From Candidatus Scatomonas merdigallinarum (GTDB lineage: Bacteria > Bacillota > Clostridia > Lachnospirales > Lachnospiraceae), in contig DVKB01000009.1 in assembly GCA_018716305.1 (NCBI GenBank), forward strand, positions 1 through 64,000: a DNA stretch of 64,000 nt, in the 5' to 3' direction. Every line of letters begins with the position of its first letter. The first letter of the stretch is position 1. Under the pieces are notes generated by a model. The model worked only from the letters and a program-made list of their open reading frames with translations. It was not told the DNA's origin and ran no database searches. Shown in pieces: positions 1-64,000 of this stretch. The translations under genes and the position numbers were made by a program.

Positions 1-306
<306 letters not shown>

Positions 307-551
307 GAGCACTTGATGAGCGCGAGCCGAAAGGCGAAGCGGGAATCGTAGTGCGAAGGTCGTTCAGCAGAGCGGAAGCGAGGCTGAACTTCCTAAGCAG
401 TATGAGGCGGGACATGGAAAGCGGACAGGCGAGACGGAAGTCGAGCCGGGACTGGCGCCATGGAGAGCTCATCAGGTGAAGGCCAGATTCACAGGAAGAG
501 TTTGGAAAGAAGTTTTGTGTGCGGTTTTGAAGGTATGTCAATATCTTCTAC
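307..551 (+). other. 23S to tRNA-Asp spacer without 5S rRNA
   Basis: This 245-base spacer has no 5S rRNA signature on either strand. It holds at least two stem-loops: GCACT paired with AGTGC around 310-356, and GTTCAGC (about 361-367) paired with GCTGAAC (about 382-388). These look like processing stems of the rRNA-tRNA precursor. No convincing coding region is present. Confidence 0.6.
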
Positions 552-625
552 GGCCCGGTGGCTCAGCTGGTTAGAGCGCCGCCCTGTCACGGCGGAGGTC
601 GTCGGTTCGAACCCGATCCGGGTCG
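552..625 (+). tRNA. tRNA-Asp (GTC)
   Basis: Cloverleaf of 74 bases. The acceptor GGCCCGG pairs with CCGGGTC, and the anticodon loop CTGTCAC reads GTC. The T-loop GTTCGAACC is intact. It is the first of seven tRNA genes co-oriented with the rRNA. No CCA is encoded. Confidence 0.97.
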
Positions 626-674
626 TTGGATTTCTAAACAATTTAACCCTGACAGATACGCTGTGAGGGAGAAT

Positions 675-747
675 GGGGTCTTAGCTCAGCTGGGAGAGCA
701 TCTGCCTTACAAGCAGAGGGTCACAGGTTCGAGCCCTGTAGGCCCCA
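675..747 (+). tRNA. tRNA-Val (TAC)
   Basis: 73-base cloverleaf. The acceptor GGGGTCT pairs with AGGCCCC, and the anticodon loop CTTACAA gives TAC. The T-loop GGTTCGAGCC is present. Confidence 0.97.
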
Positions 748-757
748 TTAAGTTTAT

Positions 758-839
758 GGATGGTTTCCCGAGTGGCCAAAGGGGACAGACTGTAAATCTG
801 CTGGCAATGCCTTCGGTGGTTCGAATCCACCACCATCCA
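758..839 (+). tRNA. tRNA-Tyr (GTA)
   Basis: 82-base type II tRNA with a long variable arm. The acceptor GGATGGT pairs with ACCATCC, and the anticodon loop CTGTAAA gives GTA. The long variable arm fits bacterial tRNA-Tyr. Confidence 0.97.
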
Positions 840-867
840 CTTGCCGAGATAATCGGATAGAGATTGC

Positions 868-940
868 GCCGATGTGGCTCAATTGGCAGAGCAGCTGATT
901 TGTAATCAGCAGGTTATCGGTTCGAGTCCGATCATCGGCT
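868..940 (+). tRNA. tRNA-Thr (TGT)
   Basis: 73-base cloverleaf. The acceptor GCCGATG pairs with CATCGGC, and the anticodon stem GCTGA/TCAGC encloses TTTGTAA, giving TGT. Confidence 0.97.
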
Positions 941-970
941 TAAGCCTTTAGGCTTTTAATTTCATAGTGT

Positions 971-1044
971 CGCGGGATGGAGCAGTCTGGAAGCTCGTCG
1001 GGCTCATAACCCGAAGGTCGCAGGTTCAAATCCTGCTCCCGCAA
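971..1044 (+). tRNA. tRNA-fMet (CAT), initiator
   Basis: 74-base tRNA with anticodon CAT. Two hallmarks identify the initiator: the first base pair is a C1 x A72 mismatch, and the anticodon stem ends in three G:C pairs (TCGGG/CCCGA). Confidence 0.97.
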
Positions 1045-1050
1045 TTTTGT

Positions 1051-1123
<73 letters not shown>

Positions 1124-1128
1124 CTTTT

Positions 1129-1201
1129 GGAGCATTAGCTCAGTCGGTAGAGCACTTGACTTTTAATCAAGTTGTCCGGGGTTCGAATCCCCGATGCTTC
1201 A
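1129..1201 (+). tRNA. tRNA-Lys (TTT)
   Basis: 73-base cloverleaf. The acceptor GGAGCAT pairs with ATGCTTC, and the anticodon stem CTTGA/TCAAG encloses CTTTTAA, giving TTT. It is the last tRNA of the cluster and lies just before a terminator. Confidence 0.97.
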
Positions 1202-1205
1202 TAAG

Positions 1206-1246
1206 TAGAGAACATAGCGGATCTGCAATGTTCTCTATTTTTTTTT
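1206..1246 (+). terminator. Rho-independent terminator of the rRNA-tRNA operon
   Basis: A perfect 10-bp stem (TAGAGAACAT with ATGTTCTCTA) is followed by nine T residues. It lies four bases after tRNA-Lys. Confidence 0.93.
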
Positions 1247-1355
1247 ACATTTTTATAGTATAATGAGCAGGTCAATATCAGTAACAAAAAAAGGCAGTTC
1301 TGCAAATGCCCGAAGGGGAGTTCGGGAAGACTGCCGTCAATAAGGGAGGCAAAAG

Positions 1356-2402
1356 ATGAGTTCTTCAAACAAAAACAGAAATACCCGAAGTGAAAGAATG
1401 AGAAGGCGCAGAAGAAAAAAGAGGATTATCCGGGGCGGATTGATCCTGGCCCTGATCCTGGCAGCCGCCATAGTGCTGGTGATTGCTCTGGGAGGAAAAC
1501 AGGAAGAGGGCACGGACAGTCCTTCCGATGAAAATATTACAATTTCTCAGTCTGTTCCGGAGGAGAAGGAGGATCCCGTACCCACGGATACCCCTGCGCC
1601 CACGCCGGAGCCCCTGGAAATTTCCACGGAAGGACTTCACAGCGACTACGCCCTGCTTCTGAGGCTCAGGGATGACGCGGTGCTCATGGATAAAGCGGGT
1701 ACCGAGCAGATGTATCCGGCTTCCATGACCAAGATCATGACGGCGCTGCTGGCCATTGAGAATCTTCCGAATCTGGACGAACAGATTACAGTGACGGCGG
1801 AAGAGATTAATCCCGCTTATGAGTTGGGAGCGTCCATGGCGGGATTTAACGCGGGAGAGACGGTGACAGTGCGGGATCTTCTGTACGGCGTGCTGCTGCC
1901 CTCCGGCGCGGAGGCCTGCGCGGCTCTGGCGGACCGGGTGGCAGGTTCTGAGACAGCCTTCGTGGATCTGATGAATCAAAAGGCCCAGGAACTGGGAATG
2001 GAAAATACGCATTTTGTGACAGTATCCGGTCTGCATGATCCCAACCACTATACTACCTGCTATGATATCGCCATACTTTTGAAATACGCGATCCAGAACG
2101 AGACATTCCGCACGATCTTTACCACTCCCTCCTATACTACAAGCGCTACGGAGGATCATCCCCAGGGGATTGCTCTTGGGAGTAGTATGTTTGCCCAGCT
2201 GGGGGGCGATCCGAAGCTGGACAACGGGGGAGTCATCGAAGGAGGAAAGACCGGCACGGAGGATGCGGCAGGACACTGTCTGGCAAGCCTTGCCCTGATT
2301 GACGGGGAGGAGTACATACTGGTGACGGGACACGCTCCGGACAGTCCGGACGGAACTCCCTATATTATCGCGGATGCCCGCTATGTATATAATCAGTTGT
2401 AA
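1356..2402 (+). CDS. D-alanyl-D-alanine carboxypeptidase (peptidase S11)
   Basis: Penicillin-binding DD-carboxypeptidase that removes the terminal D-Ala from peptidoglycan stem peptides outside the membrane. The N-terminus has a very basic stretch, a membrane anchor at about 29-46, and a Pro/Thr-rich linker to about residue 88. The catalytic domain shows the S11 motifs: SMTK (Ser123, Lys126), SGA at 183-185 where many relatives have SGN, and KTG at 298-300. Thus the Asn of the SxN motif is replaced by Ala; SGAE-type variants occur in clostridial homologues as far as I recall. The ATG is chosen because AGGGAGG precedes it. A TATAAT at 1259-1264 may be the -10 of its promoter, and the leader can fold into a GGCAGT/ACTGCC hairpin. 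DacF and DacB-type sporulation roles are both possible. Confidence 0.92.
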   Translation: MSSSNKNRNTRSERMRRRRRKKRIIRGGLILALILAAAIVLVIALGGKQEEGTDSPSDENITISQSVPEEKEDPVPTDTPAPTPEPLEISTEGLHSDYALLLRLRDDAVLMDKAGTEQMYPASMTKIMTALLAIENLPNLDEQITVTAEEINPAYELGASMAGFNAGETVTVRDLLYGVLLPSGAEACAALADRVAGSETAFVDLMNQKAQELGMENTHFVTVSGLHDPNHYTTCYDIAILLKYAIQNETFRTIFTTPSYTTSATEDHPQGIALGSSMFAQLGGDPKLDNGGVIEGGKTGTEDAAGHCLASLALIDGEEYILVTGHAPDSPDGTPYIIADARYVYNQL

Positions 2403-2429
2403 TCGGTCTGAGGAAAGGAAAGAAAAAAG

Positions 2430-2903
2430 TTGGCAATCGAAAAAGTAAGGGAATACTTGAAACAGTACGGAAGAGAAAAGGATATCAGAGAATTTGACGC
2501 CTCCAGCGCCACGGTGGAGCTGGCCGCGGAGGCGGTGGGAGTAGAACCGGCCCGCATCGCCAAGACCCTTTCTTTCTGCGGCAGGGAAGAGGGAAGCTGT
2601 ATTCTGGTGGTGACAGCCGGGGACAGAAAAGTGGATAACAGTAAGTTTAAACATTTTTTCGGCATGAAGGCAAAAATGCCCAAGGGGGAGGAAGTGGAAG
2701 CGTTGACAGGACATGCCATCGGCGGCGTGTGTCCCTTTGCCAATCCGCCCCGGACAAAGGTGTATCTGGATGAGTCTATGAAACGGTTTCAGACAGTCTT
2801 TCCCGCGGCGGGAAGCGCCCATTCGGCCATTGAGCTTACCTGCCAGGAACTGTTTCAGCTGTCAGAAGCGGTAGAATGGGTGGATGTGTGCAAAGAAATT
2901 TAA
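2430..2903 (+). CDS. YbaK/EbsC family aminoacyl-tRNA deacylase
   Basis: Small cytoplasmic protein (157 aa) of the YbaK/ProX editing-domain superfamily, which hydrolyses mischarged tRNAs such as Cys-tRNA(Pro) or Ala-tRNA(Pro). Seen in the sequence: the conserved Lys in IAKTLSF (Lys45), the GHAIGGVCPF loop at 95-104 and AAGSAHSAIEL near 126-136, all typical of the fold. The start is a TTG at 2430 preceded by AGGAAAGG; no ATG fits the family N-terminus. It follows the carboxypeptidase by 27 bases, so the two are probably co-transcribed, although no functional link is evident. The exact tRNA substrate cannot be told from sequence. Confidence 0.88.
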   Translation: MAIEKVREYLKQYGREKDIREFDASSATVELAAEAVGVEPARIAKTLSFCGREEGSCILVVTAGDRKVDNSKFKHFFGMKAKMPKGEEVEALTGHAIGGVCPFANPPRTKVYLDESMKRFQTVFPAAGSAHSAIELTCQELFQLSEAVEWVDVCKEI

Positions 2904-2924
2904 ACAGGAGAAAGGGGTAATCGG

Positions 2925-3875
2925 GTGGACATACAGAACAATCAGAAAGCATTGCTGACGATCCGGGAGGTAAAAAAGGCAGTAATCGGTAAAGACGACT
3001 GTATTATAAAGGTGATGACAGCCATCCTGGCAGGAGGACATATTCTGCTGGAGGATATTCCCGGAGTGGGAAAAACTACCATGGCCATGGCCTTCTGCCG
3101 GGCCATGGATCTGCAGCAGAAGAGGGTGCAGTTTACGCCGGACGTGCTTCCGGCGGACATTACCGGTTTTTCCATGTATCAGAAAGAGAAGGGAACCTTT
3201 GTGTATCAGCCGGGGGCGGCTATGTGCAATCTGCTTCTGGCGGATGAGATTAACCGGACCTCTCCCAAGACTCAGTCCGCTTTGCTGGAGGTGATGGAGG
3301 AGGGGCGGGTTTCCGTGGACGGCATCAGCCGTTCTGTGCCGGAGCCTTTTATTGTCATTGCCACGGAAAATCCTTTCGGCAGCGCCGGAACCCAGATGCT
3401 TCCGGAATCCCAGGTAGACCGTTTTATGATCTGCATCAGCATGGGATATCCGGACATTCAGTCAGAGATAGAGATCGTCAAGGGAAATGTCAGCCGGAAT
3501 CCTCTGGCGGAGGTGCAGAGAGTGATGAACGGAGGAGAACTTCTGGAAATGAGGAAAATCGTGGAGAAGATTTTTGTCCACGATGTGCTGTACCAGTATA
3601 TCGGAAGGCTGGTGCAGACAACCAGAAACCATGAAATGATCGAACTGGGTCTCAGCCCCAGAGGAACGATTTCTATTTCCAGAATGGCCAAGGCCAGAGC
3701 GTTTCTTATGGGAAGAACCTATGTGGTCCCGGAGGATATCGCGGATATTTTTCTGGATGTCAGCAGCCACAGGATCCGTCTGAACGCTAAGGCCAGAGTC
3801 AGCCATATATCGGCAAAGACGGTATTGGGGCAGATTCTGGCTCAGACGGTGCGGCCTACCCTGCGGAGAAAGTAA
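2925..3875 (+). CDS. MoxR family AAA+ ATPase
   Basis: Cytoplasmic AAA+ ATPase of the MoxR group (316 aa, usual length), which typically acts as a chaperone for the maturation of neighbouring envelope or von Willebrand-type proteins. Walker A is GVGKTT at 47-52. Walker B is LLLADEIN with Asp107-Glu108, followed by the MoxR signature RTSPKTQSALLEVMEE. The C-terminal lid domain contains the family's SPRG segment. The start is GTG at 2925, behind GAAAGGGG. It begins a tight MoxR, DUF58, transglutaminase operon (4-base gap, then a 34-base overlap). This three-gene arrangement is widespread in bacteria. Confidence 0.94.
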   Translation: MDIQNNQKALLTIREVKKAVIGKDDCIIKVMTAILAGGHILLEDIPGVGKTTMAMAFCRAMDLQQKRVQFTPDVLPADITGFSMYQKEKGTFVYQPGAAMCNLLLADEINRTSPKTQSALLEVMEEGRVSVDGISRSVPEPFIVIATENPFGSAGTQMLPESQVDRFMICISMGYPDIQSEIEIVKGNVSRNPLAEVQRVMNGGELLEMRKIVEKIFVHDVLYQYIGRLVQTTRNHEMIELGLSPRGTISISRMAKARAFLMGRTYVVPEDIADIFLDVSSHRIRLNAKARVSHISAKTVLGQILAQTVRPTLRRK

Positions 3876-3879
3876 AAGT

Positions 3880-4950
3880 ATGAAACGTTTTATATTGTAT
3901 CTGGCTGCGGTTTTTCTGACAGTCTATATGGCTGTTATTTATAAAAGCAGGATTCTGACTGCCCTGGCGGCCATAGAGGTTCTGATTCCCCTTCCGGTGA
4001 TGATTCTGGGATTTATAACAGCCAGGCTGCTGCGGGTGGAGCTGTCTGTGCCGGCGGAGGCAGTCAGCCGGAATGATCCGGTAAAAGTCCTGCTGTCTGT
4101 GGAGAACCGGTCTGTTTTTCCCATGGTGTACGGGATTGCGGGAATTCAGTGCCAGAACCGGTTCCGGAAGCTGAAAGCTTCCAGAAATATTCTGATCCAG
4201 GCGCCGGGACGCAGAAAAATAGAATATCTCTGCCAGTGGACCAGCCAGCACTGCGGAACTCTGGATTTTTCCCTTAAGTATTTGAAAGTTCACGATTATC
4301 TGCATCTGATGGTGTTCCGGGTCCGGGTAGATCAATCGGCGGAGGCCGCGGTTCTTCCGGTTCCCGTCCATGTGGAGGTTCCCCTGGAGCATCGGAATCC
4401 GATTTCGGAAGACGGGGAAAAATACGATCCTTATAAAAGCGGCGACGACCCTTCAGAGGTATTTGATATCCGGGAATACCGTCAGGGGGACAGATTGTCC
4501 CGGATTCACTGGAAGATGACCGCGAAAGAAGAAGAACTGATGGTAAAAGAATACAGCCGGCCTCTGGGAGGAGAGGGAATTTTATGTCTGGATCTTTACC
4601 ATCCCCAGGCGGACGGCTTCTGGGAAGACGCCGATGAGTATCTGGATCTGCTGGATTCTCTCTGTCTGGCCTTTCTGGAGCGGGGAGAGCGTTTCCGGGT
4701 GGTCTGGCAGGAAGGGGAAAGCCAGGGACTCAGGGAACAGAGCGTGGAGTCGGAGGAAGATGTGTACGGCCTGCTGGGCAGTCTTTTTCGGGCACGGCCC
4801 TATAAAACAGAATTTTCTGTGGAGGAGAGGTTCACAGAGCAGTGTCCCCAGGCAGCCCCATCCTTTCTGTACCGCCTGGACCTGAAGGGAAAACTCTGGG
4901 AAGGAGGAACTCTCTTATGGGAAAAAAGCAGGACAGATCCATACAGCTGA
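3880..4950 (+). CDS. DUF58 domain protein
   Basis: Membrane-anchored protein with a DUF58 domain (vWA-like fold) that usually partners MoxR ATPases and transglutaminase-like proteins. Two hydrophobic segments lie at about 3-21 and 27-50. The DUF58 signature is clear: DIREYRQGD at about 196-204, then IHWKMTAK at about 209-216 and LMVKEY. Length (356 aa) is typical. It starts 5 bases after the MoxR stop and its 3' end overlaps the next start by 34 bases, so the three genes are almost certainly one transcript. The biochemical role of DUF58 proteins is not established. Confidence 0.9.
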   Translation: MKRFILYLAAVFLTVYMAVIYKSRILTALAAIEVLIPLPVMILGFITARLLRVELSVPAEAVSRNDPVKVLLSVENRSVFPMVYGIAGIQCQNRFRKLKASRNILIQAPGRRKIEYLCQWTSQHCGTLDFSLKYLKVHDYLHLMVFRVRVDQSAEAAVLPVPVHVEVPLEHRNPISEDGEKYDPYKSGDDPSEVFDIREYRQGDRLSRIHWKMTAKEEELMVKEYSRPLGGEGILCLDLYHPQADGFWEDADEYLDLLDSLCLAFLERGERFRVVWQEGESQGLREQSVESEEDVYGLLGSLFRARPYKTEFSVEERFTEQCPQAAPSFLYRLDLKGKLWEGGTLLWEKSRTDPYS

Positions 4951-7325
4951 CCCGTATAGCGATCCGGGATCCGGGCGGAAAACAGCGGAAGCCTCACCCT
5001 CTGGTTTCGCGGTTTCTGCGGCTGCTGTTTTTCCTGACGGGCTGTTTTTCCATCCATCTGTGGCTTGCCACTCTGTTTCAGCTTCCGGTATCTTTGGGAT
5101 TTCTGGGAATCAGCACTCTGATTCTGGGCATATGGTATTTTATTGCCTTTTTTTCAAAAATAACCCGGCTGATCTGCATTCCCCTTTCCATGGGCATAAT
5201 GATCTTCGTGCTGGTACGGATGTGGGATGAACTTTACCGGGGAATCGGCCAGATGGTCAACACAGCGTCCCAGTATATTATGGATTATTATTACACGAAT
5301 CTGGGATTTCTGCCGGTGGAGGCGGATTCCCGCAGCCTTATGACAGCTCTGGTTCTGCTGGAGGCTCTGCTGATGATGCTGCTGGCCCTCTCCGTTCTGG
5401 GACGGGGAAAATCCAGGGGACTTCTGGCCGCGGGAGGCGTTCTGCTGTCCATGGGGCTTCTGGTAAACCAGTTTCCCACGCCCGGGGCTGTGCTTTTGTG
5501 GATTTTTTCCTATGTCACTCTCTGCAGCATGGAAAGTCCCCTGAAGAATCAGCGGGTGCAGAGATCTCTGGCAGGGGCCGGTTTGGGGATGGCGGTTTTC
5601 GCGGCTGCCATGATCCTGGTGGGCTGGTTTCTGATTTCGCCGAAGCTGAATGAGGTGATGACCGCCGGTTATCCGGCAGTCAAGGAATTTCAGGAGCATC
5701 TGGAGGACAGAGCCATGGAAATCTTCGGCGGAAGGAGTTCCGGAAGCTGGGAGGGAATGGTTCAGAACGGCGTGCTTTCCAACCGGGCTCCTTCCGGAAA
5801 AAACAGAACGGCTCTGTCCATAACAGCGGACGGGCAGCCGGAACAGGCCGTCTACTTGAAAGGATTTATCGGAGCGATTTACCAGGGCACTTACTGGGAG
5901 GAGATTTCGGATGAAAATTTCCGCAGGGCTGTGGATGAGTATTATATCTATGGACTGGCTTCTTCCTACTATGAAGAAATAGACTGGACAGAGGTCAGTT
6001 ACTCCGTGATGCAGCAGTATCTGACGGAGGGACGGTATCAGAGCCATTCCATGACAGCGGAGGAGGATCCCCTGGAGTTTACCATGACTTATGAGGATCC
6101 GGGGGGAGAATATGTCTATGCCCCCTATCTCTCCCATCTGGAGGAGGGAAATTTTGAATATTACGGGGACGGAGAGATCCGCAGGGTGGGACAGGATCCG
6201 GTGCGGGGAAGCTTTTATCCGGAGATTCCGGAACCTTCCCAGGCAGGCAGGGACGCCTACTATGAGACAGATCCCTCGGCGGCTGCCGCGTATAATCAAT
6301 ATCTGGCGGAAGCATATCTCTATGTGCCAAGCCAGGGTCTGGAAGAACTGAAAAGCTGGTGGAACCGGGAACTCTCAGAATACCAGGAGATCACAGGCCA
6401 CTATCCCACCCAGGAGGAAACCACGACCCTGATCCGGCAGGCGCTGTCTGAGTGCAGCTACAGTCTGGATCTGGATCCTCTTCCGGAGGGGGAGGATTTT
6501 GTGGAATCTTTTGTCCTTCATCAGAAAAGAGGATTCTGCACGCATTTTGCCAGCGCCGCTGTGCTGCTGTACCGGCTGGCGGGATATCCGGCCAGGTATG
6601 CCACCGGATACATTGCGCAGCCGGAGGAGTTTGAGGCAGACGGAAACGGAACCTATACCGCGGAAGTGCCCGGAAAGAACGCCCACGCCTGGGCGGAAAT
6701 CTATCAGGGAGACGGCACCGGCTGGGTGCCGGTGGAGATGACTCCCGGATACACGGAGGAAGAGGAAGTCCCGGTTTCCCCGGAGGAGCAGGAGCCTTCG
6801 GCAGCCCCCTCGCCCACGGAAGTTCCGGAGCAGGAGGAAGAGCAGGGCGGAGCGGACGGGCCGGAGCAGGTGAAGGTTTCACCGGGAAAGCTTCCCCCGG
6901 CGCTGATTGGCGTTCTGGCAGGAACCGGCGCGGTACTTCTGCTGATTCTGACTGTGATTCTCCGGCGGAATCTGGTGATCCACATGCGTCTGAGAAAATT
7001 TAAAAATAAAAACCGGCGCCGGGCGGTGCTGTCCATTGTCCGGGAGGCGGACCGGATGCTCTTTGCCGCCGGATTCCGGACAGAAGGAGAACTTTCTGAC
7101 AGAGAATACGCCGGGAAGGTACAGGAAGCTTTTCCGGGCCTGGAACGGAAACAGTTCCTGCGGCTCATGGAACTGGGGCAGAGGGCAGCCTACAGCCGGG
7201 AGCATATATCTGCAGGAACCGCCGCGGAATGTCTGCGGATTTACGGAGAACTGGAACAGGAACTCAGCCGGGACAGGGGACGCCTCTGGAAATTCCGCTG
7301 GCGTTTCATAAAATGCTACCGGTAG
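4917..7325 (+). CDS. Transglutaminase-like membrane protein (TgpA type)
   Basis: Large membrane protein (802 aa). About six helices occupy the first 230 residues, followed by an extracytoplasmic transglutaminase-like cysteine domain, a Pro/Glu-rich linker, one more helix at about 658-680 and a DUF4129-like tail. The catalytic Cys541 is in RGFCTHFASA and His590 in NAHAWAE. The third residue appears as Glu607 in WVPVEMTPGY, where Asp or Glu is normal in this group. I take ATG 4917, preceded by AAGGAGG at the right distance; a longer frame opening at 4842 would lie inside the DUF58 gene without a binding site. The MoxR/DUF58/TgpA set is known across phyla and is thought to act on the envelope. 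Substrate unknown. Confidence 0.9.
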   Translation: MGKKQDRSIQLTRIAIRDPGGKQRKPHPLVSRFLRLLFFLTGCFSIHLWLATLFQLPVSLGFLGISTLILGIWYFIAFFSKITRLICIPLSMGIMIFVLVRMWDELYRGIGQMVNTASQYIMDYYYTNLGFLPVEADSRSLMTALVLLEALLMMLLALSVLGRGKSRGLLAAGGVLLSMGLLVNQFPTPGAVLLWIFSYVTLCSMESPLKNQRVQRSLAGAGLGMAVFAAAMILVGWFLISPKLNEVMTAGYPAVKEFQEHLEDRAMEIFGGRSSGSWEGMVQNGVLSNRAPSGKNRTALSITADGQPEQAVYLKGFIGAIYQGTYWEEISDENFRRAVDEYYIYGLASSYYEEIDWTEVSYSVMQQYLTEGRYQSHSMTAEEDPLEFTMTYEDPGGEYVYAPYLSHLEEGNFEYYGDGEIRRVGQDPVRGSFYPEIPEPSQAGRDAYYETDPSAAAAYNQYLAEAYLYVPSQGLEELKSWWNRELSEYQEITGHYPTQEETTTLIRQALSECSYSLDLDPLPEGEDFVESFVLHQKRGFCTHFASAAVLLYRLAGYPARYATGYIAQPEEFEADGNGTYTAEVPGKNAHAWAEIYQGDGTGWVPVEMTPGYTEEEEVPVSPEEQEPSAAPSPTEVPEQEEEQGGADGPEQVKVSPGKLPPALIGVLAGTGAVLLLILTVILRRNLVIHMRLRKFKNKNRRRAVLSIVREADRMLFAAGFRTEGELSDREYAGKVQEAFPGLERKQFLRLMELGQRAAYSREHISAGTAAECLRIYGELEQELSRDRGRLWKFRWRFIKCYR

Positions 7326-7345
7326 CCATATACTGAAATAAGTCT

Positions 7346-7370
7346 GAGGGGGCCCCTGGCCCCCTCCTTT
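7346..7370 (+). terminator. GC-rich hairpin after the MoxR operon
   Basis: A perfect 9-bp stem, GAGGGGGCC with GGCCCCCTC, has a 3-base loop and is followed only by CTTTC. It could terminate or attenuate the transcript between the transglutaminase gene and spoIID. The lack of a real T-run keeps confidence moderate. Confidence 0.5.
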
Positions 7371-7381
7371 CGGTGAGGCCC

Positions 7382-8245
7382 ATGAAAGAATTTCTGAAAT
7401 ATCTGCTGGCGGCAGGCCTGCTTCTTTTGTCCCTGCCGGTCCTTCTGACGGCGGTATGTTCCGGAAGGGAAGCGGTAACCCTGGAAAAGGAGACAGATCC
7501 GGAAATGCTGCTTCCTTCTATGGTGTACAGAGAAATTCCCAGAGAGGCCCACAGGGAGCTGCTGCGCGCCCAGGCCATTCTGGTTCGGAGCCGGGTCTGC
7601 CGTTCCCTTAAGGAGCCGGAGGCCCTGGCCGATCTGCTGCGGGAGAATGTAGAGTATGAGCAGCAGGTTCTCATGGATGAATCCCTGCTGCGCCGGTGCC
7701 GGGAGGCGGTTTCGGACACACAGGGGCAGGTGCTTATCTCCGGGGGGACCCTGGTGGAGGGTTCCTGGTTTGTCTGCGGAAACGGAAAGACCAGAAATGG
7801 AGCGGAGGCCGCAGGGCAGGAGGAATGCGGCTGGATGGTCAGTGTGGACAGCCCGGCGGATGTGGAGAGTCCGGATTATCTGTCGGAATTTGTCTTTTCA
7901 GAGGAGGAGCTGAGAGAGCTGCTGGGAGAGTATCTGGAACACGCGGCTCCGGGGGAGGTATTTCAGCAGATTTTCCCGGGGGGAACCGACAGCGCCGGTT
8001 ATGTGACAGAAGTTTCCGTAGGGACAGCCCGGCTGTCCGGGGAAAATTTCCGGAAGCGGCTGGGACTGCCCTCTTCCTGTTTTACCATGCAGGAGGGAGA
8101 GGACGGCCTGCATTTTCTCTGCCAGGGAAAGGGGCATGGCCTGGGCATGAGCCAGTACGGGGCGGAAAGGATGGCTCAGGAGGGAAAGACCGCGGAAGAA
8201 ATTTTAAAATATTATTTTCCCAACGCGCAGGTGGGAACTGTATAG
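7382..8245 (+). CDS. spoIID: Stage II sporulation protein D (SpoIID)
   Basis: Membrane-anchored lytic transglycosylase of the SpoIID/LytB family, which in Bacillus works with SpoIIP and SpoIIM to thin septal peptidoglycan during engulfment. The protein (287 aa) has an N-terminal anchor (about 5-25). It carries the family segment around REIPREAHREL with the following AQAILVRSRV, and the near-C-terminal signature GKGHGLGMSQYGAERMA. I choose ATG 7382 because GGTGAGG lies just upstream; a GTG nine bases earlier is part of that binding site. The next gene is a SpoIIQ-like protein, the usual neighbour in Clostridia. Together they indicate a spore-former. Confidence 0.93.
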   Translation: MKEFLKYLLAAGLLLLSLPVLLTAVCSGREAVTLEKETDPEMLLPSMVYREIPREAHRELLRAQAILVRSRVCRSLKEPEALADLLRENVEYEQQVLMDESLLRRCREAVSDTQGQVLISGGTLVEGSWFVCGNGKTRNGAEAAGQEECGWMVSVDSPADVESPDYLSEFVFSEEELRELLGEYLEHAAPGEVFQQIFPGGTDSAGYVTEVSVGTARLSGENFRKRLGLPSSCFTMQEGEDGLHFLCQGKGHGLGMSQYGAERMAQEGKTAEEILKYYFPNAQVGTV

Positions 8246-8305
8246 ATTTTATATTTTCGGACACCATACTAGAAGAAATACAACGAACTGAACGAGGTGA
8301 CGAAT

Positions 8306-9055
8306 ATGAGATCAAAACAGAAAAAAATACGGCTGGCAGTGTCCGGCCTGCTGCTGGCGGCAGTGGTGGGAACCGGGATCTACGCCTATCAGGCGGACCA
8401 AAATTATGTGGAGGAGCTGAAAGAGCAGGCCCAGCTTCCGGATGCGGAAGAGGTGGAGGAATTCTGGAAAGACGTGAATACCAGCAGCGCGGAAGCGGAC
8501 CTGCCTGAGGAAGAGCCGGAGAGTACTCCTGTGCCGGAGGATACTCCGGTTCCGGAGCCCTCCGCAGAGCCGGAAGGGACCAGCCCCGCGGCGGGAAACG
8601 CTCTGGTGCCTTCTCTGAGCTTTGATGAGAATACGGTTCTGGCAGCGCCTATGACCGGAACCTCCGGAGAAGTTCTGATCCCCTACAATATGGAGCACAC
8701 CGTGTATTTTCCCACCCTGGACGCTTACAAGTGCAGCCCCGGCATGGTGATGGCGGCGGAAGTTGGCACTCCGGTAATGGCTGTGGCGGACAGCCTGGTC
8801 ACTCTGGTGGAAAACCATGAAGAGACAGGTCTTACCGTAACCATGGATATGGGGGACGGATACCAGGCGGTGTACGGCCAGCTGAAGGATGTGACGGTGG
8901 AGCCGGGACAGCAGGTGGAAGCATCCGCTGTCATCGGGGCGGTGAATGAACCCACCAAATATTATGTGGAGGAGGGAAGCAGCCTGTATTTTGCCATGAC
9001 AAAGGACGGGCAGCCCATCGACCCTACCCTGTACCTGCCGCCTATGGCGGAATAA
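8306..9055 (+). CDS. spoIIQ: SpoIIQ-like protein with degenerate M23 (LytM) domain
   Basis: Forespore membrane protein (249 aa) resembling SpoIIQ, which pairs with SpoIIIAH to form the engulfment channel. It has a single N-terminal helix (about 10-25), an acidic and Pro-rich linker, and a C-terminal M23/LytM fold recognised by AAEVGTPVMAVADSLV and the following DGYQAVYGQL. The zinc ligands of active M23 enzymes are not seen. The first His-x-x-x-Asp motif is replaced around KCSPGMVMAA, and the terminal His-x-His is replaced by SLYFAMTKDG. It is therefore probably a structural, non-catalytic version. The start is ATG 8306 behind GAGGTGA. It follows spoIID by 60 bases. Confidence 0.85.
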   Translation: MRSKQKKIRLAVSGLLLAAVVGTGIYAYQADQNYVEELKEQAQLPDAEEVEEFWKDVNTSSAEADLPEEEPESTPVPEDTPVPEPSAEPEGTSPAAGNALVPSLSFDENTVLAAPMTGTSGEVLIPYNMEHTVYFPTLDAYKCSPGMVMAAEVGTPVMAVADSLVTLVENHEETGLTVTMDMGDGYQAVYGQLKDVTVEPGQQVEASAVIGAVNEPTKYYVEEGSSLYFAMTKDGQPIDPTLYLPPMAE

Positions 9056-9117
9056 AAACTCACAGGAATAAAAAATCCGCGTATTATAGAGAAGGAAGAA
9101 TTCCGCACCGAAAATAC

Positions 9118-9182
9118 GCAATCGAGAAATTTCACAGGCAGTATGTTCCTATGGGTGAGGTACGTCAGATCGATTGCTTTTT
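9118..9182 (+). ncRNA. Candidate small structured RNA downstream of spoIIQ
   Basis: An 8-bp inverted repeat (GCAATCGA at 9118-9125, TCGATTGC at 9170-9177) encloses 44 bases and is followed by five T residues, as in a terminator-closed small RNA. No coding region fits here. I do not recognise an Rfam family. It could also be an elaborate terminator for the spoIIQ transcript. Confidence 0.35.
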
Positions 9183-9231
9183 ATAAAAACGGAGCTGCTT
9201 TTCGCGGCTCCTGTACATACAGAGGCGGAAG

Positions 9232-9474
9232 ATGAATTACACATATATTGTAAAATGCAGGGACAATACCTACTACACCGGCTGGACCAAGGATCTGGAC
9301 AGGCGTATGAAGGCTCACAACAGCGGAACCGGGGCAAAATATACCCGGAGCCGCAGACCGGTGCGTCTGGTTTACTATGAAGCGTACAGGACAAAAGAAG
9401 AAGCCATGCGGCGGGAGAGAGAGATCAAACGGATGTCCAGAAAAGAAAAGGAAAAACTCATCGCCGATGGATGA
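9232..9474 (+). CDS. GIY-YIG nuclease superfamily protein (UPF0213, YhbQ/YazA type)
   Basis: Small protein of 80 aa formed by a single GIY-YIG domain. The two signature strands appear as TYIVKC and YYTGWT, followed by DLDRRMKAHNSG and the conserved Arg/Tyr helices (KYTRSRRP and the KEEAMRREREIK segment). This is the exact size of the UPF0213 group, whose members are single-domain nucleases of unclear cellular role. The binding site is AGGCGG before ATG 9232. It converges on the S1-domain gene across a strong terminator. Confidence 0.93.
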   Translation: MNYTYIVKCRDNTYYTGWTKDLDRRMKAHNSGTGAKYTRSRRPVRLVYYEAYRTKEEAMRREREIKRMSRKEKEKLIADG

Positions 9475-9483
9475 ATGCGCACG

Positions 9484-9531
9484 GATAAAAAAACCCCAAA
9501 GCTGTGAAAGAAAAGTTCCGCAGCTTTGGGG
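9484..9531 (-). terminator. Terminator of the S1-domain gene
   Basis: Perfect 11-bp stem: CCCCAAAGCTG at 9494-9504 with CAGCTTTGGGG at 9521-9531. Read on the minus strand, the stem is followed by a run of seven T residues. It may also stop transcription of the convergent GIY-YIG gene. Confidence 0.92.
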
Positions 9532-9547
9532 CGCTCTTACTGTAAAA

Positions 9548-10246
9548 TTACAGCTTGATATTTTTAAACAGCTCTCCCAGGGAAGTGGTCAGTTCCTCGG
9601 ATTTGGGAAGCTTAATATTGCGCAGCTCCTCCTCTTCTCTGGCAGCGGTATCCTCCTCAAGAGCTTTCATGGACAGGCTCAGCTTGCCGTCCTTGACAGC
9701 GATAACCTTCACTTTTACGCTGTCGCCCACCTTCAGTACCACGGAGGGATCTTTGATCCGGGTGTGGGAGATCTGAGATACGTGTACCAGGCCGGAAAGA
9801 CCATTCTCCAGTTTCACAAAAGCTCCGTAGGGCTGCAGGGTCTCTACGGTTCCATCCATCACAGTCCCCACTGCCACAGCGGCGATGCGGGCTTTTTTCT
9901 CCTCCTGGGCTTTTTCCCGGAGCAGTTCTCTGGCGGAAAGGATCACCCGTCCTTTTTCCTGATCTACCTCTGTGACCCGCACCTGGATTTCTTTGCCCAG
10001 GTATTCGTTGAGATCCGCCACATGGCCCAGAGCCAGGCGGGAAGCGGGGATGAAGCAGCGGATGCCGCCCTGGTTGGAGATTACGCCTTTGTTTACCACT
10101 CCGTCCACCGTAACAGTCAGAGGGGTCTTTTCATCCCGATACTGTTTCATTTTTTCCCAGATTTCCTGATCCTCGTCCTTAAATGTGTCAAAGGACTGAT
10201 CTACCGCTTCTGAGAAGTCGTCCATGGTCAAGTTTTCGTCTGCCAT
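9548..10246 (-). CDS. S1 RNA-binding domain protein (short RpsA-like)
   Basis: Cytoplasmic RNA-binding protein of 232 aa with two S1 (OB-fold) domains. The first, at about 45-110, includes VVNKGVISNQGGIRCFIPASR. The second, at about 126-198, is the more canonical one, with PYGAFVKLENGLSGLVHVSQ. Acidic N- and C-terminal segments flank them. This is far shorter than E. coli S1 (six domains) and matches the short S1-like proteins of clostridia, whose role in translation is uncertain. ATG 10246 is chosen because the GTG nine bases upstream is part of the GAGGTGA binding site. It is transcribed divergently from the pyrophosphatase. Confidence 0.9.
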   Translation of the reverse strand: MADENLTMDDFSEAVDQSFDTFKDEDQEIWEKMKQYRDEKTPLTVTVDGVVNKGVISNQGGIRCFIPASRLALGHVADLNEYLGKEIQVRVTEVDQEKGRVILSARELLREKAQEEKKARIAAVAVGTVMDGTVETLQPYGAFVKLENGLSGLVHVSQISHTRIKDPSVVLKVGDSVKVKVIAVKDGKLSLSMKALEEDTAAREEEELRNIKLPKSEELTTSLGELFKNIKL

Positions 10247-10282
10247 ATTATTCACCTCATTTGATTAGATTTTGTGATATAC

Positions 10283-10330
10283 AGTATACCATAGAAAAGT
10301 GTTTACCGAAAGAAAAATCAATGCTATGAT
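10283..10330. promoter_or_regulatory. Divergent promoters between S1-domain gene and pyrophosphatase
   Basis: On the plus strand, TTTACC (10302-10307), 17 bases and TATGAT (10325-10330) precede the pyrophosphatase. On the minus strand, TATACT (10283-10288) is a good -10 for the S1-domain gene, with a weaker -35 about 16 bases upstream. The two overlap, so expression may be mutually constrained. Confidence 0.6.
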
Positions 10331-10369
10331 GAATACAACCCTGAGAATTGCCCGAAAGAGAGGGAAAAC

Positions 10370-12019
10370 ATGAAAAGAGAGAATAAGGTCTATATTATCG
10401 GCCATAAAAATCCAGATACGGATTCCATCTGCTCGGCCATTGCCTACGCGGATATCAAAAACCGCACGGAAAAGGGCACCTTTGTGGCAAAGCGGGCGGG
10501 ACAGATCAATGAAGAGACAGAATATGTGCTGAAGCGTTTCGGTGTCCGGGCGCCCGGATATCTTTCCGACGCGGGAACCCAGGTGCGGGAGATTGAGATT
10601 CACGAGGTGAAAGGGGTTCCGGGAACTATTTCCGTGAAAAAGGCCTGGGAATCCATGAGAGAGCAGAATGTGGTCACCCTTCCCATCACTACGGAGGATG
10701 AGTGCCTGGAAGGGCTCATCACCGTCAGCGATATCGCCAAATCCTATATGGACGCCTACGACAGCAGCGTCATGTCCCAGGCAAAAACCCAGTACCGCAG
10801 CATCGCGGAGACACTGGACGGATCCGTGATCGTGGGAAATGAGCACGGCTACTTTGTCAAGGGCCGGGTAGTCATCGGAGCCTTTCATCCGGATACCATG
10901 GAAAATTATATCCACCAGGACGATCTGGTGATTCTGGGAAACCGTGCGGAGGATCAGCTCTGCGCCATTGAGATGAACGCCAGCTGCCTGGTAGTGGGGC
11001 TGGGAGCCAAGGTCTCCCGGACTATTCAGAAGCTGGCGGAGGAGATGAGCTGCGTCATCATCAGCACGCCCCACGACACCTACACCATCGCCAGGCTGAT
11101 CAATCAGTCCATTCCCATCAAACATCTGATGACCAGGGAAAATATTATTTGTTTCCATACCAGCGATATGGTGGATACCATCAAGGAAGTCATGAAAAAA
11201 AGCCGACACAGAGATTATCCTATTCTCAACAAAAAGGGAAAGTATATCGGAACCATCTCCCGCAGGAATCTGATCAGCAGCCGGAAAAAGCAGCTGATCC
11301 TGGTGGATCACAACGAGAAATCCCAGGCGGTGGACAACATTGACGAAGCGGAGATCCTGGAGATTATCGATCATCACCGCCTGGGCTCCCTGGAGACAGT
11401 GTCCCCGGTGATGTTCCGGAATCAGCCGGTGGGCTGCACGGGAACCATTATGTACCAGATCTATCAGGAGAGAAATCTGGATATTCCCCAGAACATTGCG
11501 GGACTTTTGTGCGCGGCCATTATTTCCGACACTCTGATGTTCCGTTCTCCCACCTGCACTCCGGCGGACCAGGCGGCGGCGGAGGCTCTGGCAAAGATCG
11601 CCGGCATCGATATCCAGGAATTCGCCACGGAAATGTTCCACGCCGGCAGCAATCTCCGGGACAAATCCGCGGAGGAGATTTTCTATCAGGATTTCAAGAA
11701 GTTTATTATGGAGGATGTTACCTTCGGCGTAGGCCAGATTAATTCCATGGACGCCGAGGAGCTGACCGCCATCCGCCAGCATCTGCTGCCCCACCTGAAG
11801 AGCGAGTGCGGCAAGCACGGCATCCAGATGGTCTTCTTTATGCTCACCAACATCATTGATGAGTCCACAGAACTGCTCTATTACGGAGATCAGGCAAAAG
11901 AACTGATCCAGGCGGCATTCCCGGTGGAGGCAGATGATAAGAGCTGCGTGCTGCCGGGGGTAGTATCCAGAAAAAAACAGCTGATTCCCGCCTTTATGAC
12001 GGCTCTTCAGCAGAGGTAG
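10370..12019 (+). CDS. Family II Mn-dependent inorganic pyrophosphatase with CBS and DRTGG regulatory domains
   Basis: Cytoplasmic enzyme that hydrolyses pyrophosphate to phosphate. The DHH-type N-terminal metal site is seen as GHKNPDTDS (His12, Asp16, Asp18), and the DHH motif as IDHHRLGS (Asp334, His335, His336). Between them a large insert (about 75-305) contains a CBS domain, a DRTGG domain and a second CBS domain. This is the clostridial regulated form in which adenine nucleotides control activity. Length 549 aa matches that subclass. It is followed after 4 bases by a flavin reductase gene. The start ATG lies behind a GAGAGGG binding site. Confidence 0.95.
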   Translation: MKRENKVYIIGHKNPDTDSICSAIAYADIKNRTEKGTFVAKRAGQINEETEYVLKRFGVRAPGYLSDAGTQVREIEIHEVKGVPGTISVKKAWESMREQNVVTLPITTEDECLEGLITVSDIAKSYMDAYDSSVMSQAKTQYRSIAETLDGSVIVGNEHGYFVKGRVVIGAFHPDTMENYIHQDDLVILGNRAEDQLCAIEMNASCLVVGLGAKVSRTIQKLAEEMSCVIISTPHDTYTIARLINQSIPIKHLMTRENIICFHTSDMVDTIKEVMKKSRHRDYPILNKKGKYIGTISRRNLISSRKKQLILVDHNEKSQAVDNIDEAEILEIIDHHRLGSLETVSPVMFRNQPVGCTGTIMYQIYQERNLDIPQNIAGLLCAAIISDTLMFRSPTCTPADQAAAEALAKIAGIDIQEFATEMFHAGSNLRDKSAEEIFYQDFKKFIMEDVTFGVGQINSMDAEELTAIRQHLLPHLKSECGKHGIQMVFFMLTNIIDESTELLYYGDQAKELIQAAFPVEADDKSCVLPGVVSRKKQLIPAFMTALQQR

Positions 12020-12023
12020 CGCC

Positions 12024-12599
12024 ATGGGAAAACAGAAATGGAAGCCGGGAAATATGCTGTATCCCCTGCCGGCAGTGCTGGTAACGGCGGCCGACAGACA
12101 GGGAAGGACCAATGTCTTTACTGTGGCCTGGGCGGGCACGGTCTGCACCAATCCCCCTATGGTCTCTATTTCCGTGCGGCCGGAGCGGTTCTCCCATCAC
12201 ATGATCCTGGAGACGGGAGAATTTGTTTTAAACCTGACCACGGAGAGAATGGCTTACGCGGTGGATTACTGCGGGGTAAAGTCCGGCAGGGATGTGGATA
12301 AATTTCAGAAATTGAAGCTTCAGACGGAACCGGCGTCGGAAGTGGGGGTTCCCATGATTAAAGATGCACCAGTCTGCATAGAATGCCGGGTGACGGAAGT
12401 GAAGCATTTGGGTTCTCACGACCTGTTTCTTGCAAAAGTGCTGGCAGTCCACACGGAGGAAGCCTACCTGGACCGGAAGGGAAGACTGCGGCTGCAGGAT
12501 GCGGGAATGCTGGCTTATTCTCATGGAGAATACTACGGATTGGGGAAAAAACTGGGAACCTTCGGCTTCAGCGTCAGGCGCAGAAAAACCGGAAAATGA
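12024..12599 (+). CDS. Flavin reductase family protein (flavoredoxin-like)
   Basis: Cytoplasmic FMN-binding split-barrel protein of 191 aa. The pattern LYPLPAVLVTAADRQGRTNV, then AWAGTVCTNPPMVSISVRP and SHHMILETGEFVLNLTT, is typical of flavoredoxin or NAD(P)H:flavin oxidoreductases that carry electrons in anaerobes. The gene starts 5 bases after the pyrophosphatase with AGAGGTAG as binding site, so it shares that transcript. The electron donor and acceptor cannot be inferred. Confidence 0.88.
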   Translation: MGKQKWKPGNMLYPLPAVLVTAADRQGRTNVFTVAWAGTVCTNPPMVSISVRPERFSHHMILETGEFVLNLTTERMAYAVDYCGVKSGRDVDKFQKLKLQTEPASEVGVPMIKDAPVCIECRVTEVKHLGSHDLFLAKVLAVHTEEAYLDRKGRLRLQDAGMLAYSHGEYYGLGKKLGTFGFSVRRRKTGK

Positions 12600-12617
12600 A
12601 AGTCCTAAAATTCAATC

Positions 12618-12646
12618 TTGCATATTAAGCAGGCGCATGATATAAT
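12618..12646 (+). promoter_or_regulatory. gdhA promoter
   Basis: TTGCAT at 12618-12623, a 17-base spacer and TATAAT at 12641-12646 with a TG extension. This is a near-consensus vegetative promoter. The predicted start of transcription is about 12653, leaving a leader of roughly 48 bases before gdhA. Confidence 0.82.
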
Positions 12647-12676
12647 GCAACAGTGATTAAAGATACAAAAATTTAA

Positions 12677-14035
<1,359 letters not shown>

Positions 14036-14070
14036 TGAGGTCACAGAAGACACTGTCATGAAAAATTTAC

Positions 14071-14107
14071 CGGCAGATGAACATGGAAACGTGTTCATCT
14101 GCCGTTT
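14071..14107 (+). terminator. Hairpin terminator after gdhA
   Basis: Perfect 13-bp stem: CGGCAGATGAACA at 14071-14083 with TGTTCATCTGCCG at 14092-14104, then TTT. The T-run is short, but the stem is very strong and lies 35 bases after the gdhA stop. It falls inside the longest frame of the next gene, which argues for a downstream start there. Confidence 0.65.
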
Positions 14108-14123
14108 CTGCGGTATGGAGAAT

Positions 14124-14645
14124 ATGAAAGAACATTACGGGAAAAACTGTATCATACTCATCGGTATGCCGGGGGTGGGAAAAAGTACCATCGGAGTAAT
14201 CCTGGCCAAGGAGCTGGGCATGCAGTTTCTGGATTCGGATCTGCTGATCCAGGAACAGGAAAAAAAGCTTCTGCGGGAGATTATCGAGGAAAAAGGGGTG
14301 AAGGGATTTCTGGAGATTGAAAACCGGGTCAACGCCTCCATCCGGGCGGAAAACACCGTAATTGCCACCGGGGGCAGCGCGGTATACGGCAGGGAAGCCA
14401 TGGAACATCTGAAAACTCTGGGAACTGTAGTCTATCTGCGGCTGCCTTATCCGAAACTCAGGCGGAGGCTCCACAATCTGAAAGGCCGGGGAGTGGTGCT
14501 GAAAGAAGGGCAGAGCTTCCGGGAACTTTTTCAGGAGAGAAGCCGTCTGTATGAGAAATACGCGGACGTAATCATTGAAGAAGAAAACAGGGACATCGAG
14601 GCCACATTGAAAGAAATCCTTAATTTTTATTTACAAAACCATTGA
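14124..14645 (+). CDS. aroK: Shikimate kinase family protein
   Basis: P-loop kinase of the shikimate kinase family, which phosphorylates shikimate on the chorismate pathway. Walker A is IGMPGVGKST, followed by FLDSDLLI (the substrate-binding DSD) and ATGGSAV where the family usually has GGG. From ATG 14124 the protein is 173 aa, the normal family length. The frame stays open to an ATG at 14058, but that would add 22 residues and place the gdhA terminator hairpin inside the coding region. GGAG sits only 3 bases before ATG 14124, so the start is uncertain. Other shikimate genes are absent nearby. Another small-molecule kinase activity is possible. Confidence 0.78.
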   Translation: MKEHYGKNCIILIGMPGVGKSTIGVILAKELGMQFLDSDLLIQEQEKKLLREIIEEKGVKGFLEIENRVNASIRAENTVIATGGSAVYGREAMEHLKTLGTVVYLRLPYPKLRRRLHNLKGRGVVLKEGQSFRELFQERSRLYEKYADVIIEEENRDIEATLKEILNFYLQNH

Positions 14646-14704
14646 GATGGGTTAATATAGTAAAAGTCCATTGGGGTTATTATAAAAAAAATTCGAGGTG
14701 GAAC

Positions 14705-15997
14705 ATGGAACAGTATGTTATAAAAGGAGGAAATCCTCTTGTCGGTGAAGTGGAAATCGGGGGAGCGAAAAACGCTGCACTGGCAATACTGACAGCTGCC
14801 ATCATGACAGATGAATCTGTTCTGATAGAGAATATACCGGACGTTAGCGACATCAATGTACTGTTAGAGGCAATTTCCGTTATCGGAGCTATAGTAGAGC
14901 GGATCGACCGCCATACGGTGCGGATCAGCGGCGCCACCATTGGTTCCGTTAGTGTGGACTATGAATTTATCAAGAAAATCCGGGCTTCCTATTATCTGCT
15001 GGGAGCTCTGCTCGGCAAGTATAAGAAGGCGGAGGTACCTCTGCCCGGGGGCTGCAACATCGGCAGCCGTCCCATCGACCAGCATCTGAAGGGCTTCCGG
15101 GCCCTGGGAGCCAAAGTCAGCATTGTCAACGGATCCATTGTGGCTTCCGCGGACAACCTGCGGGGGGCTCACATTTTCCTGGACATGGTGTCGGTGGGAG
15201 CTACCATCAATATTATGATGGCCGCCTGCATGGCCAGGGGAAATACCATCATTGAGAATGCGGCCAGAGAGCCTCATGTGGTGGACGCGGCCAACTTCCT
15301 CAACAGCATGGGAGCCAATATCAAAGGAGCCGGCACAGATGTAATCCGGATCCGGGGCGTGGAATCCCTGCACAGCAGCAATTATTCCATTGTGCCGGAT
15401 ATGATCGAGGCGGGAACCTACATGTTTGCCGCAGCGGCCACCCGGGGGGATGTGCTGGTAAAAGATGTGATTCCCAAACATCTGGAAGCCATGACCGCCA
15501 AGCTGCAGGAGATCGGCTGTGAGGTGGAGGAGTTTGACGACGCGGTGCGGGTATCCGCCAGGGGAAGACTGGGACGGACCCATGTGAAAACTCTGCCCTA
15601 TCCGGGATTTCCCACGGATATGCAGCCCCAGATCAGCGTGACGCTGGCTCTGGCCAAAGGTACCAGCATTGTGACGGAGAGTATTTTTGAAAACCGTTTT
15701 AAATATGTGGACGAGCTGGCCCGTATGGGAGCCAATATTAAAGTAGAGGGAAACACCGCCATCATCGACGGCACGGAGAAGCTTACCGGCGCCAGAATTT
15801 CCGCTCCGGATCTGCGGGCGGGAGCCGCTCTGGTGATTGCCGGGCTGGCCGGCGAGGGAATCACGGTGGTAGATGACATTGTTTATATCCAGAGAGGATA
15901 CGAGGACTTTGACGCGAAGCTCCGCGCTCTGGGCGCGGAGATCGAGAAGGTTTCCAGTGAGAAGGAGATCCAGAAGTTCCGCATGCGGGTGGGCTGA
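14705..15997 (+). CDS. murA: UDP-N-acetylglucosamine 1-carboxyvinyltransferase
   Basis: First committed enzyme of peptidoglycan precursor synthesis; it transfers enolpyruvate from PEP to UDP-GlcNAc and is the fosfomycin target. The protein (430 aa) shows GGAKNAAL near the N-terminus and the active-site loop LPGGCNIGSRP with Cys117. The Cys, rather than Asp, predicts fosfomycin sensitivity by target. A frame extends upstream to 14642, but ATG 14705 has the binding site GAGGTGG and matches family N-termini (MEQYVIKGG). A strong terminator follows at 16053. Confidence 0.97.
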   Translation: MEQYVIKGGNPLVGEVEIGGAKNAALAILTAAIMTDESVLIENIPDVSDINVLLEAISVIGAIVERIDRHTVRISGATIGSVSVDYEFIKKIRASYYLLGALLGKYKKAEVPLPGGCNIGSRPIDQHLKGFRALGAKVSIVNGSIVASADNLRGAHIFLDMVSVGATINIMMAACMARGNTIIENAAREPHVVDAANFLNSMGANIKGAGTDVIRIRGVESLHSSNYSIVPDMIEAGTYMFAAAATRGDVLVKDVIPKHLEAMTAKLQEIGCEVEEFDDAVRVSARGRLGRTHVKTLPYPGFPTDMQPQISVTLALAKGTSIVTESIFENRFKYVDELARMGANIKVEGNTAIIDGTEKLTGARISAPDLRAGAALVIAGLAGEGITVVDDIVYIQRGYEDFDAKLRALGAEIEKVSSEKEIQKFRMRVG

Positions 15998-16052
15998 GAC
16001 CTGCCGTACCGGAAAAGCTGCGGCTATAGCAACAGAATTTGTACACATAGGA

Positions 16053-16094
16053 GAAAATGCGAAGCTATTTATATAGTAAGCATTTTCTTTTTTT
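16053..16094 (+). terminator. murA terminator
   Basis: GAAAATGC (16053-16060) pairs with GCATTTTC (16080-16087) and is followed by seven T residues. Confidence 0.88.
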
Positions 16095-16178
16095 GTGAAA
16101 TTTGTCCGAAAAAACGGTGAAAAAGTCAGCGCGGAGAGATAATCAGAAAAAATTCAACAAAGAGCCGAAAATATTCGA

Positions 16179-16207
16179 TTGACTAAAATTTTCCATGGAT
16201 GTAAGGT
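16179..16207 (+). promoter_or_regulatory. Candidate promoter of the first GH43 gene
   Basis: TTGACT at 16179-16184, a 17-base spacer and TAAGGT at 16202-16207 inside GATGTAAGGTTA. The same arrangement occurs before the SAM riboswitch at 46268. A TATATTAT at 16213-16220 is an alternative -10. The 302-base gap between murA and this gene otherwise shows only the murA terminator. Confidence 0.5.
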
Positions 16208-16299
16208 TAATGTATATTATGCGGTAACTGTCTGCAAGTCCTGATATTTCCGGATTTCCGGCCGCTGCCGCGTAAAAATAAAAAGAAAGGAAGGAGAAT

Positions 16300-19200
16300 A
16301 TGAAGAAGCAATTCAAAAGCGCGGCGGCGATCACGCTGGCCGCGGCCATGACACTGTCATTGGTGCCATGGACAGAGCCGGTGCGTACAGAAGCGGCGGA
16401 TCTGCCGGAAGTTACTGCTCACTACGATATGTCCCACAGCGGAAATCAGCTACTGGACGTATCCGGAAATGACAGAAATGCCATTCTGTACAACACCCAG
16501 GACAGTGACTTCAAGTCCGGGGAAGGCGCCAACGTACTGCAGTTTGTCAACCGGCAGTACGCGGACCTGCCTCAGGGGCTGGTGACGGGAACGGACAATG
16601 ATTTCACCGTTGAGATCACCCTGTCCACAGAAACCCAGGCTGCTCAGTGGGCCTGGTGCATCGGCCAGGGCATCGGAACCTGGGCCGGAAATGACGTAGG
16701 AAACTATGTATTTGTCAACCCGAAGGGAGCTCCGGGAGACCGGGGAGGAGAAATCCTGTCCGGCATCAAGGTGGGCTCACCCCAGTCAGATGAGGTAAGA
16801 CTTCCCTCCCCCGCCAAGGATCTGGGCAGCGATTACAGCACCATTACCCTGGTAGGTGAGGACAACACTCTGACCCTGTACCTGGACGGAGAGGAGATTG
16901 CAGAGACAGAACACCCGTATTCTATGGCGGATATTATCCCTGAGGGAGACGTTCTGGGATACATCGGCAAATCCCTCTGGGAGCCGGACGCTCTGCTGAC
17001 CGCCAATGTGGGAGATATGAAGTTCTATGATGAGGCTCTGAACCCGGAGCAGGTCAGCGCCAGCATGCCCACAGAGGGCGACAAAGCGGCTATGAAAGCC
17101 GCGGAGACCGGTACGCCTCTGCCTACAGATACGCCGGAACCTTCCGCGGAGCCTACGGGAACTCCCGGAGACACAACTTTGCTGGCGGCTTACGATATGT
17201 CCCATGAGGGCGATACCCTGAAGGATGTATCCGGAAACGGCAATGACGCGGTTCTCTACGGCACGGAGGAGGAAGATTTCTACTCCAGCGGTGAGACAGA
17301 CGTCTGGAAACTGTCCAATGACGGCTACGCGGAACTTCCGGCTTCCATTTCGGAAGACCTGGGAGGCAGCGTGGACTTTACGGTTCAGGCGACTCTGACC
17401 ACCCAGACCTCCGCGGCCCACTGGCTGTTCACCATCGGCGATGGAGTGGGAACCTGGAACGCGAAGAACGTAGGAAACTATATCTTTGTGAATCCCAGCG
17501 CCAGCGAAAAGGGCGGCAATTTCCTGGCTGCCATTAAAACCGGAACCGGCAATGAATGGAAAGAAAGCCGGTTCAATGACAGCAGCACCGGCATGGGGGA
17601 TGTAAACGGCTACGGCACCGTTACCCTCACCGGCCAGGGCGGAAATCTGAAGCTGTACCTGGACGGAGAGCTGGTAAGCTCTGCCTCCCAGGACAAGACC
17701 ATCCAGGATGTGCTGCCGGACAACATTTTCGGCTATATCGGAAAATCCCTCTATGAGCCGGACGCTCTGCTGACCGCCAATCTGGCGGATTTCCGGATTT
17801 ACTCCGGAGCCATGAGCCAGGAGGAGATCCAGGCGGGACTGCCCGGCGCGGAAGAGAAGAACACCCTGTTTCTGGCAGATGTGCTGGAGACGGTAAAGGG
17901 AGCCAATGAAAGCCTGGAGGCGGTGAAAGAGAATCTTTCCCTGCCGGAAAAAATTGATAATGTAGAGATTTCCTGGGGCCAGTGGGATCAGTCCGTGATT
18001 GCGGCGGACGGAACCGTAACCGCTCCTACGGATCAGGAAACTGTGGTGTCCATCCCCTTCACCTACGAACTGGGAGGCTCCACCTACGAGGAAACGATTG
18101 AGGCCACTGTTCCCCCTGTAAACGCGGAGGAGGAAGTAAAAGAGGCGCTTGCTTCCATTGACATCCCCAACAAGGATGACGTAAGAGGAAACATTACGCT
18201 TCCGGAAACAAGCGAAAACGGCCTGGCTATTACCTGGACCACGGATCATTCAGAGATCGTCAACGTAGAAGCTGTGGAAAACGAGGGCTATGACACCACT
18301 CCCGCAGGTACGGTTACCCGGCCGGAGAAAGATACGGTTGTGACTATGACCGCTTCTGTGACCATGGAGGATGTGACTGAAACAAAAGAAATCCCCATCA
18401 CTGTTAAGGCGGCTCCGGCGGAAATTTCTGATTCTGACTACACCGACTATTTCTTTGCTTACTTTGCAGGCGAGGGATATTCGGATGGCGAGCAGATCTA
18501 TTTCGCCTCCAGCCAGGACGGACTGAACTGGGACGACCTGAACAACAATGAGCCGGTGCTTACCTCCACGCTGGGAGAGAAGGGCGTCCGGGATCCATTC
18601 ATTATCCGTTCTCCGGAAGGAGATAAGTTCTATCTCATCGCCACAGATCTGAAGATCAACGGCGGAAACGGATGGGACGCGGCACAGAATAACGGAAGTC
18701 AGTCCCTGATGGTCTGGGAGTCCAACGACCTGATTCACTGGTCTGACCAGAGAATGGTGGAAGTATCCGCGGAGATTGGCGCGGGATGTACCTGGGCTCC
18801 GGAAGCTACCTACGATCCCATGACAGGAGAGTACGTAGTATACTGGGCTTCAAGAACACCGGCGGTCGACAGCAAACAGCGGGTTTATTACGCGAAGACC
18901 AGAGACTTCTATACTTTCACAGAGCCGGAAGTATTCATCGACTATGATGAGTCCAGCATCGACACTACCATCATCAAGGGTGATGACGGCTATTACTACC
19001 GGTACACCAAGAATGAGGGCGGCGCCACCAATGATCTGGGAGCTCTGACCAAGACGGTATTTGTGGAAAGATCACAGACGCTTCTGGGAGAGTGGGAGCA
19101 TATTCCTTCCGATTCCCTGAACGCCAACCAGTGGGTGGAAGGCCCCACCATCTTCAAACTCAACGAGGATGATGCCACAGACACCCAGAAGTACTGCCTG

Positions 19201-22200
19201 CTGGTAGACAACTACGGCGGCGGCGGCTACTATCCGCTGACTACCGATGATCTGTCTGACGGCGTATTCAGCAGACCGGATACTGCTTACAAAATGCCCA
19301 GCCGGGCACGGCACGGCACGCCCATCCGGGTGACCGCCGAGGAGTACCAGGCAATTATGGCCGCCTACTCCGCTCCGGAAGAGGTGAATGCCGCCACGGA
19401 AGCAGGAACAGCGCCGGAGCTTCCGGATACGGTTACTGTAGATCTCGGAGATGAGAAAGTCGAGAAAGCAGTCACCTGGAATCTGGAGGGAGTATCCTTT
19501 GACGGCGAACCCTTCAGCACTGTCACTGTAAAAGGTACGGTAGAAGGCAGCACGTATGAAGCAACTGCCAATGTACGGATTCTTCCTCAGAATCTGGAGT
19601 ACATGATCGACTGCAATAATCCGGAGTCTGCCACCTGGGCGGCAGCTGTGGAGCTGACCGGCGGCCTTCTGAACGGAGAAGCCGCGGACCAAGCCAAGAC
19701 CGGCAGCAATACCTGGGGCTACATCAGCACGGTGGGATCCGAGGATCCCGCGGATATCACAGGCTACAGCCAGAACGATATCAACAATCCCTATGCCGGC
19801 GGCTGGTGGGCACGGGGAGGCAAGAACGTTGCCTATGAGATCACCCTTCCCGCCGGAGAGCACACCATTATGCTGGGCTGCACCGGCTGGTGGAATATGG
19901 GACGGCAGATGGATATCTTCTATTCTGTCAATGGCGGAGAGGAGCAGAAACTCTGTGACCTGGACGCGGTAGCCAATACGGGCGTGTACGCATCCGGCAC
20001 CATTACCCTGGAGGAAGAGGCGGTTGTAACTCTGACCGTCAAGAAAGCGGACGGCAACGATCCTATCCTCAGCTGGATCGCCGTAAGCGGCACACCGGAA
20101 GAGCCGGTAGTCAGCACTCCGCTGCTGGCGGAATTCACCTTCAATAGCGAGGCTTCTGACGGCGTATTTACCGGAAGCAGCCGCACAGACGCGGTGGCCA
20201 ATGTAAACGGCTCTGTTTCCATTCAGGACAAAATGGGAAGCGACAAAGCTCTCTATCTGGACGGAACCGCCGATAATTACCTGAGCCTGACCAAGAAGGA
20301 CGGCTCCAGCCTGCTGACCGGCAAAGAGGAGATCACCATCTCCTTTGACACAAAGCGCGCGAGAACCGCGACCAACTGGATTTTCTACGCCGCGCCGGAC
20401 GACAGCACACAGACTTATAACAGCGAGCACTATTTCGCCTGCTATTCCTCCGGAGATCCCGGCATCCGGGTAGAGCGCTACAACAACTCCGGATCAAGAT
20501 CCGAGGCCATTCTCGGAACAGCGGGAGCAAACTGGGTGCATGTGGACGTGGTGGTATCCGCGGACGCTACCTCTCTGTATATCAATGGAGAACTGGCGGA
20601 TACGGTAGACAGCGAGTATTCCATTGGGGAGATTCTGGGAGACAGCAGCATCTTCTATCTTGGCAAGGCCAACTGGGGAAGCGGCGAGTACGCCAACTGC
20701 TGGATCGACAACTTCCGGATTTATGACGGCATGCTCTCGAAAGATGATATTACTGCTCAGTACAGCGTCTTCGCGGAGCAGATGTTCTGGGACGGCGTCA
20801 GCCTGCCCACTGAGCCCGTCAAGGGCGATCTGGATCTGCCTGAGACAAATACAGCAGGGGATACTGTGACCTGGACCTCCGGCAATCCGGACATCCTTGC
20901 CGATGACGGAACGCTTGTATCCCAGCCCGCTGAGGATACAGAGGTTGTTATGACTGCAGAGATCAGCGGACAGAAAAAAGAGTTCACGGTAACTGTGGCA
21001 GGATTAAGTTCACTGCTTCAGGAAGCGGCGGACGCTCTGACCATTGAGAACGCGGACGATGTGAGAGGCAACCTGGCTCTTGTGAAAGAGGGCGAGAACG
21101 GGACAACGATCAACTGGACGTCTGGTAATACCGATGTTGTTACAGACGAGCCCATGAACGAAGACAGTCTGTACGACGGCGGCGAGGTAACCCGCCCGGC
21201 GGCAGGAGAAGAAGCAGTGAAGGTTACTTTGACTGCGGAAATCAGCCTGAAGGGACAGACGACAGAGAAAACCTTTGAGGTAACGGTACAGCCCATGCCG
21301 GAAGATCTGGATACGGACTATACGGCAGGCTATCTGTGGACCAACTTTGACGCCTCCGGCGGCTATGAGAAGATCTTCTTCGGCTACAGTGAGGACGGTC
21401 TTACCTGGAGCAAGCTGAACAAAGACGCCTACGGCAATGCCCAGCCGGTGCTGGTGAATGACGCCGAGGGCAGCGACCTGGGAGTCAGAGATCCCCACAT
21501 CATCCGCTCCGCGGAGGGAGACCGCTACTGGATCCTGGGCACCGACCTTCACGCGGAAGGCGGCGGAGCAGGCGGCAGCGGCTGGGATCAGCAGAACGCC
21601 AGCCAGAACATTGTGGTCTGGGAGTCTAACGACCTGGTGAACTGGAGCGAGCCTAAACTGGTATACTCCGGATTTGAAAATGCCGGCTGCGTATGGGCTC
21701 CGGAAGCCATCTATGACGAGACTACCGGCGATTATCTGGTATATTGGTCCGCCAGGGATAAGTCCCAGAACGGAACCGACGACAACGCTCTGCGGGTTTA
21801 TGTCTGCAGAACCAGAGACTTTAATACCTTCTCTGAACCCAAGGTATGGCTCAGCGAAGATCAGGAAAACGGCGCTGAGACAAATATTATTGACTCCACC
21901 ATCGTGCAGGGAGACGATGGCAGATATTACCGCTTCTCCACCTCTGACTGGAATACGGTGCTGGATGTCAGCGATACGCTGGATGCGGATGATGTGTTTG
22001 ACGTGAGCGTGAACGCGGACAAGAGTACGCCTAACGGCAGCTGGACCCGTCTGATTAAGCGCGGAGAACATGGAAGCGCGGGATTTACCAGTGTAGAGGG
22101 CCTTACCGCTTATCAGCTTCCGGACGGAAGATGGTGTGTAATGGGCGATAACCAGGGATATCAGGCATTTGTGACAGATGACCTGGCATCAGCAGAATTC

Positions 22201-24831
22201 GAGCCCACGCAGGTAAGCTTCGTGGACGGCAGATTCCGCCACGGCACCGTTATGCGGCTGTCCGAGGCAGAGCAGGCAAGACTGCTGGAAGCCTACGGAG
22301 AACAGAGCCAGGAGCCGGAAAATCCGGAAACCGAGGCGGAAGAGCCTGTACTGGAGTACACCTTTGAAGAGGTTGCGGACAATGTGATCAAAGACACCGC
22401 CACCGGAAATGATACCGCGGACGACGGTACCATCTTCGGAAGCGCGAAAGTTGTCTATGATGAGGAAAAAGGCAGCAACGTGCTGCAGCTGGATGGAAGC
22501 AGCGGCGGCTATGCGCAGCTTCCCACCGGATTCTTTGACGGAAGAGATACCATGTCCATTTCCATGGATGTGAAATCCAACCTGGGATCCGGAAACTTCT
22601 TTACCTTTACATATGGAAAGGACAGCACAAGTTACGACTTCCTCCGTGTCAGAGGTACAGAGGTGCGGAACGCCATTACCACTGCCGGCTGGCAGAATGA
22701 GCGGGAAGTGAAGGGAACAGGAGCAGTCACCGGCACATGGCAGAAGATCGATCTGGTTATCGATGGAGTCACCATGAAGCTGTATATCGACGGACTGCTT
22801 GTTTCCGAAAATGACAATACCGGCATCACCACCTCCAACTTTGGAGCGGGAGTGATTTCCTACCTTGGAAAATCCTTCTATGATGACCCGTATTTCAACG
22901 GAAGCTTTGACAATGTCCGGGTTTACAACCGGGCTCTCACCGAGGAAGAGATCGTGGAGGCTGCTCTGGCAGACGAGAACGTAGCTCTTCTGAAGAACGC
23001 GGTGATCGGAACCGTACCGGAAGATCCGGCCGGCACTATGGGCACGGATTACCACACGGCTGTAACTACTAAACTGGACGCCGAGAAGAAAGAGATCACT
23101 TCTTATATTAGAAAGAACGCGGATCTTACGGCTGTTCCGGTGGAGTTCAGCGCCCTTGGTTCCACCACGGAGATTAAAGTAAACGGCGAAGTATTTGAGA
23201 ATGGTTCAACCCTGGATCTGAGCCGGGACGCGGAAGTGACCCTGACCTTCGGAGACAGAACCGAAACCTGGACTCTGAAGACTCCGGCCATTGCCTACAA
23301 CCCGGTGCTTCCGGGACAGTATTCGGATCCGGATATCGACTTCCTGGACGGCAAGTACTGGATGTACACCACCACAGACGGATATTCCGGATGGAGCGGC
23401 ACAGTATTCCATGCATGGTCTTCCGAGGATATGAGAAACTGGACCGACGAGGGCATCATCCTGGATCTGGCCAACGACAATCCGGGACTCAATGACCAGG
23501 GCGTGCAGATCGAGGCTTCCGACTGGGCAGTGGGAAGCGCCTGGGCACCCAGCATTGAGGAGAAGGACGGCAAGTACTACTTCTACTACTGCGGTAAATT
23601 CTCCAACGGAGAATCTGCCATCGGCGTTGCCGTCGCGGACAATCCGGCAGGACCTTACACCGACAAGGGCGAGGCCCTGATGACGGTTTCCATGTGCCGC
23701 AATGCGGGAGTGAACATGGGACAGGCCATTGACCCGTCCATCTTTACCGACGACGACGGCACCTCCTACCTGCTGTTCGGAAACGGTTCAGCGGCCATCG
23801 CGGAACTGAATGACGACATGATGAGCATCAAGGAGGGAACCATCCGCCAGATCAACGGCGTGAATGATTTCCGCGAGTCTGTGGTAGTGACCAAGAGAGA
23901 TGGACTGTACCACTTTACCTGGTCCTGCGACGACACCGGAAGCCCCAACTACCATGTAAACTACGGAACCGCTGAGACCCTGGAGGGCGGCAGCGTCAAC
24001 GTAACTTACAGATACACTCTGCTCCAGAAGGATGAGGCCAACAGCATGCTGGGCACAGCCCATCAGTCTATCCTCTACTTCCCGGAAACCGATGAGTGCT
24101 ATATCGCTTACCACAGGTTCTACACCCCCATCGGCGTGTACACAGACGGACTGGGCTACCACAGAGAGACCTGTATCGACCAGGTGACCTTTGGAGAGGA
24201 CGGCCTGATGCAGCCCCTGGCGCCCACTATGGAAGGCGTCTACAGACCTGTAAACGAAGAGCCGGAACCGGAAGTAACCCTGACCTCCCTCACCGTGACT
24301 CCGCCCACGAAGCTGGAGTACACCGCAGGCGAGGAACTGGATACCACTGGTATGACGGCAACCGCGGTTTACAGCGATGGAAGCACCAAGGACGTGACCG
24401 CGGAGGCAGACATCAGCGGATACAACAAAGACGCGGAGGGAACCCAGGAGATCACCGTGACCTACACAGAGGGTGAACAGACAGCAACAGCGACCTTTAA
24501 TGTGACTGTGAAAGCGGCAGAGCCGACCCAGGAGCCCACACCGGAACCGTCTGAAGAGCCGACGCCGGAACCCACCCAGGAGCCCACTGGTACTCCGACT
24601 CAGGAGCCCACCGGTGAGCCTACAGGCACTCCGACCCAGAAGCCTACCGGTACCCAGAAGCCTTCCGGAACACCGGGAACCAGCGTAACACCTGGAGGTA
24701 CCCAGAGCGGCGGACAGTCCGCGCAGACCGGCGATACCACCAACTTTGCGGCGCCTATCGCGGCCATCGCGGTGGCGGCTGTAGTGCTGATTATCGCTGT
24801 AGTTGTAATCAGAAAGAGAAGAAATTCCTGA
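16300..24831 (+). CDS. Giant cell-surface GH43 protein with three GH43 and four LamG modules
   Basis: Secreted, anchored 2843-aa glycosidase. Order: signal peptide 1-33; LamG 37-258; Pro/Thr linker; LamG 292-517; two Ig-like modules to 705; GH43-a 712-1022; Ig-like; a CBM-like beta-sandwich about 1097-1267; LamG 1273-1495; Ig-like; GH43-b 1668-2002; LamG 2013-2225; Ig-like; GH43-c 2331-2648; Big_3 2657-2740; PT-rich stalk; SAQTGD, a hydrophobic helix and a basic tail. GH43 catalytic acids are visible: in GH43-a, RDPFIIR, IDTTII and VEGPTIF; in GH43-b, RDPHIIR, IDSTIV and VEGLTA; in GH43-c, YSDPDIDF, DPSIF and FRESVVV. GH43 enzymes mostly release arabinofuranose, xylose or galactose. Three different GH43 types in one chain suggest work on a branched plant polymer such as arabinan or arabinoxylan; the substrate is inference. 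Confidence 0.9.
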   Translation: MKKQFKSAAAITLAAAMTLSLVPWTEPVRTEAADLPEVTAHYDMSHSGNQLLDVSGNDRNAILYNTQDSDFKSGEGANVLQFVNRQYADLPQGLVTGTDNDFTVEITLSTETQAAQWAWCIGQGIGTWAGNDVGNYVFVNPKGAPGDRGGEILSGIKVGSPQSDEVRLPSPAKDLGSDYSTITLVGEDNTLTLYLDGEEIAETEHPYSMADIIPEGDVLGYIGKSLWEPDALLTANVGDMKFYDEALNPEQVSASMPTEGDKAAMKAAETGTPLPTDTPEPSAEPTGTPGDTTLLAAYDMSHEGDTLKDVSGNGNDAVLYGTEEEDFYSSGETDVWKLSNDGYAELPASISEDLGGSVDFTVQATLTTQTSAAHWLFTIGDGVGTWNAKNVGNYIFVNPSASEKGGNFLAAIKTGTGNEWKESRFNDSSTGMGDVNGYGTVTLTGQGGNLKLYLDGELVSSASQDKTIQDVLPDNIFGYIGKSLYEPDALLTANLADFRIYSGAMSQEEIQAGLPGAEEKNTLFLADVLETVKGANESLEAVKENLSLPEKIDNVEISWGQWDQSVIAADGTVTAPTDQETVVSIPFTYELGGSTYEETIEATVPPVNAEEEVKEALASIDIPNKDDVRGNITLPETSENGLAITWTTDHSEIVNVEAVENEGYDTTPAGTVTRPEKDTVVTMTASVTMEDVTETKEIPITVKAAPAEISDSDYTDYFFAYFAGEGYSDGEQIYFASSQDGLNWDDLNNNEPVLTSTLGEKGVRDPFIIRSPEGDKFYLIATDLKINGGNGWDAAQNNGSQSLMVWESNDLIHWSDQRMVEVSAEIGAGCTWAPEATYDPMTGEYVVYWASRTPAVDSKQRVYYAKTRDFYTFTEPEVFIDYDESSIDTTIIKGDDGYYYRYTKNEGGATNDLGALTKTVFVERSQTLLGEWEHIPSDSLNANQWVEGPTIFKLNEDDATDTQKYCLLVDNYGGGGYYPLTTDDLSDGVFSRPDTAYKMPSRARHGTPIRVTAEEYQAIMAAYSAPEEVNAATEAGTAPELPDTVTVDLGDEKVEKAVTWNLEGVSFDGEPFSTVTVKGTVEGSTYEATANVRILPQNLEYMIDCNNPESATWAAAVELTGGLLNGEAADQAKTGSNTWGYISTVGSEDPADITGYSQNDINNPYAGGWWARGGKNVAYEITLPAGEHTIMLGCTGWWNMGRQMDIFYSVNGGEEQKLCDLDAVANTGVYASGTITLEEEAVVTLTVKKADGNDPILSWIAVSGTPEEPVVSTPLLAEFTFNSEASDGVFTGSSRTDAVANVNGSVSIQDKMGSDKALYLDGTADNYLSLTKKDGSSLLTGKEEITISFDTKRARTATNWIFYAAPDDSTQTYNSEHYFACYSSGDPGIRVERYNNSGSRSEAILGTAGANWVHVDVVVSADATSLYINGELADTVDSEYSIGEILGDSSIFYLGKANWGSGEYANCWIDNFRIYDGMLSKDDITAQYSVFAEQMFWDGVSLPTEPVKGDLDLPETNTAGDTVTWTSGNPDILADDGTLVSQPAEDTEVVMTAEISGQKKEFTVTVAGLSSLLQEAADALTIENADDVRGNLALVKEGENGTTINWTSGNTDVVTDEPMNEDSLYDGGEVTRPAAGEEAVKVTLTAEISLKGQTTEKTFEVTVQPMPEDLDTDYTAGYLWTNFDASGGYEKIFFGYSEDGLTWSKLNKDAYGNAQPVLVNDAEGSDLGVRDPHIIRSAEGDRYWILGTDLHAEGGGAGGSGWDQQNASQNIVVWESNDLVNWSEPKLVYSGFENAGCVWAPEAIYDETTGDYLVYWSARDKSQNGTDDNALRVYVCRTRDFNTFSEPKVWLSEDQENGAETNIIDSTIVQGDDGRYYRFSTSDWNTVLDVSDTLDADDVFDVSVNADKSTPNGSWTRLIKRGEHGSAGFTSVEGLTAYQLPDGRWCVMGDNQGYQAFVTDDLASAEFEPTQVSFVDGRFRHGTVMRLSEAEQARLLEAYGEQSQEPENPETEAEEPVLEYTFEEVADNVIKDTATGNDTADDGTIFGSAKVVYDEEKGSNVLQLDGSSGGYAQLPTGFFDGRDTMSISMDVKSNLGSGNFFTFTYGKDSTSYDFLRVRGTEVRNAITTAGWQNEREVKGTGAVTGTWQKIDLVIDGVTMKLYIDGLLVSENDNTGITTSNFGAGVISYLGKSFYDDPYFNGSFDNVRVYNRALTEEEIVEAALADENVALLKNAVIGTVPEDPAGTMGTDYHTAVTTKLDAEKKEITSYIRKNADLTAVPVEFSALGSTTEIKVNGEVFENGSTLDLSRDAEVTLTFGDRTETWTLKTPAIAYNPVLPGQYSDPDIDFLDGKYWMYTTTDGYSGWSGTVFHAWSSEDMRNWTDEGIILDLANDNPGLNDQGVQIEASDWAVGSAWAPSIEEKDGKYYFYYCGKFSNGESAIGVAVADNPAGPYTDKGEALMTVSMCRNAGVNMGQAIDPSIFTDDDGTSYLLFGNGSAAIAELNDDMMSIKEGTIRQINGVNDFRESVVVTKRDGLYHFTWSCDDTGSPNYHVNYGTAETLEGGSVNVTYRYTLLQKDEANSMLGTAHQSILYFPETDECYIAYHRFYTPIGVYTDGLGYHRETCIDQVTFGEDGLMQPLAPTMEGVYRPVNEEPEPEVTLTSLTVTPPTKLEYTAGEELDTTGMTATAVYSDGSTKDVTAEADISGYNKDAEGTQEITVTYTEGEQTATATFNVTVKAAEPTQEPTPEPSEEPTPEPTQEPTGTPTQEPTGEPTGTPTQKPTGTQKPSGTPGTSVTPGGTQSGGQSAQTGDTTNFAAPIAAIAVAAVVLIIAVVVIRKRRNS

Positions 24832-24866
24832 ACTGACCCGGTCAGTTGAGGAAAACAGTACCAGAG

Positions 24867-24905
24867 CAGGGGGGAGCCGCCTTGGCAGCTTCCCCCTGTC
24901 TTTCA
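24867..24905 (+). terminator. Terminator after the first GH43 gene
   Basis: Eleven-bp stem with one G-T pair: CAGGGGGGAGC at 24867-24877 with GCTTCCCCCTG at 24888-24898, then TCTTTC. The T-run is imperfect. A fresh promoter follows at 24971, consistent with a transcript boundary here. Confidence 0.65.
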
Positions 24906-24970
24906 GAATACCGGTATTTTGTAAAAAGTATATAAAAAAATCCTGAAAAAATTTTGACTTATGAAATGAA

Positions 24971-24999
24971 TTGCTAAAATTAGTTAAAAATGGTATAAT
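24971..24999 (+). promoter_or_regulatory. Promoter of the second GH43 gene
   Basis: TTGCTA at 24971-24976, 17 bases and a perfect TATAAT at 24994-24999. The surrounding 80 bases are markedly AT-rich. A TTGACT at 24954-24959 lies too far upstream to be its -35 and may be a remnant or operator. Confidence 0.8.
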
Positions 25000-25042
25000 T
25001 TTTTAATTGCAAAAAGTTAAAATCACAGAAAGGAAGGATTGC

Positions 25043-28000
25043 ATGAGAAAGAGGAGTATAGGAAACAGAATCCTGTCGTCTGTTTTGTCAGGCGGAATGG
25101 TCCTCTCATCCCTGGTGGTGCCGGGCATGGTCCGGGAGGCGGAAGCCGCTCCCTCAGACAGCCTGGCGGCCCACTATACCTTTGATGAGGATTTCAGCGA
25201 TTCTGTCAGCGGATCTGCAGGACAGCAGGTCAACGCCAACGCGCCCACCATCGTCACCGATGATATGAGAGGGGGAGTGATGAAATCCGGCAGTGGCACA
25301 GGCCGGGTGCAGACGGACAACCCGCTTTACGGGAAGGAACTGTCTGAAAGCGGATTTACTGTCAGTGCCTGGATCGACGCCAATGCGGTGGACCAATGGC
25401 TTGGAGTATGGAGCTTCGCCTCCGGAACTGGAAATTCTGACGGATTCTATGGATTATCCACCAACGGATCCGTATTCTTTAATGACAACCCGGGAGCGGC
25501 AACCTATCAGGATATGACCCAGTTCGCCGGAAATATTACAGCAGACGGCGGCTGGGAGTATATCACGGTTGTCATGGATACCGAGCAGATCCATATGTAC
25601 AAAAACGGAGCCCTCGTATATGAGCTGACGCCTTCTACCCTGGGCGTACACGCGGGAGAGGGAACTCCTTATATGCTTGACTTCATTGAGGGAGCGCAGT
25701 ACCTCTGGTTCGGGACTGCCAGCCCCCACTACTGGAACTCCGGCGACTTCTACATGGATGACCTGAAAGTATATTCGGAAGCCTTGAGCGCGGAGGATGT
25801 GCTGGCGGAGTATCTGGCGGATGAGAACGCGGCTTACAGCGTGATTGAAAGCGACGCGGCGGCGATTTCCGTACCGGAGTCAACCATGATGGATCTCACC
25901 CTGCCCACCGTGGGAAGCAGCGGATTTACTGCCATCACATGGTCTTCCAGCAATCCGGATGTAATTGCCGATGACGGTACAGTAACCCGTCCGGAGGACG
26001 CGGCGGCGGAAGTCGTTCTTACAGCTGTGATTTCAGCCGGAAGCATGTCTCTGGAGTATGACTTTGACGTAACCGTACCGGCGGCAGATCCGGCCGGCGA
26101 TATTGAGATCTACAGAGATCAGCTGACGCTGAACGCGGGCTATGTATCCGAAGACCTGACTCTCCCGGAGACTTCCGGCGCGGCCGGCGTTGCCTGGACC
26201 TCCGGCAATCCGGATGTGATCGCCAATGACGGAACTGTGACCCGTCCGGCAGCCAACACGGACGTCACTCTGACCGCCACCCTTTCCCTGGAGGGAACAG
26301 AGGACGTGACAAAAGAGTTCAAAGTGACTGTGCTGGCACAGGGCGGAAATGTCGCTACTTATGTAAGCAACGATCCGGGACTGAATACCGATGCTCTGAG
26401 AGGACAGATCGGCGGCATGATGCTGGCGGCGGAAGATGAGAACGGAACTTATGAGGTTCTCCACAAAGAGCAGCCCATTATGTATACCGCTAAGGGGGCG
26501 AAAGCCTATGTGTCTCCCCAGATCTTCCGGAAAGCAGACGGAACCTTCGGTATGATCGCGGCGGACGGAGGAAACAACAGCCGTGTATTCCTCTATAACT
26601 CCGATGATCTGATTACCTACACAGATGAGAAAGAGGTTACTCTGAACGGAGTCTCTAATATTTCCAAACTGTACATGATCTATGATATGACAGCTGAGGA
26701 ATACAGACTGTATGTGGAGAACAAGGCAGGAAGCGTATACCTTCTGACTTCAAAGGATCTGGCAGAGTTCTCAGGGGCAGCGCAGACCAGCTTTGTGATC
26801 CCCACAGTGGAGAACGCACCGGAGTATGCCACATGGGCATCAGAGATTGCCCTGACCCAGGCAGAGTATGACAAGGTTACAAACAAATTCACCAATCCCT
26901 ACAACACATCTCTGAAATACAACAAAGTGGATGAGATCACAGTAGATAAGGGAGAGAATATCGAAGAAGCTCTGGATGAGGCCTTCGGCGAGGTGAAAGC
27001 TTCCTATTCTAATGGTGAAGAGAAGACTTACTCCATCCGCTGGAACAGTGATGATCTGGAAAAGGCCGATTCTTCCAGAGAAGGCATGGAGTACACCATC
27101 AGAGGAACGATTGGAGGATCCGCGTACTTTACAGAAGCGGAAGAGCCCCTGATTGAGGAGCGGGCAGATCCCAGCATTACCTATGATGAGGAGAGAGACA
27201 GATATTACTTCACTGCTTCCTATCCGGTAAACGGTAAGGACGGAGCAGACGGCTATGACAGACTGGTAATCCGTGTGGCGGATACCATTGAAGGCCTGGC
27301 TGACGCCGAGGAGTATGTCGTATGGGATGAGAGTGAAGTAGAGGGCTATGGCCAGTTTATCTGGGCGCCGGAGCTTCACAAAATCGGTGATTACTGGTAT
27401 TTCATCAGTACCGCGGCCGTGGGCGAGGGCGGTTACAGCTTCGACATTCGTCCCTTTATGATGAGATGCAACGATGCCGACAACATTACCGATCCGGAGT
27501 CCTGGGGAGAGCCCGAGCGTGTGAAAGCCATGGACGGCGATGATTCCTGCCTGCGGGTGATGTCCCTGGATATGACCTATTTTGAGGCGGGCGGAAAGTC
27601 CTACGTTTCCTGGGCGGACAAGACACAGGAAAACCTCAGCAAGGTGTTTATTGCTACCGTGGATCCGGAGGATCCCACGCAGCTGACCAGCCCTGCGACA
27701 GTGATTACTTCTCCGGAGTACAGCTGGGAATCTGTAAATATTCCGGTTAACGAGGGCTCCGCGGCGTTTGTAAAAGACGGAACCGTGTACCTGGCGTTCT
27801 CAGCGGCAGCCACCGGCGCGGAATACTGCGTAGGCCTGATGACTGCGGATGCGGACGCGGATCTGACTGATGCTTCTAACTGGACCAAAGTGCCCTATCC
27901 GGTACTGACCAGCGGAGATTTTAATGATGAACTCTGCGGACCGGGACACAATTCCTTTACCTATGATGAGTATGGAAATTTGGTAATCGTATACCATGCC

Positions 28001-30919
28001 CGTCCGGCAGCGGAGCACGCGGGACACAGCGGAGATCCTCTGTATGACGCCTGCCGTCATGCGTATGTGAAACCGGTGCTCTTTGATTCAGAGGGCGCTC
28101 CGGTACTGAACCTTTCTGATGAAGAGTTTGCTATGGGCGGATCCGAAATCACAGTGAAGGTGAAAGTAAGCGGAGAGTATACCGAGGCACAGCCGGTACT
28201 TGAGTATGACTTCGATGAAGACTTCACGCAGGGAACGGCAAAAGACAGCGCAGGTGAAAATGACGCGGTACTGTCTGACGGCGCCGTTTACGCGCAGGAT
28301 GATTCCTACGGCCAGGTTCTCTATCTGGACGGCGACAGCGCGGACAGCATGGGCGGACATGACAGCTACCTGTCCTTCCCGGAAGGATTCTTTGACGGAA
28401 TGGACAGCATGACTATTTCCATGGACGTCAACGAGGTGTCCAGAACAGGCAACTATTTCACTTTTGCCATCGGCCAGGACAGAAATGACTATTTCTTCCT
28501 GAAGATCGAGCCTACCAACCTGAAACTTGCAATTACTACCAATACCTGGAGCGGCGAGCAGGTGGCCTCCGCCAGCGGAGCGTATCCCAACAACAGCCGT
28601 ACCTGGATGAATATCAAACTGGTTGTCACGCCGGACAGCATCTCCATATATCGAAACGGCGAGCTGGCCGCGCAGCAGAATGTAACCGTCAGCATGTCCG
28701 ATCTGGGCAAGAATCTGAAGGCGTATCTCGGAAAGTCCTTCTACGAGGAGGATATGTACTTCCGCGGATTCTTCGACAACGTGAAGGTATATGACTTCGC
28801 TATGGGAAGCGATGAGATCGCCAGAGTTTACCAGCAGGAAGAAGCAGACCGCCTGGCCATGCTGGGGGATGTACAGCGGGCAGCAGATACCTTTGAGATT
28901 CCCAACATGGACAATGTCAAGGGCAACATTACCCTTCCTTCTGAGAAAGACGGCGTAAGCATTTCCTGGAAATCTTCTGACGAGGCTGTAATCACATCCA
29001 CCGAGGTGGACGGCAAGCCGGCAGGCGTTGTCACCAGAGGCGATGAGGATCAAATCGTAACCCTGACCGCGGAGTTCTCCAAAGACGGACAGGATTCCGT
29101 GACAAAGACATATGAAGTGACTGTAAAAGCAAAAGCTCCGGAAGTATCCGAAGACGATTATGTGGGATATCTGTTCGTACATTTTATCGGCAACGAGGCG
29201 GCAGCTTCCCATGAGCAGACCTACTTCTCCATCAGCGAGGACGGCCTGCACTGGTCCGAGCTCAACGGCGGAAACGCGGTGCTCACCAGCACCATCGGCG
29301 AGAGCGGACTGAGAGATCACTTTATCGCCCGGGCTCCGGAAGGCGATAAGTACTACATGATCGCCACCGACCTGAGCATCTATCACAACGCAGGCAACTG
29401 GGCAGGAGCAGGCGGCAGCGGAAGCCACGGCATCGTGGTATGGGAGTCCGACGACCTGGTAAACTGGAGCGAGCCCTGGATCGCGGAGATCGCCCCGGAG
29501 AACGCGGGATGTACCTGGGCTCCGGAATTCATCTATGATGAGACGACCGGAGAGTATGTAGTATACTGGTCCGCTACTTCTATCGAACTGGACGAGAACG
29601 GCGAAATCGCCCAGGAGTATGAGAACCACACCATCTACTACGCCAAGACCAGAGACTTCCGCACCTTTACGGACGCGCAGGTGTATCACTCCGGCGGCAA
29701 GATGGAAGACGGCACACCGATCAAGGTAATCGATTCCACCATGATCGAGAATGACGGTACATACTACCGCTACACAAAGAACGAGATGAACGGAACGATT
29801 ATGATTGATAAGTCTGACGCGATTCTCGGAGAATTTACGACAGTTGAATCTGACACACTTTCTTCTGAAGTTCCTTCCACAGTAGGAGCTGTAGAAGGAC
29901 CGATCATCTTCAAGATGAACGACAGAACAGAGGATGGGAAAGAGCAGTGGTGCCTGATGGTGGACCGCTTCGCGAGAGGACAGGGCTACTATCCGCTGAT
30001 CACTACAGACCTTGATTCCGGAGAATTTACTCTGCTGGACGACAGCGAGTTCTCCATGCCGACAAATGTGCAGAAATACCGCCACGGCTATGTTATGCCG
30101 GTAACTGCTGCAGAGTATGACGCGCTGCAGAGAACATACGGCGAGGACAGCTATGTAAGCACTTATAAACTGGAGCAGACCATCGAGGCCGCGGAGGCCA
30201 TTGACCAGAGCCTGCTGACAGAGGACAGCGCGGCGGCGCTTCAGTCCGCCATCGACACCGCCAAAGCGGCCCTTGGCACAGTGGCCACCACTGAGGAAGC
30301 AGACGCGGCGGCGGAGGTTCTCCAGGAAGCCATTGATAACGTGGAGTACGCGGGAGAAGAGCCGGAACCGGAAGTAACCCTGACCTCCATTACCGTGACT
30401 GCGCCCGCGAAGCTGGAGTACACGGTGGGTGAGGAACTGGATCTCACCGGTATGACCGTAACCGCGGTTTACAGCGACGAGACCACCAAGGATGTGACTG
30501 AGGAGGCAGACATCAGCGGATATGACAAAGACGCGGAGGGAACCCAGGAGATCACTGTGACCTACACAGAAAACGGTGTGGAAGCCAAGGCGACCTTCAA
30601 TGTGACTGTGAAAGCGGCAGAGCCGACCCAGGAGCCCACGGGCACTCCGACTCAGGAGCCTACCGGTGAGCCCACAAGTACTCCGACTCAGGAGCCTACC
30701 GGTGAGCCTACAGGCACTCCGACCCAGAAGCCTACCGGTACCCAGAAACCTTCCGGAACACCGGGAACCGGCGCGACACCCGGAGGTGCCCAGGGCGGCG
30801 GATCCTCCGCGGCTACCGGTGATACCAGCAATGTAATGCCCGCGGCGGCAGCCCTGACGCTGGCGGCGGGATGCGCGGCAGTACTGGCAGTCCTGAAACG
30901 GAGAAAAGCCGTTAAGTAA
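25043..30919 (+). CDS. Cell-surface protein with two GH43, two LamG and FIVAR modules
   Basis: Secreted anchored protein of 1958 aa. Order: signal peptide 1-36; LamG 38-262; two Ig-like modules to 430; a GH43-like but incomplete beta-propeller segment 435-624; Ig-like; GH43-a 702-1027; LamG 1049-1274; Ig-like; GH43-b 1371-1699; FIVAR three-helix module about 1707-1769; Big_3 1777-1859; PT repeats; SAATGD, hydrophobic helix and basic end. Catalytic acids: GH43-a has ADPSITYD, SLDMTYF and NEGSAAF; GH43-b has RDHFIAR, IDSTMI and VEGPIIF. ATG 25043 with GAAAGGAAGG is the start; an in-frame TTG 36 bases upstream lacks a site. It has its own promoter and terminates in a hairpin zone before the next gene. 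Likely arabinofuranosidase or xylosidase activities. Confidence 0.88.
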   Translation: MRKRSIGNRILSSVLSGGMVLSSLVVPGMVREAEAAPSDSLAAHYTFDEDFSDSVSGSAGQQVNANAPTIVTDDMRGGVMKSGSGTGRVQTDNPLYGKELSESGFTVSAWIDANAVDQWLGVWSFASGTGNSDGFYGLSTNGSVFFNDNPGAATYQDMTQFAGNITADGGWEYITVVMDTEQIHMYKNGALVYELTPSTLGVHAGEGTPYMLDFIEGAQYLWFGTASPHYWNSGDFYMDDLKVYSEALSAEDVLAEYLADENAAYSVIESDAAAISVPESTMMDLTLPTVGSSGFTAITWSSSNPDVIADDGTVTRPEDAAAEVVLTAVISAGSMSLEYDFDVTVPAADPAGDIEIYRDQLTLNAGYVSEDLTLPETSGAAGVAWTSGNPDVIANDGTVTRPAANTDVTLTATLSLEGTEDVTKEFKVTVLAQGGNVATYVSNDPGLNTDALRGQIGGMMLAAEDENGTYEVLHKEQPIMYTAKGAKAYVSPQIFRKADGTFGMIAADGGNNSRVFLYNSDDLITYTDEKEVTLNGVSNISKLYMIYDMTAEEYRLYVENKAGSVYLLTSKDLAEFSGAAQTSFVIPTVENAPEYATWASEIALTQAEYDKVTNKFTNPYNTSLKYNKVDEITVDKGENIEEALDEAFGEVKASYSNGEEKTYSIRWNSDDLEKADSSREGMEYTIRGTIGGSAYFTEAEEPLIEERADPSITYDEERDRYYFTASYPVNGKDGADGYDRLVIRVADTIEGLADAEEYVVWDESEVEGYGQFIWAPELHKIGDYWYFISTAAVGEGGYSFDIRPFMMRCNDADNITDPESWGEPERVKAMDGDDSCLRVMSLDMTYFEAGGKSYVSWADKTQENLSKVFIATVDPEDPTQLTSPATVITSPEYSWESVNIPVNEGSAAFVKDGTVYLAFSAAATGAEYCVGLMTADADADLTDASNWTKVPYPVLTSGDFNDELCGPGHNSFTYDEYGNLVIVYHARPAAEHAGHSGDPLYDACRHAYVKPVLFDSEGAPVLNLSDEEFAMGGSEITVKVKVSGEYTEAQPVLEYDFDEDFTQGTAKDSAGENDAVLSDGAVYAQDDSYGQVLYLDGDSADSMGGHDSYLSFPEGFFDGMDSMTISMDVNEVSRTGNYFTFAIGQDRNDYFFLKIEPTNLKLAITTNTWSGEQVASASGAYPNNSRTWMNIKLVVTPDSISIYRNGELAAQQNVTVSMSDLGKNLKAYLGKSFYEEDMYFRGFFDNVKVYDFAMGSDEIARVYQQEEADRLAMLGDVQRAADTFEIPNMDNVKGNITLPSEKDGVSISWKSSDEAVITSTEVDGKPAGVVTRGDEDQIVTLTAEFSKDGQDSVTKTYEVTVKAKAPEVSEDDYVGYLFVHFIGNEAAASHEQTYFSISEDGLHWSELNGGNAVLTSTIGESGLRDHFIARAPEGDKYYMIATDLSIYHNAGNWAGAGGSGSHGIVVWESDDLVNWSEPWIAEIAPENAGCTWAPEFIYDETTGEYVVYWSATSIELDENGEIAQEYENHTIYYAKTRDFRTFTDAQVYHSGGKMEDGTPIKVIDSTMIENDGTYYRYTKNEMNGTIMIDKSDAILGEFTTVESDTLSSEVPSTVGAVEGPIIFKMNDRTEDGKEQWCLMVDRFARGQGYYPLITTDLDSGEFTLLDDSEFSMPTNVQKYRHGYVMPVTAAEYDALQRTYGEDSYVSTYKLEQTIEAAEAIDQSLLTEDSAAALQSAIDTAKAALGTVATTEEADAAAEVLQEAIDNVEYAGEEPEPEVTLTSITVTAPAKLEYTVGEELDLTGMTVTAVYSDETTKDVTEEADISGYDKDAEGTQEITVTYTENGVEAKATFNVTVKAAEPTQEPTGTPTQEPTGEPTSTPTQEPTGEPTGTPTQKPTGTQKPSGTPGTGATPGGAQGGGSSAATGDTSNVMPAAAALTLAAGCAAVLAVLKRRKAVK

Positions 30920-30934
30920 TGTGACAAACACAAA

Positions 30935-30993
30935 AGATTCTGCGGGAACCCTGGGGCAGTCTTGACTGCCCCAGGCAGATTCCCGCTGAATCT
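30935..30993 (+). terminator. Long intergenic hairpin between GH43 genes 2 and 3
   Basis: Inner stem CTGGGGCAGTC (30951-30961) with GACTGCCCCAG (30964-30974). Outer arms GCGGGAA with TTCCCGC and AGATTC with GAATCT extend it to 59 bases. There is no T-run, so it may be a partial terminator or an mRNA-stabilising or processing structure rather than a full stop. Confidence 0.5.
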
Positions 30994-31017
30994 GTCTGTG
31001 AAGAAAGGAAACAGATT

Positions 31018-34000
31018 ATGAAGAGAAAGAATCTGCTGGCAGGTTTGCTTGCAGGAGCCATGGTTCTGACCTCGGTGGTCGTACCAGGGCCTCAGAAGAT
31101 TCAGGCGGCGGAGGAAGACAGTCTGGTGGCGTCGTTTTCCTTTGAAGACGCGCTGACGGATTCCCAGGGCGGCGACGGCGCGGCAATGATTGTATCCGGC
31201 CTCGGTGCCTACCGAGAGGGAAATCCTACTTTTGAGGAAGGCTTTGAGGGAAAAGCAGTCCGTCTGGGGGACTACGGCCTGAAGCTGAATAAGACGAACA
31301 TAGGCGATAATTTTACACTGTCCATGTGGGTAAAACCGGACGGGATCTTTAAAGAAAATCAGGTTGTGGCATTCCTTGGATTCCACAATCCCGAGCAGTG
31401 GGTGGGACTTTCCGGAGGAGCCCTTCATGGAGGCAGTTCGGAAGAGTGCAAGTTCTGGGCCCATGATGAATCTTTATACACCAGCCACACCACTCTCGGA
31501 ACGGTAAACCTGGATACGGAATGGCACAAAGTGACCATTACCGGCGACGCGGAAACTATGAGCGCCTATGTAGACGGCGTTCAGATCGGAAGCGGAGCCA
31601 CCAACCATCCCCTGGCTCAGCCAAACGGCGATATTTATATCGGCGTAAACTACTGGGATTCTATGTTCAGCGGTCTGGTAGACGAAGTGAAGGTTTACAG
31701 CACTACATCTACGGCGGAAGAAGTCAGGAAGGATTATCTGAAAGACATCGGTGATCCGGAAGGCTTTAAGGTGGCTTCTTATTCCTTTGAAGCCGGTCTT
31801 GCCAATGACGAGGGAACAGATGCGGCGGACGCCGTTGTGACAGGCCTGAGTGCCTATGAAGACGAGGTTGTCTATGAAGACGGCTTCAAGGGCAGCGCCA
31901 TCCGTCTGGGGGACTACGGCCTGCGGCTGAACCAGGCCAACCTGGGAGAGAACTTCACCGTGTCCATGTGGCTGAAGGCTGACGGCACATTCCCGGAGAA
32001 CCAGGTGCTGATGTTCTTAGGCTACCATGATCCGGAGCAGTGGATCGCGGTGTCCGGAGGAGAACCCTGGGGAGGCAATTCCTCCCTCTGCAAGTTCTGG
32101 GCTCATGACAGCAGCCTGTATACCAGCCACACCACCCTCAGCACCATGAACATCGGGGACGGCAGCTGGCATCAGCTGACCCTGACCGGATCCGAGTCTA
32201 CGGTGACCGCTTACCTGGACGGCCAGGCAGTGGCCTACGCGGACGGCCAGAACGGAGCCTCCAATCATCCTCTGGCAGGTGAAAACCAGGATATCTACAT
32301 CGGCGTCAACAACTGGGACACCGAATTTGAAGGCCTGGTAGATGAGATTGAAGTATATGACTGCACTCTTTCCGCGGAAGATATCGCGGCAGCTTACGAG
32401 GCAGCCAACGCGGATCCCAAAGAAGGGAAAATCGCGGAGTACACCTTTGAGGAAAGCATCGCGGATAATAACGGCGAAGAAGCGTCTGCGATTGTCAGCG
32501 GACTTGGGGCTTACGGCGGCGATGTGAAATACGAGGCAGGCTTCCGGGGCGAAGCGGTTCGTCTTGGGGATTACGGCCTGCAGCTGAACAAGACAAACCT
32601 GGGAGAGAACTTCACCGTATCCATGTGGGTGAAACCGGACGGAACCTTTGCGGAGAACCAGGTACTCACCTTACTGGGATATCACAGCCCGGAACAGTGG
32701 CTTGCGGTATCCGGCAGCCGAAGCGGCACATCCGCCTGTAAATTCTGGGCCAACGGCGGAGGATACGGAACCTGGACCACTCTGGGAACTCCGACGATTA
32801 ACGCCGATGGCTGGCATCAGCTGGTGATCACAGGCACGGAATCCACCGTAACCGCCTATCTGGACGGCGCGCAGGTGGGAAGCGGAACTTCCAATCATCC
32901 TCTGGCGCAGGAAAATGGCGACATTTACCTGGGCGTCAATAACTGGGATGCGGAATTCTCCGGCCTGATGGACGATGTGGAACTTTACAAAGAGGCCCTG
33001 TCTGCGGCGGAGATCAGCCAGATCTACACCGAAAACCTTCTGGCGGCAGACGCGGCGGCTCTGACAGTTCCCTCGGAGGTGAGCTGGGATATCACTCTTC
33101 CCTCCTCGGGAAACAGCGGACAGACCACTGTGACCTGGACTTCCGACAAACCGGAGTTCATCGATGCCGAAACCGGCAAAGTCAACCGTCCCGCCAAGGG
33201 AGAGGAGCCGGAGACAGTAGTGCTGACCGCTGTGATCAGCAATGGAAATAAAAGCGCCTCAAAGACATTTACGGTTTCCGTCCTTCCGAAAAATCCGGAT
33301 GAAGACATTCTGGTTTACGCGGAACGTCTGAGCCTCAACGCGGGATTTGTTTCCGCGGACTTCGCGCTGCCGGAGACGGCAGGAGAGGCTTCCGTGACCT
33401 GGACTTCCAGCGATCCGGCCATTGCCATCGATGGAAATACCGCGAAAGTTACAAGACCGGAGGGCGAAAATAAGGCAGTTACACTGACTGCCGAGATCAG
33501 CCTGGAAGGCGCGTCTGCCGGCCAGACAAAGGAATTCCCCCTGACCGTTGTGGCAGAGGGACCGGATGTAATGACCTACATCAGCAACGCTCCGGCTACG
33601 GGACAGAACGGCGGCATGAAGATTGCCGGAGAGACGGAAAATGGATTTGAGGTTCTGCACAGCAACCAGCCCATCCTTTACGCCTCCAAAGGAACCAGAT
33701 CCTTCGGCGCGGCGCAGATTTTCCGCAAAGGAGACGGCAGCTTCGGCGCAGTGGCTTCCGACGGCGGCAGCAACGGAAATCTGATTTTCTTCACGTCCGA
33801 AGACCTGATTACCTATTCCGGGGAGACTCTGGTGTCTGTACCGGGGGTGTCCAGCGTAAGCGAAGTAAACTGCGTATATGACAGCGCGAATCAGGTTTAC
33901 AAGATCTTTATTCAGGACGCTAACGGAACCGTATGGGAGTCTAAAAGCGCGGATCTTGTGACAGCGGAGCCTGCGGCAGTCAGCGAGTACGAATTTGATG

Positions 34001-36237
34001 CTGTTGAGGGAGCGCCTGCAGACGCGGTGCATCCCTGTGTAACTGCTCTGACCCAGACGGAGTATGACGCGCTGGTGAAGAAATTCGCCCCGATTACCAA
34101 CACAGGCGTGCAGGCGCCGGCGGACATTGAGATCAGCCAGGACGAGGAGTATACGCTTCCGGAAATGGTTACCGCGGAGTACTCTGACGGCACCACCAAG
34201 CAGCTGGGTGTTGTTTGGAACCAGGAAGACCTGGAGAATGTGGATACATCCACCCCGGGCACCTATGAAGTGAGGGGCGAGGTACAGCGCACCATCTCCT
34301 ACACGGATCCGGAAGAACCTCTGGTTAAGGAAAGAGCCGATCCGTTTATGACCTATGACGCGGAGAGGGGTATGTATTACTTTACCGGATCTTATCCCAC
34401 AAACGGAGCCGGCGGAGCGGATGGATATGACCGCCTGGTGATCCGGGAGGCGTCCACCATTGAGGGCCTTTCGACCGCGGAGGAAACCGTGATCTGGGAT
34501 GAGTCTTGGGACGATGGCCAGGGCAATCCCTACAGCCAGTGGATCTGGGCTCCGGAACTTCACAAGATCGGGGATTACTGGTACATTATCAGTACGGCGG
34601 GAACCAACGGCGGCGACCGGTTCGGAACCCTTCGTCCCTTCATGATGAGATGTACGGATCCGGACCATATTACCGATCCGGATTCCTGGGAAGATCCCGT
34701 GAGGGTGAAGCCTATGGCCGGTGATGAGAAAAACTGCCTGAACGCCATGTCTCTGGATATGACCTATTTTGAGGCGGGCGGACAGAGCTATCTGGCATGG
34801 GCAGACTTTACCCAGACAGGTATTTCCAGCATCTACATCGCCACCATTGATCCCTCTGATCCTACACAGCTTACCAGTCCCTGCAGCGTGATCTCCAGAC
34901 CGGAGTACAGCTGGGAATACGTAAGAGCTACAGTAAATGAAGGACCTGCGGTGTTTAAGAACAACGGCAAGGTTTACCTGGCGTTCTCCGCTTCGGGAAC
35001 AGGCTCCGAGTACTGCGTGGGCCTGCTGACGGCAGAGGAGGGAGCGGATCTGCTGGATCCGGCTTCCTGGGTAAAATCCAATTACCCCCTGCTGACCAGC
35101 ACGGATTTCAACGATGAAGTATCCGGACCGGGACACAATTCCTTTACGGTAGACCAATACGGCAACGTGATTATCGTTTACCATGCCCGCCCGGCAGCTA
35201 TTCACTCAAGCGGCGGCATTCATAACGGCGATCCGCTTCAGGATCCCTGCCGGTACGCGTACCTGCAGCCGGTAAACATCGCGGCGGACGGCTCACCGGT
35301 GCTGAACATGACGCCGGAGCAGGAGCTGGCGGACGAGTACAGAAATGTATCCATCACCATCACGGTCAGCGAGTCCCAAGTGGAGAAGACCCTGACCGGC
35401 ATTGAGGTGACGGCCCAGCCGGCAAAGACGGAATACCAGGTGGGCGAGGCCTTTGACCCCGCAGGCATGGAAGTAACCGCCGTCTACAGCAACGGTGAAA
35501 CGGAGGTGCTGGGGGCAGACGCGGAAGGACTTGCCTTCACGCCGGAAGTATTTACCGAAGCGGGAGAGCAGACAGTAACCGTGCTCTACACCGAGGGAGA
35601 CGTCACTCAGACAGCCAGCGTTGCGGTTACGGTAACGGAGAAAACCGTTGTGCCGGAGGTGACTCTGACCGGAATCAGCGCAGAGGCTCCGGAAAAGACA
35701 ACCTACACCGTGGGCGAGGAGCTGAACCTTGACGGGCTGAAAGTAACGGCATCGTATTCTGACGGCACAAGCAAGGACGTAACCGATTCCGAATACGTAA
35801 CGGTAGATACATCCGCGTGCGACATGAATGCGGCCGGAACCTACACAATTAAAGTTTCCTATACGGAGGGAGAGTTTACGGCGGAGGATACCTTCGCGGT
35901 CACAGTAAAGGCTGCGGAACCCACTGAGACTCCCACCCAGGAGCCTACCCAGGAACCCACCGAGACTCCCACTCAGGAGCCTACCGAGGAACCCACCGAG
36001 ACTCCCACTCAGGAACCGACCCAGGAGCCTGCCGGAACTCAGAAACCTTCCGGTACAGGAACTCCCGGAACCAGTGTGACCCCGGGAAGCGGTTCCGGAC
36101 AGGGAAGCGCCCAGGGCGGCGGACAGTCCGCTCAGACCGGCGATGCCAGCAATGCAATGCCCACTGCGGCAGCACTGACTCTGGCGGCGGGATGCGCGGC
36201 AGTACTGGTTGTTTTGAAACGGAGAAAAGCAAATTAA
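31018..36237 (+). CDS. Cell-surface GH43 protein with three tandem LamG modules
   Basis: Secreted anchored protein of 1739 aa. Order: signal peptide 1-31; three closely similar LamG modules at 35-241, 251-462 and 470-674, each with the core LGDYGL followed by LN; two Ig-like modules to 846; an incomplete GH43-like propeller segment 850-1024; Ig-like; GH43 1101-1430; two Big_3 modules 1455-1541 and 1545-1630; PT repeats; SAQTGD, helix, basic end. The GH43 shows ADPFMTYD, SLDMTYF and NEGPAVF, the three expected acids, plus GPGHNSFT. Its GH43 and preceding domains are paralogous to residues 435-1027 of the upstream protein. It is followed by the next two genes with gaps of 10 and 21 bases, so the three form an operon. 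Confidence 0.88.
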   Translation: MKRKNLLAGLLAGAMVLTSVVVPGPQKIQAAEEDSLVASFSFEDALTDSQGGDGAAMIVSGLGAYREGNPTFEEGFEGKAVRLGDYGLKLNKTNIGDNFTLSMWVKPDGIFKENQVVAFLGFHNPEQWVGLSGGALHGGSSEECKFWAHDESLYTSHTTLGTVNLDTEWHKVTITGDAETMSAYVDGVQIGSGATNHPLAQPNGDIYIGVNYWDSMFSGLVDEVKVYSTTSTAEEVRKDYLKDIGDPEGFKVASYSFEAGLANDEGTDAADAVVTGLSAYEDEVVYEDGFKGSAIRLGDYGLRLNQANLGENFTVSMWLKADGTFPENQVLMFLGYHDPEQWIAVSGGEPWGGNSSLCKFWAHDSSLYTSHTTLSTMNIGDGSWHQLTLTGSESTVTAYLDGQAVAYADGQNGASNHPLAGENQDIYIGVNNWDTEFEGLVDEIEVYDCTLSAEDIAAAYEAANADPKEGKIAEYTFEESIADNNGEEASAIVSGLGAYGGDVKYEAGFRGEAVRLGDYGLQLNKTNLGENFTVSMWVKPDGTFAENQVLTLLGYHSPEQWLAVSGSRSGTSACKFWANGGGYGTWTTLGTPTINADGWHQLVITGTESTVTAYLDGAQVGSGTSNHPLAQENGDIYLGVNNWDAEFSGLMDDVELYKEALSAAEISQIYTENLLAADAAALTVPSEVSWDITLPSSGNSGQTTVTWTSDKPEFIDAETGKVNRPAKGEEPETVVLTAVISNGNKSASKTFTVSVLPKNPDEDILVYAERLSLNAGFVSADFALPETAGEASVTWTSSDPAIAIDGNTAKVTRPEGENKAVTLTAEISLEGASAGQTKEFPLTVVAEGPDVMTYISNAPATGQNGGMKIAGETENGFEVLHSNQPILYASKGTRSFGAAQIFRKGDGSFGAVASDGGSNGNLIFFTSEDLITYSGETLVSVPGVSSVSEVNCVYDSANQVYKIFIQDANGTVWESKSADLVTAEPAAVSEYEFDAVEGAPADAVHPCVTALTQTEYDALVKKFAPITNTGVQAPADIEISQDEEYTLPEMVTAEYSDGTTKQLGVVWNQEDLENVDTSTPGTYEVRGEVQRTISYTDPEEPLVKERADPFMTYDAERGMYYFTGSYPTNGAGGADGYDRLVIREASTIEGLSTAEETVIWDESWDDGQGNPYSQWIWAPELHKIGDYWYIISTAGTNGGDRFGTLRPFMMRCTDPDHITDPDSWEDPVRVKPMAGDEKNCLNAMSLDMTYFEAGGQSYLAWADFTQTGISSIYIATIDPSDPTQLTSPCSVISRPEYSWEYVRATVNEGPAVFKNNGKVYLAFSASGTGSEYCVGLLTAEEGADLLDPASWVKSNYPLLTSTDFNDEVSGPGHNSFTVDQYGNVIIVYHARPAAIHSSGGIHNGDPLQDPCRYAYLQPVNIAADGSPVLNMTPEQELADEYRNVSITITVSESQVEKTLTGIEVTAQPAKTEYQVGEAFDPAGMEVTAVYSNGETEVLGADAEGLAFTPEVFTEAGEQTVTVLYTEGDVTQTASVAVTVTEKTVVPEVTLTGISAEAPEKTTYTVGEELNLDGLKVTASYSDGTSKDVTDSEYVTVDTSACDMNAAGTYTIKVSYTEGEFTAEDTFAVTVKAAEPTETPTQEPTQEPTETPTQEPTEEPTETPTQEPTQEPAGTQKPSGTGTPGTSVTPGSGSGQGSAQGGGQSAQTGDASNAMPTAAALTLAAGCAAVLVVLKRRKAN

Positions 36238-36247
36238 GGAGCTGTTT

Positions 36248-38140
36248 ATGAAAAAGAGATTTTTTACAGGCGCACTGGCAGTGCTCATGGGCATTGCCCT
36301 GTGCCAGCTCCCTGCGGACACAGTCGCGGAAGGCTGGGAGCCCCAGGAGAAAATTTTAACCAAGAGCAACTCGGGAAATCCCATGCTGGGATTTGACGAG
36401 AACGGAGATATTCTGTACGGCGGAGATCCCTCCATTATGGTGGACGGTGATACCGTGTACGCCTATGTGGGAAATGATGTGTCCACCGGCGAGTACTATA
36501 CCATGCCCCAGTGGATCTGCTACTCTTCCAAAGATCTGAAAGAGTGGAAGTATGAAAGCGTCATTATGACCATGCAGGATGTAAGCTGGAGAAATGATGA
36601 TGTATCCGCCTGGGCCAGCCAGGTGGCCAGAGTGGGAGATAAGTATTACTTCTTCTACTGCGCGGAAGGCAACGGAAGTGTGGGAGGAGGCAAATGCATC
36701 GGCGCGGCTATCTCTGACTCCCCCACGGGTCCCTTTACGGATATCGGACATCCTCTGGTGAGAAACATTGATACCCCCAACGGTCCCCACACCTGGGAGG
36801 ACATTGACCCCACCGTATGGGTGGAGGGCGATGACGTCTATGTAGGCTGGGGAAACAACCGTTTCTTCGTCTGCCAGGTAGAATGCGGGGATACCACCGT
36901 CACCATCAAGGATCAGGACGGCAATCCCAACAACCTTTCCGTGGGATATGAGAAAGGCAATGATATTGTCATCGGAAAGATGAACGGCATCGAGATTTTC
37001 AACGATCAGGATAAGTTTGAGGGACACAGCTTTACTGAGGCTCCCTGGTATTACAGGCAGAAAGACGAGAACGGAAACTATTACGGACCTTACTATATGT
37101 TCTTCGCCTGCGACTGGAGAGAGCAGATGGCTTACGCCACCACCGATGATCTGATGAGCAACGATTGGACCTTCGGAGGCATTATCATGGAACCCTCCGC
37201 TACCGCCAACACCAACCATATGGCAGTCTTTGATTTTGAGGGACAGACCTATTTCGTATACCATGACGGAAGCCTGCCCCACGGCAGCGGTTACCGCCGG
37301 GTAGCATGTATCGAAAAATTCGATATTAACGAGGACGGCACCATCGATCCCATCACCAAGACCGCGGTGGGACTGACAGGAACGGTCAGCACCATTACGG
37401 ATTCTACGGGAGCGTTTGTGGCCAACGAACCCTTTACCAATACCCTGAACGACGCGGATTATCCCATGACCGACTGGAGTACCTCCAGCCTGACAGCCAG
37501 AGGAAGCAAGCCCATTATTGTAGACTTCTTCCAGACCGGCACGGAGAAGGAGTGGGAGATCAATCCGGGCAAGGCGGATTCTGACAATGAAGCCTATGTC
37601 TCCATTGAGTCCAACAACAAACCCGGCCTTTACATGGCGGCCGGAAACCAGGCGGCGGACGGAACCATTCGGGTGGTACTGGCTCAGGATGCCGGCGGCA
37701 CAGAGGAAGAAGCAAACCGCATGACCTTCCGCACCCTGTACGGCATGAACGGAGAGGGCGTGACCTTTGAGAGCGTGCAGTATCCGGGATATTATATGAC
37801 CAGCCGGGACGGGGCTCTGTATCTGGAGCAGGATCCGGAGGCAGCTACCTTCTATGTATCTACAGATTCCTATGTGAGCATGGACGATGTGGATGTACAG
37901 AAGACCACCAGACTGTACACAGCAGGACAGGAACTGAACGACGATGACATCCGCATTCTGCTGCAGACCGGCAGCGGCGAGACAGAGACCGTAACAGAGT
38001 ACACCACTAACGCCGGTGAGATCGATATGAGCACCCCCGGAACCAAGGAACTGAAGGTTTCCTTTGAGTACAATGGGGAGACCATGGAAGCAGCGGTAAG
38101 GATCACAGTGGTTGACGCGGACTATCGCCAGAATCAGTAA
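36248..38140 (+). CDS. Secreted GH43 glycosidase with AbfB-like domain
   Basis: Secreted enzyme of 630 aa, the only one of the five surface genes without a C-terminal anchor. The signal peptide is about 1-27. The GH43 domain (about 31-381) shows YGGDPSIMVDG (catalytic Asp), DIDPTVWVEG (second Asp) and FTEAPWYY (general acid Glu). An AbfB-like beta-trefoil (about 381-540, with NNKPGLYMA and YPGYYMTSRDG) would bind arabinofuranose side chains, followed by a short Ig-like domain. AbfB modules support an arabinose-containing substrate. It begins 11 bases after the preceding stop. As a diffusible enzyme it may trim polymer at a distance from the cell; that is inference. Confidence 0.88.
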   Translation: MKKRFFTGALAVLMGIALCQLPADTVAEGWEPQEKILTKSNSGNPMLGFDENGDILYGGDPSIMVDGDTVYAYVGNDVSTGEYYTMPQWICYSSKDLKEWKYESVIMTMQDVSWRNDDVSAWASQVARVGDKYYFFYCAEGNGSVGGGKCIGAAISDSPTGPFTDIGHPLVRNIDTPNGPHTWEDIDPTVWVEGDDVYVGWGNNRFFVCQVECGDTTVTIKDQDGNPNNLSVGYEKGNDIVIGKMNGIEIFNDQDKFEGHSFTEAPWYYRQKDENGNYYGPYYMFFACDWREQMAYATTDDLMSNDWTFGGIIMEPSATANTNHMAVFDFEGQTYFVYHDGSLPHGSGYRRVACIEKFDINEDGTIDPITKTAVGLTGTVSTITDSTGAFVANEPFTNTLNDADYPMTDWSTSSLTARGSKPIIVDFFQTGTEKEWEINPGKADSDNEAYVSIESNNKPGLYMAAGNQAADGTIRVVLAQDAGGTEEEANRMTFRTLYGMNGEGVTFESVQYPGYYMTSRDGALYLEQDPEAATFYVSTDSYVSMDDVDVQKTTRLYTAGQELNDDDIRILLQTGSGETETVTEYTTNAGEIDMSTPGTKELKVSFEYNGETMEAAVRITVVDADYRQNQ

Positions 38141-38161
38141 TAAGGAAAGGAAGAAACGAAT

Positions 38162-40897
38162 ATGAAAAGAAAAAGTTTTATATCAGGTCTTCTGGCTGGC
38201 GCTCTGGTTCTGACTTCTGTGATTATTCCCGGGGCAAAGCCGGTGCAGGCGGAAGAGTATGACCTGACCGAAGGTCTGGTTGCCTCTTATTCCTTTGATA
38301 AGGAGGATCTGACAGACAGCGTGGGCGGAGCCGATGCTTCCGCCATTGTCACAGGCCTGGGAGCCTACAGCGGAACTTTGGAATATGTAGAGGGACAGAG
38401 CGGAAAAGGAATTCAGCTGGGAGATTACGGACTGAAGCTGAACCGGGAAAATCTGGGAGAGAACTTTACGGTTTCTCTGTGGATTAAGCCGGACGGCAAC
38501 ATTCTGGCAGACCAGAGTACTCTGTTTCTGGGCTGGCACAGCCCGGAGAAGTGGCTGGCCGTGGCAGGAGAGCAGTCGAACAGTACCTTATACAGATTCT
38601 GGGGAAATGGAAACGGCTTTTCCTGGACCGGGCTGGGAACCCAGAATATTACCCCGGACGGCTGGCATCAGCTGACCCTCACCGGGGACAGCAGTACAGT
38701 AAAGGCCTATCTGGACGGTGAGCAGTGGGGAACCGGAGACAGCAACGCTCCCCTGGTTGGAGACAACCAGGATATTTACGTGGGCGTCACCTACTGGGAT
38801 GTGGAATTTACCGGCGCTGTGGACGAGGTAAAGGTTTATGACCGCACCTTAAGCGAAGGGGAAGTCTACCGCCTTTATGATCCGGAGACTCCCGCTGAAG
38901 AGCTTCTGGAAAGAGACGGCATCACTGTAACGGAATCCATGAATATGGTCCTGGGAAGAACCCAGCAGATCGAACTGTCCATGAATCAGATCGCGGCGGA
39001 TTCCAACCCGGAGATTACCTTTGAGAGCGCTGACCCGAAAGTGGCTGAAGTATCCGAGGACGGCCTGGTAACAGCGGCGGGAGCCGGAGAGACGCAGATC
39101 ACTGTTTCTGTGACACTGGGAGACACAACGGTAAAGGCAATTACAAACGTTTCCGTTACCGGATCCCTGGATGAAACTCTGGTTGCCTCCTATGATTTTG
39201 AGGGCAGCCTGGAGAACGGCGTGGAAGGAGGCGCGGACGCCTCCATGCTGGTAACCGGTCTGAATTCCTACGTTGGCCAGGCGGCGTATGACCAGGGAAG
39301 AGACGGCCAGGCTGTACGTCTGGGGGACTACGGACTGAAGCTGAACCTGAACGATCTGGGCACCGAATATACGGTATCCATGTGGGTCAGATCCGATGAA
39401 CCCCTGGCGGGAAATCAGGTCATGCTGTTTATGGGATATCACGACCCGGAAAATTGGCTGGCCATTTCCGGAGATTCCGGCGATAAACTGAAATTCTGGG
39501 CCAACGGCGGCATCGGCCAGTGGGTGACTCTGGCCAGCCCGGTGGTGCCCAGCGCCCAGTGGCATCAGATTACCGTAACCGGCACAGAGGGATCCACAAC
39601 TCTCTATCTGGACGGAATTACCATGGGAACCTCCAACAGTAACGATCCTCTGGATGGAGCCAACGCGGACATTTACCTGGGCGTCAATTTCTGGGATCCG
39701 GAATACGAAGGACTCATGGACGATGTAAAAGTTTATAATATTGCCATGTCAGAGGAAGAAGTCCAGGCGCAGGCGCTGGAGGAATTCCAGACAGCCCTTG
39801 AGACGAAACTCAGCGGCGCGCTGGAGAGAGAGGATCTGATAGGAACCAATGCCAGCGGGGATGAAATCAAATATGATATGGAACTGCCGGAGACAGCGGA
39901 CGGACTGAAGCTTACCTGGTCCAGCAGCAATCCGGAAGTGATCGCGGCGGATGGAACCATTACAGGTCCCGATGAGGAGACAGAAGTTACGCTGACCGGA
40001 ACTGCGGCCTACGGCGCGCTGTCCGCGGAGATTTCCTTCACCTACACGGTGGTTCCCCTGGAACGGGGAGCTCTGGATGAACTGATCCAGGAGGCGAAAG
40101 CCATCGATACCTCTCTTCTGACCGCCGTGTCAAAAGAGAGACTGGAGAACGCGATTACAGCGGCAGAGGAAGCCAATTCCTTTACGAAAGTGGAAAAGGC
40201 TCAGGTGAACCTGCAGTTTGTAATGGACAATCTGGACTATATGGACGAGGCTGTAAATCCCTTCCAGTATCTGGCGGATCCCGCGGCTGAAGTCCGGCTG
40301 AAAGCCGGAGAAACCATGGAACTGTTTACGGTACCGGAAGCCATCCGCGACTATGTAACGGTAACCTATTCCTCGGAGAATGATCAGGTTGCGTCTTACG
40401 CGGATGGTACCGTGACAGCCGCGGCAGAGGGAAAAGTCATTGTGACTGCCACAGTGACCTCCAACTATGACGGGTTTAAGATGGAATACTCCACAGCCGT
40501 GGAGGTGACAGGAAGCGGTGAGCCTACGACTGAACCGACCCAGGAACCTACCGGCGAGCCCACACAGGAACCCACCGGTGAGCCCACGGAAGAACCTACC
40601 GGTGAACCGACTCAGGAACCCACCGGCGAGCCCACGGAAGAACCTACCGGTGAACCGACTCAGGAGCCTACCGGAGAGCCCACACAGGAGCCTACCGGAA
40701 CCCAGAAACCTTCCGGCAGCGTGACACCGGGCGGCGGACAGAAACCCACCGGTTCCGGCCAGGGTTCTGCTCAGGGCGGCCATGCCGCTAATACCGGAGA
40801 TTCCGCCAATCTGCTGCTGCCTGCTGTGACAGCGGCTGCGGCGTCAGCCCTTCTGGCGGGAGCTCTGGCAGCAAAACGAAGAAGAAAACGTTCCTGA
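38162..40897 (+). CDS. Cell-surface LamG/Ig/FIVAR protein without catalytic domain
   Basis: Secreted anchored protein of 911 aa with no recognisable glycosidase. Order: signal peptide 1-29; LamG 37-240; Big_2 248-334; LamG 338-535; Ig-like 540-631; FIVAR 634-696; Big_2 699-783; about seven GEPTQEPT-type 8-residue repeats; HAANTGD, hydrophobic helix and basic KRRRKRS end. Its LamG modules carry the same LGDYGLKLN core as the GH43 protein two genes upstream. It is the last gene of a three-gene operon and is followed by a terminator. A role as substrate-binding or adhesive surface partner of the GH43 enzymes is inferred. Confidence 0.85.
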   Translation: MKRKSFISGLLAGALVLTSVIIPGAKPVQAEEYDLTEGLVASYSFDKEDLTDSVGGADASAIVTGLGAYSGTLEYVEGQSGKGIQLGDYGLKLNRENLGENFTVSLWIKPDGNILADQSTLFLGWHSPEKWLAVAGEQSNSTLYRFWGNGNGFSWTGLGTQNITPDGWHQLTLTGDSSTVKAYLDGEQWGTGDSNAPLVGDNQDIYVGVTYWDVEFTGAVDEVKVYDRTLSEGEVYRLYDPETPAEELLERDGITVTESMNMVLGRTQQIELSMNQIAADSNPEITFESADPKVAEVSEDGLVTAAGAGETQITVSVTLGDTTVKAITNVSVTGSLDETLVASYDFEGSLENGVEGGADASMLVTGLNSYVGQAAYDQGRDGQAVRLGDYGLKLNLNDLGTEYTVSMWVRSDEPLAGNQVMLFMGYHDPENWLAISGDSGDKLKFWANGGIGQWVTLASPVVPSAQWHQITVTGTEGSTTLYLDGITMGTSNSNDPLDGANADIYLGVNFWDPEYEGLMDDVKVYNIAMSEEEVQAQALEEFQTALETKLSGALEREDLIGTNASGDEIKYDMELPETADGLKLTWSSSNPEVIAADGTITGPDEETEVTLTGTAAYGALSAEISFTYTVVPLERGALDELIQEAKAIDTSLLTAVSKERLENAITAAEEANSFTKVEKAQVNLQFVMDNLDYMDEAVNPFQYLADPAAEVRLKAGETMELFTVPEAIRDYVTVTYSSENDQVASYADGTVTAAAEGKVIVTATVTSNYDGFKMEYSTAVEVTGSGEPTTEPTQEPTGEPTQEPTGEPTEEPTGEPTQEPTGEPTEEPTGEPTQEPTGEPTQEPTGTQKPSGSVTPGGGQKPTGSGQGSAQGGHAANTGDSANLLLPAVTAAAASALLAGALAAKRRRKRS

Positions 40898-40923
40898 TCT
40901 GAGTAAGAACAGGAGAATCATGG

Positions 40924-40955
40924 GAGGAAGACTGCTTCGGCGGTCTTCCTCTTGT
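40924..40955 (+). terminator. Terminator of the LamG/GH43 operon
   Basis: Twelve-bp stem GAGGAAGACTGC with GCGGTCTTCCTC (one G-T pair) around a TTCG tetraloop, then TTGTGATTT. Confidence 0.8.
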
Positions 40956-40985
40956 GATTTCCGGATGTCGGGTCCTGTCTTTTTC

Positions 40986-41015
40986 TTGACAATCCTGTAA
41001 ATGATGCTATATACT
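40986..41015 (+). promoter_or_regulatory. Promoter of the nucleoside ABC transporter operon
   Basis: Consensus TTGACA at 40986-40991, then TATATA at 41008-41013 (16-base spacer) or TATACT at 41010-41015 (18-base spacer). Predicted transcription starts near 41021, giving a 135-base leader. Confidence 0.8.
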
Positions 41016-41052
41016 TAGCACATAAAATGAAGCAGTGCCGCGGCAAAGGATT

Positions 41053-41089
41053 CACGTCAGACCGTAAAATACAGGTCATGACGTGTTTT
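41053..41089 (+). promoter_or_regulatory. Leader hairpin, candidate attenuator of the transporter operon
   Basis: CACGTCAGACC (41053-41063) pairs with GGTCATGACGTG (41074-41085), leaving a single bulged T, and is followed by TTTTGTTGTT. It lies between the promoter and the first gene, so read-through must be needed for expression. The 30 bases before it do not match a purine riboswitch. The controlling ligand or factor is unknown. Confidence 0.5.
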
Positions 41090-41155
41090 GTTGTTGCGTG
41101 ACGCGGATTTTTATATACTCTTACAATCACCAATATATAAAGATGGAGGTTTACG

Positions 41156-42442
41156 ATGAAAAAGAAAGTACTCAGTTTTGCCCTGGCAGGCCTTATGGCT
41201 CTGGGACTGTTCGGATGCGGCGGCGAGGGCGGTTCTGCTTCCGGCTCCAACGGCGGCGCGGAGGGAGAGGCCAACAGCGATATCAAAGTGGGAGTGATCC
41301 TTCTGGGAGATGACGCGGAGTCCTATACGGCGGCGCACATTCAGGGCATTGAGGAGGCGGTTTCCAATCTGGGACTGTCTGAGGACAAGAACATCATCTG
41401 GAAATACAATGTTCCCGAGGAGCAGGAATGCTATGAGGCGGCTGTGGACCTGGTAGCTTCCGGCTGTGATCTGGTGATTTCCAACAGCTACGGCCATCAG
41501 ACCTTTATGGTGCAGGCTGCCGCAGAGTATCCGGATGTGCAGTTCGTATCTATGACCGGCGATTTCGCTGCCATCTGCGGCCTGGACAATATGAAGAATG
41601 CGTTTACCAATATTTATGAGGCGCGGTATGTATCCGGCGTAGTTGCGGGACTGAAGCTGCAGGAGCTGGTGGAGACCGGAGAACTGACTCAGGAGAAGCA
41701 TCCCGAAAGCTTTGACGGGGAAGGCAACATTAAAGTAGGATATGTAGGCGCCTACAATTACGCGGAGGTGGTTTCCGGCTATACCGCTTTCTTCCTGGGA
41801 ATCCGCAGCGTGATGCCCAATGTGGTTATGGAAGTGAATTATACCAACTCCTGGTTTGATATTGATAAAGAGGGCGCGGCGGCAGAGGCTCTGATTGCCA
41901 ACGGCTGCGTAATCATCGGACAGCACGCGGACTCTACCGGAGCTCCCGCGGCCACCGAGAAAGAGTATCAGGCTGGCAAGCTGTGCTTCTCCGTAGGCTA
42001 CAATGTGGACATGCAGGAGGCGGCTCCGGACACCGCTCTGACTTCCGCCACCAACAACTGGGGCGTATACTATACCTATGCCATTGAGACGGTCATGAAC
42101 GGCGGGCAGATCGACACCGACTGGGCCAAGGGCTACGCGGACGGCGCTGTGGGCATTACGGAACTGAGCCCCGCCTGCGCGGAGGGAACTGCCGAGTATG
42201 TGGAGGAAGTGGAGAATCAGCTTCGCGACGGCACGCTTCATGTGTTTGATACATCCAAGTATACGGTGGACGGACAGCAGGTCACCAGCGATATGATTGA
42301 TCTCAGCTATATGGATACCTATGAAGGCGAGACCAAGGAAGCCATCCAGGATGGATATTTCGCGGAGTCTACCCTTCGCAGCGCGCCGTATTTCGCTGAA
42401 AGAATTGACGGCATCACCGAGGACGCTCCCCCGGCGGAATAA
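41156..42442 (+). CDS. BMP family substrate-binding lipoprotein
   Basis: Extracytoplasmic lipoprotein (428 aa) of the BMP/Med family (PnrA-like), which binds nucleosides for an ABC importer. The lipobox is LFGC with Cys21, followed by a Gly/Ser-rich tether. The BMP fold is recognised by KVGVILLGDDAESYTAAHIQG, SNSYGHQTFMVQAA, YVGAYNYAEVVSGYTAF and IIGQHADSTGA. It is the first gene of a four-gene operon (binding protein, ATPase, two permeases). A partial terminator after it probably raises its level relative to the membrane parts. Purine nucleosides are the likely ligand by family; vitamins or sugars cannot be excluded. Confidence 0.92.
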   Translation: MKKKVLSFALAGLMALGLFGCGGEGGSASGSNGGAEGEANSDIKVGVILLGDDAESYTAAHIQGIEEAVSNLGLSEDKNIIWKYNVPEEQECYEAAVDLVASGCDLVISNSYGHQTFMVQAAAEYPDVQFVSMTGDFAAICGLDNMKNAFTNIYEARYVSGVVAGLKLQELVETGELTQEKHPESFDGEGNIKVGYVGAYNYAEVVSGYTAFFLGIRSVMPNVVMEVNYTNSWFDIDKEGAAAEALIANGCVIIGQHADSTGAPAATEKEYQAGKLCFSVGYNVDMQEAAPDTALTSATNNWGVYYTYAIETVMNGGQIDTDWAKGYADGAVGITELSPACAEGTAEYVEEVENQLRDGTLHVFDTSKYTVDGQQVTSDMIDLSYMDTYEGETKEAIQDGYFAESTLRSAPYFAERIDGITEDAPPAE

Positions 42443-42453
42443 AGAAAAGAGAC

Positions 42454-42485
42454 AGAGGGAAGCTCAGAAGGCTTCCCTCTTCTTA
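42454..42485 (+). terminator. Partial terminator between binding protein and ATPase genes
   Basis: Perfect 10-bp stem AGAGGGAAGC (42454-42463) with GCTTCCCTCT (42471-42480), then TCTTAAT. The weak T-run and the continuing operon suggest partial termination, a common way to overproduce the binding protein. Confidence 0.65.
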
Positions 42486-42532
42486 ATAGAAAACCGAGAC
42501 AAAAGAAAATGAGGGAAAGGAGGCCTGTTCCC

Positions 42533-44062
42533 ATGGAAAATGCCATTGAACTGAGACATGTGACCAAGACATTTGGGAGAGTGACGGCTAACAGGGATGT
42601 CTCCCTGGAGCTTAAGAAAGGCGAGATCCTGTCGCTGCTGGGCGAAAACGGAAGCGGAAAGACAACTCTGATGAACATGATCGCCGGCATCTATTATCCG
42701 GATGAAGGAGAAATTTTTGTAAACGGACGCCGGGTGGAGATCCGTTCCCCAAAAGACGCTTACAATCTGGGAATCGCTATGATCCATCAGCATTTTAAAC
42801 TGGTGGACGTGTTTACGGCTCTGGAAAATATCGCTCTGGGACTGGACAAAAAGGAAAAATATGACCTGGCGGCTATCCGGAAGAGGGCCGGGGAGATCTG
42901 TGAAAAATATCGCTTTGATCTGGATCTGAATCAGAAGGTATATGAGATGAGCGTCTCCCAGAAACAGACGCTGGAGATCGTTAAGGCTCTGTTCCGGGGA
43001 GCTGATATTCTGATCCTGGACGAGCCTACGGCGGTGCTGACGCCCCAGGAGACAGAGAAACTTTTTGATGTGCTGCGGAATATGCGAAAGGACAGCAAAT
43101 CTGTGGTGCTGATTACCCACAAGCTTCATGAGGTGCTGGAGATCTCCAACCGGGTGGCGATTCTCCGGAAGGGAGAGTATGTGGGTACGGTGGAGACAAA
43201 GGATGCCACAGAGAGCCTGCTGACAGAGATGATGGTGGGGCAGAAGGTGGAGCTGAATATTCACCGGTCACAGCCGGAGAATCCCAGAAAACGTCTGGAG
43301 ATCCGCGGCCTTACGGTTTACAGCCGGGAGGGCGTGAAGGTGCTGGATGATATTTCCTTCGACGTGTACAGCGGCGAGATCCTGGGCATTGCCGGAGTTT
43401 CCGGAAACGGCCAGAAGGAGCTGCTGGAGGCTATCGCGGGCCTGCAGGGCACAGCGGAGAACAGCAGCATTACTTTTTACGGGGATGACGCGAAGATGCA
43501 GCTCATCGGCATGACTCCCAGAAAGATCCGGGACGCGGGCATTCACCTCTCCTTTGTGCCGGAGGATCGGCTGGGCATGGGCCTGGTGGGTTCCATGGGC
43601 ATGATCGACAATATGATGCTGAAAAGCTATGACAGCGGAAAATCCTTCCTGGCAGACCGGAAAGGCCCCAGGGAGCTGGCGGAAAAGGTGAAGGAAGAGC
43701 TGGGGGTGGTGACGCCGGGGGTCAATACCCCTGTGTCCCGGCTTTCCGGCGGAAATGTGCAGAAGGTGCTGGTGGGCCGGGAGATCGCGGCGGATCCCAT
43801 TGTGCTGATGACCGCCTACGCCGTCCGGGGACTGGATATCCATACCTCCTACACCATTTACCATCTGCTGAATGAACAGAAAGAAAAAGGCGTGGCAGTG
43901 ATCTATGTGGGAGAGGATCTGGATGTGCTGCTGGATCTCTGCGACCGGATTTTTGTCCTCTGCGGCGGTAAGGGAAACGGCATGCTGGACGGCAGAACCG
44001 CTACCAAAGAGCAGGTAGGACTTCTTATGACCAATCTGAAAAACGGAGGTGGGGAATCATGA
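42533..44062 (+). CDS. Nucleoside ABC transporter, duplicated ATP-binding subunit
   Basis: Cytoplasmic ATPase (509 aa) with two tandem ABC domains, as in the RbsA/YufO type. Domain 1 has Walker A GENGSGKTT (37-45), signature MSVSQKQTLEI and Walker B ILILDEPTAVL. Domain 2 is degenerate, as is normal for the group: GVSGNGQKEL at Walker A and LSGGNVQKVL as signature. Its Walker B region reads VLMTAYAVRGLDI, where relatives keep a PTRGLD core, so the Pro-Thr pair is lost. The start is ATG 42533 behind AAAGGAGG; an in-frame ATG at 42509 lies ahead of this site. It overlaps the first permease by 4 bases. Confidence 0.93.
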   Translation: MENAIELRHVTKTFGRVTANRDVSLELKKGEILSLLGENGSGKTTLMNMIAGIYYPDEGEIFVNGRRVEIRSPKDAYNLGIAMIHQHFKLVDVFTALENIALGLDKKEKYDLAAIRKRAGEICEKYRFDLDLNQKVYEMSVSQKQTLEIVKALFRGADILILDEPTAVLTPQETEKLFDVLRNMRKDSKSVVLITHKLHEVLEISNRVAILRKGEYVGTVETKDATESLLTEMMVGQKVELNIHRSQPENPRKRLEIRGLTVYSREGVKVLDDISFDVYSGEILGIAGVSGNGQKELLEAIAGLQGTAENSSITFYGDDAKMQLIGMTPRKIRDAGIHLSFVPEDRLGMGLVGSMGMIDNMMLKSYDSGKSFLADRKGPRELAEKVKEELGVVTPGVNTPVSRLSGGNVQKVLVGREIAADPIVLMTAYAVRGLDIHTSYTIYHLLNEQKEKGVAVIYVGEDLDVLLDLCDRIFVLCGGKGNGMLDGRTATKEQVGLLMTNLKNGGGES

Positions 44063-45165
44063 GCGTGGAGAGAACCCAGGGGCAGGAGCCCTTTGTCCGC
44101 ATTGTAAAGCGGGACGGCGCTCCCTTTAAAAGTAAAGTGCTGGCCCGGGCGCTGGCCATTGTGCTGGCGCTGGTCATCGACGCGGTATTCATTTTTGCGG
44201 TGACGGGTCTGAATCCCCTATCTGTCTACGGAGTTATGTTTCAGGGAACCTTTGCCAACGGCATCCGTTTTTCCTGGGCTATGCGGGATCTGGTGACCCT
44301 GCTGTGCATCGGCATCGCACTGGCGCCGGCTTTTAAGATGCGGTTCTGGAACATCGGCGCGGAAGGGCAGGTGCTGGTGGGAGGCCTTGCCACGGCCTTG
44401 GTGATGGTGGCCTGCGGCAATACCCTGCCTACTCCGGTTCTGTTTCTGGTAATGTTTGTGACCAGTATTCTGGCGGGGGCTGTATGGGGCTTTGTGCCCG
44501 CTTTCTTCCGGGCCAGATGGGGAACCAACGAGACCCTGTTTACTCTGATGATGAACTATGTGGCCACCAGTATTGTGGCCTGTGTGGTAAATATTCTCCG
44601 GGGGGACGCCTCCAGTCTGGGCAAGCTGAATATGGGCACCCAGGCCGGCTGGTTTCCGGCCTTTCTGGGACAGCGGTACAACATCAACATCCTGGTGGTG
44701 GCGGTGCTGACCGTGGCGATGTTCCTGTATCTGAAATATTCCAAGCACGGCTATGAGATCAGCGTGGTGGGCGAGTCGGAGAATACCGCCCGTTACGCCG
44801 GCATTAACGTGCGCTGGGTGCGGGTCCGGACCATGCTGATCTCCGGAGCCATCTGCGGCCTGGCCGGATTCCTTATTGTAGCCGGAAGAGACCAGACGAT
44901 CTCCACCAATACGGCGGGAGGGCAGGGCTTTACCGCCATCATTGTGGCCTGGCTGGCAAAATTCAATACCTTCTATATGGCGTTGATTTCTTTCCTGCTG
45001 GTATTTCTTTCCAGAGGAGCGGCGGAGATCGCTTCCGCCTACAGCCTGAATGATTACGCCTCGGATATCATCACCGGCGTGATTCTGTTCTGTATCCTGG
45101 GCAGTGAATTCTTTATTAACTTTAAGATGATCTTCCGGGGCAAGAGCCAGAAGGAGGTGAAGTAA
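44059..45165 (+). CDS. Nucleoside ABC transporter permease 1
   Basis: Integral membrane permease of the BPD_transp_2 family (368 aa), partner of the upstream BMP protein and ATPase. About eight to ten hydrophobic helices are seen. The permease coupling region is FKMRFWNIGAEGQVLVGG near residues 93-110, and the GESENTARYAGINV cytoplasmic loop follows later. The start ATG overlaps the ATPase stop (ATGA), and the next permease begins 2 bases after this stop, giving tight translational coupling. Confidence 0.93.
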   Translation: MSVERTQGQEPFVRIVKRDGAPFKSKVLARALAIVLALVIDAVFIFAVTGLNPLSVYGVMFQGTFANGIRFSWAMRDLVTLLCIGIALAPAFKMRFWNIGAEGQVLVGGLATALVMVACGNTLPTPVLFLVMFVTSILAGAVWGFVPAFFRARWGTNETLFTLMMNYVATSIVACVVNILRGDASSLGKLNMGTQAGWFPAFLGQRYNINILVVAVLTVAMFLYLKYSKHGYEISVVGESENTARYAGINVRWVRVRTMLISGAICGLAGFLIVAGRDQTISTNTAGGQGFTAIIVAWLAKFNTFYMALISFLLVFLSRGAAEIASAYSLNDYASDIITGVILFCILGSEFFINFKMIFRGKSQKEVK

Positions 45166-45167
45166 GT

Positions 45168-46160
45168 ATGGAAAATCTTGTGGCATGGATTTTACGGGCC
45201 ATCCCCTTTGGAACTATCATCATGTTCGGAGGCATGGGCGAGACTCTGACGGAAAAATCCGGAAATCTGAATCTGGGCGTCCCCGGCATTATGTATCTGG
45301 GAGGCTTTGCCGGCTTTGCCAGCGCGTATTTTTATGAGACCTCCACGCCGAATCCGGTGCCGGCCCTCTGCGTGGTCATTGCCCTGCTTTCCTGCGTCGG
45401 CGCCGCCATGCTGGGAGGACTGATCTTCAGTTTTCTGACCATCACCCTTCGGGCCAACCAGAATGTGACAGGCCTGGCTCTTACCATTTTCGGGCAGGGG
45501 GTAGCCAATTTCTTCGGCGTGCGGATCCTGGACGGAGCTACTTATTCAGCCGCTCCGGTGACCTACAGCGCTTTTTCCGCCAAGCTTCCCGGGGTTACCG
45601 AGCATTTCGGGCTTTTTGGGCGGCTGGTGCTGAACTACGGATTTCTGGTTTACGCGGCCGTGATCCTGGCGGTGGCGCTGCATTTCTTCTTTAAGAGAAC
45701 CCGGACGGGACTGAATCTGCGGGCGGTGGGCGAGAGTCCCGCCACGGCGGACGCGGCCGGGGTGCATGTGATCCGGTATAAATATCTGGCTACCTGTATC
45801 GGAGCCGGTATTTCCGGCATCGGCGGCCTGTATTACGTGCTGGACTACAGCCAGGGTATCTGGGCTACCACAGGCCAGATGGAGGCTCTGGGCTGGCTGG
45901 CTGTGGCACTGGTGATCTTTACCACCTGGAAGCCGCTGAACGCCATCTGGGGAGCCTACCTCTTCGGCATGCTGTACTGGCTGTATATGTTCCTGCCGGA
46001 TGTGCTGGGTATCCATGTGGCCAGCTACATGACGGATCTGATCCAGATGGTGCCCTACGTGGTGACTATTCTGGTGCTGATTGTAGCCAGTTTCCGGAAA
46101 AAGAAGGAGAATCAGCCTCCGGCCAGTCTGGGACTGTCCTACTTCCGGGAAGAACGATAA
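45168..46160 (+). CDS. Nucleoside ABC transporter permease 2
   Basis: Second membrane permease (330 aa) of the BMP-type importer, forming a heterodimer with the preceding one. It carries the coupling segment GETLTEKSGNLNLGVPGIMY near the N-terminus and the GESPATADAAGVHVIRYK loop, both characteristic of this family. Eight or more hydrophobic helices are visible. It is the last gene of the operon. A hairpin without T-run follows at 46180. Confidence 0.93.
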   Translation: MENLVAWILRAIPFGTIIMFGGMGETLTEKSGNLNLGVPGIMYLGGFAGFASAYFYETSTPNPVPALCVVIALLSCVGAAMLGGLIFSFLTITLRANQNVTGLALTIFGQGVANFFGVRILDGATYSAAPVTYSAFSAKLPGVTEHFGLFGRLVLNYGFLVYAAVILAVALHFFFKRTRTGLNLRAVGESPATADAAGVHVIRYKYLATCIGAGISGIGGLYYVLDYSQGIWATTGQMEALGWLAVALVIFTTWKPLNAIWGAYLFGMLYWLYMFLPDVLGIHVASYMTDLIQMVPYVVTILVLIVASFRKKKENQPPASLGLSYFREER

Positions 46161-46179
46161 AATACGGTATATCAGCGCG

Positions 46180-46206
46180 GGCTGCTTCTGCTTCGGCAGA
46201 GCAGCC
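46180..46206 (+). terminator. Hairpin after the transporter operon
   Basis: GGCTGC-TTCTGC pairs with GCAGA-GCAGCC around a TTCG tetraloop, with one bulge. No T-run follows, so termination strength is uncertain. Confidence 0.5.
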
Positions 46207-46267
46207 TGCCGCCGTTTCCGGTGATTGGACAATTTTCTTCCAGTGTCCTAACAGGGAAAAATGGCTA

Positions 46268-46296
46268 TTGACTGTTGAGGAGAAACGATGTAAGGT
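46268..46296 (+). promoter_or_regulatory. Candidate metK promoter
   Basis: TTGACT at 46268-46273, a 17-base spacer and TAAGGT at 46291-46296 within GATGTAAGGTTA. Transcription would start about 30 bases before the riboswitch. The same pair of elements and spacing is found before the first GH43 gene. Confidence 0.55.
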
Positions 46297-46332
46297 TAGT
46301 AGCGTAGCGAGAGTACAATTTTATATGCTTTT

Positions 46333-46432
46333 CTCTTATTCAGAGTGGCGGAGGTACATAGGACCTGTGAAACCACGGCAACCCCATGGATGGAAGGTGC
46401 CAGCCTGAGCGAAGATTTCGAACAATAAGGGG
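46333..46432 (+). promoter_or_regulatory. SAM-I (S-box) riboswitch upstream of metK
   Basis: The P1 helix CTTATT (46335-46340) pairs with AATAAG (46424-46429). Inside are the S-box landmarks AGAG..GGAGG, TGTGAAACCACGGCAACC and AAGGTGCCA. The aptamer binds S-adenosylmethionine and is followed by a terminator hairpin, so high SAM should switch metK off. Its position before a SAM synthetase gene is classical. Confidence 0.93.
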
Positions 46433-46452
46433 ATACAAGCTTAACAGCCAGG

Positions 46453-46476
46453 TCCGCCTTATAAGGCGGGCTTTTT
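46453..46476 (+). terminator. SAM riboswitch expression-platform terminator
   Basis: CCGCCTT pairs with AAGGCGG and is followed by CTTTTT. It lies 20 bases after the aptamer and 86 bases before metK. Confidence 0.88.
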
Positions 46477-46562
46477 GTATGCAGTTTCGTCTGCTCCGGC
46501 AGTTATGGCATCCTTTGGAAGGATGCGGAGAAAGAAAAGCAACAGAAGAAAAGGAGACGAAA

Positions 46563-47750
46563 ATGGAAAAAAGACTTTTTACTTCCGAGTCCGTTACAGA
46601 AGGACATCCGGATAAAATCTGCGACGCGATTTCAGACGCCATCCTGGACGCTCTGGTGGCCCAGGATCCCATGAGCCGTGTGGCCTGCGAGACCTGCACT
46701 ACCACCGGCGTGGTGATGGTCATGGGAGAGATCACCTCCAAGGCCAACATCGATATTCCTCAGATTGTCCGGGATACTGTGACCGAGATCGGCTACACCA
46801 GAGGAAAATTCGGCTTTGACGCCGAGACCTGCGCGGTAATCACGGCCATTGACAAGCAGTCCACCGACATCGCCATGGGCGTGGACAAGGCTCTGGAGGC
46901 CAAGGAAAACACCATGTCCGATGAGGATATCGACGCCATCGGCGCCGGAGATCAGGGAATGATGTTCGGCTATGCCTGCAGCGAGACCGAGGAGTATATG
47001 CCCTATCCCATCGCCCTGGCCCACAAGCTGGCAAGAAAACTGACCGAAGTCCGCAAGAACGGCACTCTGCCCTACCTGCGTCCCGACGGAAAGACCCAGG
47101 TTACCGTGGAGTACGATGAGGACGGAAAGCCCTTCCGCCTGGACGCGGTGGTTCTGTCCACCCAGCACGGACCGGAAGTTTCCCAGGAGCAGATCCATGG
47201 GGATATTAAGAAGTATGTGTTCGATCCCATCCTTCCCAAGGATATGATCGATGAGGAGACCAAGTTCTTTATTAATCCTACCGGCCGTTTCGTCATCGGA
47301 GGACCTCACGGAGATTCCGGTCTCACCGGCCGCAAGATCATCGTGGACACCTACGGCGGATATGCCCGCCACGGCGGCGGCGCCTTCTCCGGCAAGGACT
47401 GCACCAAGGTAGACCGTTCCGCTGCTTACGCTGCCCGTTACGTGGCCAAGAACCTGGTGGCTGCGGGCCTGGCGGACAAGTGCGAGCTTCAGCTGTCCTA
47501 CGCCATCGGCGTGGCTCATCCCACCTCCATTCAGGTGGAGACCTTCGGCACCGGCAAGCTGTCCGATGAGAAACTGACAGAGATCGTCCGGGAAAACTTT
47601 GACCTGCGTCCCGCCGGCATCATCCGGATGCTGGATCTGCGCCGCCCCATTTACAAACAGACGGCCGCTTATGGACATTTCGGAAGAAACGATCTGGATC
47701 TTCCCTGGGAGAAGCTGGACAAAGTGGACGCGCTGAAGAAATATCTGTGA
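46563..47750 (+). CDS. metK: S-adenosylmethionine synthetase
   Basis: Cytoplasmic enzyme that forms S-adenosylmethionine from methionine and ATP. It has 395 aa, the normal length. Motifs: [20 protein letters not shown] at the N-terminus, [12 protein letters not shown], and [20 protein letters not shown] with the conserved GGGAFSGKD after it. ATG 46563 is preceded by AAAAGGAGA; the frame extends far upstream into the riboswitch, so the longer version is not real. Expression is predicted to be controlled by the SAM-I riboswitch directly upstream, and a bidirectional terminator follows. Confidence 0.98.
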
Positions 47751-47791
47751 TAAAACGGAATCAGAAAAGCGGACTGTGAAGAGTAAGAGAG

Positions 47792-47834
47792 AAAAGAGTC
47801 TGCCGCGCCTGGAAACAGGCGGGCAGGCTCTTTT
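47792..47834. terminator. Bidirectional terminator between metK and the thiolase gene
   Basis: A long stem built from AAAGAG, CTGCC and CGCCTG pairs with CAGGCG, GGCAG and CTCTTT around a GAAA loop. T residues follow on the plus strand and an A-run precedes it. It lies between convergent genes. Confidence 0.85.
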
Positions 47835-47857
47835 ACACAGACCGGGGTTTGCTTTGA

Positions 47858-49039
47858 CTATTCTCTTTCTACAATGGCCGCGCAGCCCATGCCGCCTCCT
47901 ACGCAGAGGGTTGCCAGACCTTTCTTAGCGTCCCGTTTTTCCATCTCGTAGAGCAGGGTTACCAGGATCCGGCAGCCGGAGCAGCCTACCGGGTGGCCCA
48001 GGGCGATGGCGCCGCCGTTGACGTTTACCTTGCTCATGTCAAAGTCCAGATCCCGGGCAACCGCCACGGACTGAGCGGCAAAAGCCTCGTTTGCCTCCAC
48101 CAGATCCATATCCTGGATGGTCAGACCGGTTCTGGCAAAGAGCTTTTTAGTAGCGGCGATGGGGCCCACGCCCATGATGGAGGGATCCACGCCGGCCAGG
48201 GTTCCGTCGATCCAGGTTGCCATGGGTTTTACTCCCAGTTCTTTGGCTTTTTCTTCGCTCATGACTACAATGGCGGCAGCGCCGTCGTTGATGGAGGAGG
48301 CGTTTCCGGCGGTCACCATGCCGTCCTTCTTGAAGGCGGGACGGAGCTTGGAAAGGCTCTCCACCGTAACGCCCTGGCGGGGGCCTTCATCGGTGTCGAA
48401 GAGTACGGTTTCTTTTTTCTTCTTGACTTCCACCGGAACGATCTCATCTTTGAAGCGTCCGGAAGCAATGGCCGCGCAGGCTTTCTGCTGGCTGTTGGCG
48501 GCAAAGGCGTCCAGTTCCTCACGGGTCAGTCCCCACTGCTCCGCTACATTTTCAGCGGTGATGCCCATGTGATAGTGGTGGAAAGCATCTGTAAGGGCGT
48601 CTGTGATCATGGTGTCGTAGATCTGGTTATTGCCCATGCGGTAGCCGAAACGGGCGTTCTGCAGGGCGTAGGGAGCCATGGACATGTTTTCGATGCCGCC
48701 GGCTACGATGATGTCAGCCTCGCCCTCCCGGATCATTCTGGCGGCGGTATTTACGCAGTCCAGACCGGAGCCGCAGAGCACGTTGATGGTGATGGCCGGG
48801 GATTCCACGGGAATGCCGGCGTTGACAGCGGCCTGTCTGGCGGGATTCTGGCCGGTTCCGGCCTGGATGACACAGCCCATGTAGACCATGTCCACCTGCT
48901 CCGGTTTTACGCCGGAGCGCTTCAGGGCCTCTTTGATAACGATGGTTCCCAGTTCCGGGGCGGGGGTGGTGCTTAAGGCTCCGCCCATGACGCCGATTGC
49001 GGTCCGGCAGGCGCCGGCCAGTACGATTTTTTTAGCCAT
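47858..49039 (-). CDS. thlA: Acetyl-CoA C-acetyltransferase (thiolase)
   Basis: Cytoplasmic biosynthetic thiolase (393 aa) that condenses two acetyl-CoA to acetoacetyl-CoA, the first step toward butyrate in clostridia. The nucleophile is Cys89 in NVLCGSGLD. The C-terminal catalytic motifs [14 protein letters not shown] and CVGGGMGCA are intact, and NEAFAAQ is present. The ATG has the strong site AAGGAGG. It stands alone; no other butyrate genes are in the window, so its pathway assignment is by family only. The promoter TTGCAT-N16-TATCAT is just upstream. Confidence 0.95.
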
Positions 49040-49088
49040 TGGATTTGTCCTCCTTCATATGGTGTAAAGATACTTTTTCGCTATCTCT

Positions 49089-49116
49089 ATGATAGCAGAA
49101 AATAAAAAAAATGCAA
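49089..49116 (-). promoter_or_regulatory. Thiolase promoter
   Basis: On the minus strand TTGCAT (49111-49116) is followed after 16 bases by TATCAT (49089-49094). The -35 box is embedded in the end of the terminator stem of the upstream EamA gene. Confidence 0.65.
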
Positions 49117-49148
49117 CGGATATTGTTATTTTTATAACAATATCCGCC
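49100..49148 (-). terminator. Terminator of the EamA transporter gene
   Basis: A perfect 13-bp stem (ATAACAATATCCG with its complement), extended by G-T pairs to about 17 bp, is followed on the minus strand by eight T residues. It lies 27 bases beyond the EamA stop codon. Confidence 0.88.
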
Positions 49149-49175
49149 GCGTTTTTTCCGGGAAGAGCGGAAAAC

Positions 49176-50108
49176 TCAGGAAACAGAGGTATCCCTGCGG
49201 TTTACCAGAAAAATTCCCAGAGATACCAAGATCAGGGCGGCCAGACCGTAGAGGCTGAAGGCCTGGTTGTTTTCTCCCAGCAGAAGGGCGGAGAGGATCA
49301 CGCCGAATACCGGATTCATAAATCCGAAGACGGCAATCCGGCTGACGGGATTATATTTCAGCAGGATTCCCCAGAGACTGTAGGCCACGGCAGAGATCAT
49401 AGCCATATAAAGCAGAAGCAGGGAGGAGGGAATGGTAAAACCGCTGACCCGCCCTCCCATGGCGGCTCCGCCGGCAGCCAGAATCAGACCGCCCAGGATA
49501 AACTGCCAGCCGCTGAGCATCACCGGATTTTCTCTGGCAGAAAATTTTTTTACCAGAACGGAGGACAAGGCATAGGACAGAGCGGCGATGAGGATAAAAC
49601 CTTCCCCGGTGAGCCTCATATGGAAATCAAAGGATCCTCCGGCCAGATTAATGAGAATTACTCCCGCGAATCCCGCCGCGCATCCCAGCAGCTTTACCCG
49701 GGTCAGCTTCTCATAACGGAAGAGCAGGCTGGACATGAGGATGGCGAAGAAGGTGCTGGAGGCATTTATAATGGAAGATTTTACCCCGGTAGTGTTGGCA
49801 AGGCCAATATAAAAAAAGAAATACTGGATGATGGTCTGGGCCAGGGACAGAAGTCCGATGGGAACCAGGGCGCTGCGGCGGGGCAGCAGGAGTTTCCGGG
49901 ACGCCAGACTGCCGAAGAGAATCACCAGGATTCCCGCCAGGGTGAACCGGGTCCCGGCGAAAAGGATCTGGGAAGCTGTGTCGGAGGCACCGATAGAAAA
50001 CATCCGATAACCGATCTTTACAACGGGAAATGCGCTGCCCCAGAGAAAACAGCAGATCAGGGTCAGCAGGCAGACAACAGGGATTTTGGTCAGCAGTTTC
50101 TGATTCAT
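49176..50108 (-). CDS. EamA/DMT family transporter
   Basis: Inner-membrane drug/metabolite transporter of 310 aa with about ten hydrophobic helices in two EamA repeats. The first repeat has LICCFLWGSAFPVVKIGY and INASSTFFAILMSSLL; the second has the matching SYALSSVLVKKF and GFMNPVFGVILSALLLGE, typical of the family. Substrates of DMT carriers range from amino acids to nucleotides and cannot be predicted here. It is a single gene with its own terminator. The start ATG is preceded by GGAGAGGA at a slightly long distance. Confidence 0.9.
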   Translation of the reverse strand: MNQKLLTKIPVVCLLTLICCFLWGSAFPVVKIGYRMFSIGASDTASQILFAGTRFTLAGILVILFGSLASRKLLLPRRSALVPIGLLSLAQTIIQYFFFYIGLANTTGVKSSIINASSTFFAILMSSLLFRYEKLTRVKLLGCAAGFAGVILINLAGGSFDFHMRLTGEGFILIAALSYALSSVLVKKFSARENPVMLSGWQFILGGLILAAGGAAMGGRVSGFTIPSSLLLLYMAMISAVAYSLWGILLKYNPVSRIAVFGFMNPVFGVILSALLLGENNQAFSLYGLAALILVSLGIFLVNRRDTSVS

Positions 50109-50162
50109 TACAGTTCATTCCTCTCCATGAAATCACAAGATGCTGAGGTCAAATTAAAATCT

Positions 50163-50227
50163 GGCCTCTTGATACCACGGACTGCTCCGCGCTTCGTGCT
50201 TCCGCAATCCTGGTGTCGTCATAATAA
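50163..50227 (-). repeat. Palindromic intergenic repeat, internally deleted copy
   Basis: On the minus strand this region reads ATTATGAC.GACA, then GGATTGCGGAAGCACGAAG and GCGGAGCAGTCC, matching both ends of the full element at 54501-54672 but lacking its middle. The core can fold because GGATTGC and GCAGTCC (GCAATCC in the full copy) flank GCAC/GTGC-like arms. Confidence 0.6.
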
Positions 50228-50268
50228 TACACCGGAACAAAGCGCAGGGCTTCGTCCCGGTGTATTAT
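50224..50268 (-). terminator. Hairpin after the formate-THF ligase gene
   Basis: A perfect 12-bp stem, ATAATACACCGG (50224-50235) with CCGGTGTATTAT (50257-50268), begins 28 bases beyond the fhs stop. It has a 21-base loop and no T-run, so its strength as a terminator is unclear. Confidence 0.55.
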
Positions 50269-50295
50269 ATAGAATCTTATTAAAATTTACAAGTA

Positions 50296-51984
50296 TCAGA
50301 ACAGACCGGTGATCTTTCCGTTCTCGTCTACATCGATCTTCTCTGCTGCCGGACGTTTGGGCAGGCCGGGCATGGTCATGATCTCTCCGGTGAGGGCTAC
50401 GATGAAGCCTGCTCCTGCGGAGATCTTCAGATTGCGGACGGTTACCTCAAAGTCCGTGGGAGCTCCCAGTTTACCCGGATCATCGGTGAGGCTGTACTGG
50501 GTCTTAGCCACACAGATGGGGCAGTTGCCGTAACCCATAGCTTCCAGCTGCGCCGCCTGTTTCTTGGCGCCTGCGGTGAGCACCGCGCATTTGCCGCCGT
50601 AAACCTTCTGTACGATCTGGTTCAGTTTGTCCTCAATGCTTCCATCCAGTTCATAGGAGAAGGTGAAGCCGGAGTTATCCTCCTCGCAGAGACGAACCAC
50701 TTCATTGGCCAGAGCGATACCGCCCTCGCCGCCTTTGGCCCATACCTCAGAAAGGGCTACATTTACACCCAGCTCTTTGCACTTGCGCTCTACCAGATCC
50801 AGCTCTGCCTTGGTATCCGTGGGGAAGGCGTTGATGGCTACTACGCAGGGCAGATGGTATACGTTCTTGATATTTCCTACGTGCTTCAGCAGGTTGGGAA
50901 GGCCTTTTTCCAGAGCTTCCAGATTCTCGCTGTTCAGCTGATCCTTGGGAACGCCGCCGTTGTATTTCAGGGCGCGGACGGTGGCAACAATGACAACCGC
51001 GTTGGGTTTCAGACCAGCCATCCGGCACTTGATATCCAGGAATTTCTCCGCGCCCAGGTCCGCGCCGAAGCCTGCCTCTGTGATGCAGTAGTCGCCCAGC
51101 TTCAGGGCCATTCTGGTAGCGGTTACAGAGTTGCAGCCGTGAGCGATATTAGCGAAGGGTCCGCCGTGGACAATGGCCGGAACATGCTCCAGAGTCTGTA
51201 CCAGGTTGGGCTTCAGGGCATCCTTCAGCAGCGCGCACATAGCGCCTTCCGCGTGAAGGTCTCCCGCGGTAACCGGTTTCTGCTCAGAAACTTTTCCGTA
51301 GGTATATCCCACTACCAGCCGGGCCAGCCGGGCCTTCAGGTCAGAGATATCGTTGGCCAGGCAGAGAACCGCCATGATTTCGGAGGCAACAGTAATGTCG
51401 TATCCGTCCTCTCTGGGAGTTCCGTTGCTTCTGCCGCCCAGTCCGTCCACTACGTTCCGCAGCTGACGGTCATTCATATCCACACATCTTCTCCAGGTGA
51501 CCTTTCTGGGGTCGATGTTCAGCTCGTTGCCCTGGAAGATATGATTGTCGATCATAGCGGCCAGCAGGTTGTTGGCTGCTCCGATGGCGTGGAAGTCACC
51601 GGTGAAATGAAGGTTGATGTCCTCCATGGGAACTACCTGAGCGTATCCGCCGCCTGCAGCTCCGCCCTTTACGCCGAACACCGGTCCCAGAGAAGGCTCA
51701 CGAAGGGCAACCATAACATTCTTGCCGATTTTCTGCATAGCGTCTGCCAGACCCACGGTGGTGGTGGTCTTTCCCTCTCCTGCGGGAGTAGGGTTGATAG
51801 CGGTCACCAGAACCAGTTTTCCGTCCGGCGCGTCAGATTCTTTTAATAAGTTGTAATCAATTTTCGCTTTGTACCTGCCGTACTGCTCCAGGTACTTGTC
51901 GTCAATCCCTGCCTTTTCGGCAATCTTGGTGATTGGCTCCATCACACACTCCTGCGCGATTTCGATGTCTGATTTGTAACCCAT
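50296..51984 (-). CDS. fhs: Formate-tetrahydrofolate ligase
   Basis: Cytoplasmic enzyme that makes 10-formyl-THF from formate, THF and ATP, feeding purine synthesis and, in acetogens, the methyl branch of the Wood-Ljungdahl pathway. It has 562 aa, the family length. The P-loop segment is [15 protein letters not shown] near 66-80, followed by [20 protein letters not shown] and [17 protein letters not shown], all diagnostic. AAAGGAGAG precedes the ATG. A ZTP riboswitch and its terminator lie in the leader, so expression should rise when the purine precursor ZMP/ZTP accumulates, that is, when 10-formyl-THF is short. Confidence 0.97.
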
Positions 51985-52079
51985 AACTCTTTACTCTCCT
52001 TTCTGATGAAGTGCGGCCGTTCTGTTGTCTGTGAACATTTTCAGTGAGCGGAAACAACACTAACAACATGCAGCTAGAC

Positions 52080-52114
52080 AAAAAGGCAGCATTTGTAGCT
52101 TCACAAATGCTGCC
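52080..52114 (-). terminator. ZTP riboswitch expression-platform terminator
   Basis: On the minus strand GGCAGCATTTGT pairs perfectly with ACAAATGCTGCC (12 bp) and is followed by five T residues. Its first strand overlaps the conserved 3' end of the aptamer (CTGGGCA), as expected for a ligand-controlled terminator. Confidence 0.92.
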
Positions 52115-52185
52115 CAGACGGTCGGCTTCACACACGTCCTGCTTCCCCTGTGGTTTTTCCACATATCCGTCAGTACACAGGACTG
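52111..52185 (-). promoter_or_regulatory. ZTP (pfl) riboswitch upstream of fhs
   Basis: Read on the minus strand, the leader carries GACGGATATGTGGAAAAACC, then ACAGGGGAAGC, and ends in the pfl hallmark CCGTCTGGGCA. ZTP riboswitches bind ZMP/ZTP and commonly control fhs and purine genes. The assignment rests on these landmarks and the downstream gene. Confidence 0.85.
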
Positions 52186-52202
52186 TTAAATTGTACAGGC
52201 AT

Positions 52203-52231
52203 AGTATAGCACCTGGAAATCAAAAGTGCAA
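52203..52231 (-). promoter_or_regulatory. fhs promoter
   Basis: On the minus strand TTGCAC (52226-52231), 17 bases and TATACT (52203-52208). Transcription would start about 10 to 15 bases before the riboswitch aptamer. Confidence 0.78.
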
Positions 52232-52246
52232 TCCTTATTTTCAATT

Positions 52247-52333
52247 CATGCCCTTTTGGTTTTTTGCGCGTCATAAAGTCATGATTCCTGCGCCAGCGCA
52301 GCCCGCATGCCTTTTTGACGTTTGTCTCATAAT
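52247..52333 (-). repeat. Palindromic intergenic repeat, left-half copy
   Basis: On the minus strand it starts ATTATGAGACAAACG and continues through GGCATGCGGGCTGCGCTGG and CATGACTTTATG. It matches the first 90 bases of the element at 54501 with a few changes. Short frames that cross it are by-products of the repeat. Confidence 0.8.
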
Positions 52334-52444
52334 AAATATATGAAATAACTCCTGCGCCGGGATGTTTCCCGGGAATTCCGGAAGCCCGCTAAAATCGGAA
52401 AACGGCTGTTCATGATTTATTTACAATTTATTGGCAAATAGCAC

Positions 52445-52473
52445 TTGATTGTGGATAAGAAGTATGCTAGTAT
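52445..52473 (+). promoter_or_regulatory. Promoter of the NlpC/P60 gene
   Basis: TTGATT at 52445-52450, 17 bases and TAGTAT at 52468-52473. The leader to the start codon would be about 65 bases. Confidence 0.6.
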
Positions 52474-52545
52474 GTAGAAAGATTGAAAAAAGTATTTCAG
52501 AAATGTTACAAAAGAGTTTTAAAATGGGTTTTAGGAGTGTTATAC

Positions 52546-53850
52546 ATGCGAAATAAGAGGTTTCTTACATTAGGATTGGTGATTGCGCTGGCAGGCGCGC
52601 AGGTATTGACTGTAAGCGCGGCGCCCACGATAGATGAGGTACAGCAGCAGAAGGAAGATGCCAGCCAGTCTCTGGACGAGCTGACGGATTCCGTTAATAA
52701 ACTGTCTGAGCAGAAGCAGCAGATTGAGAATGAAATTGATGATCTGGACGCGGAACTGATCAGCACCATCGCATCTGTAAATTCCCTGGATCAGCAGATT
52801 CAGGAGCAGGAAGCGGCTCTGGAGGTTACCAGTCAGAACCTGGCAGCGGCGGAGCAGGACAAGGCAGAGCAGTACGAAGCCATGAAGCAGCGGATGCAGT
52901 ACATCTACGAGAGAGGCGGCAGCGGCGGATGGGCTACCATTCTGATGGAGGACGGAGATATTACCAGCCTTCTGAACCGCGCGGAATACACCCAGCAGAT
53001 GTATGATTACGACAGAGAGTGTCTGGAGGAATACGCGCAGACAGTAGCGACCGTCACCGAGCTGCAGGAGCAGCAGAATACAGAGATGGCGGAGCTGGAA
53101 GTCTCAAAGAATGAGCAGGAGGAGCAGAAAGCTTACCTGGAGCAGAAGCTGGAGGAAAAGAAAGCTACTTCTTCCAATTATGACGCGGAGATCGCCGTAG
53201 CCAACGAAAAAGCGGCAGAATATCAGAATCTGATTGAAGAATACAACGCACAGATCCAGAAACTGGTAGAGGAGCAGCAGCGGGCCGCTGCGGAGGAGGC
53301 AGCGAGACAGCAGGCAGCCGCGGAAGAAGCGGCAAGACAGCAGGCGGCCGCAGAGGAAGCCGCCAGACAGGAGGCCGCTCAGCAGCAACAGCAGCAGACG
53401 CCTTCTTATACACCGCCTCAGAATAACGGAGGCAATGAGGATACTCCCGCGGCGGATGACACGCCGGATTACGGCGGCGGTTCTTCCAACAGCACGGTAT
53501 CCGGATCTGTATCCGGACAGGCTGTCATTGATTACGCGCTGCAGTTTGTAGGCAACCCTTATGTATGGGGCGGAAACAGTCTGACCAACGGAACGGACTG
53601 CTCCGGATTTGTTCATCTGGTGTACGCGCACTTCGGAATTTCAGTAGCCAGACAGTCCACTGCGCTGAGAAGTGCCGGCTATGAAGTTTCCTACGCAGAG
53701 GCTCAGCCCGGCGATATCGTCTGCTATGACGGACATGTGGCCCTTTACATGGGCGGCGGCCGAATCGTTCACGCCTCCACACCGGAGACGGGAATTGTGA
53801 CAGGAAGCGTTACCTGCAAGCCCATTATTACCATTCGGCGGGTAGTATAA
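52546..53850 (+). CDS. Secreted PcsB-like coiled-coil NlpC/P60 peptidoglycan hydrolase
   Basis: Secreted endopeptidase of 434 aa that likely cuts peptidoglycan stem peptides during cell division or growth. A signal peptide (1-25, cleavage near VSA-AP) is followed by a long Gln/Glu-rich coiled coil (about 30-270) of the PcsB/CwlO type, including the hairpin QRMQYIYERGGSGGWATIL. A short Ala/Glu repeat and a low-complexity linker precede the NlpC/P60 domain. Catalytic residues are Cys352 in TDCSGFVHLVY, His397 in GHVALYMG and a third polar residue, His409. I use ATG 52546 with the site AGGAG; the frame opens earlier but would bury the signal peptide. PcsB-type enzymes are activated by FtsEX, which is not in this window. 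Confidence 0.93.
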   Translation: MRNKRFLTLGLVIALAGAQVLTVSAAPTIDEVQQQKEDASQSLDELTDSVNKLSEQKQQIENEIDDLDAELISTIASVNSLDQQIQEQEAALEVTSQNLAAAEQDKAEQYEAMKQRMQYIYERGGSGGWATILMEDGDITSLLNRAEYTQQMYDYDRECLEEYAQTVATVTELQEQQNTEMAELEVSKNEQEEQKAYLEQKLEEKKATSSNYDAEIAVANEKAAEYQNLIEEYNAQIQKLVEEQQRAAAEEAARQQAAAEEAARQQAAAEEAARQEAAQQQQQQTPSYTPPQNNGGNEDTPAADDTPDYGGGSSNSTVSGSVSGQAVIDYALQFVGNPYVWGGNSLTNGTDCSGFVHLVYAHFGISVARQSTALRSAGYEVSYAEAQPGDIVCYDGHVALYMGGGRIVHASTPETGIVTGSVTCKPIITIRRVV

Positions 53851-53870
53851 ATTCATACATAACAATAAAA

Positions 53871-53902
53871 GGATTCGCTGTTTCAATCAGCGAATCCTTT
53901 TT
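53871..53902. terminator. Bidirectional terminator
   Basis: GGATTCGCTG (53871-53880) pairs with CAGCGAATCC (53888-53897), then TTTTT. An A-rich stretch before it lets it work for the convergent GNAT gene too. Confidence 0.93.
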
Positions 53903-53935
53903 GAATCAGAGGAAAACCGGTACAACCCTTCCGGG

Positions 53936-54409
53936 TTATCTCAGAATGGTTTCCATGCCTACTTTCTGCGGCTTCAGACCGCAGCTTTCATAAAATTTCA
54001 TGGCTGCCGTGTTGCAGCTCCATACGTTCAGCGTTACATTGTAACATCCCTTCTGCCGGGCAAAGGCCACAACTGCCTCATAAAGGGCGCGTCCCACTCC
54101 TTTTCCCCGGCAGTCTTTATCTACGCACAGGTCGTCAATATAAAGGGTCTTAATATCTGTCATCAGCAGACTGTTTATGTACTGCTGAAAGATGCAGAAG
54201 GCATATCCCAGAACGGCGCCCTCCGGCTCTTCCGCCACAAAGACAGGGCGGCTGTCATCTTCTATAATTTTCAGCAATTCTTCCTCTGAGTATTTTTTTG
54301 TTCCCGGGCGGAACAGGTCAGGGCGTCCCTGATGGTGGATCTGTGCCACCTGCAGCAGGAGACGGTGGATGGTTTCTGTGTCACTTCTTTTCGCGCGTCT
54401 GATATTCAA
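53936..54409 (-). CDS. GNAT family N-acetyltransferase
   Basis: Cytoplasmic acetyl-CoA-dependent acetyltransferase of 157 aa. The acetyl-CoA pyrophosphate loop is CRGKGVGRALYEA (motif A), preceded by the strand IKTLYIDDLCVDK and followed by NVTLNVWSCNTAAMKFYESCG (motif B). Acceptors of such enzymes include aminoglycosides, polyamines and protein N-termini, and none can be chosen here. It is a single gene that converges on the NlpC/P60 gene. A TCAGACTTTGAATATC-type leader shows no strong promoter. Confidence 0.9.
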   Translation of the reverse strand: MNIRRAKRSDTETIHRLLLQVAQIHHQGRPDLFRPGTKKYSEEELLKIIEDDSRPVFVAEEPEGAVLGYAFCIFQQYINSLLMTDIKTLYIDDLCVDKDCRGKGVGRALYEAVVAFARQKGCYNVTLNVWSCNTAAMKFYESCGLKPQKVGMETILR

Positions 54410-54500
54410 AGTCTGATCCCTCCAAATTTACATAAAATTTACGTTCATTTAACCTGGATTTGTCTGTACGGTTCTAAGGCCAGTTGATATCATTTTACAT

Positions 54501-54672
54501 ATTATGAGACAAGCGGCAAAAGGGCATGCGGGCTGCGCTGGCGCAGACAAGCATGACTTTATGGCGCGCAAAACACCGAAAAGGAGCCATTTTTCGCAGA
54601 AAAATGAGCGGATTTGAGGTGTTTTTAGGATTGCGGGAGCACGAAGTGCGGAGCAATCCGTGTCTCATGCCC
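54501..54672 (+). repeat. Palindromic intergenic repeat, full-length copy
   Basis: About 170 bases bounded by ATGAGACA (54504-54511) and its complement TGTCTCAT (54661-54668), extended inward by GGGCATG and CATGCCC-type arms. Inside are two further palindromes: CTGCGC-TG-GCGCAG, and GGATTGC..GCAC-GAA-GTGC..GCAATCC. It has no transposase gene and looks like a MITE or REP-type element. Most of the 409-base gap between the GNAT gene and sigI is this repeat. Confidence 0.8.
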
Positions 54673-54688
54673 ATTTGTCGGGCAATTT

Positions 54689-54721
54689 ATATTATGAGAC
54701 AAGCGGCAAAAGGGCATGCGG
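54689..54721 (+). repeat. Second, truncated copy of the element end
   Basis: 33 bases identical to 54499-54531, beginning ATATTATGAGACAAGCGGC, then diverging. The direct repeats are 190 bases apart and enclose the full element. Confidence 0.85.
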
Positions 54722-54769
54722 AACCTTGGAACTCTGACACTATATTATTTTTAATTGGGAGGTCTGTCA

Positions 54770-54799
54770 ACCCCGGAAAATCCGGAGATGTTCCGTATT
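54770..54799 (+). promoter_or_regulatory. SigI-type promoter upstream of sigI
   Basis: ACCCCG (54770-54775), an 18-base spacer and CGTATT (54794-54799). Bacillus subtilis SigI promoters have ACCCCC at -35 and CGAA at -10, as I recall. The same pattern with identical spacing stands before the lipoprotein gene at 56387, which supports autoregulation of sigI. An AT-rich TATATTATTTT just upstream (54751-54761) might be part of a vegetative promoter. Confidence 0.65.
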
Positions 54800-54818
54800 A
54801 CATATAAAGAGGGGCTAA

Positions 54819-55556
54819 ATGCAGAGGATGAAAAATACAGAGCATGAAATTGTAGAAATGGTCTATGCGGCTAAAACGGATACGGCGGCGGCTGACTTGC
54901 TGATCCAGAAATATCTGGGATTTATTCGCGCCGAGATGGTCAAGGCGGTTCGCAGACCGCAGAATGGATATGAGGATGAAGAAAGCATCGCCATGTTTGC
55001 TTTCTATGAAGCAATCCTGAACTATGAAAAGGGAAGAGGCGCTTTTCTGTCCTACGCGGCCAGAGCGATCCGCAGCAGATTGATCGATTACTATCGAAAA
55101 GAATGGCGGCACCGGAATCTGATTTCTCTGGATGAGCCTTTCGCCGGGGAGGAAGAGGATGCCAGCAGAAAAGATACTCTGGCAGACGGCAGGGACGAGT
55201 ATTTAGATTATGTCAATCGGGAAGCCGGTCAGAAGGAGATCCGTGAATTTGAGGAAAAACTGCGGGAATTCGGACTGTGTTTTTCCGATGTGGCGGACAA
55301 CTGTCCGAAGCAGAAGCGGACCCTGGAGGCGTGCGCCAGGGTTTTAGAATATGCCAGGGAAAATCCGCAGATTCTGGACCAGCTTCTGAGAAGCGGCCGG
55401 CTGCCTATAGGGGAACTGGCAGCGGGAACCGGTACGGACAGGAAGACCATGGAGCGGCATCGGAAATATTTGGTGGCGATCCTGTTAGCTTTTACAAATG
55501 GCTATGAGATCATTCGGGGACATCTCTGTCAGATGGATCCGGGAAGGGAGGCTTGA
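54819..55556 (+). CDS. sigI: RNA polymerase sigma factor SigI
   Basis: Alternative sigma factor of the SigI family (245 aa). Region 2 includes DEESIAMFAFYEAILNY and GAFLSYAARAIRSRLIDYYR, the -10 recognition and melting helices. The SigI-specific C-terminal domain shows EIREFEEKLREFGLCFSDV, DNCPKQKRTLEACAR and the DNA-binding end RKTMERHRKYLVAI. In Clostridium thermocellum SigI factors with RsgI partners switch on polysaccharide-degrading genes; in Bacillus SigI answers heat and wall stress. The start ATG follows AGAGGGG with a short spacer; a second ATG three codons later is an alternative. The rsgI gene begins 1 base after its stop, the usual pair. Confidence 0.95.
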   Translation: MQRMKNTEHEIVEMVYAAKTDTAAADLLIQKYLGFIRAEMVKAVRRPQNGYEDEESIAMFAFYEAILNYEKGRGAFLSYAARAIRSRLIDYYRKEWRHRNLISLDEPFAGEEEDASRKDTLADGRDEYLDYVNREAGQKEIREFEEKLREFGLCFSDVADNCPKQKRTLEACARVLEYARENPQILDQLLRSGRLPIGELAAGTGTDRKTMERHRKYLVAILLAFTNGYEIIRGHLCQMDPGREA

Positions 55557-55557
55557 A

Positions 55558-56370
55558 ATGAAATATCTTGTATTGGAAACCCACCCGGCTTACGCGATTT
55601 TGCTGGATCAGACCGGCAGATTTGTCAAAGCGGCCAACCGGCACTATCAGGTAGGAGAAACGGTGCAGAACGTGCTGGAACTTCGGGATGTTCCCGGGAA
55701 AAGCCATATCCGTCTGTACCGCCGTCTGTCGTCCGGGCTGGCAGCCGCGGCAGCCTGTTTCTGTCTGGTGTATTTCGGATATTACAGACCTAATTTTACG
55801 GCCTACGGCACGGTAAGGATGCAGATCAATCCGGATGTGGAGATGACCATCAGCAAAACGGAAAAGGTGCTGGATCTGGAAGGTTTGAATGAGGATGGCC
55901 GGAATCTGGTGTCGGATTATGAATATCAGGGCAAAGACAGAGAACAGGCCTCGGAGGAACTGATTCAGCTGGCTATGGAGATGGGGTATCTGACGGAGGG
56001 AGGAACCGTTGCTTTTACCCTTGACAGTGAGGACAGCGGCTGGCTGCAGGCGGAAGAGGAGAAAACCCTGGAGCAGATGGAGGAACGATTTGGAGAGACT
56101 ATTGTGATTCAGATCGGTCCCATGGCTGAGGAGGAGCCCATCCGGGCAGAAGAAGAGGTGGAAGTAGTGATTCCGCTTCCCACCCAGACGGAAACGCCCA
56201 CTCCCGCGGAAACTGCGGCTCCCACCCCGGTCTGGACCGCGCCCCCGGCCACGCCGGAGCCTGTCTATCCGCCGGAAACGGACGACGATGATGACGATGA
56301 CGGGGATGACGACCGGGAGGATGACAACGACGACTGGGAGGATGATGGTCCGGAGGAGGACGATGATTAA
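55558..56370 (+). CDS. rsgI: Anti-sigma-I factor RsgI
   Basis: Membrane anti-sigma factor (270 aa) that would hold SigI at the membrane. The cytoplasmic N-terminal RsgI_N domain (1-50) shows YLVLETHPAYAILLDQTGR and YQVGETVQNV. One helix spans about 58-75. Outside is the RsgI middle domain, with Asn91-Pro92 in MQINPDVEM, the peptide bond position reported to self-cleave in RsgI proteins, and GLNEDGRNLV after it. The tail is a Pro/Thr-rich stalk (about 205-240) ending in about 30 mostly Asp/Glu residues. There is no carbohydrate-binding or glycosidase domain as in C. thermocellum RsgIs. ATG 55558 is behind GGGAGG. A ligand for the poly-acidic tail is unknown; cations are a guess. Confidence 0.9.
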   Translation: MKYLVLETHPAYAILLDQTGRFVKAANRHYQVGETVQNVLELRDVPGKSHIRLYRRLSSGLAAAAACFCLVYFGYYRPNFTAYGTVRMQINPDVEMTISKTEKVLDLEGLNEDGRNLVSDYEYQGKDREQASEELIQLAMEMGYLTEGGTVAFTLDSEDSGWLQAEEEKTLEQMEERFGETIVIQIGPMAEEEPIRAEEEVEVVIPLPTQTETPTPAETAAPTPVWTAPPATPEPVYPPETDDDDDDDGDDDREDDNDDWEDDGPEEDDD

Positions 56371-56386
56371 AAAAAAGTTTTTTCCG

Positions 56387-56416
56387 ACCCCGTTTTTTCA
56401 AAAACCGATCCGTATT
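56387..56416 (+). promoter_or_regulatory. SigI-type promoter upstream of the acidic-repeat lipoprotein
   Basis: ACCCCG (56387-56392), 18 bases and CGTATT (56411-56416), the same two elements and the same spacer length as the sigI promoter. It lies 17 bases after the rsgI stop and would drive the lipoprotein, VTC, DUF4956 and CotH genes with a leader of about 50 bases. Confidence 0.68.
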
Positions 56417-56470
56417 CTTCTGGTATAAAACAAAAAGAAAAGCCTCTGAAAAAGAAAGGAGACAAAAACT

Positions 56471-57694
56471 ATGATGAAGAAGATGAACGCAAAGAGAATG
56501 GGAATCGTATTGAGCGCAGGTTTACTGGCGGCAGGACTGTCCGCCTGCGGAGCAGGAGAAAGCTCGGAAGGCAGAGACGCAAAGACAGCGCCTACCGCGG
56601 TTCCCACCCGGGAGGCGGTTCAGCCTGCGGGAACTCTGCTTCTGAGCGTGAATCCGGAGATTGAACTGGATTACGATCAGAAGGGAAATGTGCTGGCCCT
56701 GGAGGGAATTAACGCCGACGGGAAAAAAGTGGTGGAAGCCTATCCGGATTTTGAAGGAAAATCCTGCAGGGATGTGGTGGGAGATCTGGTAACGGAAATC
56801 AACGAGGCCGGTTATTTTGACACCACCATTGAGGGACATGAGAAAAATATTATTCTGAAGCTGGCTAAAGGCTCAGAGTATCCGGACGATGATTTTCTGG
56901 AAGGAATTGCCGAGGAAGTGCGGACCACCGTGGAGGCGAACCAGATCGGTTCCCAGGCGCTGGCTCTGGATGAAGACGATTATGATAAGACTCTGGGATC
57001 CAAGGGCTATATCAGCGCCGAGGCAGCCCGGGATATTATCTCCAAGCAGCTGGGCAGAACGGATCTTCAGTTTGTGGAGAAAGAATATGAACTGGATGAC
57101 GGAGTATATGAGATTGAGTTTCTTATGGACGGCGTGGGCTATGAGTATGAAGTAAACGCGGTAAACGGAAAAGTTCAGAAAGTGGAAGCTTATGATGATA
57201 CGGACTACGGTCCCAACAACGATGGCGTGACAGATTATAACGATACAGACTACGGCCCCAACAATGACGGAGTGACGGACTACGATGATACAGATTACGG
57301 CCCCAACAACGACGGAGTGACAGATTATAACGATACAGACTACGGCCCCAACAATGACGGAGTGACGGACTACGATGATACGGATTACGGCCCCAACAAC
57401 GACGGAGTGACGGACTACGATGATACGGATTACGGCCCCAACAACGACGGAGTGACGGACTACAACGATACGGACTACGGCCCGTACAACGATGGAGTGA
57501 CGGACTACAACGATACGGACTACGGCCCGTACAACGATGGAGTGACGGACTACAACGATACAGACTACGGCCCCAACAATGACGGAGTCACCGATTATTA
57601 TGACGATAATGACGGGTATACCGATTATGAGGACGATGACGACGGATATACCGATTATGAAGACGATGATGACGGATACACGGACTATGATTGA
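56471..57694 (+). CDS. Lipoprotein with RsgI-like domain, PepSY-like domain and acidic tandem repeats
   Basis: Predicted surface lipoprotein of 407 aa. The lipobox is LSAC with Cys26. After a Thr/Pro tether, residues 54-135 form an RsgI-type middle domain with SVNPEIELDYD (Asn61-Pro62, the position that self-cleaves in RsgI) and GINADGKKVVE. Residues about 178-240 form a PepSY-like fold (YISAEAARDIISKQLG, GVYEIEFLMDGVGYEYEVNA). Residues 241-375 are nine copies of a 15-residue unit, YDDTDYGPNNDGVTD with N or Y exchanges, then three 10-residue units ending GYTDYE or GYTDYD. The Asp/Asn/Gly pattern suggests cation binding. Its 3' end overlaps the VTC gene by 8 bases, so it is in that operon. I know no characterised homologue of the whole protein. 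Confidence 0.85.
   Translation: MMKKMNAKRMGIVLSAGLLAAGLSACGAGESSEGRDAKTAPTAVPTREAVQPAGTLLLSVNPEIELDYDQKGNVLALEGINADGKKVVEAYPDFEGKSCRDVVGDLVTEINEAGYFDTTIEGHEKNIILKLAKGSEYPDDDFLEGIAEEVRTTVEANQIGSQALALDEDDYDKTLGSKGYISAEAARDIISKQLGRTDLQFVEKEYELDDGVYEIEFLMDGVGYEYEVNAVNGKVQKVEAYDDTDYGPNNDGVTDYNDTDYGPNNDGVTDYDDTDYGPNNDGVTDYNDTDYGPNNDGVTDYDDTDYGPNNDGVTDYDDTDYGPNNDGVTDYNDTDYGPYNDGVTDYNDTDYGPYNDGVTDYNDTDYGPNNDGVTDYYDDNDGYTDYEDDDDGYTDYEDDDDGYTDYD
57191..57595 (+). repeat. Nine tandem 45-bp coding repeats
   Basis: Nine in-frame 45-bp units encode the 15-residue acidic repeat of the lipoprotein. Units differ at few positions, mostly GAT/AAC in the second codon and AAC/TAC in the ninth. Three shorter 30-bp units follow at 57596-57685. 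The uniformity suggests recent expansion or copy-number change. Confidence 0.95.
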
Positions 57695-58385
57695 TGTTCC
57701 GGGAGCCGTACGGTCTCTGCGCCATGAATTCAAGTATCAGATCAGCCTTCGGGAGGATCTGATACTGGCCGGGAGGCTGAGAAGCCTGCTGGAACACGAC
57801 CGGCATGCCGGGAAGGATGGTTCCTACCGGGTTACCAGCCTGTATTTTGATACTCCCTACGATCGGGCTTACCGTCAGAAGCTCAACGGAGCGGCCAGGC
57901 GGGAGAAGTTCCGGCTGCGGTACTACGGAGCGGATACGGGAGTTATCCGGCTGGAGAAAAAATACAAGATCAACGGCCTGTGCGGGAAGCGGAGCGCCCG
58001 GCTGACTCTGCGGCAGACAGAGGAGCTGCTGGCGGGAAGGATTGACTTTCTGCTAGAGAGCCGGGAGCCTCTGCTGACGGAATTTTACAGTAAGATCCGG
58101 GGACAGGGACTGGAGAAAAAAACCATTGTCTGTTATGACCGGGAGGCTTTTTGCTTTGAACCGGGCAACGTCCGGGTGACTCTGGACCGGAATGTGCGGA
58201 CCGGACTGGGAAGCACGGATTTTCTGGATACGAACCGGCTGAAGCCGGGGGCGCTGGAGAACTGTACCGTGCTGGAAGTAAAGTATGACGCGTTTCTTCC
58301 GGATCTGGTCCGCATGGCTGTCCGGGTGCCGGGAAGACAGGCGGCTGCCTGTTCCAAATACGCCCAGTGCAGGCGGTTTGACTGA
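57687..58385 (+). CDS. VTC domain protein (polyphosphate polymerase-like)
   Basis: Cytoplasmic protein of 232 aa with the triphosphate-tunnel fold of the VTC domain, which in yeast Vtc4 makes polyphosphate from ATP. Basic and acidic tunnel strands are seen: RHEFKYQIS, SLYFDTPYDRAY, REKFRLRYYG, IRLEKKYKING, VRVTLDRNVRTG and LEVKYDAFLP. Bacterial VTC proteins often stand beside DUF4956 and CotH genes, as here. ATG 57687 overlaps the lipoprotein end by 8 bases, implying translational coupling; an upstream extension would read through the repeats in another frame and is rejected. Whether it makes polyphosphate or binds another phosphate compound is not known. Confidence 0.9.
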   Translation: MIDVPGAVRSLRHEFKYQISLREDLILAGRLRSLLEHDRHAGKDGSYRVTSLYFDTPYDRAYRQKLNGAARREKFRLRYYGADTGVIRLEKKYKINGLCGKRSARLTLRQTEELLAGRIDFLLESREPLLTEFYSKIRGQGLEKKTIVCYDREAFCFEPGNVRVTLDRNVRTGLGSTDFLDTNRLKPGALENCTVLEVKYDAFLPDLVRMAVRVPGRQAAACSKYAQCRRFD

Positions 58386-58396
58386 AAGGAGTAAGT

Positions 58397-59068
58397 ATGA
58401 CATTCCAGGATATTTTTCGCTCAGACTTTCTGGAGAATATGGCCAGTATTTCTCTGCTGGATATGGTACTGGCCCTGTCCCTGTCTTTTCTGCTGGGCCT
58501 GTTTCTGTTTTTGGTTTATAAAAAAACCTACGCGGGAGTTATGTATTCCGCCAGTTTTGGAGTGACGCTCATTGCCATGGCAATGATTACCACAGTATTG
58601 ATTATGACTGTAGTCAGCAACGTAGTGCTTTCTCTGGGCATGGTGGGAGCTCTGTCTATTGTTCGCTTCCGCACTGCCATTAAGGAACCCATGGATATCG
58701 CCTTTCTCTTCTGGAGTATCGCGGTGGGAATCGTGCTGGCGGCTGGCCTGATCCCCCTGGCGGTATTCGGCAGTCTTCTGATCGGACTGGTGCTGATCCT
58801 CTTTTCTGCCGGGAAAAATGTGGATCATCCCTATATTCTTGTAATACACTGTGAAAACGGGGACCAGGAAAAAGAAATCCGGACCTTTGTGGAGGCCAGC
58901 GTAAAGCGCATGAGCCTGAAAAGCAAAAGCGTCAGTCCGGGCAGGATCGAACTGAATTATGAAATCCGTCTGCGGAAGGAAAGCAGCGAGTTTGTCAATG
59001 AACTGGACCGGCTTCCGGGAGTGTCCCAGGCGGTGCTGGTTTCCTATAACGGAGATTATATGGGGTAA
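58397..59068 (+). CDS. DUF4956 membrane protein
   Basis: Membrane protein of 223 aa with a DUF4956 domain. About four helices lie in residues 18-135, including the family hallmark GMVGALSIVRFRTAIKEPMD between helices. The C-terminal 90 residues form a soluble alpha/beta domain (ILVIHCENGDQEKEIRTFVE). It sits between the VTC and CotH genes, a conserved trio in Firmicutes; the function of DUF4956 is unknown. It starts 11 bases after the VTC stop with GGAGTAAGT as binding site. Confidence 0.9.
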   Translation: MTFQDIFRSDFLENMASISLLDMVLALSLSFLLGLFLFLVYKKTYAGVMYSASFGVTLIAMAMITTVLIMTVVSNVVLSLGMVGALSIVRFRTAIKEPMDIAFLFWSIAVGIVLAAGLIPLAVFGSLLIGLVLILFSAGKNVDHPYILVIHCENGDQEKEIRTFVEASVKRMSLKSKSVSPGRIELNYEIRLRKESSEFVNELDRLPGVSQAVLVSYNGDYMG

Positions 59069-59072
59069 CAGT

Positions 59073-60542
59073 ATGCTGAAGCATAAACATATTGACAAGA
59101 TCTGTTTCGGAGCTATGGCGGCGGCGGTACTGCTGACTCTGCTGCTGCTGTCCGGAAAGGCTCCCGGCGTTTCCAGAGCCAGTGCCAGCCCGGAATATAA
59201 AAGCCGGCTGTTTGATTCGGACCGGGTTCACACCATAGACATCCGTATGGAAGATTGGGAGACATTTCTGGAGACAGCGGCGGAGGAGACCTATTCCCCC
59301 TGTACCCTGGTGATCGACGGGGAAACTTTTGAGCAGGCGGGGCTGAGGGCCAAGGGAAATAATTCTCTGCGGCTGACTGAGGATTACGGTCTGCGCCGAT
59401 ACAGCCTGAAGGTGGAGTTTGATCACTATCAGGAGGGAAACAGCTATTACGGGCTGGATAAACTGTCCCTGGACGCTTCTTTTCAGGATAACAGTTATCT
59501 GAAGACCTATATGGTCTACGATATGATGCATTATATGCAGGTGCCCGCCCCTCTGTGCAGTTACGCGCAGGTATCTGTAAACGGGGAACCCTGGGGGCTT
59601 TTCCTGGCAGTGGAGGAGCCGGAGGAGGCATTTGCCAGACGCTGCTTCGGAAAACAGCACGGGAACCTGTACAAACCGGATTACCGTTCCCTCAAGGCGG
59701 AGAACGCGGATGTGGCTCTGCAGTATGTGGATGACGACCCGGACAGCTATGAAAATATTTTCAGAAAGGCAAAATTTGATGTGACGGAGGCAGACAAACA
59801 GAGGCTGATCCGGGCGCTGAAAATTCTGGATTCCGGAGAAAATCTGGATCAGGCGGTAAATGTGGATCAGGTGCTGCGGTATTTTACGGTGCAGGTTTTT
59901 GTCATGAACTGGGACAGTTATCTGGGACGGACCGGCCACAACTATTTCCTTTATGAGGAGGATGGAGTGATCAGCATGCTGCCCTGGGATTATAATCTTG
60001 CCTTCGGCACCTATGCTCTGGGAATGACGGATCCGATCCGGGATCCCAATATACTGATTAATTATCCTATTTTTACTCCGGCGGAAGGGGAGGTCATGAG
60101 GGAGAGGCCTCTCTATCATAACCTTATGAAAAACGACCGGTATTTTCAGCAGTATCAGAAATATTTTGACCAGTTTCTAAGGGAGTATTTTGAGAGCGGA
60201 CTGTTTTCTGTAAGGCTGCGGGAGGCGGCGGAGAGAATTGCCCCCTATGTGCGGAAGGATCCCACGGCGTTCTGTACCTGGGAAGATCATCTGCAGGCGG
60301 TGGATACCCTGGAACAGGTCTGCCTGCTGCGGGCGGAAAGCGCCAGAGGACAGCTGGAGGGAAAAATCCCCGGAACCTTCCGGGGGCAGCAGGAAGATCC
60401 GGGGGCGGGCGTGGACGCTTCCCATATAGATTTGAGAGAACTGGGAGATTTTGAAGATCTGGAACAGGCGGCGAAAAGAGCTGCCTGTTTTTATAATGGA
60501 ACAGGGAAATCCTCTTGCCTGCCGCCAGGTTCTGCACTATAA
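59073..60542 (+). CDS. CotH family kinase
   Basis: Protein kinase-like CotH family member (489 aa). Bacillus CotH phosphorylates serines in the repeat region of spore coat protein CotB. Here an N-terminal hydrophobic anchor (about 10-27) predicts an extracytoplasmic kinase domain. Seen: GLRAKGNNSLR, YSLKVEFDHY, KLSLDASFQDNSYLKTYMVY, SVNGEPWGLFLAVEEPEE, NWDSYLGRTGHNYFLY (Asp281) and LPWDYNLAFG (Asp306, metal-binding). The start is ATG 59073, 4 bases after the DUF4956 stop; a longer frame into that gene is not used. The acidic-repeat lipoprotein of the same operon, rich in Thr and Tyr, is a candidate substrate by context only. No spore coat genes are nearby. Confidence 0.9.
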   Translation: MLKHKHIDKICFGAMAAAVLLTLLLLSGKAPGVSRASASPEYKSRLFDSDRVHTIDIRMEDWETFLETAAEETYSPCTLVIDGETFEQAGLRAKGNNSLRLTEDYGLRRYSLKVEFDHYQEGNSYYGLDKLSLDASFQDNSYLKTYMVYDMMHYMQVPAPLCSYAQVSVNGEPWGLFLAVEEPEEAFARRCFGKQHGNLYKPDYRSLKAENADVALQYVDDDPDSYENIFRKAKFDVTEADKQRLIRALKILDSGENLDQAVNVDQVLRYFTVQVFVMNWDSYLGRTGHNYFLYEEDGVISMLPWDYNLAFGTYALGMTDPIRDPNILINYPIFTPAEGEVMRERPLYHNLMKNDRYFQQYQKYFDQFLREYFESGLFSVRLREAAERIAPYVRKDPTAFCTWEDHLQAVDTLEQVCLLRAESARGQLEGKIPGTFRGQQEDPGAGVDASHIDLRELGDFEDLEQAAKRAACFYNGTGKSSCLPPGSAL

Positions 60543-60543
60543 T
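60515..60543 (+). promoter_or_regulatory. larB promoter
   Basis: TTGCCT (60515-60520), 17 bases and TATAAT (60538-60543). The -10 box overlaps the cotH stop codon, so larB has its own vegetative-type promoter separate from the SigI-type one upstream. Confidence 0.72.
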
Positions 60544-60612
60544 CACTACAGATATTCCGCCGGCAGGAGATCCGGCGGGCGGAGCGGTCAGCAGGAAAGG
60601 AGTCGATAGCAC

Positions 60613-61380
60613 ATGGAAGTGACAGAACTGCTGGAAAAGGTAAAAAATCAGGAAATGACTGTGGAAGAGGCCAGGGAGCAGCTGAGGGAGCTGCCTTATG
60701 AGGACATGGGATTTGCAAAGCTGGACCATCATCGGAGGCTGCGTTCCGGGTTCGGGGAAGTGATCTATTGTGCCGGGAAAACCGTGGAACAGACGGCAAA
60801 GATTTTTCAGGCCATGGCGCGGCGGGAGACAGACGTTCTGGGAACCAGAGCTTCCCGGGAGCAGTATGAGGCGGTGAAAGCTCTGCTTCCGGACGCGCAG
60901 TATCACGAGATCGGAAGGGTTCTCCGGGTGAGAAGAAAGAAGCTGGAACCGGAAGGTCTGGTAGCCGTCTGCACCGGCGGAACTTCCGATATGCCGGTGG
61001 CGGAGGAGGCTGCCCTGACGGCGGAATTTTTCGGGGCAAGAGTAGAGCGGATCTATGATGTGGGAGTGGCGGGGATTCACCGCCTTCTGGATCAGACAGA
61101 AAAGCTGAGGAAAGCCAACTGCATCCTGGCTATCGCCGGCATGGAGGGGGCTCTGGCCACGGTGACGGCGGGGCTGGTGGACCGGCCGGTGATCGCGGTA
61201 CCCACTTCCGTGGGATACGGAGCCAGCTTCGGGGGGCTTTCCGCCCTGCTGACTATGCTGAATTCCTGCGCGGAGGGCCTGGCGGTGGTGAACATCGACA
61301 ATGGCTTCGGCGCCGGATATCTGGGGGCTCAGATCAACCGGCTGGCGCTGCGGGGAAGCACAGAGGAGAAAGGAGAGTAA
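60613..61380 (+). CDS. larB: LarB, pyridinium-3,5-biscarboxylic acid mononucleotide synthase
   Basis: Cytoplasmic enzyme (255 aa) of the first step in nickel-pincer cofactor synthesis, carboxylating nicotinic acid adenine dinucleotide for use in lactate racemase-type enzymes. Its C-terminal half resembles AIR carboxylase Pur[50 protein letters not shown] and [12 protein letters not shown]. The N-terminal helical part ([20 protein letters not shown]) is typical of LarB. No larC, larE or larA gene is in the window. A hairpin (CCGCCGG with CCGGCGG) precedes it. An acetyltransferase starts 4 bases after its stop, probably co-transcribed. Confidence 0.93.
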
Positions 61381-61384
61381 ACAT

Positions 61385-61954
61385 ATGGATCTGGAGTCAT
61401 ATCTGGCATTTTTAAACAGCGGTCAGATGGTGGTGGGAGGCTCAGAAGTACATCAGTTTATGCACGGCGTCAGCCAGGAGGCCATCCGCATTACCGCGGA
61501 GATCAACGGCCGCTACCATGAGCCGGCGGAACTGAGGAAACTGTTTTCAGAATTGATCGGAAAGCCGGTGGACGAGAGCTTCGGCCTGTTTCCTCCGTTT
61601 TATACGGACTGCGGAAAAAACATTACAGTGGGGAAAAACGTATTTATCAATTCCTGCTGTCAGTTCCAGGATCAGGGGGGAATCACCATCGGGGACGGGA
61701 GCCTCATCGGCCATTCCGCCATCATCACCACTTTGAACCATGACTTTGCTGTGGCTCATCGGAGCAGTATGCATCCCGCTCCGGTGGTCATCGGAAAGAA
61801 TGTCTGGCTGGGCGCCAGAGTCACCATCGTACCCGGAGTGACTATCGGAGACGGGGCGATCATCGGCGCCGGCGCCGTGGTGACGAAGGATGTGCCGCCG
61901 AAAGCCGTAGCGGCGGGAGTGCCGGCAAGGGTGATCCGGATGCTGGAGGAGTAA
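61385..61954 (+). CDS. Hexapeptide-repeat acetyltransferase (maltose O-acetyltransferase/NodL type)
   Basis: Left-handed beta-helix acyltransferase of 189 aa that moves an acetyl group from acetyl-CoA to a sugar or similar acceptor. Helical N-terminus, then hexapeptide turns from about 80: [37 protein letters not shown] with the active-site His, [20 protein letters not shown] and [19 protein letters not shown]. The ending [12 protein letters not shown] is typical of the CAT/NodL group. AAAGGAGAG precedes ATG 61385; a longer frame in larB is not used. Acceptor unknown. Confidence 0.92.
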
Positions 61955-61979
61955 GATCCAGAGCAGACGGCCAGTGACA

Positions 61980-62132
61980 TCAGCGGGGGTGTTTTTCTGA
62001 CAGAAGTTTTCGATATCTGGCCGGGGAAACGCCCCTGCGGGCTTTAAAGGCATTAATAAAACTGGCGGCGGAACTGTAGCCCAGGGAGTCTGCCAGTTCG
62101 AAAATAGAAATAGCAGCCTTGGGACCTTTTTT
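61980..62132 (-). pseudogene. Remnant of an AraC family transcriptional regulator (C-terminal HTH)
   Basis: A 50-codon stop-to-stop frame without start encodes the exact C-terminal end of an AraC-type helix-turn-helix domain: SIFELADSLGYSSAASFINA followed by FKARRGVSPARYRKLLSEK. An in-frame TGA at 62133-62135 precedes it and no upstream part is found, so the gene was truncated to its last 45 to 50 residues. It lies in the 311-base gap between the acetyltransferase and the Rpn gene. Confidence 0.75.
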
Positions 62133-62265
62133 TCAAAGCTTGCCTTTTCACGAAAGTTGTGCTATCCTTTTTTATATCTTTATTTTCTCGCGGGATTCTC
62201 CGCAGATTTCCACAAAACAATATGCCGATAGTTAAATGATTTTACGATGGAAAAGGAGGCGCTTT

Positions 62266-63327
62266 TTGAAAACTGAATTAACCAGAAGGCTGGAACTGAG
62301 CCAGAAAATGGAGCAGTATGATGAACACTGCAAAAATATTCTTGCTGACAAAAGAATTTTGGCCTGGATCATGAAAGAAACCATGAAAGAGTTTCAATCT
62401 CTGGAAATCGATGATATAATGCAATACATAGAGGGCTCACCGGATGTGTCTTCCATCCCGGTGGATCCGGGAATGACCAACTCGCCCGTGATCCATGGGA
62501 TCGGAACAGAGGGGAATATCCCGTACGAGGGAGCCGTGTATTTTGATATTCGATTTATGGCGGGACTTCCCAAAAAAGAAACAGGGATTATAGTGAATCT
62601 GGAAGCCCAGAAAGAGATGCGCAGGGGATACAGCATTGTAACCAGAGGGATTTTTTATGGGGCCAGAATGATTTCCGCTCAGATGGGAACGGAATTTACC
62701 GCGCCGGATTATCAGAAAATTAAAAAAGTTTTTTCCGTTTGGATCTGCTTTCATTCTCCGCAATATATCGGGAATGCGGTTTCAAGCTATGGCCTTCAGA
62801 AAAACGACATCGTGCCGGGAATTCCCGATATACCGGAAGAATACGACAAAGTGGAAATTATACAGATCTGTCTTAACCCGGAAAGAGAAAACAGAATAAA
62901 GCTGACAGAACTGCTGAACCTTATTTTTAACAGCAAATTGCCTTACAAAGAAAAGGTAACGTTACTTAGAGATTCATTTGGATTTCCCGTAGAGGCGGAG
63001 TTTGGAGAGGAGCTGAAAAATATGTGTAATGTGAGCCAGTATATTTTTGGATATGCTCTGGAGGAAGGAATAGAGCAGGGATTACAGCAGGGATTACAGC
63101 AGGGAATAGAGCAGGGAATAGAGCAGGGAATAGAGCAGGGATTACAGCAGGGATTACAGCAGGGATTACAGCAGGGAATGGAGCAGGGATTACAGCAGGG
63201 AATGGAGCAGGGCCGGCAGAGCAGGACGGAGGAGATTGTCCGGAGGATGAGGGAAGAGAATTATCCGGAGGATCAGATCATTAGAATCTGTGGAGTAACG
63301 AAAGAAGAACTTCTGTCTATAAAATGA
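62266..63327 (+). CDS. Rpn family recombination-promoting nuclease/PD-(D/E)XK transposase-like protein
   Basis: 353-aa protein of the Rpn/PDDEXK_2 family, DNA nucleases often annotated as putative transposases and found in high copy number in gut Firmicutes. The nuclease core shows VYFDIRFMAG, then IIVNLEAQKE (the E-x-Q/K of the site) and YSIVTRGIFYGARMIS. The C-terminus has twelve G-I/L/M-E/Q-Q units, a length-variable helical tract common in this family, then KEELLSIK. The likely start is TTG 62266, with AAGGAGG 6 bases upstream; an ATG at 62236 precedes that site. Expression and activity unknown. Confidence 0.85.
   Translation: MKTELTRRLELSQKMEQYDEHCKNILADKRILAWIMKETMKEFQSLEIDDIMQYIEGSPDVSSIPVDPGMTNSPVIHGIGTEGNIPYEGAVYFDIRFMAGLPKKETGIIVNLEAQKEMRRGYSIVTRGIFYGARMISAQMGTEFTAPDYQKIKKVFSVWICFHSPQYIGNAVSSYGLQKNDIVPGIPDIPEEYDKVEIIQICLNPERENRIKLTELLNLIFNSKLPYKEKVTLLRDSFGFPVEAEFGEELKNMCNVSQYIFGYALEEGIEQGLQQGLQQGIEQGIEQGIEQGLQQGLQQGLQQGMEQGLQQGMEQGRQSRTEEIVRRMREENYPEDQIIRICGVTKEELLSIK
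63067..63210 (+). repeat. Twelve 12-bp coding repeats in the Rpn gene
   Basis: Twelve in-frame units of GGA-ATA/TTA/ATG-GAG/CAG-CAG encode G(I/L/M)(E/Q)Q. The tract is a probable slippage hotspot and would change the protein by 4 residues per unit without breaking the frame. Confidence 0.95.
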
Positions 63328-63382
63328 GACCAGCACGACTTTGCGGAGCAATCCCTGTCTCGGCCCCATTAATCGGACAATC
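63320..63382 (+). repeat. Palindromic intergenic repeat, deleted copy overlapping the Rpn stop
   Basis: AAAATGAGAC (containing the TGA stop of the Rpn gene) is followed by AGCACGACTTTGCGGAGCAA, GTCTC and GGCCCCATTAATCGGACAAT, matching the two ends of the element at 54501-54690 with the middle deleted. Confidence 0.6.
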
Positions 63383-63384
63383 CA

Positions 63385-63416
63385 TAAAATAGCGGAGAGG
63401 CTTTAAGCCTCTCCGA
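63385..63416 (-). terminator. Terminator overlapping the hcp stop codon
   Basis: CGGAGAGGCTT pairs with AAGCCTCTCCG. On the minus strand the stem includes the hcp stop codon and is followed by CTATTTTATGG. Confidence 0.7.
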
Positions 63417-64000
63417 AAAACAGGTTTATGTCTTCCTCCACGCTCTGGATCCCCGCAATGCCGAAGTTTTCCACCAGGACTTTTGCCACCGCAGGAGACA
63501 GGAAAGCCGGCAGGGTGGGCCCCAGATGGATATTTTTTACCCCCAGGGACAGCAGGGCCAGCAGTACGATCACGGCTTTCTGCTCATACCAGGAAATATT
63601 GTAGATAATAGGCAGATCATTGATATCTTCCAGTCCGAAGACTTCTTTCAGCTTCAGGGCGATCACTGCCAGAGAGTAGCTGTCATTGCACTGTCCGGCA
63701 TCCAGTACCCGGGGAATTCCCCCGATCTCTCCCAGATTTAATTTGTTATATCTGTATTTGGCGCAGCCGGCGGTAAGGATCACCGTGTCTTCCGGCAGGG
63801 CTTTGGCGAAATCCGTGTAATAGCTTCTGGATTTTGCCCGGCCGTCGCAGCCGGCCATGACCACAAATTTTCTGATGGCTCCGGATTTTACGGCGTCCCC
63901 CACTTTGTCCGCCAGAGCCAGCACCTGCCCGTGGGCGAAGCCTCCGGTGATCTCTCCGGTTTCCAGTTCCTCTGGGGGAGGGCAGTGTTTTGCCTGCCGG
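63403..64000 (-). CDS. hcp: Hydroxylamine reductase / hybrid-cluster protein, C-terminal part
   Basis: The last 198 residues of Hcp; the 5' part runs off the window end. Hcp is a cytoplasmic Fe-S-O protein with NO or hydroxylamine reductase activity, part of nitrosative-stress defence in anaerobes. Hybrid-cluster cysteines are visible in [22 protein letters not shown] and [10 protein letters not shown], followed by [20 protein letters not shown] and [11 protein letters not shown], all characteristic. Reading from the window edge the frame is open ([20 protein letters not shown]) before the segment shown. CO dehydrogenase shares the fold but not this pattern. Confidence 0.95.

Follow-up and report, generated by a model that had tools for sequence, protein, structure and literature searches.

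A SigI-linked cassette uniting a repeat-tailed lipoprotein with CotH, VTC and DUF4956 proteins in Candidatus Scatomonas merdigallinarum

Results

The stretch of DNA analyzed here (the window, 64,000 nucleotides of contig DVKB01000009.1) contains six genes, all on the + strand at 54819-60542, which encode in order a SigI-like sigma factor, its anti-sigma factor RsgI, a predicted surface lipoprotein, a VTC-domain protein, a DUF4956 membrane protein and a CotH-family protein. One base separates sigI from rsgI, the lipoprotein and VTC frames overlap by 8 bases, and gaps of 11 and 4 bases precede DUF4956 and CotH respectively, reproducing the coordinates and spacing behind the initial annotation of six co-directional genes with coupled starts. 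Pfam matches above cut-off were obtained for sigma-70 region 2, RsgI_M, VTC, DUF4956 and CotH. The scanned neighbors encode NlpC/P60, GNAT, AIRC and hexapeptide proteins, and pelDEADAFG is absent among them. The cassette recurs across many Clostridia, the relatives' loci excluding the case that it is found only in this genome, and flanking genes differ from locus to locus. Identity between window and relatives amounts to 62-76% for CotH, VTC and DUF4956, 52-73% for SigI and about 31-61% for RsgI and the lipoprotein. The many genomic contexts would suit chance or selfish clustering, with SigI/RsgI and the enzymes adjacent and no common function; we regard this as extremely unlikely, since dozens of records preserve both the gene order and the promoters despite diverged proteins (about 31-76% identity). 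A mobile element was considered and rejected: there is no phage record, the three plasmid records all lie below 60% identity, a viral-contig scan with DUF4956 came back empty, and the flanks hold no common element.

The sigma factor gene (sigI, 245 aa, 54819..55556, + strand; Pfam, NCBIfam) has SigI as its nearest family, its ten best NCBIfam matches being the ten SigI models, all below curated cut-off (TIGR02895, 155 bits against 185; NF006178, 160 against 306), and it is the sole strong SigI match in the genome. Pattern search located two ACCCC-N19-CGTATT sites of identical spacing on the + strand, one ahead of sigI-rsgI (54770..54799) and one ahead of the lipoprotein operon (56387..56416), and both were assessed with shuffles and relatives. 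Two such sites occurred in 0/100 shuffles of the window, and three matches occur in the 2.5-Mb genome as a whole, where a backward control pattern has two, so that the pair is notable by its place and identical spacing and not by rarity alone. Among relatives, a SigI-type site lies 36-53 bases upstream of sigI in 43/46 loci, window included (a 44th match, in L082, sits outside this position), and upstream of the lipoprotein in 39/43; loci with only sigI, rsgI and the lipoprotein retain sites at both places. SigI promoters are of the A-tract/CGWA type (PMC10575876; here and below, literature statements refer to excerpts of the cited papers), and a CGWA plus A-tract promoter indeed precedes the sigma factor's own gene. 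The two matching SigI-like promoters proposed at the outset were both found and are upheld by the relatives; a dedicated SigI/RsgI pair is likewise supported.

RsgI (55558..56370, + strand; Pfam, tail analysis) comprises a weak RsgI_N match (18.2 bits, under the cut-off of 25), a hydrophobic stretch, RsgI_M (78.9 bits, above cut-off) with Asn91-Pro92, a Pro/Thr linker and an Asp-rich tail. No stretch exceeds the hydropathy cut-off of 1.6; residues 60-76 look helix-like by eye. The lipoprotein (407 aa, 56471..57694, + strand; Pfam, structure comparison) starts with a lipobox recognized by eye, followed by an RsgI_M/SEAL-type domain with Asn-Pro, PepSY and a repeat tail. Sequence and model predict for it the RsgI periplasmic fold with a candidate scissile Asn-Pro, at which VNPE or INPE is found in 54/55 loci and in 119/120 homologs among the matches listed. 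This RsgI_M/SEAL-type autocleavage domain is common to RsgI and the lipoprotein, which in most relatives also have the same kind of tail. The domain kinship does not appear in the initial annotation; likeness between the two tails within loci may partly be lineage.

The repeat array (57197..57690, + strand) consists of nine 15-residue units, DTDYGP[NY]NDGVTDYx, followed by D/G/Y-rich units. It gives the window's lipoprotein 21 tripeptides of the Ser/Thr-x-Tyr type ([ST][DGN]Y), every one TDY. When the units are compared in pairs, 168/205 codon differences are synonymous, indicating conservation of the unit at the peptide level. Lys and Arg do not occur among the 168 residues of the tail, and Asp makes up 30% of the residues of 53 pooled lipoprotein tails (L073, whose array extends into the VTC frame, was excluded). 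The repeat resembles TSP3-type DG-x-x-D loops, and no TSP3-type Pfam match was found for the lipoprotein. The motif is missing from 21/118 homologous tails, with the CotH state known for a minority. As for the RsgI tails, those of the window and L084 are without the motif, so that RsgI need not be a CotH target in the window; that of CotH-less L117 has one copy.

CotH (59073..60542, + strand; Pfam, fold comparison), the single member of its family in this genome, is kinase-like and bears a hydrophobic anchor near its N terminus, at residues 6-30, matching Pfam at 193.8 bits and 5jd9 at E 3e-15. Its conserved Asp motifs PWDYN (80/81) and NWDSY (81/81), aligned to 5jd9, are candidate active-site counterparts of B. 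subtilis D228/D251. The tail motif is present in 18/18 loci with CotH alongside and in 0/8 without, from which we infer that CotH likely modifies the lipoprotein tail; what had been proposed as a possible action is strengthened by this association of sequence features. Of the lipoprotein loci found, 33 in 32 genomes, the count covers 26, and at least some of the organisms are also in the 80-locus cassette set. L152 (one motif, outside the tail) and L153 were counted despite no sigI or rsgI being found in their stretches. Excluded were L095, L114 and L115, with a contig end in or near the lipoprotein, and L122, L148, L149 and L154, which are SEAL-type with several PepSY, have no repeat tail and show neither motif nor CotH within the stretch. 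L095 counts against the link: it has the motif, its contig stops inside the array, and its genome, G095 (99% complete), yielded no CotH, VTC or DUF4956; L114 and L115 have no motif, CotH being absent from G202 and present once elsewhere in G244. To look for CotH near the lipoprotein we used a profile built from the CotH of the module itself, which distant members could escape; a whole-genome Pfam search of five of the eight CotH-less genomes found none in four and, in G003, three distant CotH genes away from the lipoprotein locus. The non-cassette CotH genes of G003 and G244 have no motif-rich neighbor. CotH changed state four times, twice on well supported branches, so few that part of the link could be due to shared descent, and a sign test is unable to reach 0.05.

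Alternatively, the tails could be disordered arms binding cations or the wall, with the target of CotH elsewhere and the motif a by-product of the repeat family. The TSP3 resemblance, the Asp content and the acidity of CotH-less tails as well speak for such arms, but L153 has an Asn-rich tail that retains the motif next to CotH while acidic CotH-less tails lack it, a pattern that tracks CotH and not charge; we find this alternative doubtful. The same loci rule out acidity as an invariant of the tail.

The VTC-domain protein (57687..58385, + strand; Pfam, fold comparison) has a polyphosphate-polymerase fold (Pfam 116.3 bits; VTC4 profile match, E 6e-6) with conserved basic residues, and no membrane stretch was found in it. 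Its RLRYYG and LEKK align to VTC4 and are candidates for the basic tunnel residues of a polyphosphate polymerase. The DUF4956 protein (58397..59068, + strand; Pfam, model) combines helices with an ACT-like domain at its C terminus, resembling that of MgtC; its model is weak (pLDDT 74), and known-fold matches, MgtC included, are confined to the ACT-like end. Could VTC-made polyphosphate be attached to the lipoprotein without CotH, an option already contained in the initial annotation? The VTC fold and its basic residues would allow it. Lysine polyphosphorylation, however, requires Lys, of which the tail has none; 5/54 loci with lipoprotein and CotH have no VTC and DUF4956 genes in the cassette and keep the motif, which also rules out the pair as modifiers required there; and no motif-rich protein lies near 20 other DUF4956 loci of the family (19 with VTC), picked by best Pfam scores and not at random. 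We thus consider it very unlikely, and the proposed (poly)phosphate loading by VTC is not supported. Searching those 20 stretches with the CotH profile of the module gave no match. Of the genomes with CotH and no local VTC-DUF4956, the three examined (G223, G320, G486) have the pair elsewhere (3/3), which, with DUF4956 present in 145/200 family genomes, is no evidence either way.

Discussion

Two SigI-type promoters, the common Asn-Pro domain, the tail motif common to both proteins in relatives and the motif-CotH link lead us to propose, with a probability of about one half, a circuit at the cell surface run by SigI: the [ST]-[DGN]-Y tail of the lipoprotein would be phosphorylated by CotH, and RsgI would report the state of this coat to SigI. 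Like C. thermocellum RsgI, which is reported to behave in this way, RsgI and the lipoprotein would self-cleave at Asn-Pro with the outer part held non-covalently, and outside-anchored CotH would phosphorylate the motif Ser/Thr, as CotH does on the B. subtilis CotB repeats. A ligand or a pull on the tails might then cause shedding of the lipoprotein and degradation of RsgI, and the freed SigI would have RsgI, lipoprotein and enzymes made anew, with VTC and DUF4956 assisting, perhaps through supply of an outside phosphate donor. Counting against a CotH kinase outside the cell is that it has no obvious ATP supply, which raises the question of the extracellular donor. A more elaborate version, in which VTC/DUF4956 make and export polyphosphate as fuel, CotH uses it on the Ser/Thr-x-Tyr repeats of a self-cleaved, sheddable lipoprotein, RsgI is its decoy copy and SigI gauges the amount of modified coat left and renews it, seems to us rather unlikely.

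VTC, DUF4956 and CotH might instead serve a secreted polymer, as in the Gram-positive Pel loci, with the tail binding the polymer and RsgI sensing it. In those loci the three are contiguous genes (PMC7112168, PMC12345266) adjoining pelDEADAFG in streptococci and clostridia (PMC7112168), and C. thermocellum RsgI senses polysaccharides (PMC12203970). In S. intermedius, deletion of SIR_1592 raises Pel and deletion of SIR_1594 (CotH) lowers it; each deletion cuts aggregation by more than half in one medium, with Pel still produced (PMC12345266). SIR_1592, an MgtC/ACT membrane protein, is here equated with the DUF4956 gene. Against a polymer, the cassette and four scanned neighbors lack a glycosyltransferase, flanking genes are not conserved, and the loci reduced to sigI, rsgI and lipoprotein keep both SigI-type sites; we hold this explanation to be improbable. 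Pel loci differ further by pelDEADAFG plus DUF4832, and their accessible descriptions include neither SigI/RsgI nor a SEAL lipoprotein (PMC7112168, PMC12345266).

SigI/RsgI systems are polysaccharide or wall sensors. With those of C. thermocellum and B. subtilis, in which RsgI carries an autocleaving periplasmic domain of SEAL type, the present pair shares the sigI-rsgI operon and A-tract/CGWA promoters (PMC10575876) and an RsgI_M with Asn-Pro and an outside sensor end (PMC12203970). It differs in that the sensor end is a repeat or acidic tail and not a carbohydrate-binding module, and in that the product under SigI control also carries a SEAL domain and a tail of this kind. An output resembling the sensor lies, as far as we know, outside the published SigI/RsgI picture, and the common domain, predicted to be self-cleaving, together with the usual repeat tail in sensor and product suggests feedback by mimicry.

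SigI control of a CotH-type gene has a precedent in cseP, a SigI6-dependent CotH-dockerin gene (PMC4711584). B. subtilis CotH-CotB-CotG likewise places a CotH-family enzyme beside a tandem disordered repeat protein, and CotH polyphosphorylates Ser-rich repeats there; one CotB phosphopeptide contains S-D-Y, with the phosphate on the Ser preceding S-D-Y and not on the tripeptide's own Ser (PMC7821199). That system is SigK-controlled, belongs to the spore coat and is rich in Ser/Lys/Arg, in contrast to the membrane-anchored enzyme, acidic repeats and SigI found here. With the yeast VTC complex the VTC protein, a predicted enzyme, shares the catalytic fold and the VTC4 profile match; its partner differs, being DUF4956/MgtC-like. 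For the hitherto unexplained CotH-VTC-DUF4956 enzymes, the tripeptide motif provides a concrete candidate substrate that makes their function directly testable.

The closest gene list is that of C. perfringens NELoc-2, whose table gives, besides VTC and CotH, a sigma factor of SigI type and a cell-wall protein of 348 aa, with a "tubulin/FtsZ-like" membrane-located protein at the place expected for DUF4956 (PMC2879425). The original view that no system of such composition had been described is qualified by this list. Compared by gene table, NELoc-2 shows no separate lipoprotein, its genes are interrupted by a resolvase and by another VTC pair, and in the accessible text it is not treated as a regulon or circuit (PMC2879425).

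Organization and Conservation of the Cassette

The six co-directional genes at 54770..60542 (plus strand), as read in the initial annotation, were borne out together with their spacings and comprise sigI, rsgI and the genes for a lipoprotein, VTC, DUF4956 and CotH. Its matching pair of SigI-like promoters likewise stands: ACCCC-N19-CGTATT, with equal spacing, precedes both sigI and the lipoprotein gene, in agreement with the A-tract at −35 and CGWA at −10 described for SigI promoters in PMC10575876. The genome (2.5 Mb, 34 contigs) contains one strong SigI match, one CotH, one VTC and one DUF4956, and the module is therefore its only such set. Immediately upstream of the sigI promoter lies a dispersed repeat (54490-54735) with 43 matches across the genome, including its own copy and the majority partial, within which a direct repeat of 33 bases occurs at 54499 and 54689.

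Genome contigs were then scanned on the basis of CotH, and the best 80 of 118 loci were used. Gene order is conserved among these, with CotH present in 80, DUF4956 in 72, VTC in 67, the lipoprotein in 54 and sigI in 47, absences mainly reflecting truncation at contig ends, frequently within the repeat array. The recurrence of the neighbourhood, for which a gene-neighbourhood search had been proposed, is confirmed by sigI and rsgI being present in 43 of the 44 loci with at least 2.6 kb upstream of the lipoprotein; the sole exception, locus L011, retains a SigI-type site. The lipoprotein is found in all 45 CotH loci with >4.5 kb upstream. A SigI-type site lies upstream of sigI in 44/46 regions (in 43 of them between −36 and −53) and upstream of the lipoprotein in 39/43; the background rate, with overlapping starts counted twice, is 0.27 matches per kb. 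Locus L014 has four consecutive sites, spaced 105-115 bases, upstream of the lipoprotein (match start 7534). Open reading frames flanking the cassette are not common to the 80 loci: the commonest family among them, judged by eye to be an ABC transporter, occurs in 14. The unit therefore appears to span sigI to CotH. With the window's genome in both counts, the lipoprotein profile matched 21 of 397 whole genomes in the family Lachnospiraceae and, in the class Clostridia, 12 of 391.

Repeat Tails and Their Association with CotH

The tails of RsgI (n=45) and of the lipoprotein (n=53) were excised from the window and from CotH-picked loci, leaving out L073. Of the 353 tyrosines in RsgI tails, 289 belong to the tripeptide [ST]-[DGN]-Y, as do 827 of the 895 in those of the lipoprotein; shuffled tails gave means of 27 and 77 and maxima of 44 and 99, respectively. 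The tripeptide is present in 53/53 lipoprotein tails and 43/45 RsgI tails, the exceptions being that of L084 and that of the window, whose own RsgI ends in plain Asp/Glu; 30 of the 45 RsgI tails contain the repeat core DTDYGP or DGVTDY. RsgI and lipoprotein tails share more 4-mers within the same locus than between different loci (0.195 vs 0.140, n=43; maximum of 5000 permutations 0.173), a comparison that still includes a lineage effect. In the lipoprotein of the window the motif occurs 21 times, always as TDY, and among the protein's nine 15-residue units 168 of 205 pairwise codon differences are synonymous.

Since the 80 loci had been chosen by CotH, lipoproteins were also searched independently of it, yielding 33 loci of which 26 could be judged. 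Where CotH adjoins the lipoprotein (window, L093, L096, L097, L103, L111-L113, L118-L121, L143-L145, L147, L150, L153), the motif is present in 18/18 tails at 8-32 copies each, and where it does not (L092, L094, L110, L116, L117, L146, L151, L152), in 0/8 (Fisher 6e-7, kinship ignored). On a domain tree with tails excluded, CotH switches between presence and absence four times, each time together with the motif; with well supported branches for only two of these pairs, a sign test is unable to reach 0.05. The closest pair, the window vs L110, falls in one genus, the window with CotH and motif and L110 with neither. Genome-wide searches covered five of the eight genomes in this group (all but G720, G536 and G751) and found no CotH in L110's genome or in G035, G373 and G343 (68% complete), and three CotH genes in G003, all away from the lipoprotein locus. 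We consider L153 telling, as its Asn-rich tail retains S/T-N-Y and CotH is present. The motif is also retained in L112, L120 and L145, where CotH is present but VTC-DUF4956 is locally absent. The counter-case is L095, which has the motif although a genome-wide search found no CotH, and no VTC or DUF4956 either; its contig breaks off within the array.

Proposed Mechanism

In Bacillus subtilis, CotH polyphosphorylates CotB on tandem repeats near its C-terminal end and also phosphorylates CotG (PMC7821199); one CotB phosphopeptide, pSLKpSSDYQpSSK, includes S-D-Y, with phosphate on the preceding Ser. The module's CotH matches this family at the solved structure 5jd9 and retains the Asp motifs. Its N-terminal anchor follows a basic start, and the enzyme part is therefore predicted to lie outside the cell, on the same side as the tails. 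By analogy, CotH likely phosphorylates the tails. In Clostridium thermocellum, RsgI self-cleavage and β-1 release, followed by RseP and ClpXP, free SigI (PMC12203970). A tail binder or pull would thus shed the lipoprotein and trigger RsgI, both alike, whereupon freed SigI would have sensor, product and enzyme made anew; the sensor, RsgI, would be a mimic of the product, the lipoprotein. VTC, in which RLRYYG and LEKK are conserved, might with the membrane protein DUF4956 make polyphosphate and pass it outward as a possible phosphate donor. The pair occurs elsewhere in 3/3 checked genomes having CotH without a local pair, which is no proof because the base rate is 145/200.

Published work describes pel-adjacent CotH, polyphosphate-polymerase and DUF4956 genes (PMC7112168, PMC12345266), a CotH-dockerin gene dependent on SigI6 (PMC4711584) and a C. 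perfringens gene table containing SigI, VTC and CotH (PMC2879425). Among the matches listed from titles and abstract starts of the open-licence literature, none links CotH with a lipoprotein bearing a SEAL domain, and none presents an anti-sigma factor that mimics a product of its own regulon. We file the module as a system of SigI/RsgI kind with an attached putative CotH-substrate pair.

Variants and Distribution

Five Lachnospiraceae loci (L092, L094, L110, L116, L117) have sigI-rsgI-lipoprotein without CotH, VTC or DUF4956. Among the 54 loci that have both lipoprotein and CotH, five (L039, L060, L076, L080, L084) lack VTC and DUF4956; the core is therefore sigI-rsgI-lipoprotein, with CotH added and VTC-DUF4956 added further. 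In the five enzyme-less loci and two contig-end loci, SigI-type sites occur at both places (7/7 each, in a 480-base stretch and with stop-to-stop frames, hence some sites within frame). Locus L103 is divergent. In L151, sigI forms two neighbouring open pieces beside intact-looking rsgI and lipoprotein genes. Repeat array and VTC frame are one continuous open frame in L073 (P0075), so that slippage of the reading frame, whether within the array or through assembly, could fuse lipoprotein and VTC. L148, L149 and L154, with a SEAL-type domain, several PepSY domains instead of a tail and no CotH in the stretch, are another branch of the lipoprotein family.

At least 47 of the 80 record titles (L007-L086, the best 80 of 118 CotH loci) carry a poultry cue, and several families are named at CotH identities to the window of 65-73%. 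CotH DNA is 99.9% identical between L054 and L055, although their titles name different genera. The cassette may thus have spread among Clostridia of the bird gut, or the pattern may come from sampling and binning. In the window's genome, contig 26 (L002:334-2160) encodes a second anti-sigma-like protein with RsgI_M, adjoining a sigma factor that by eye is ECF-like and a protein that looks secreted and contains DSDGDGVCDY repeats; this set shows the module's theme with other parts.
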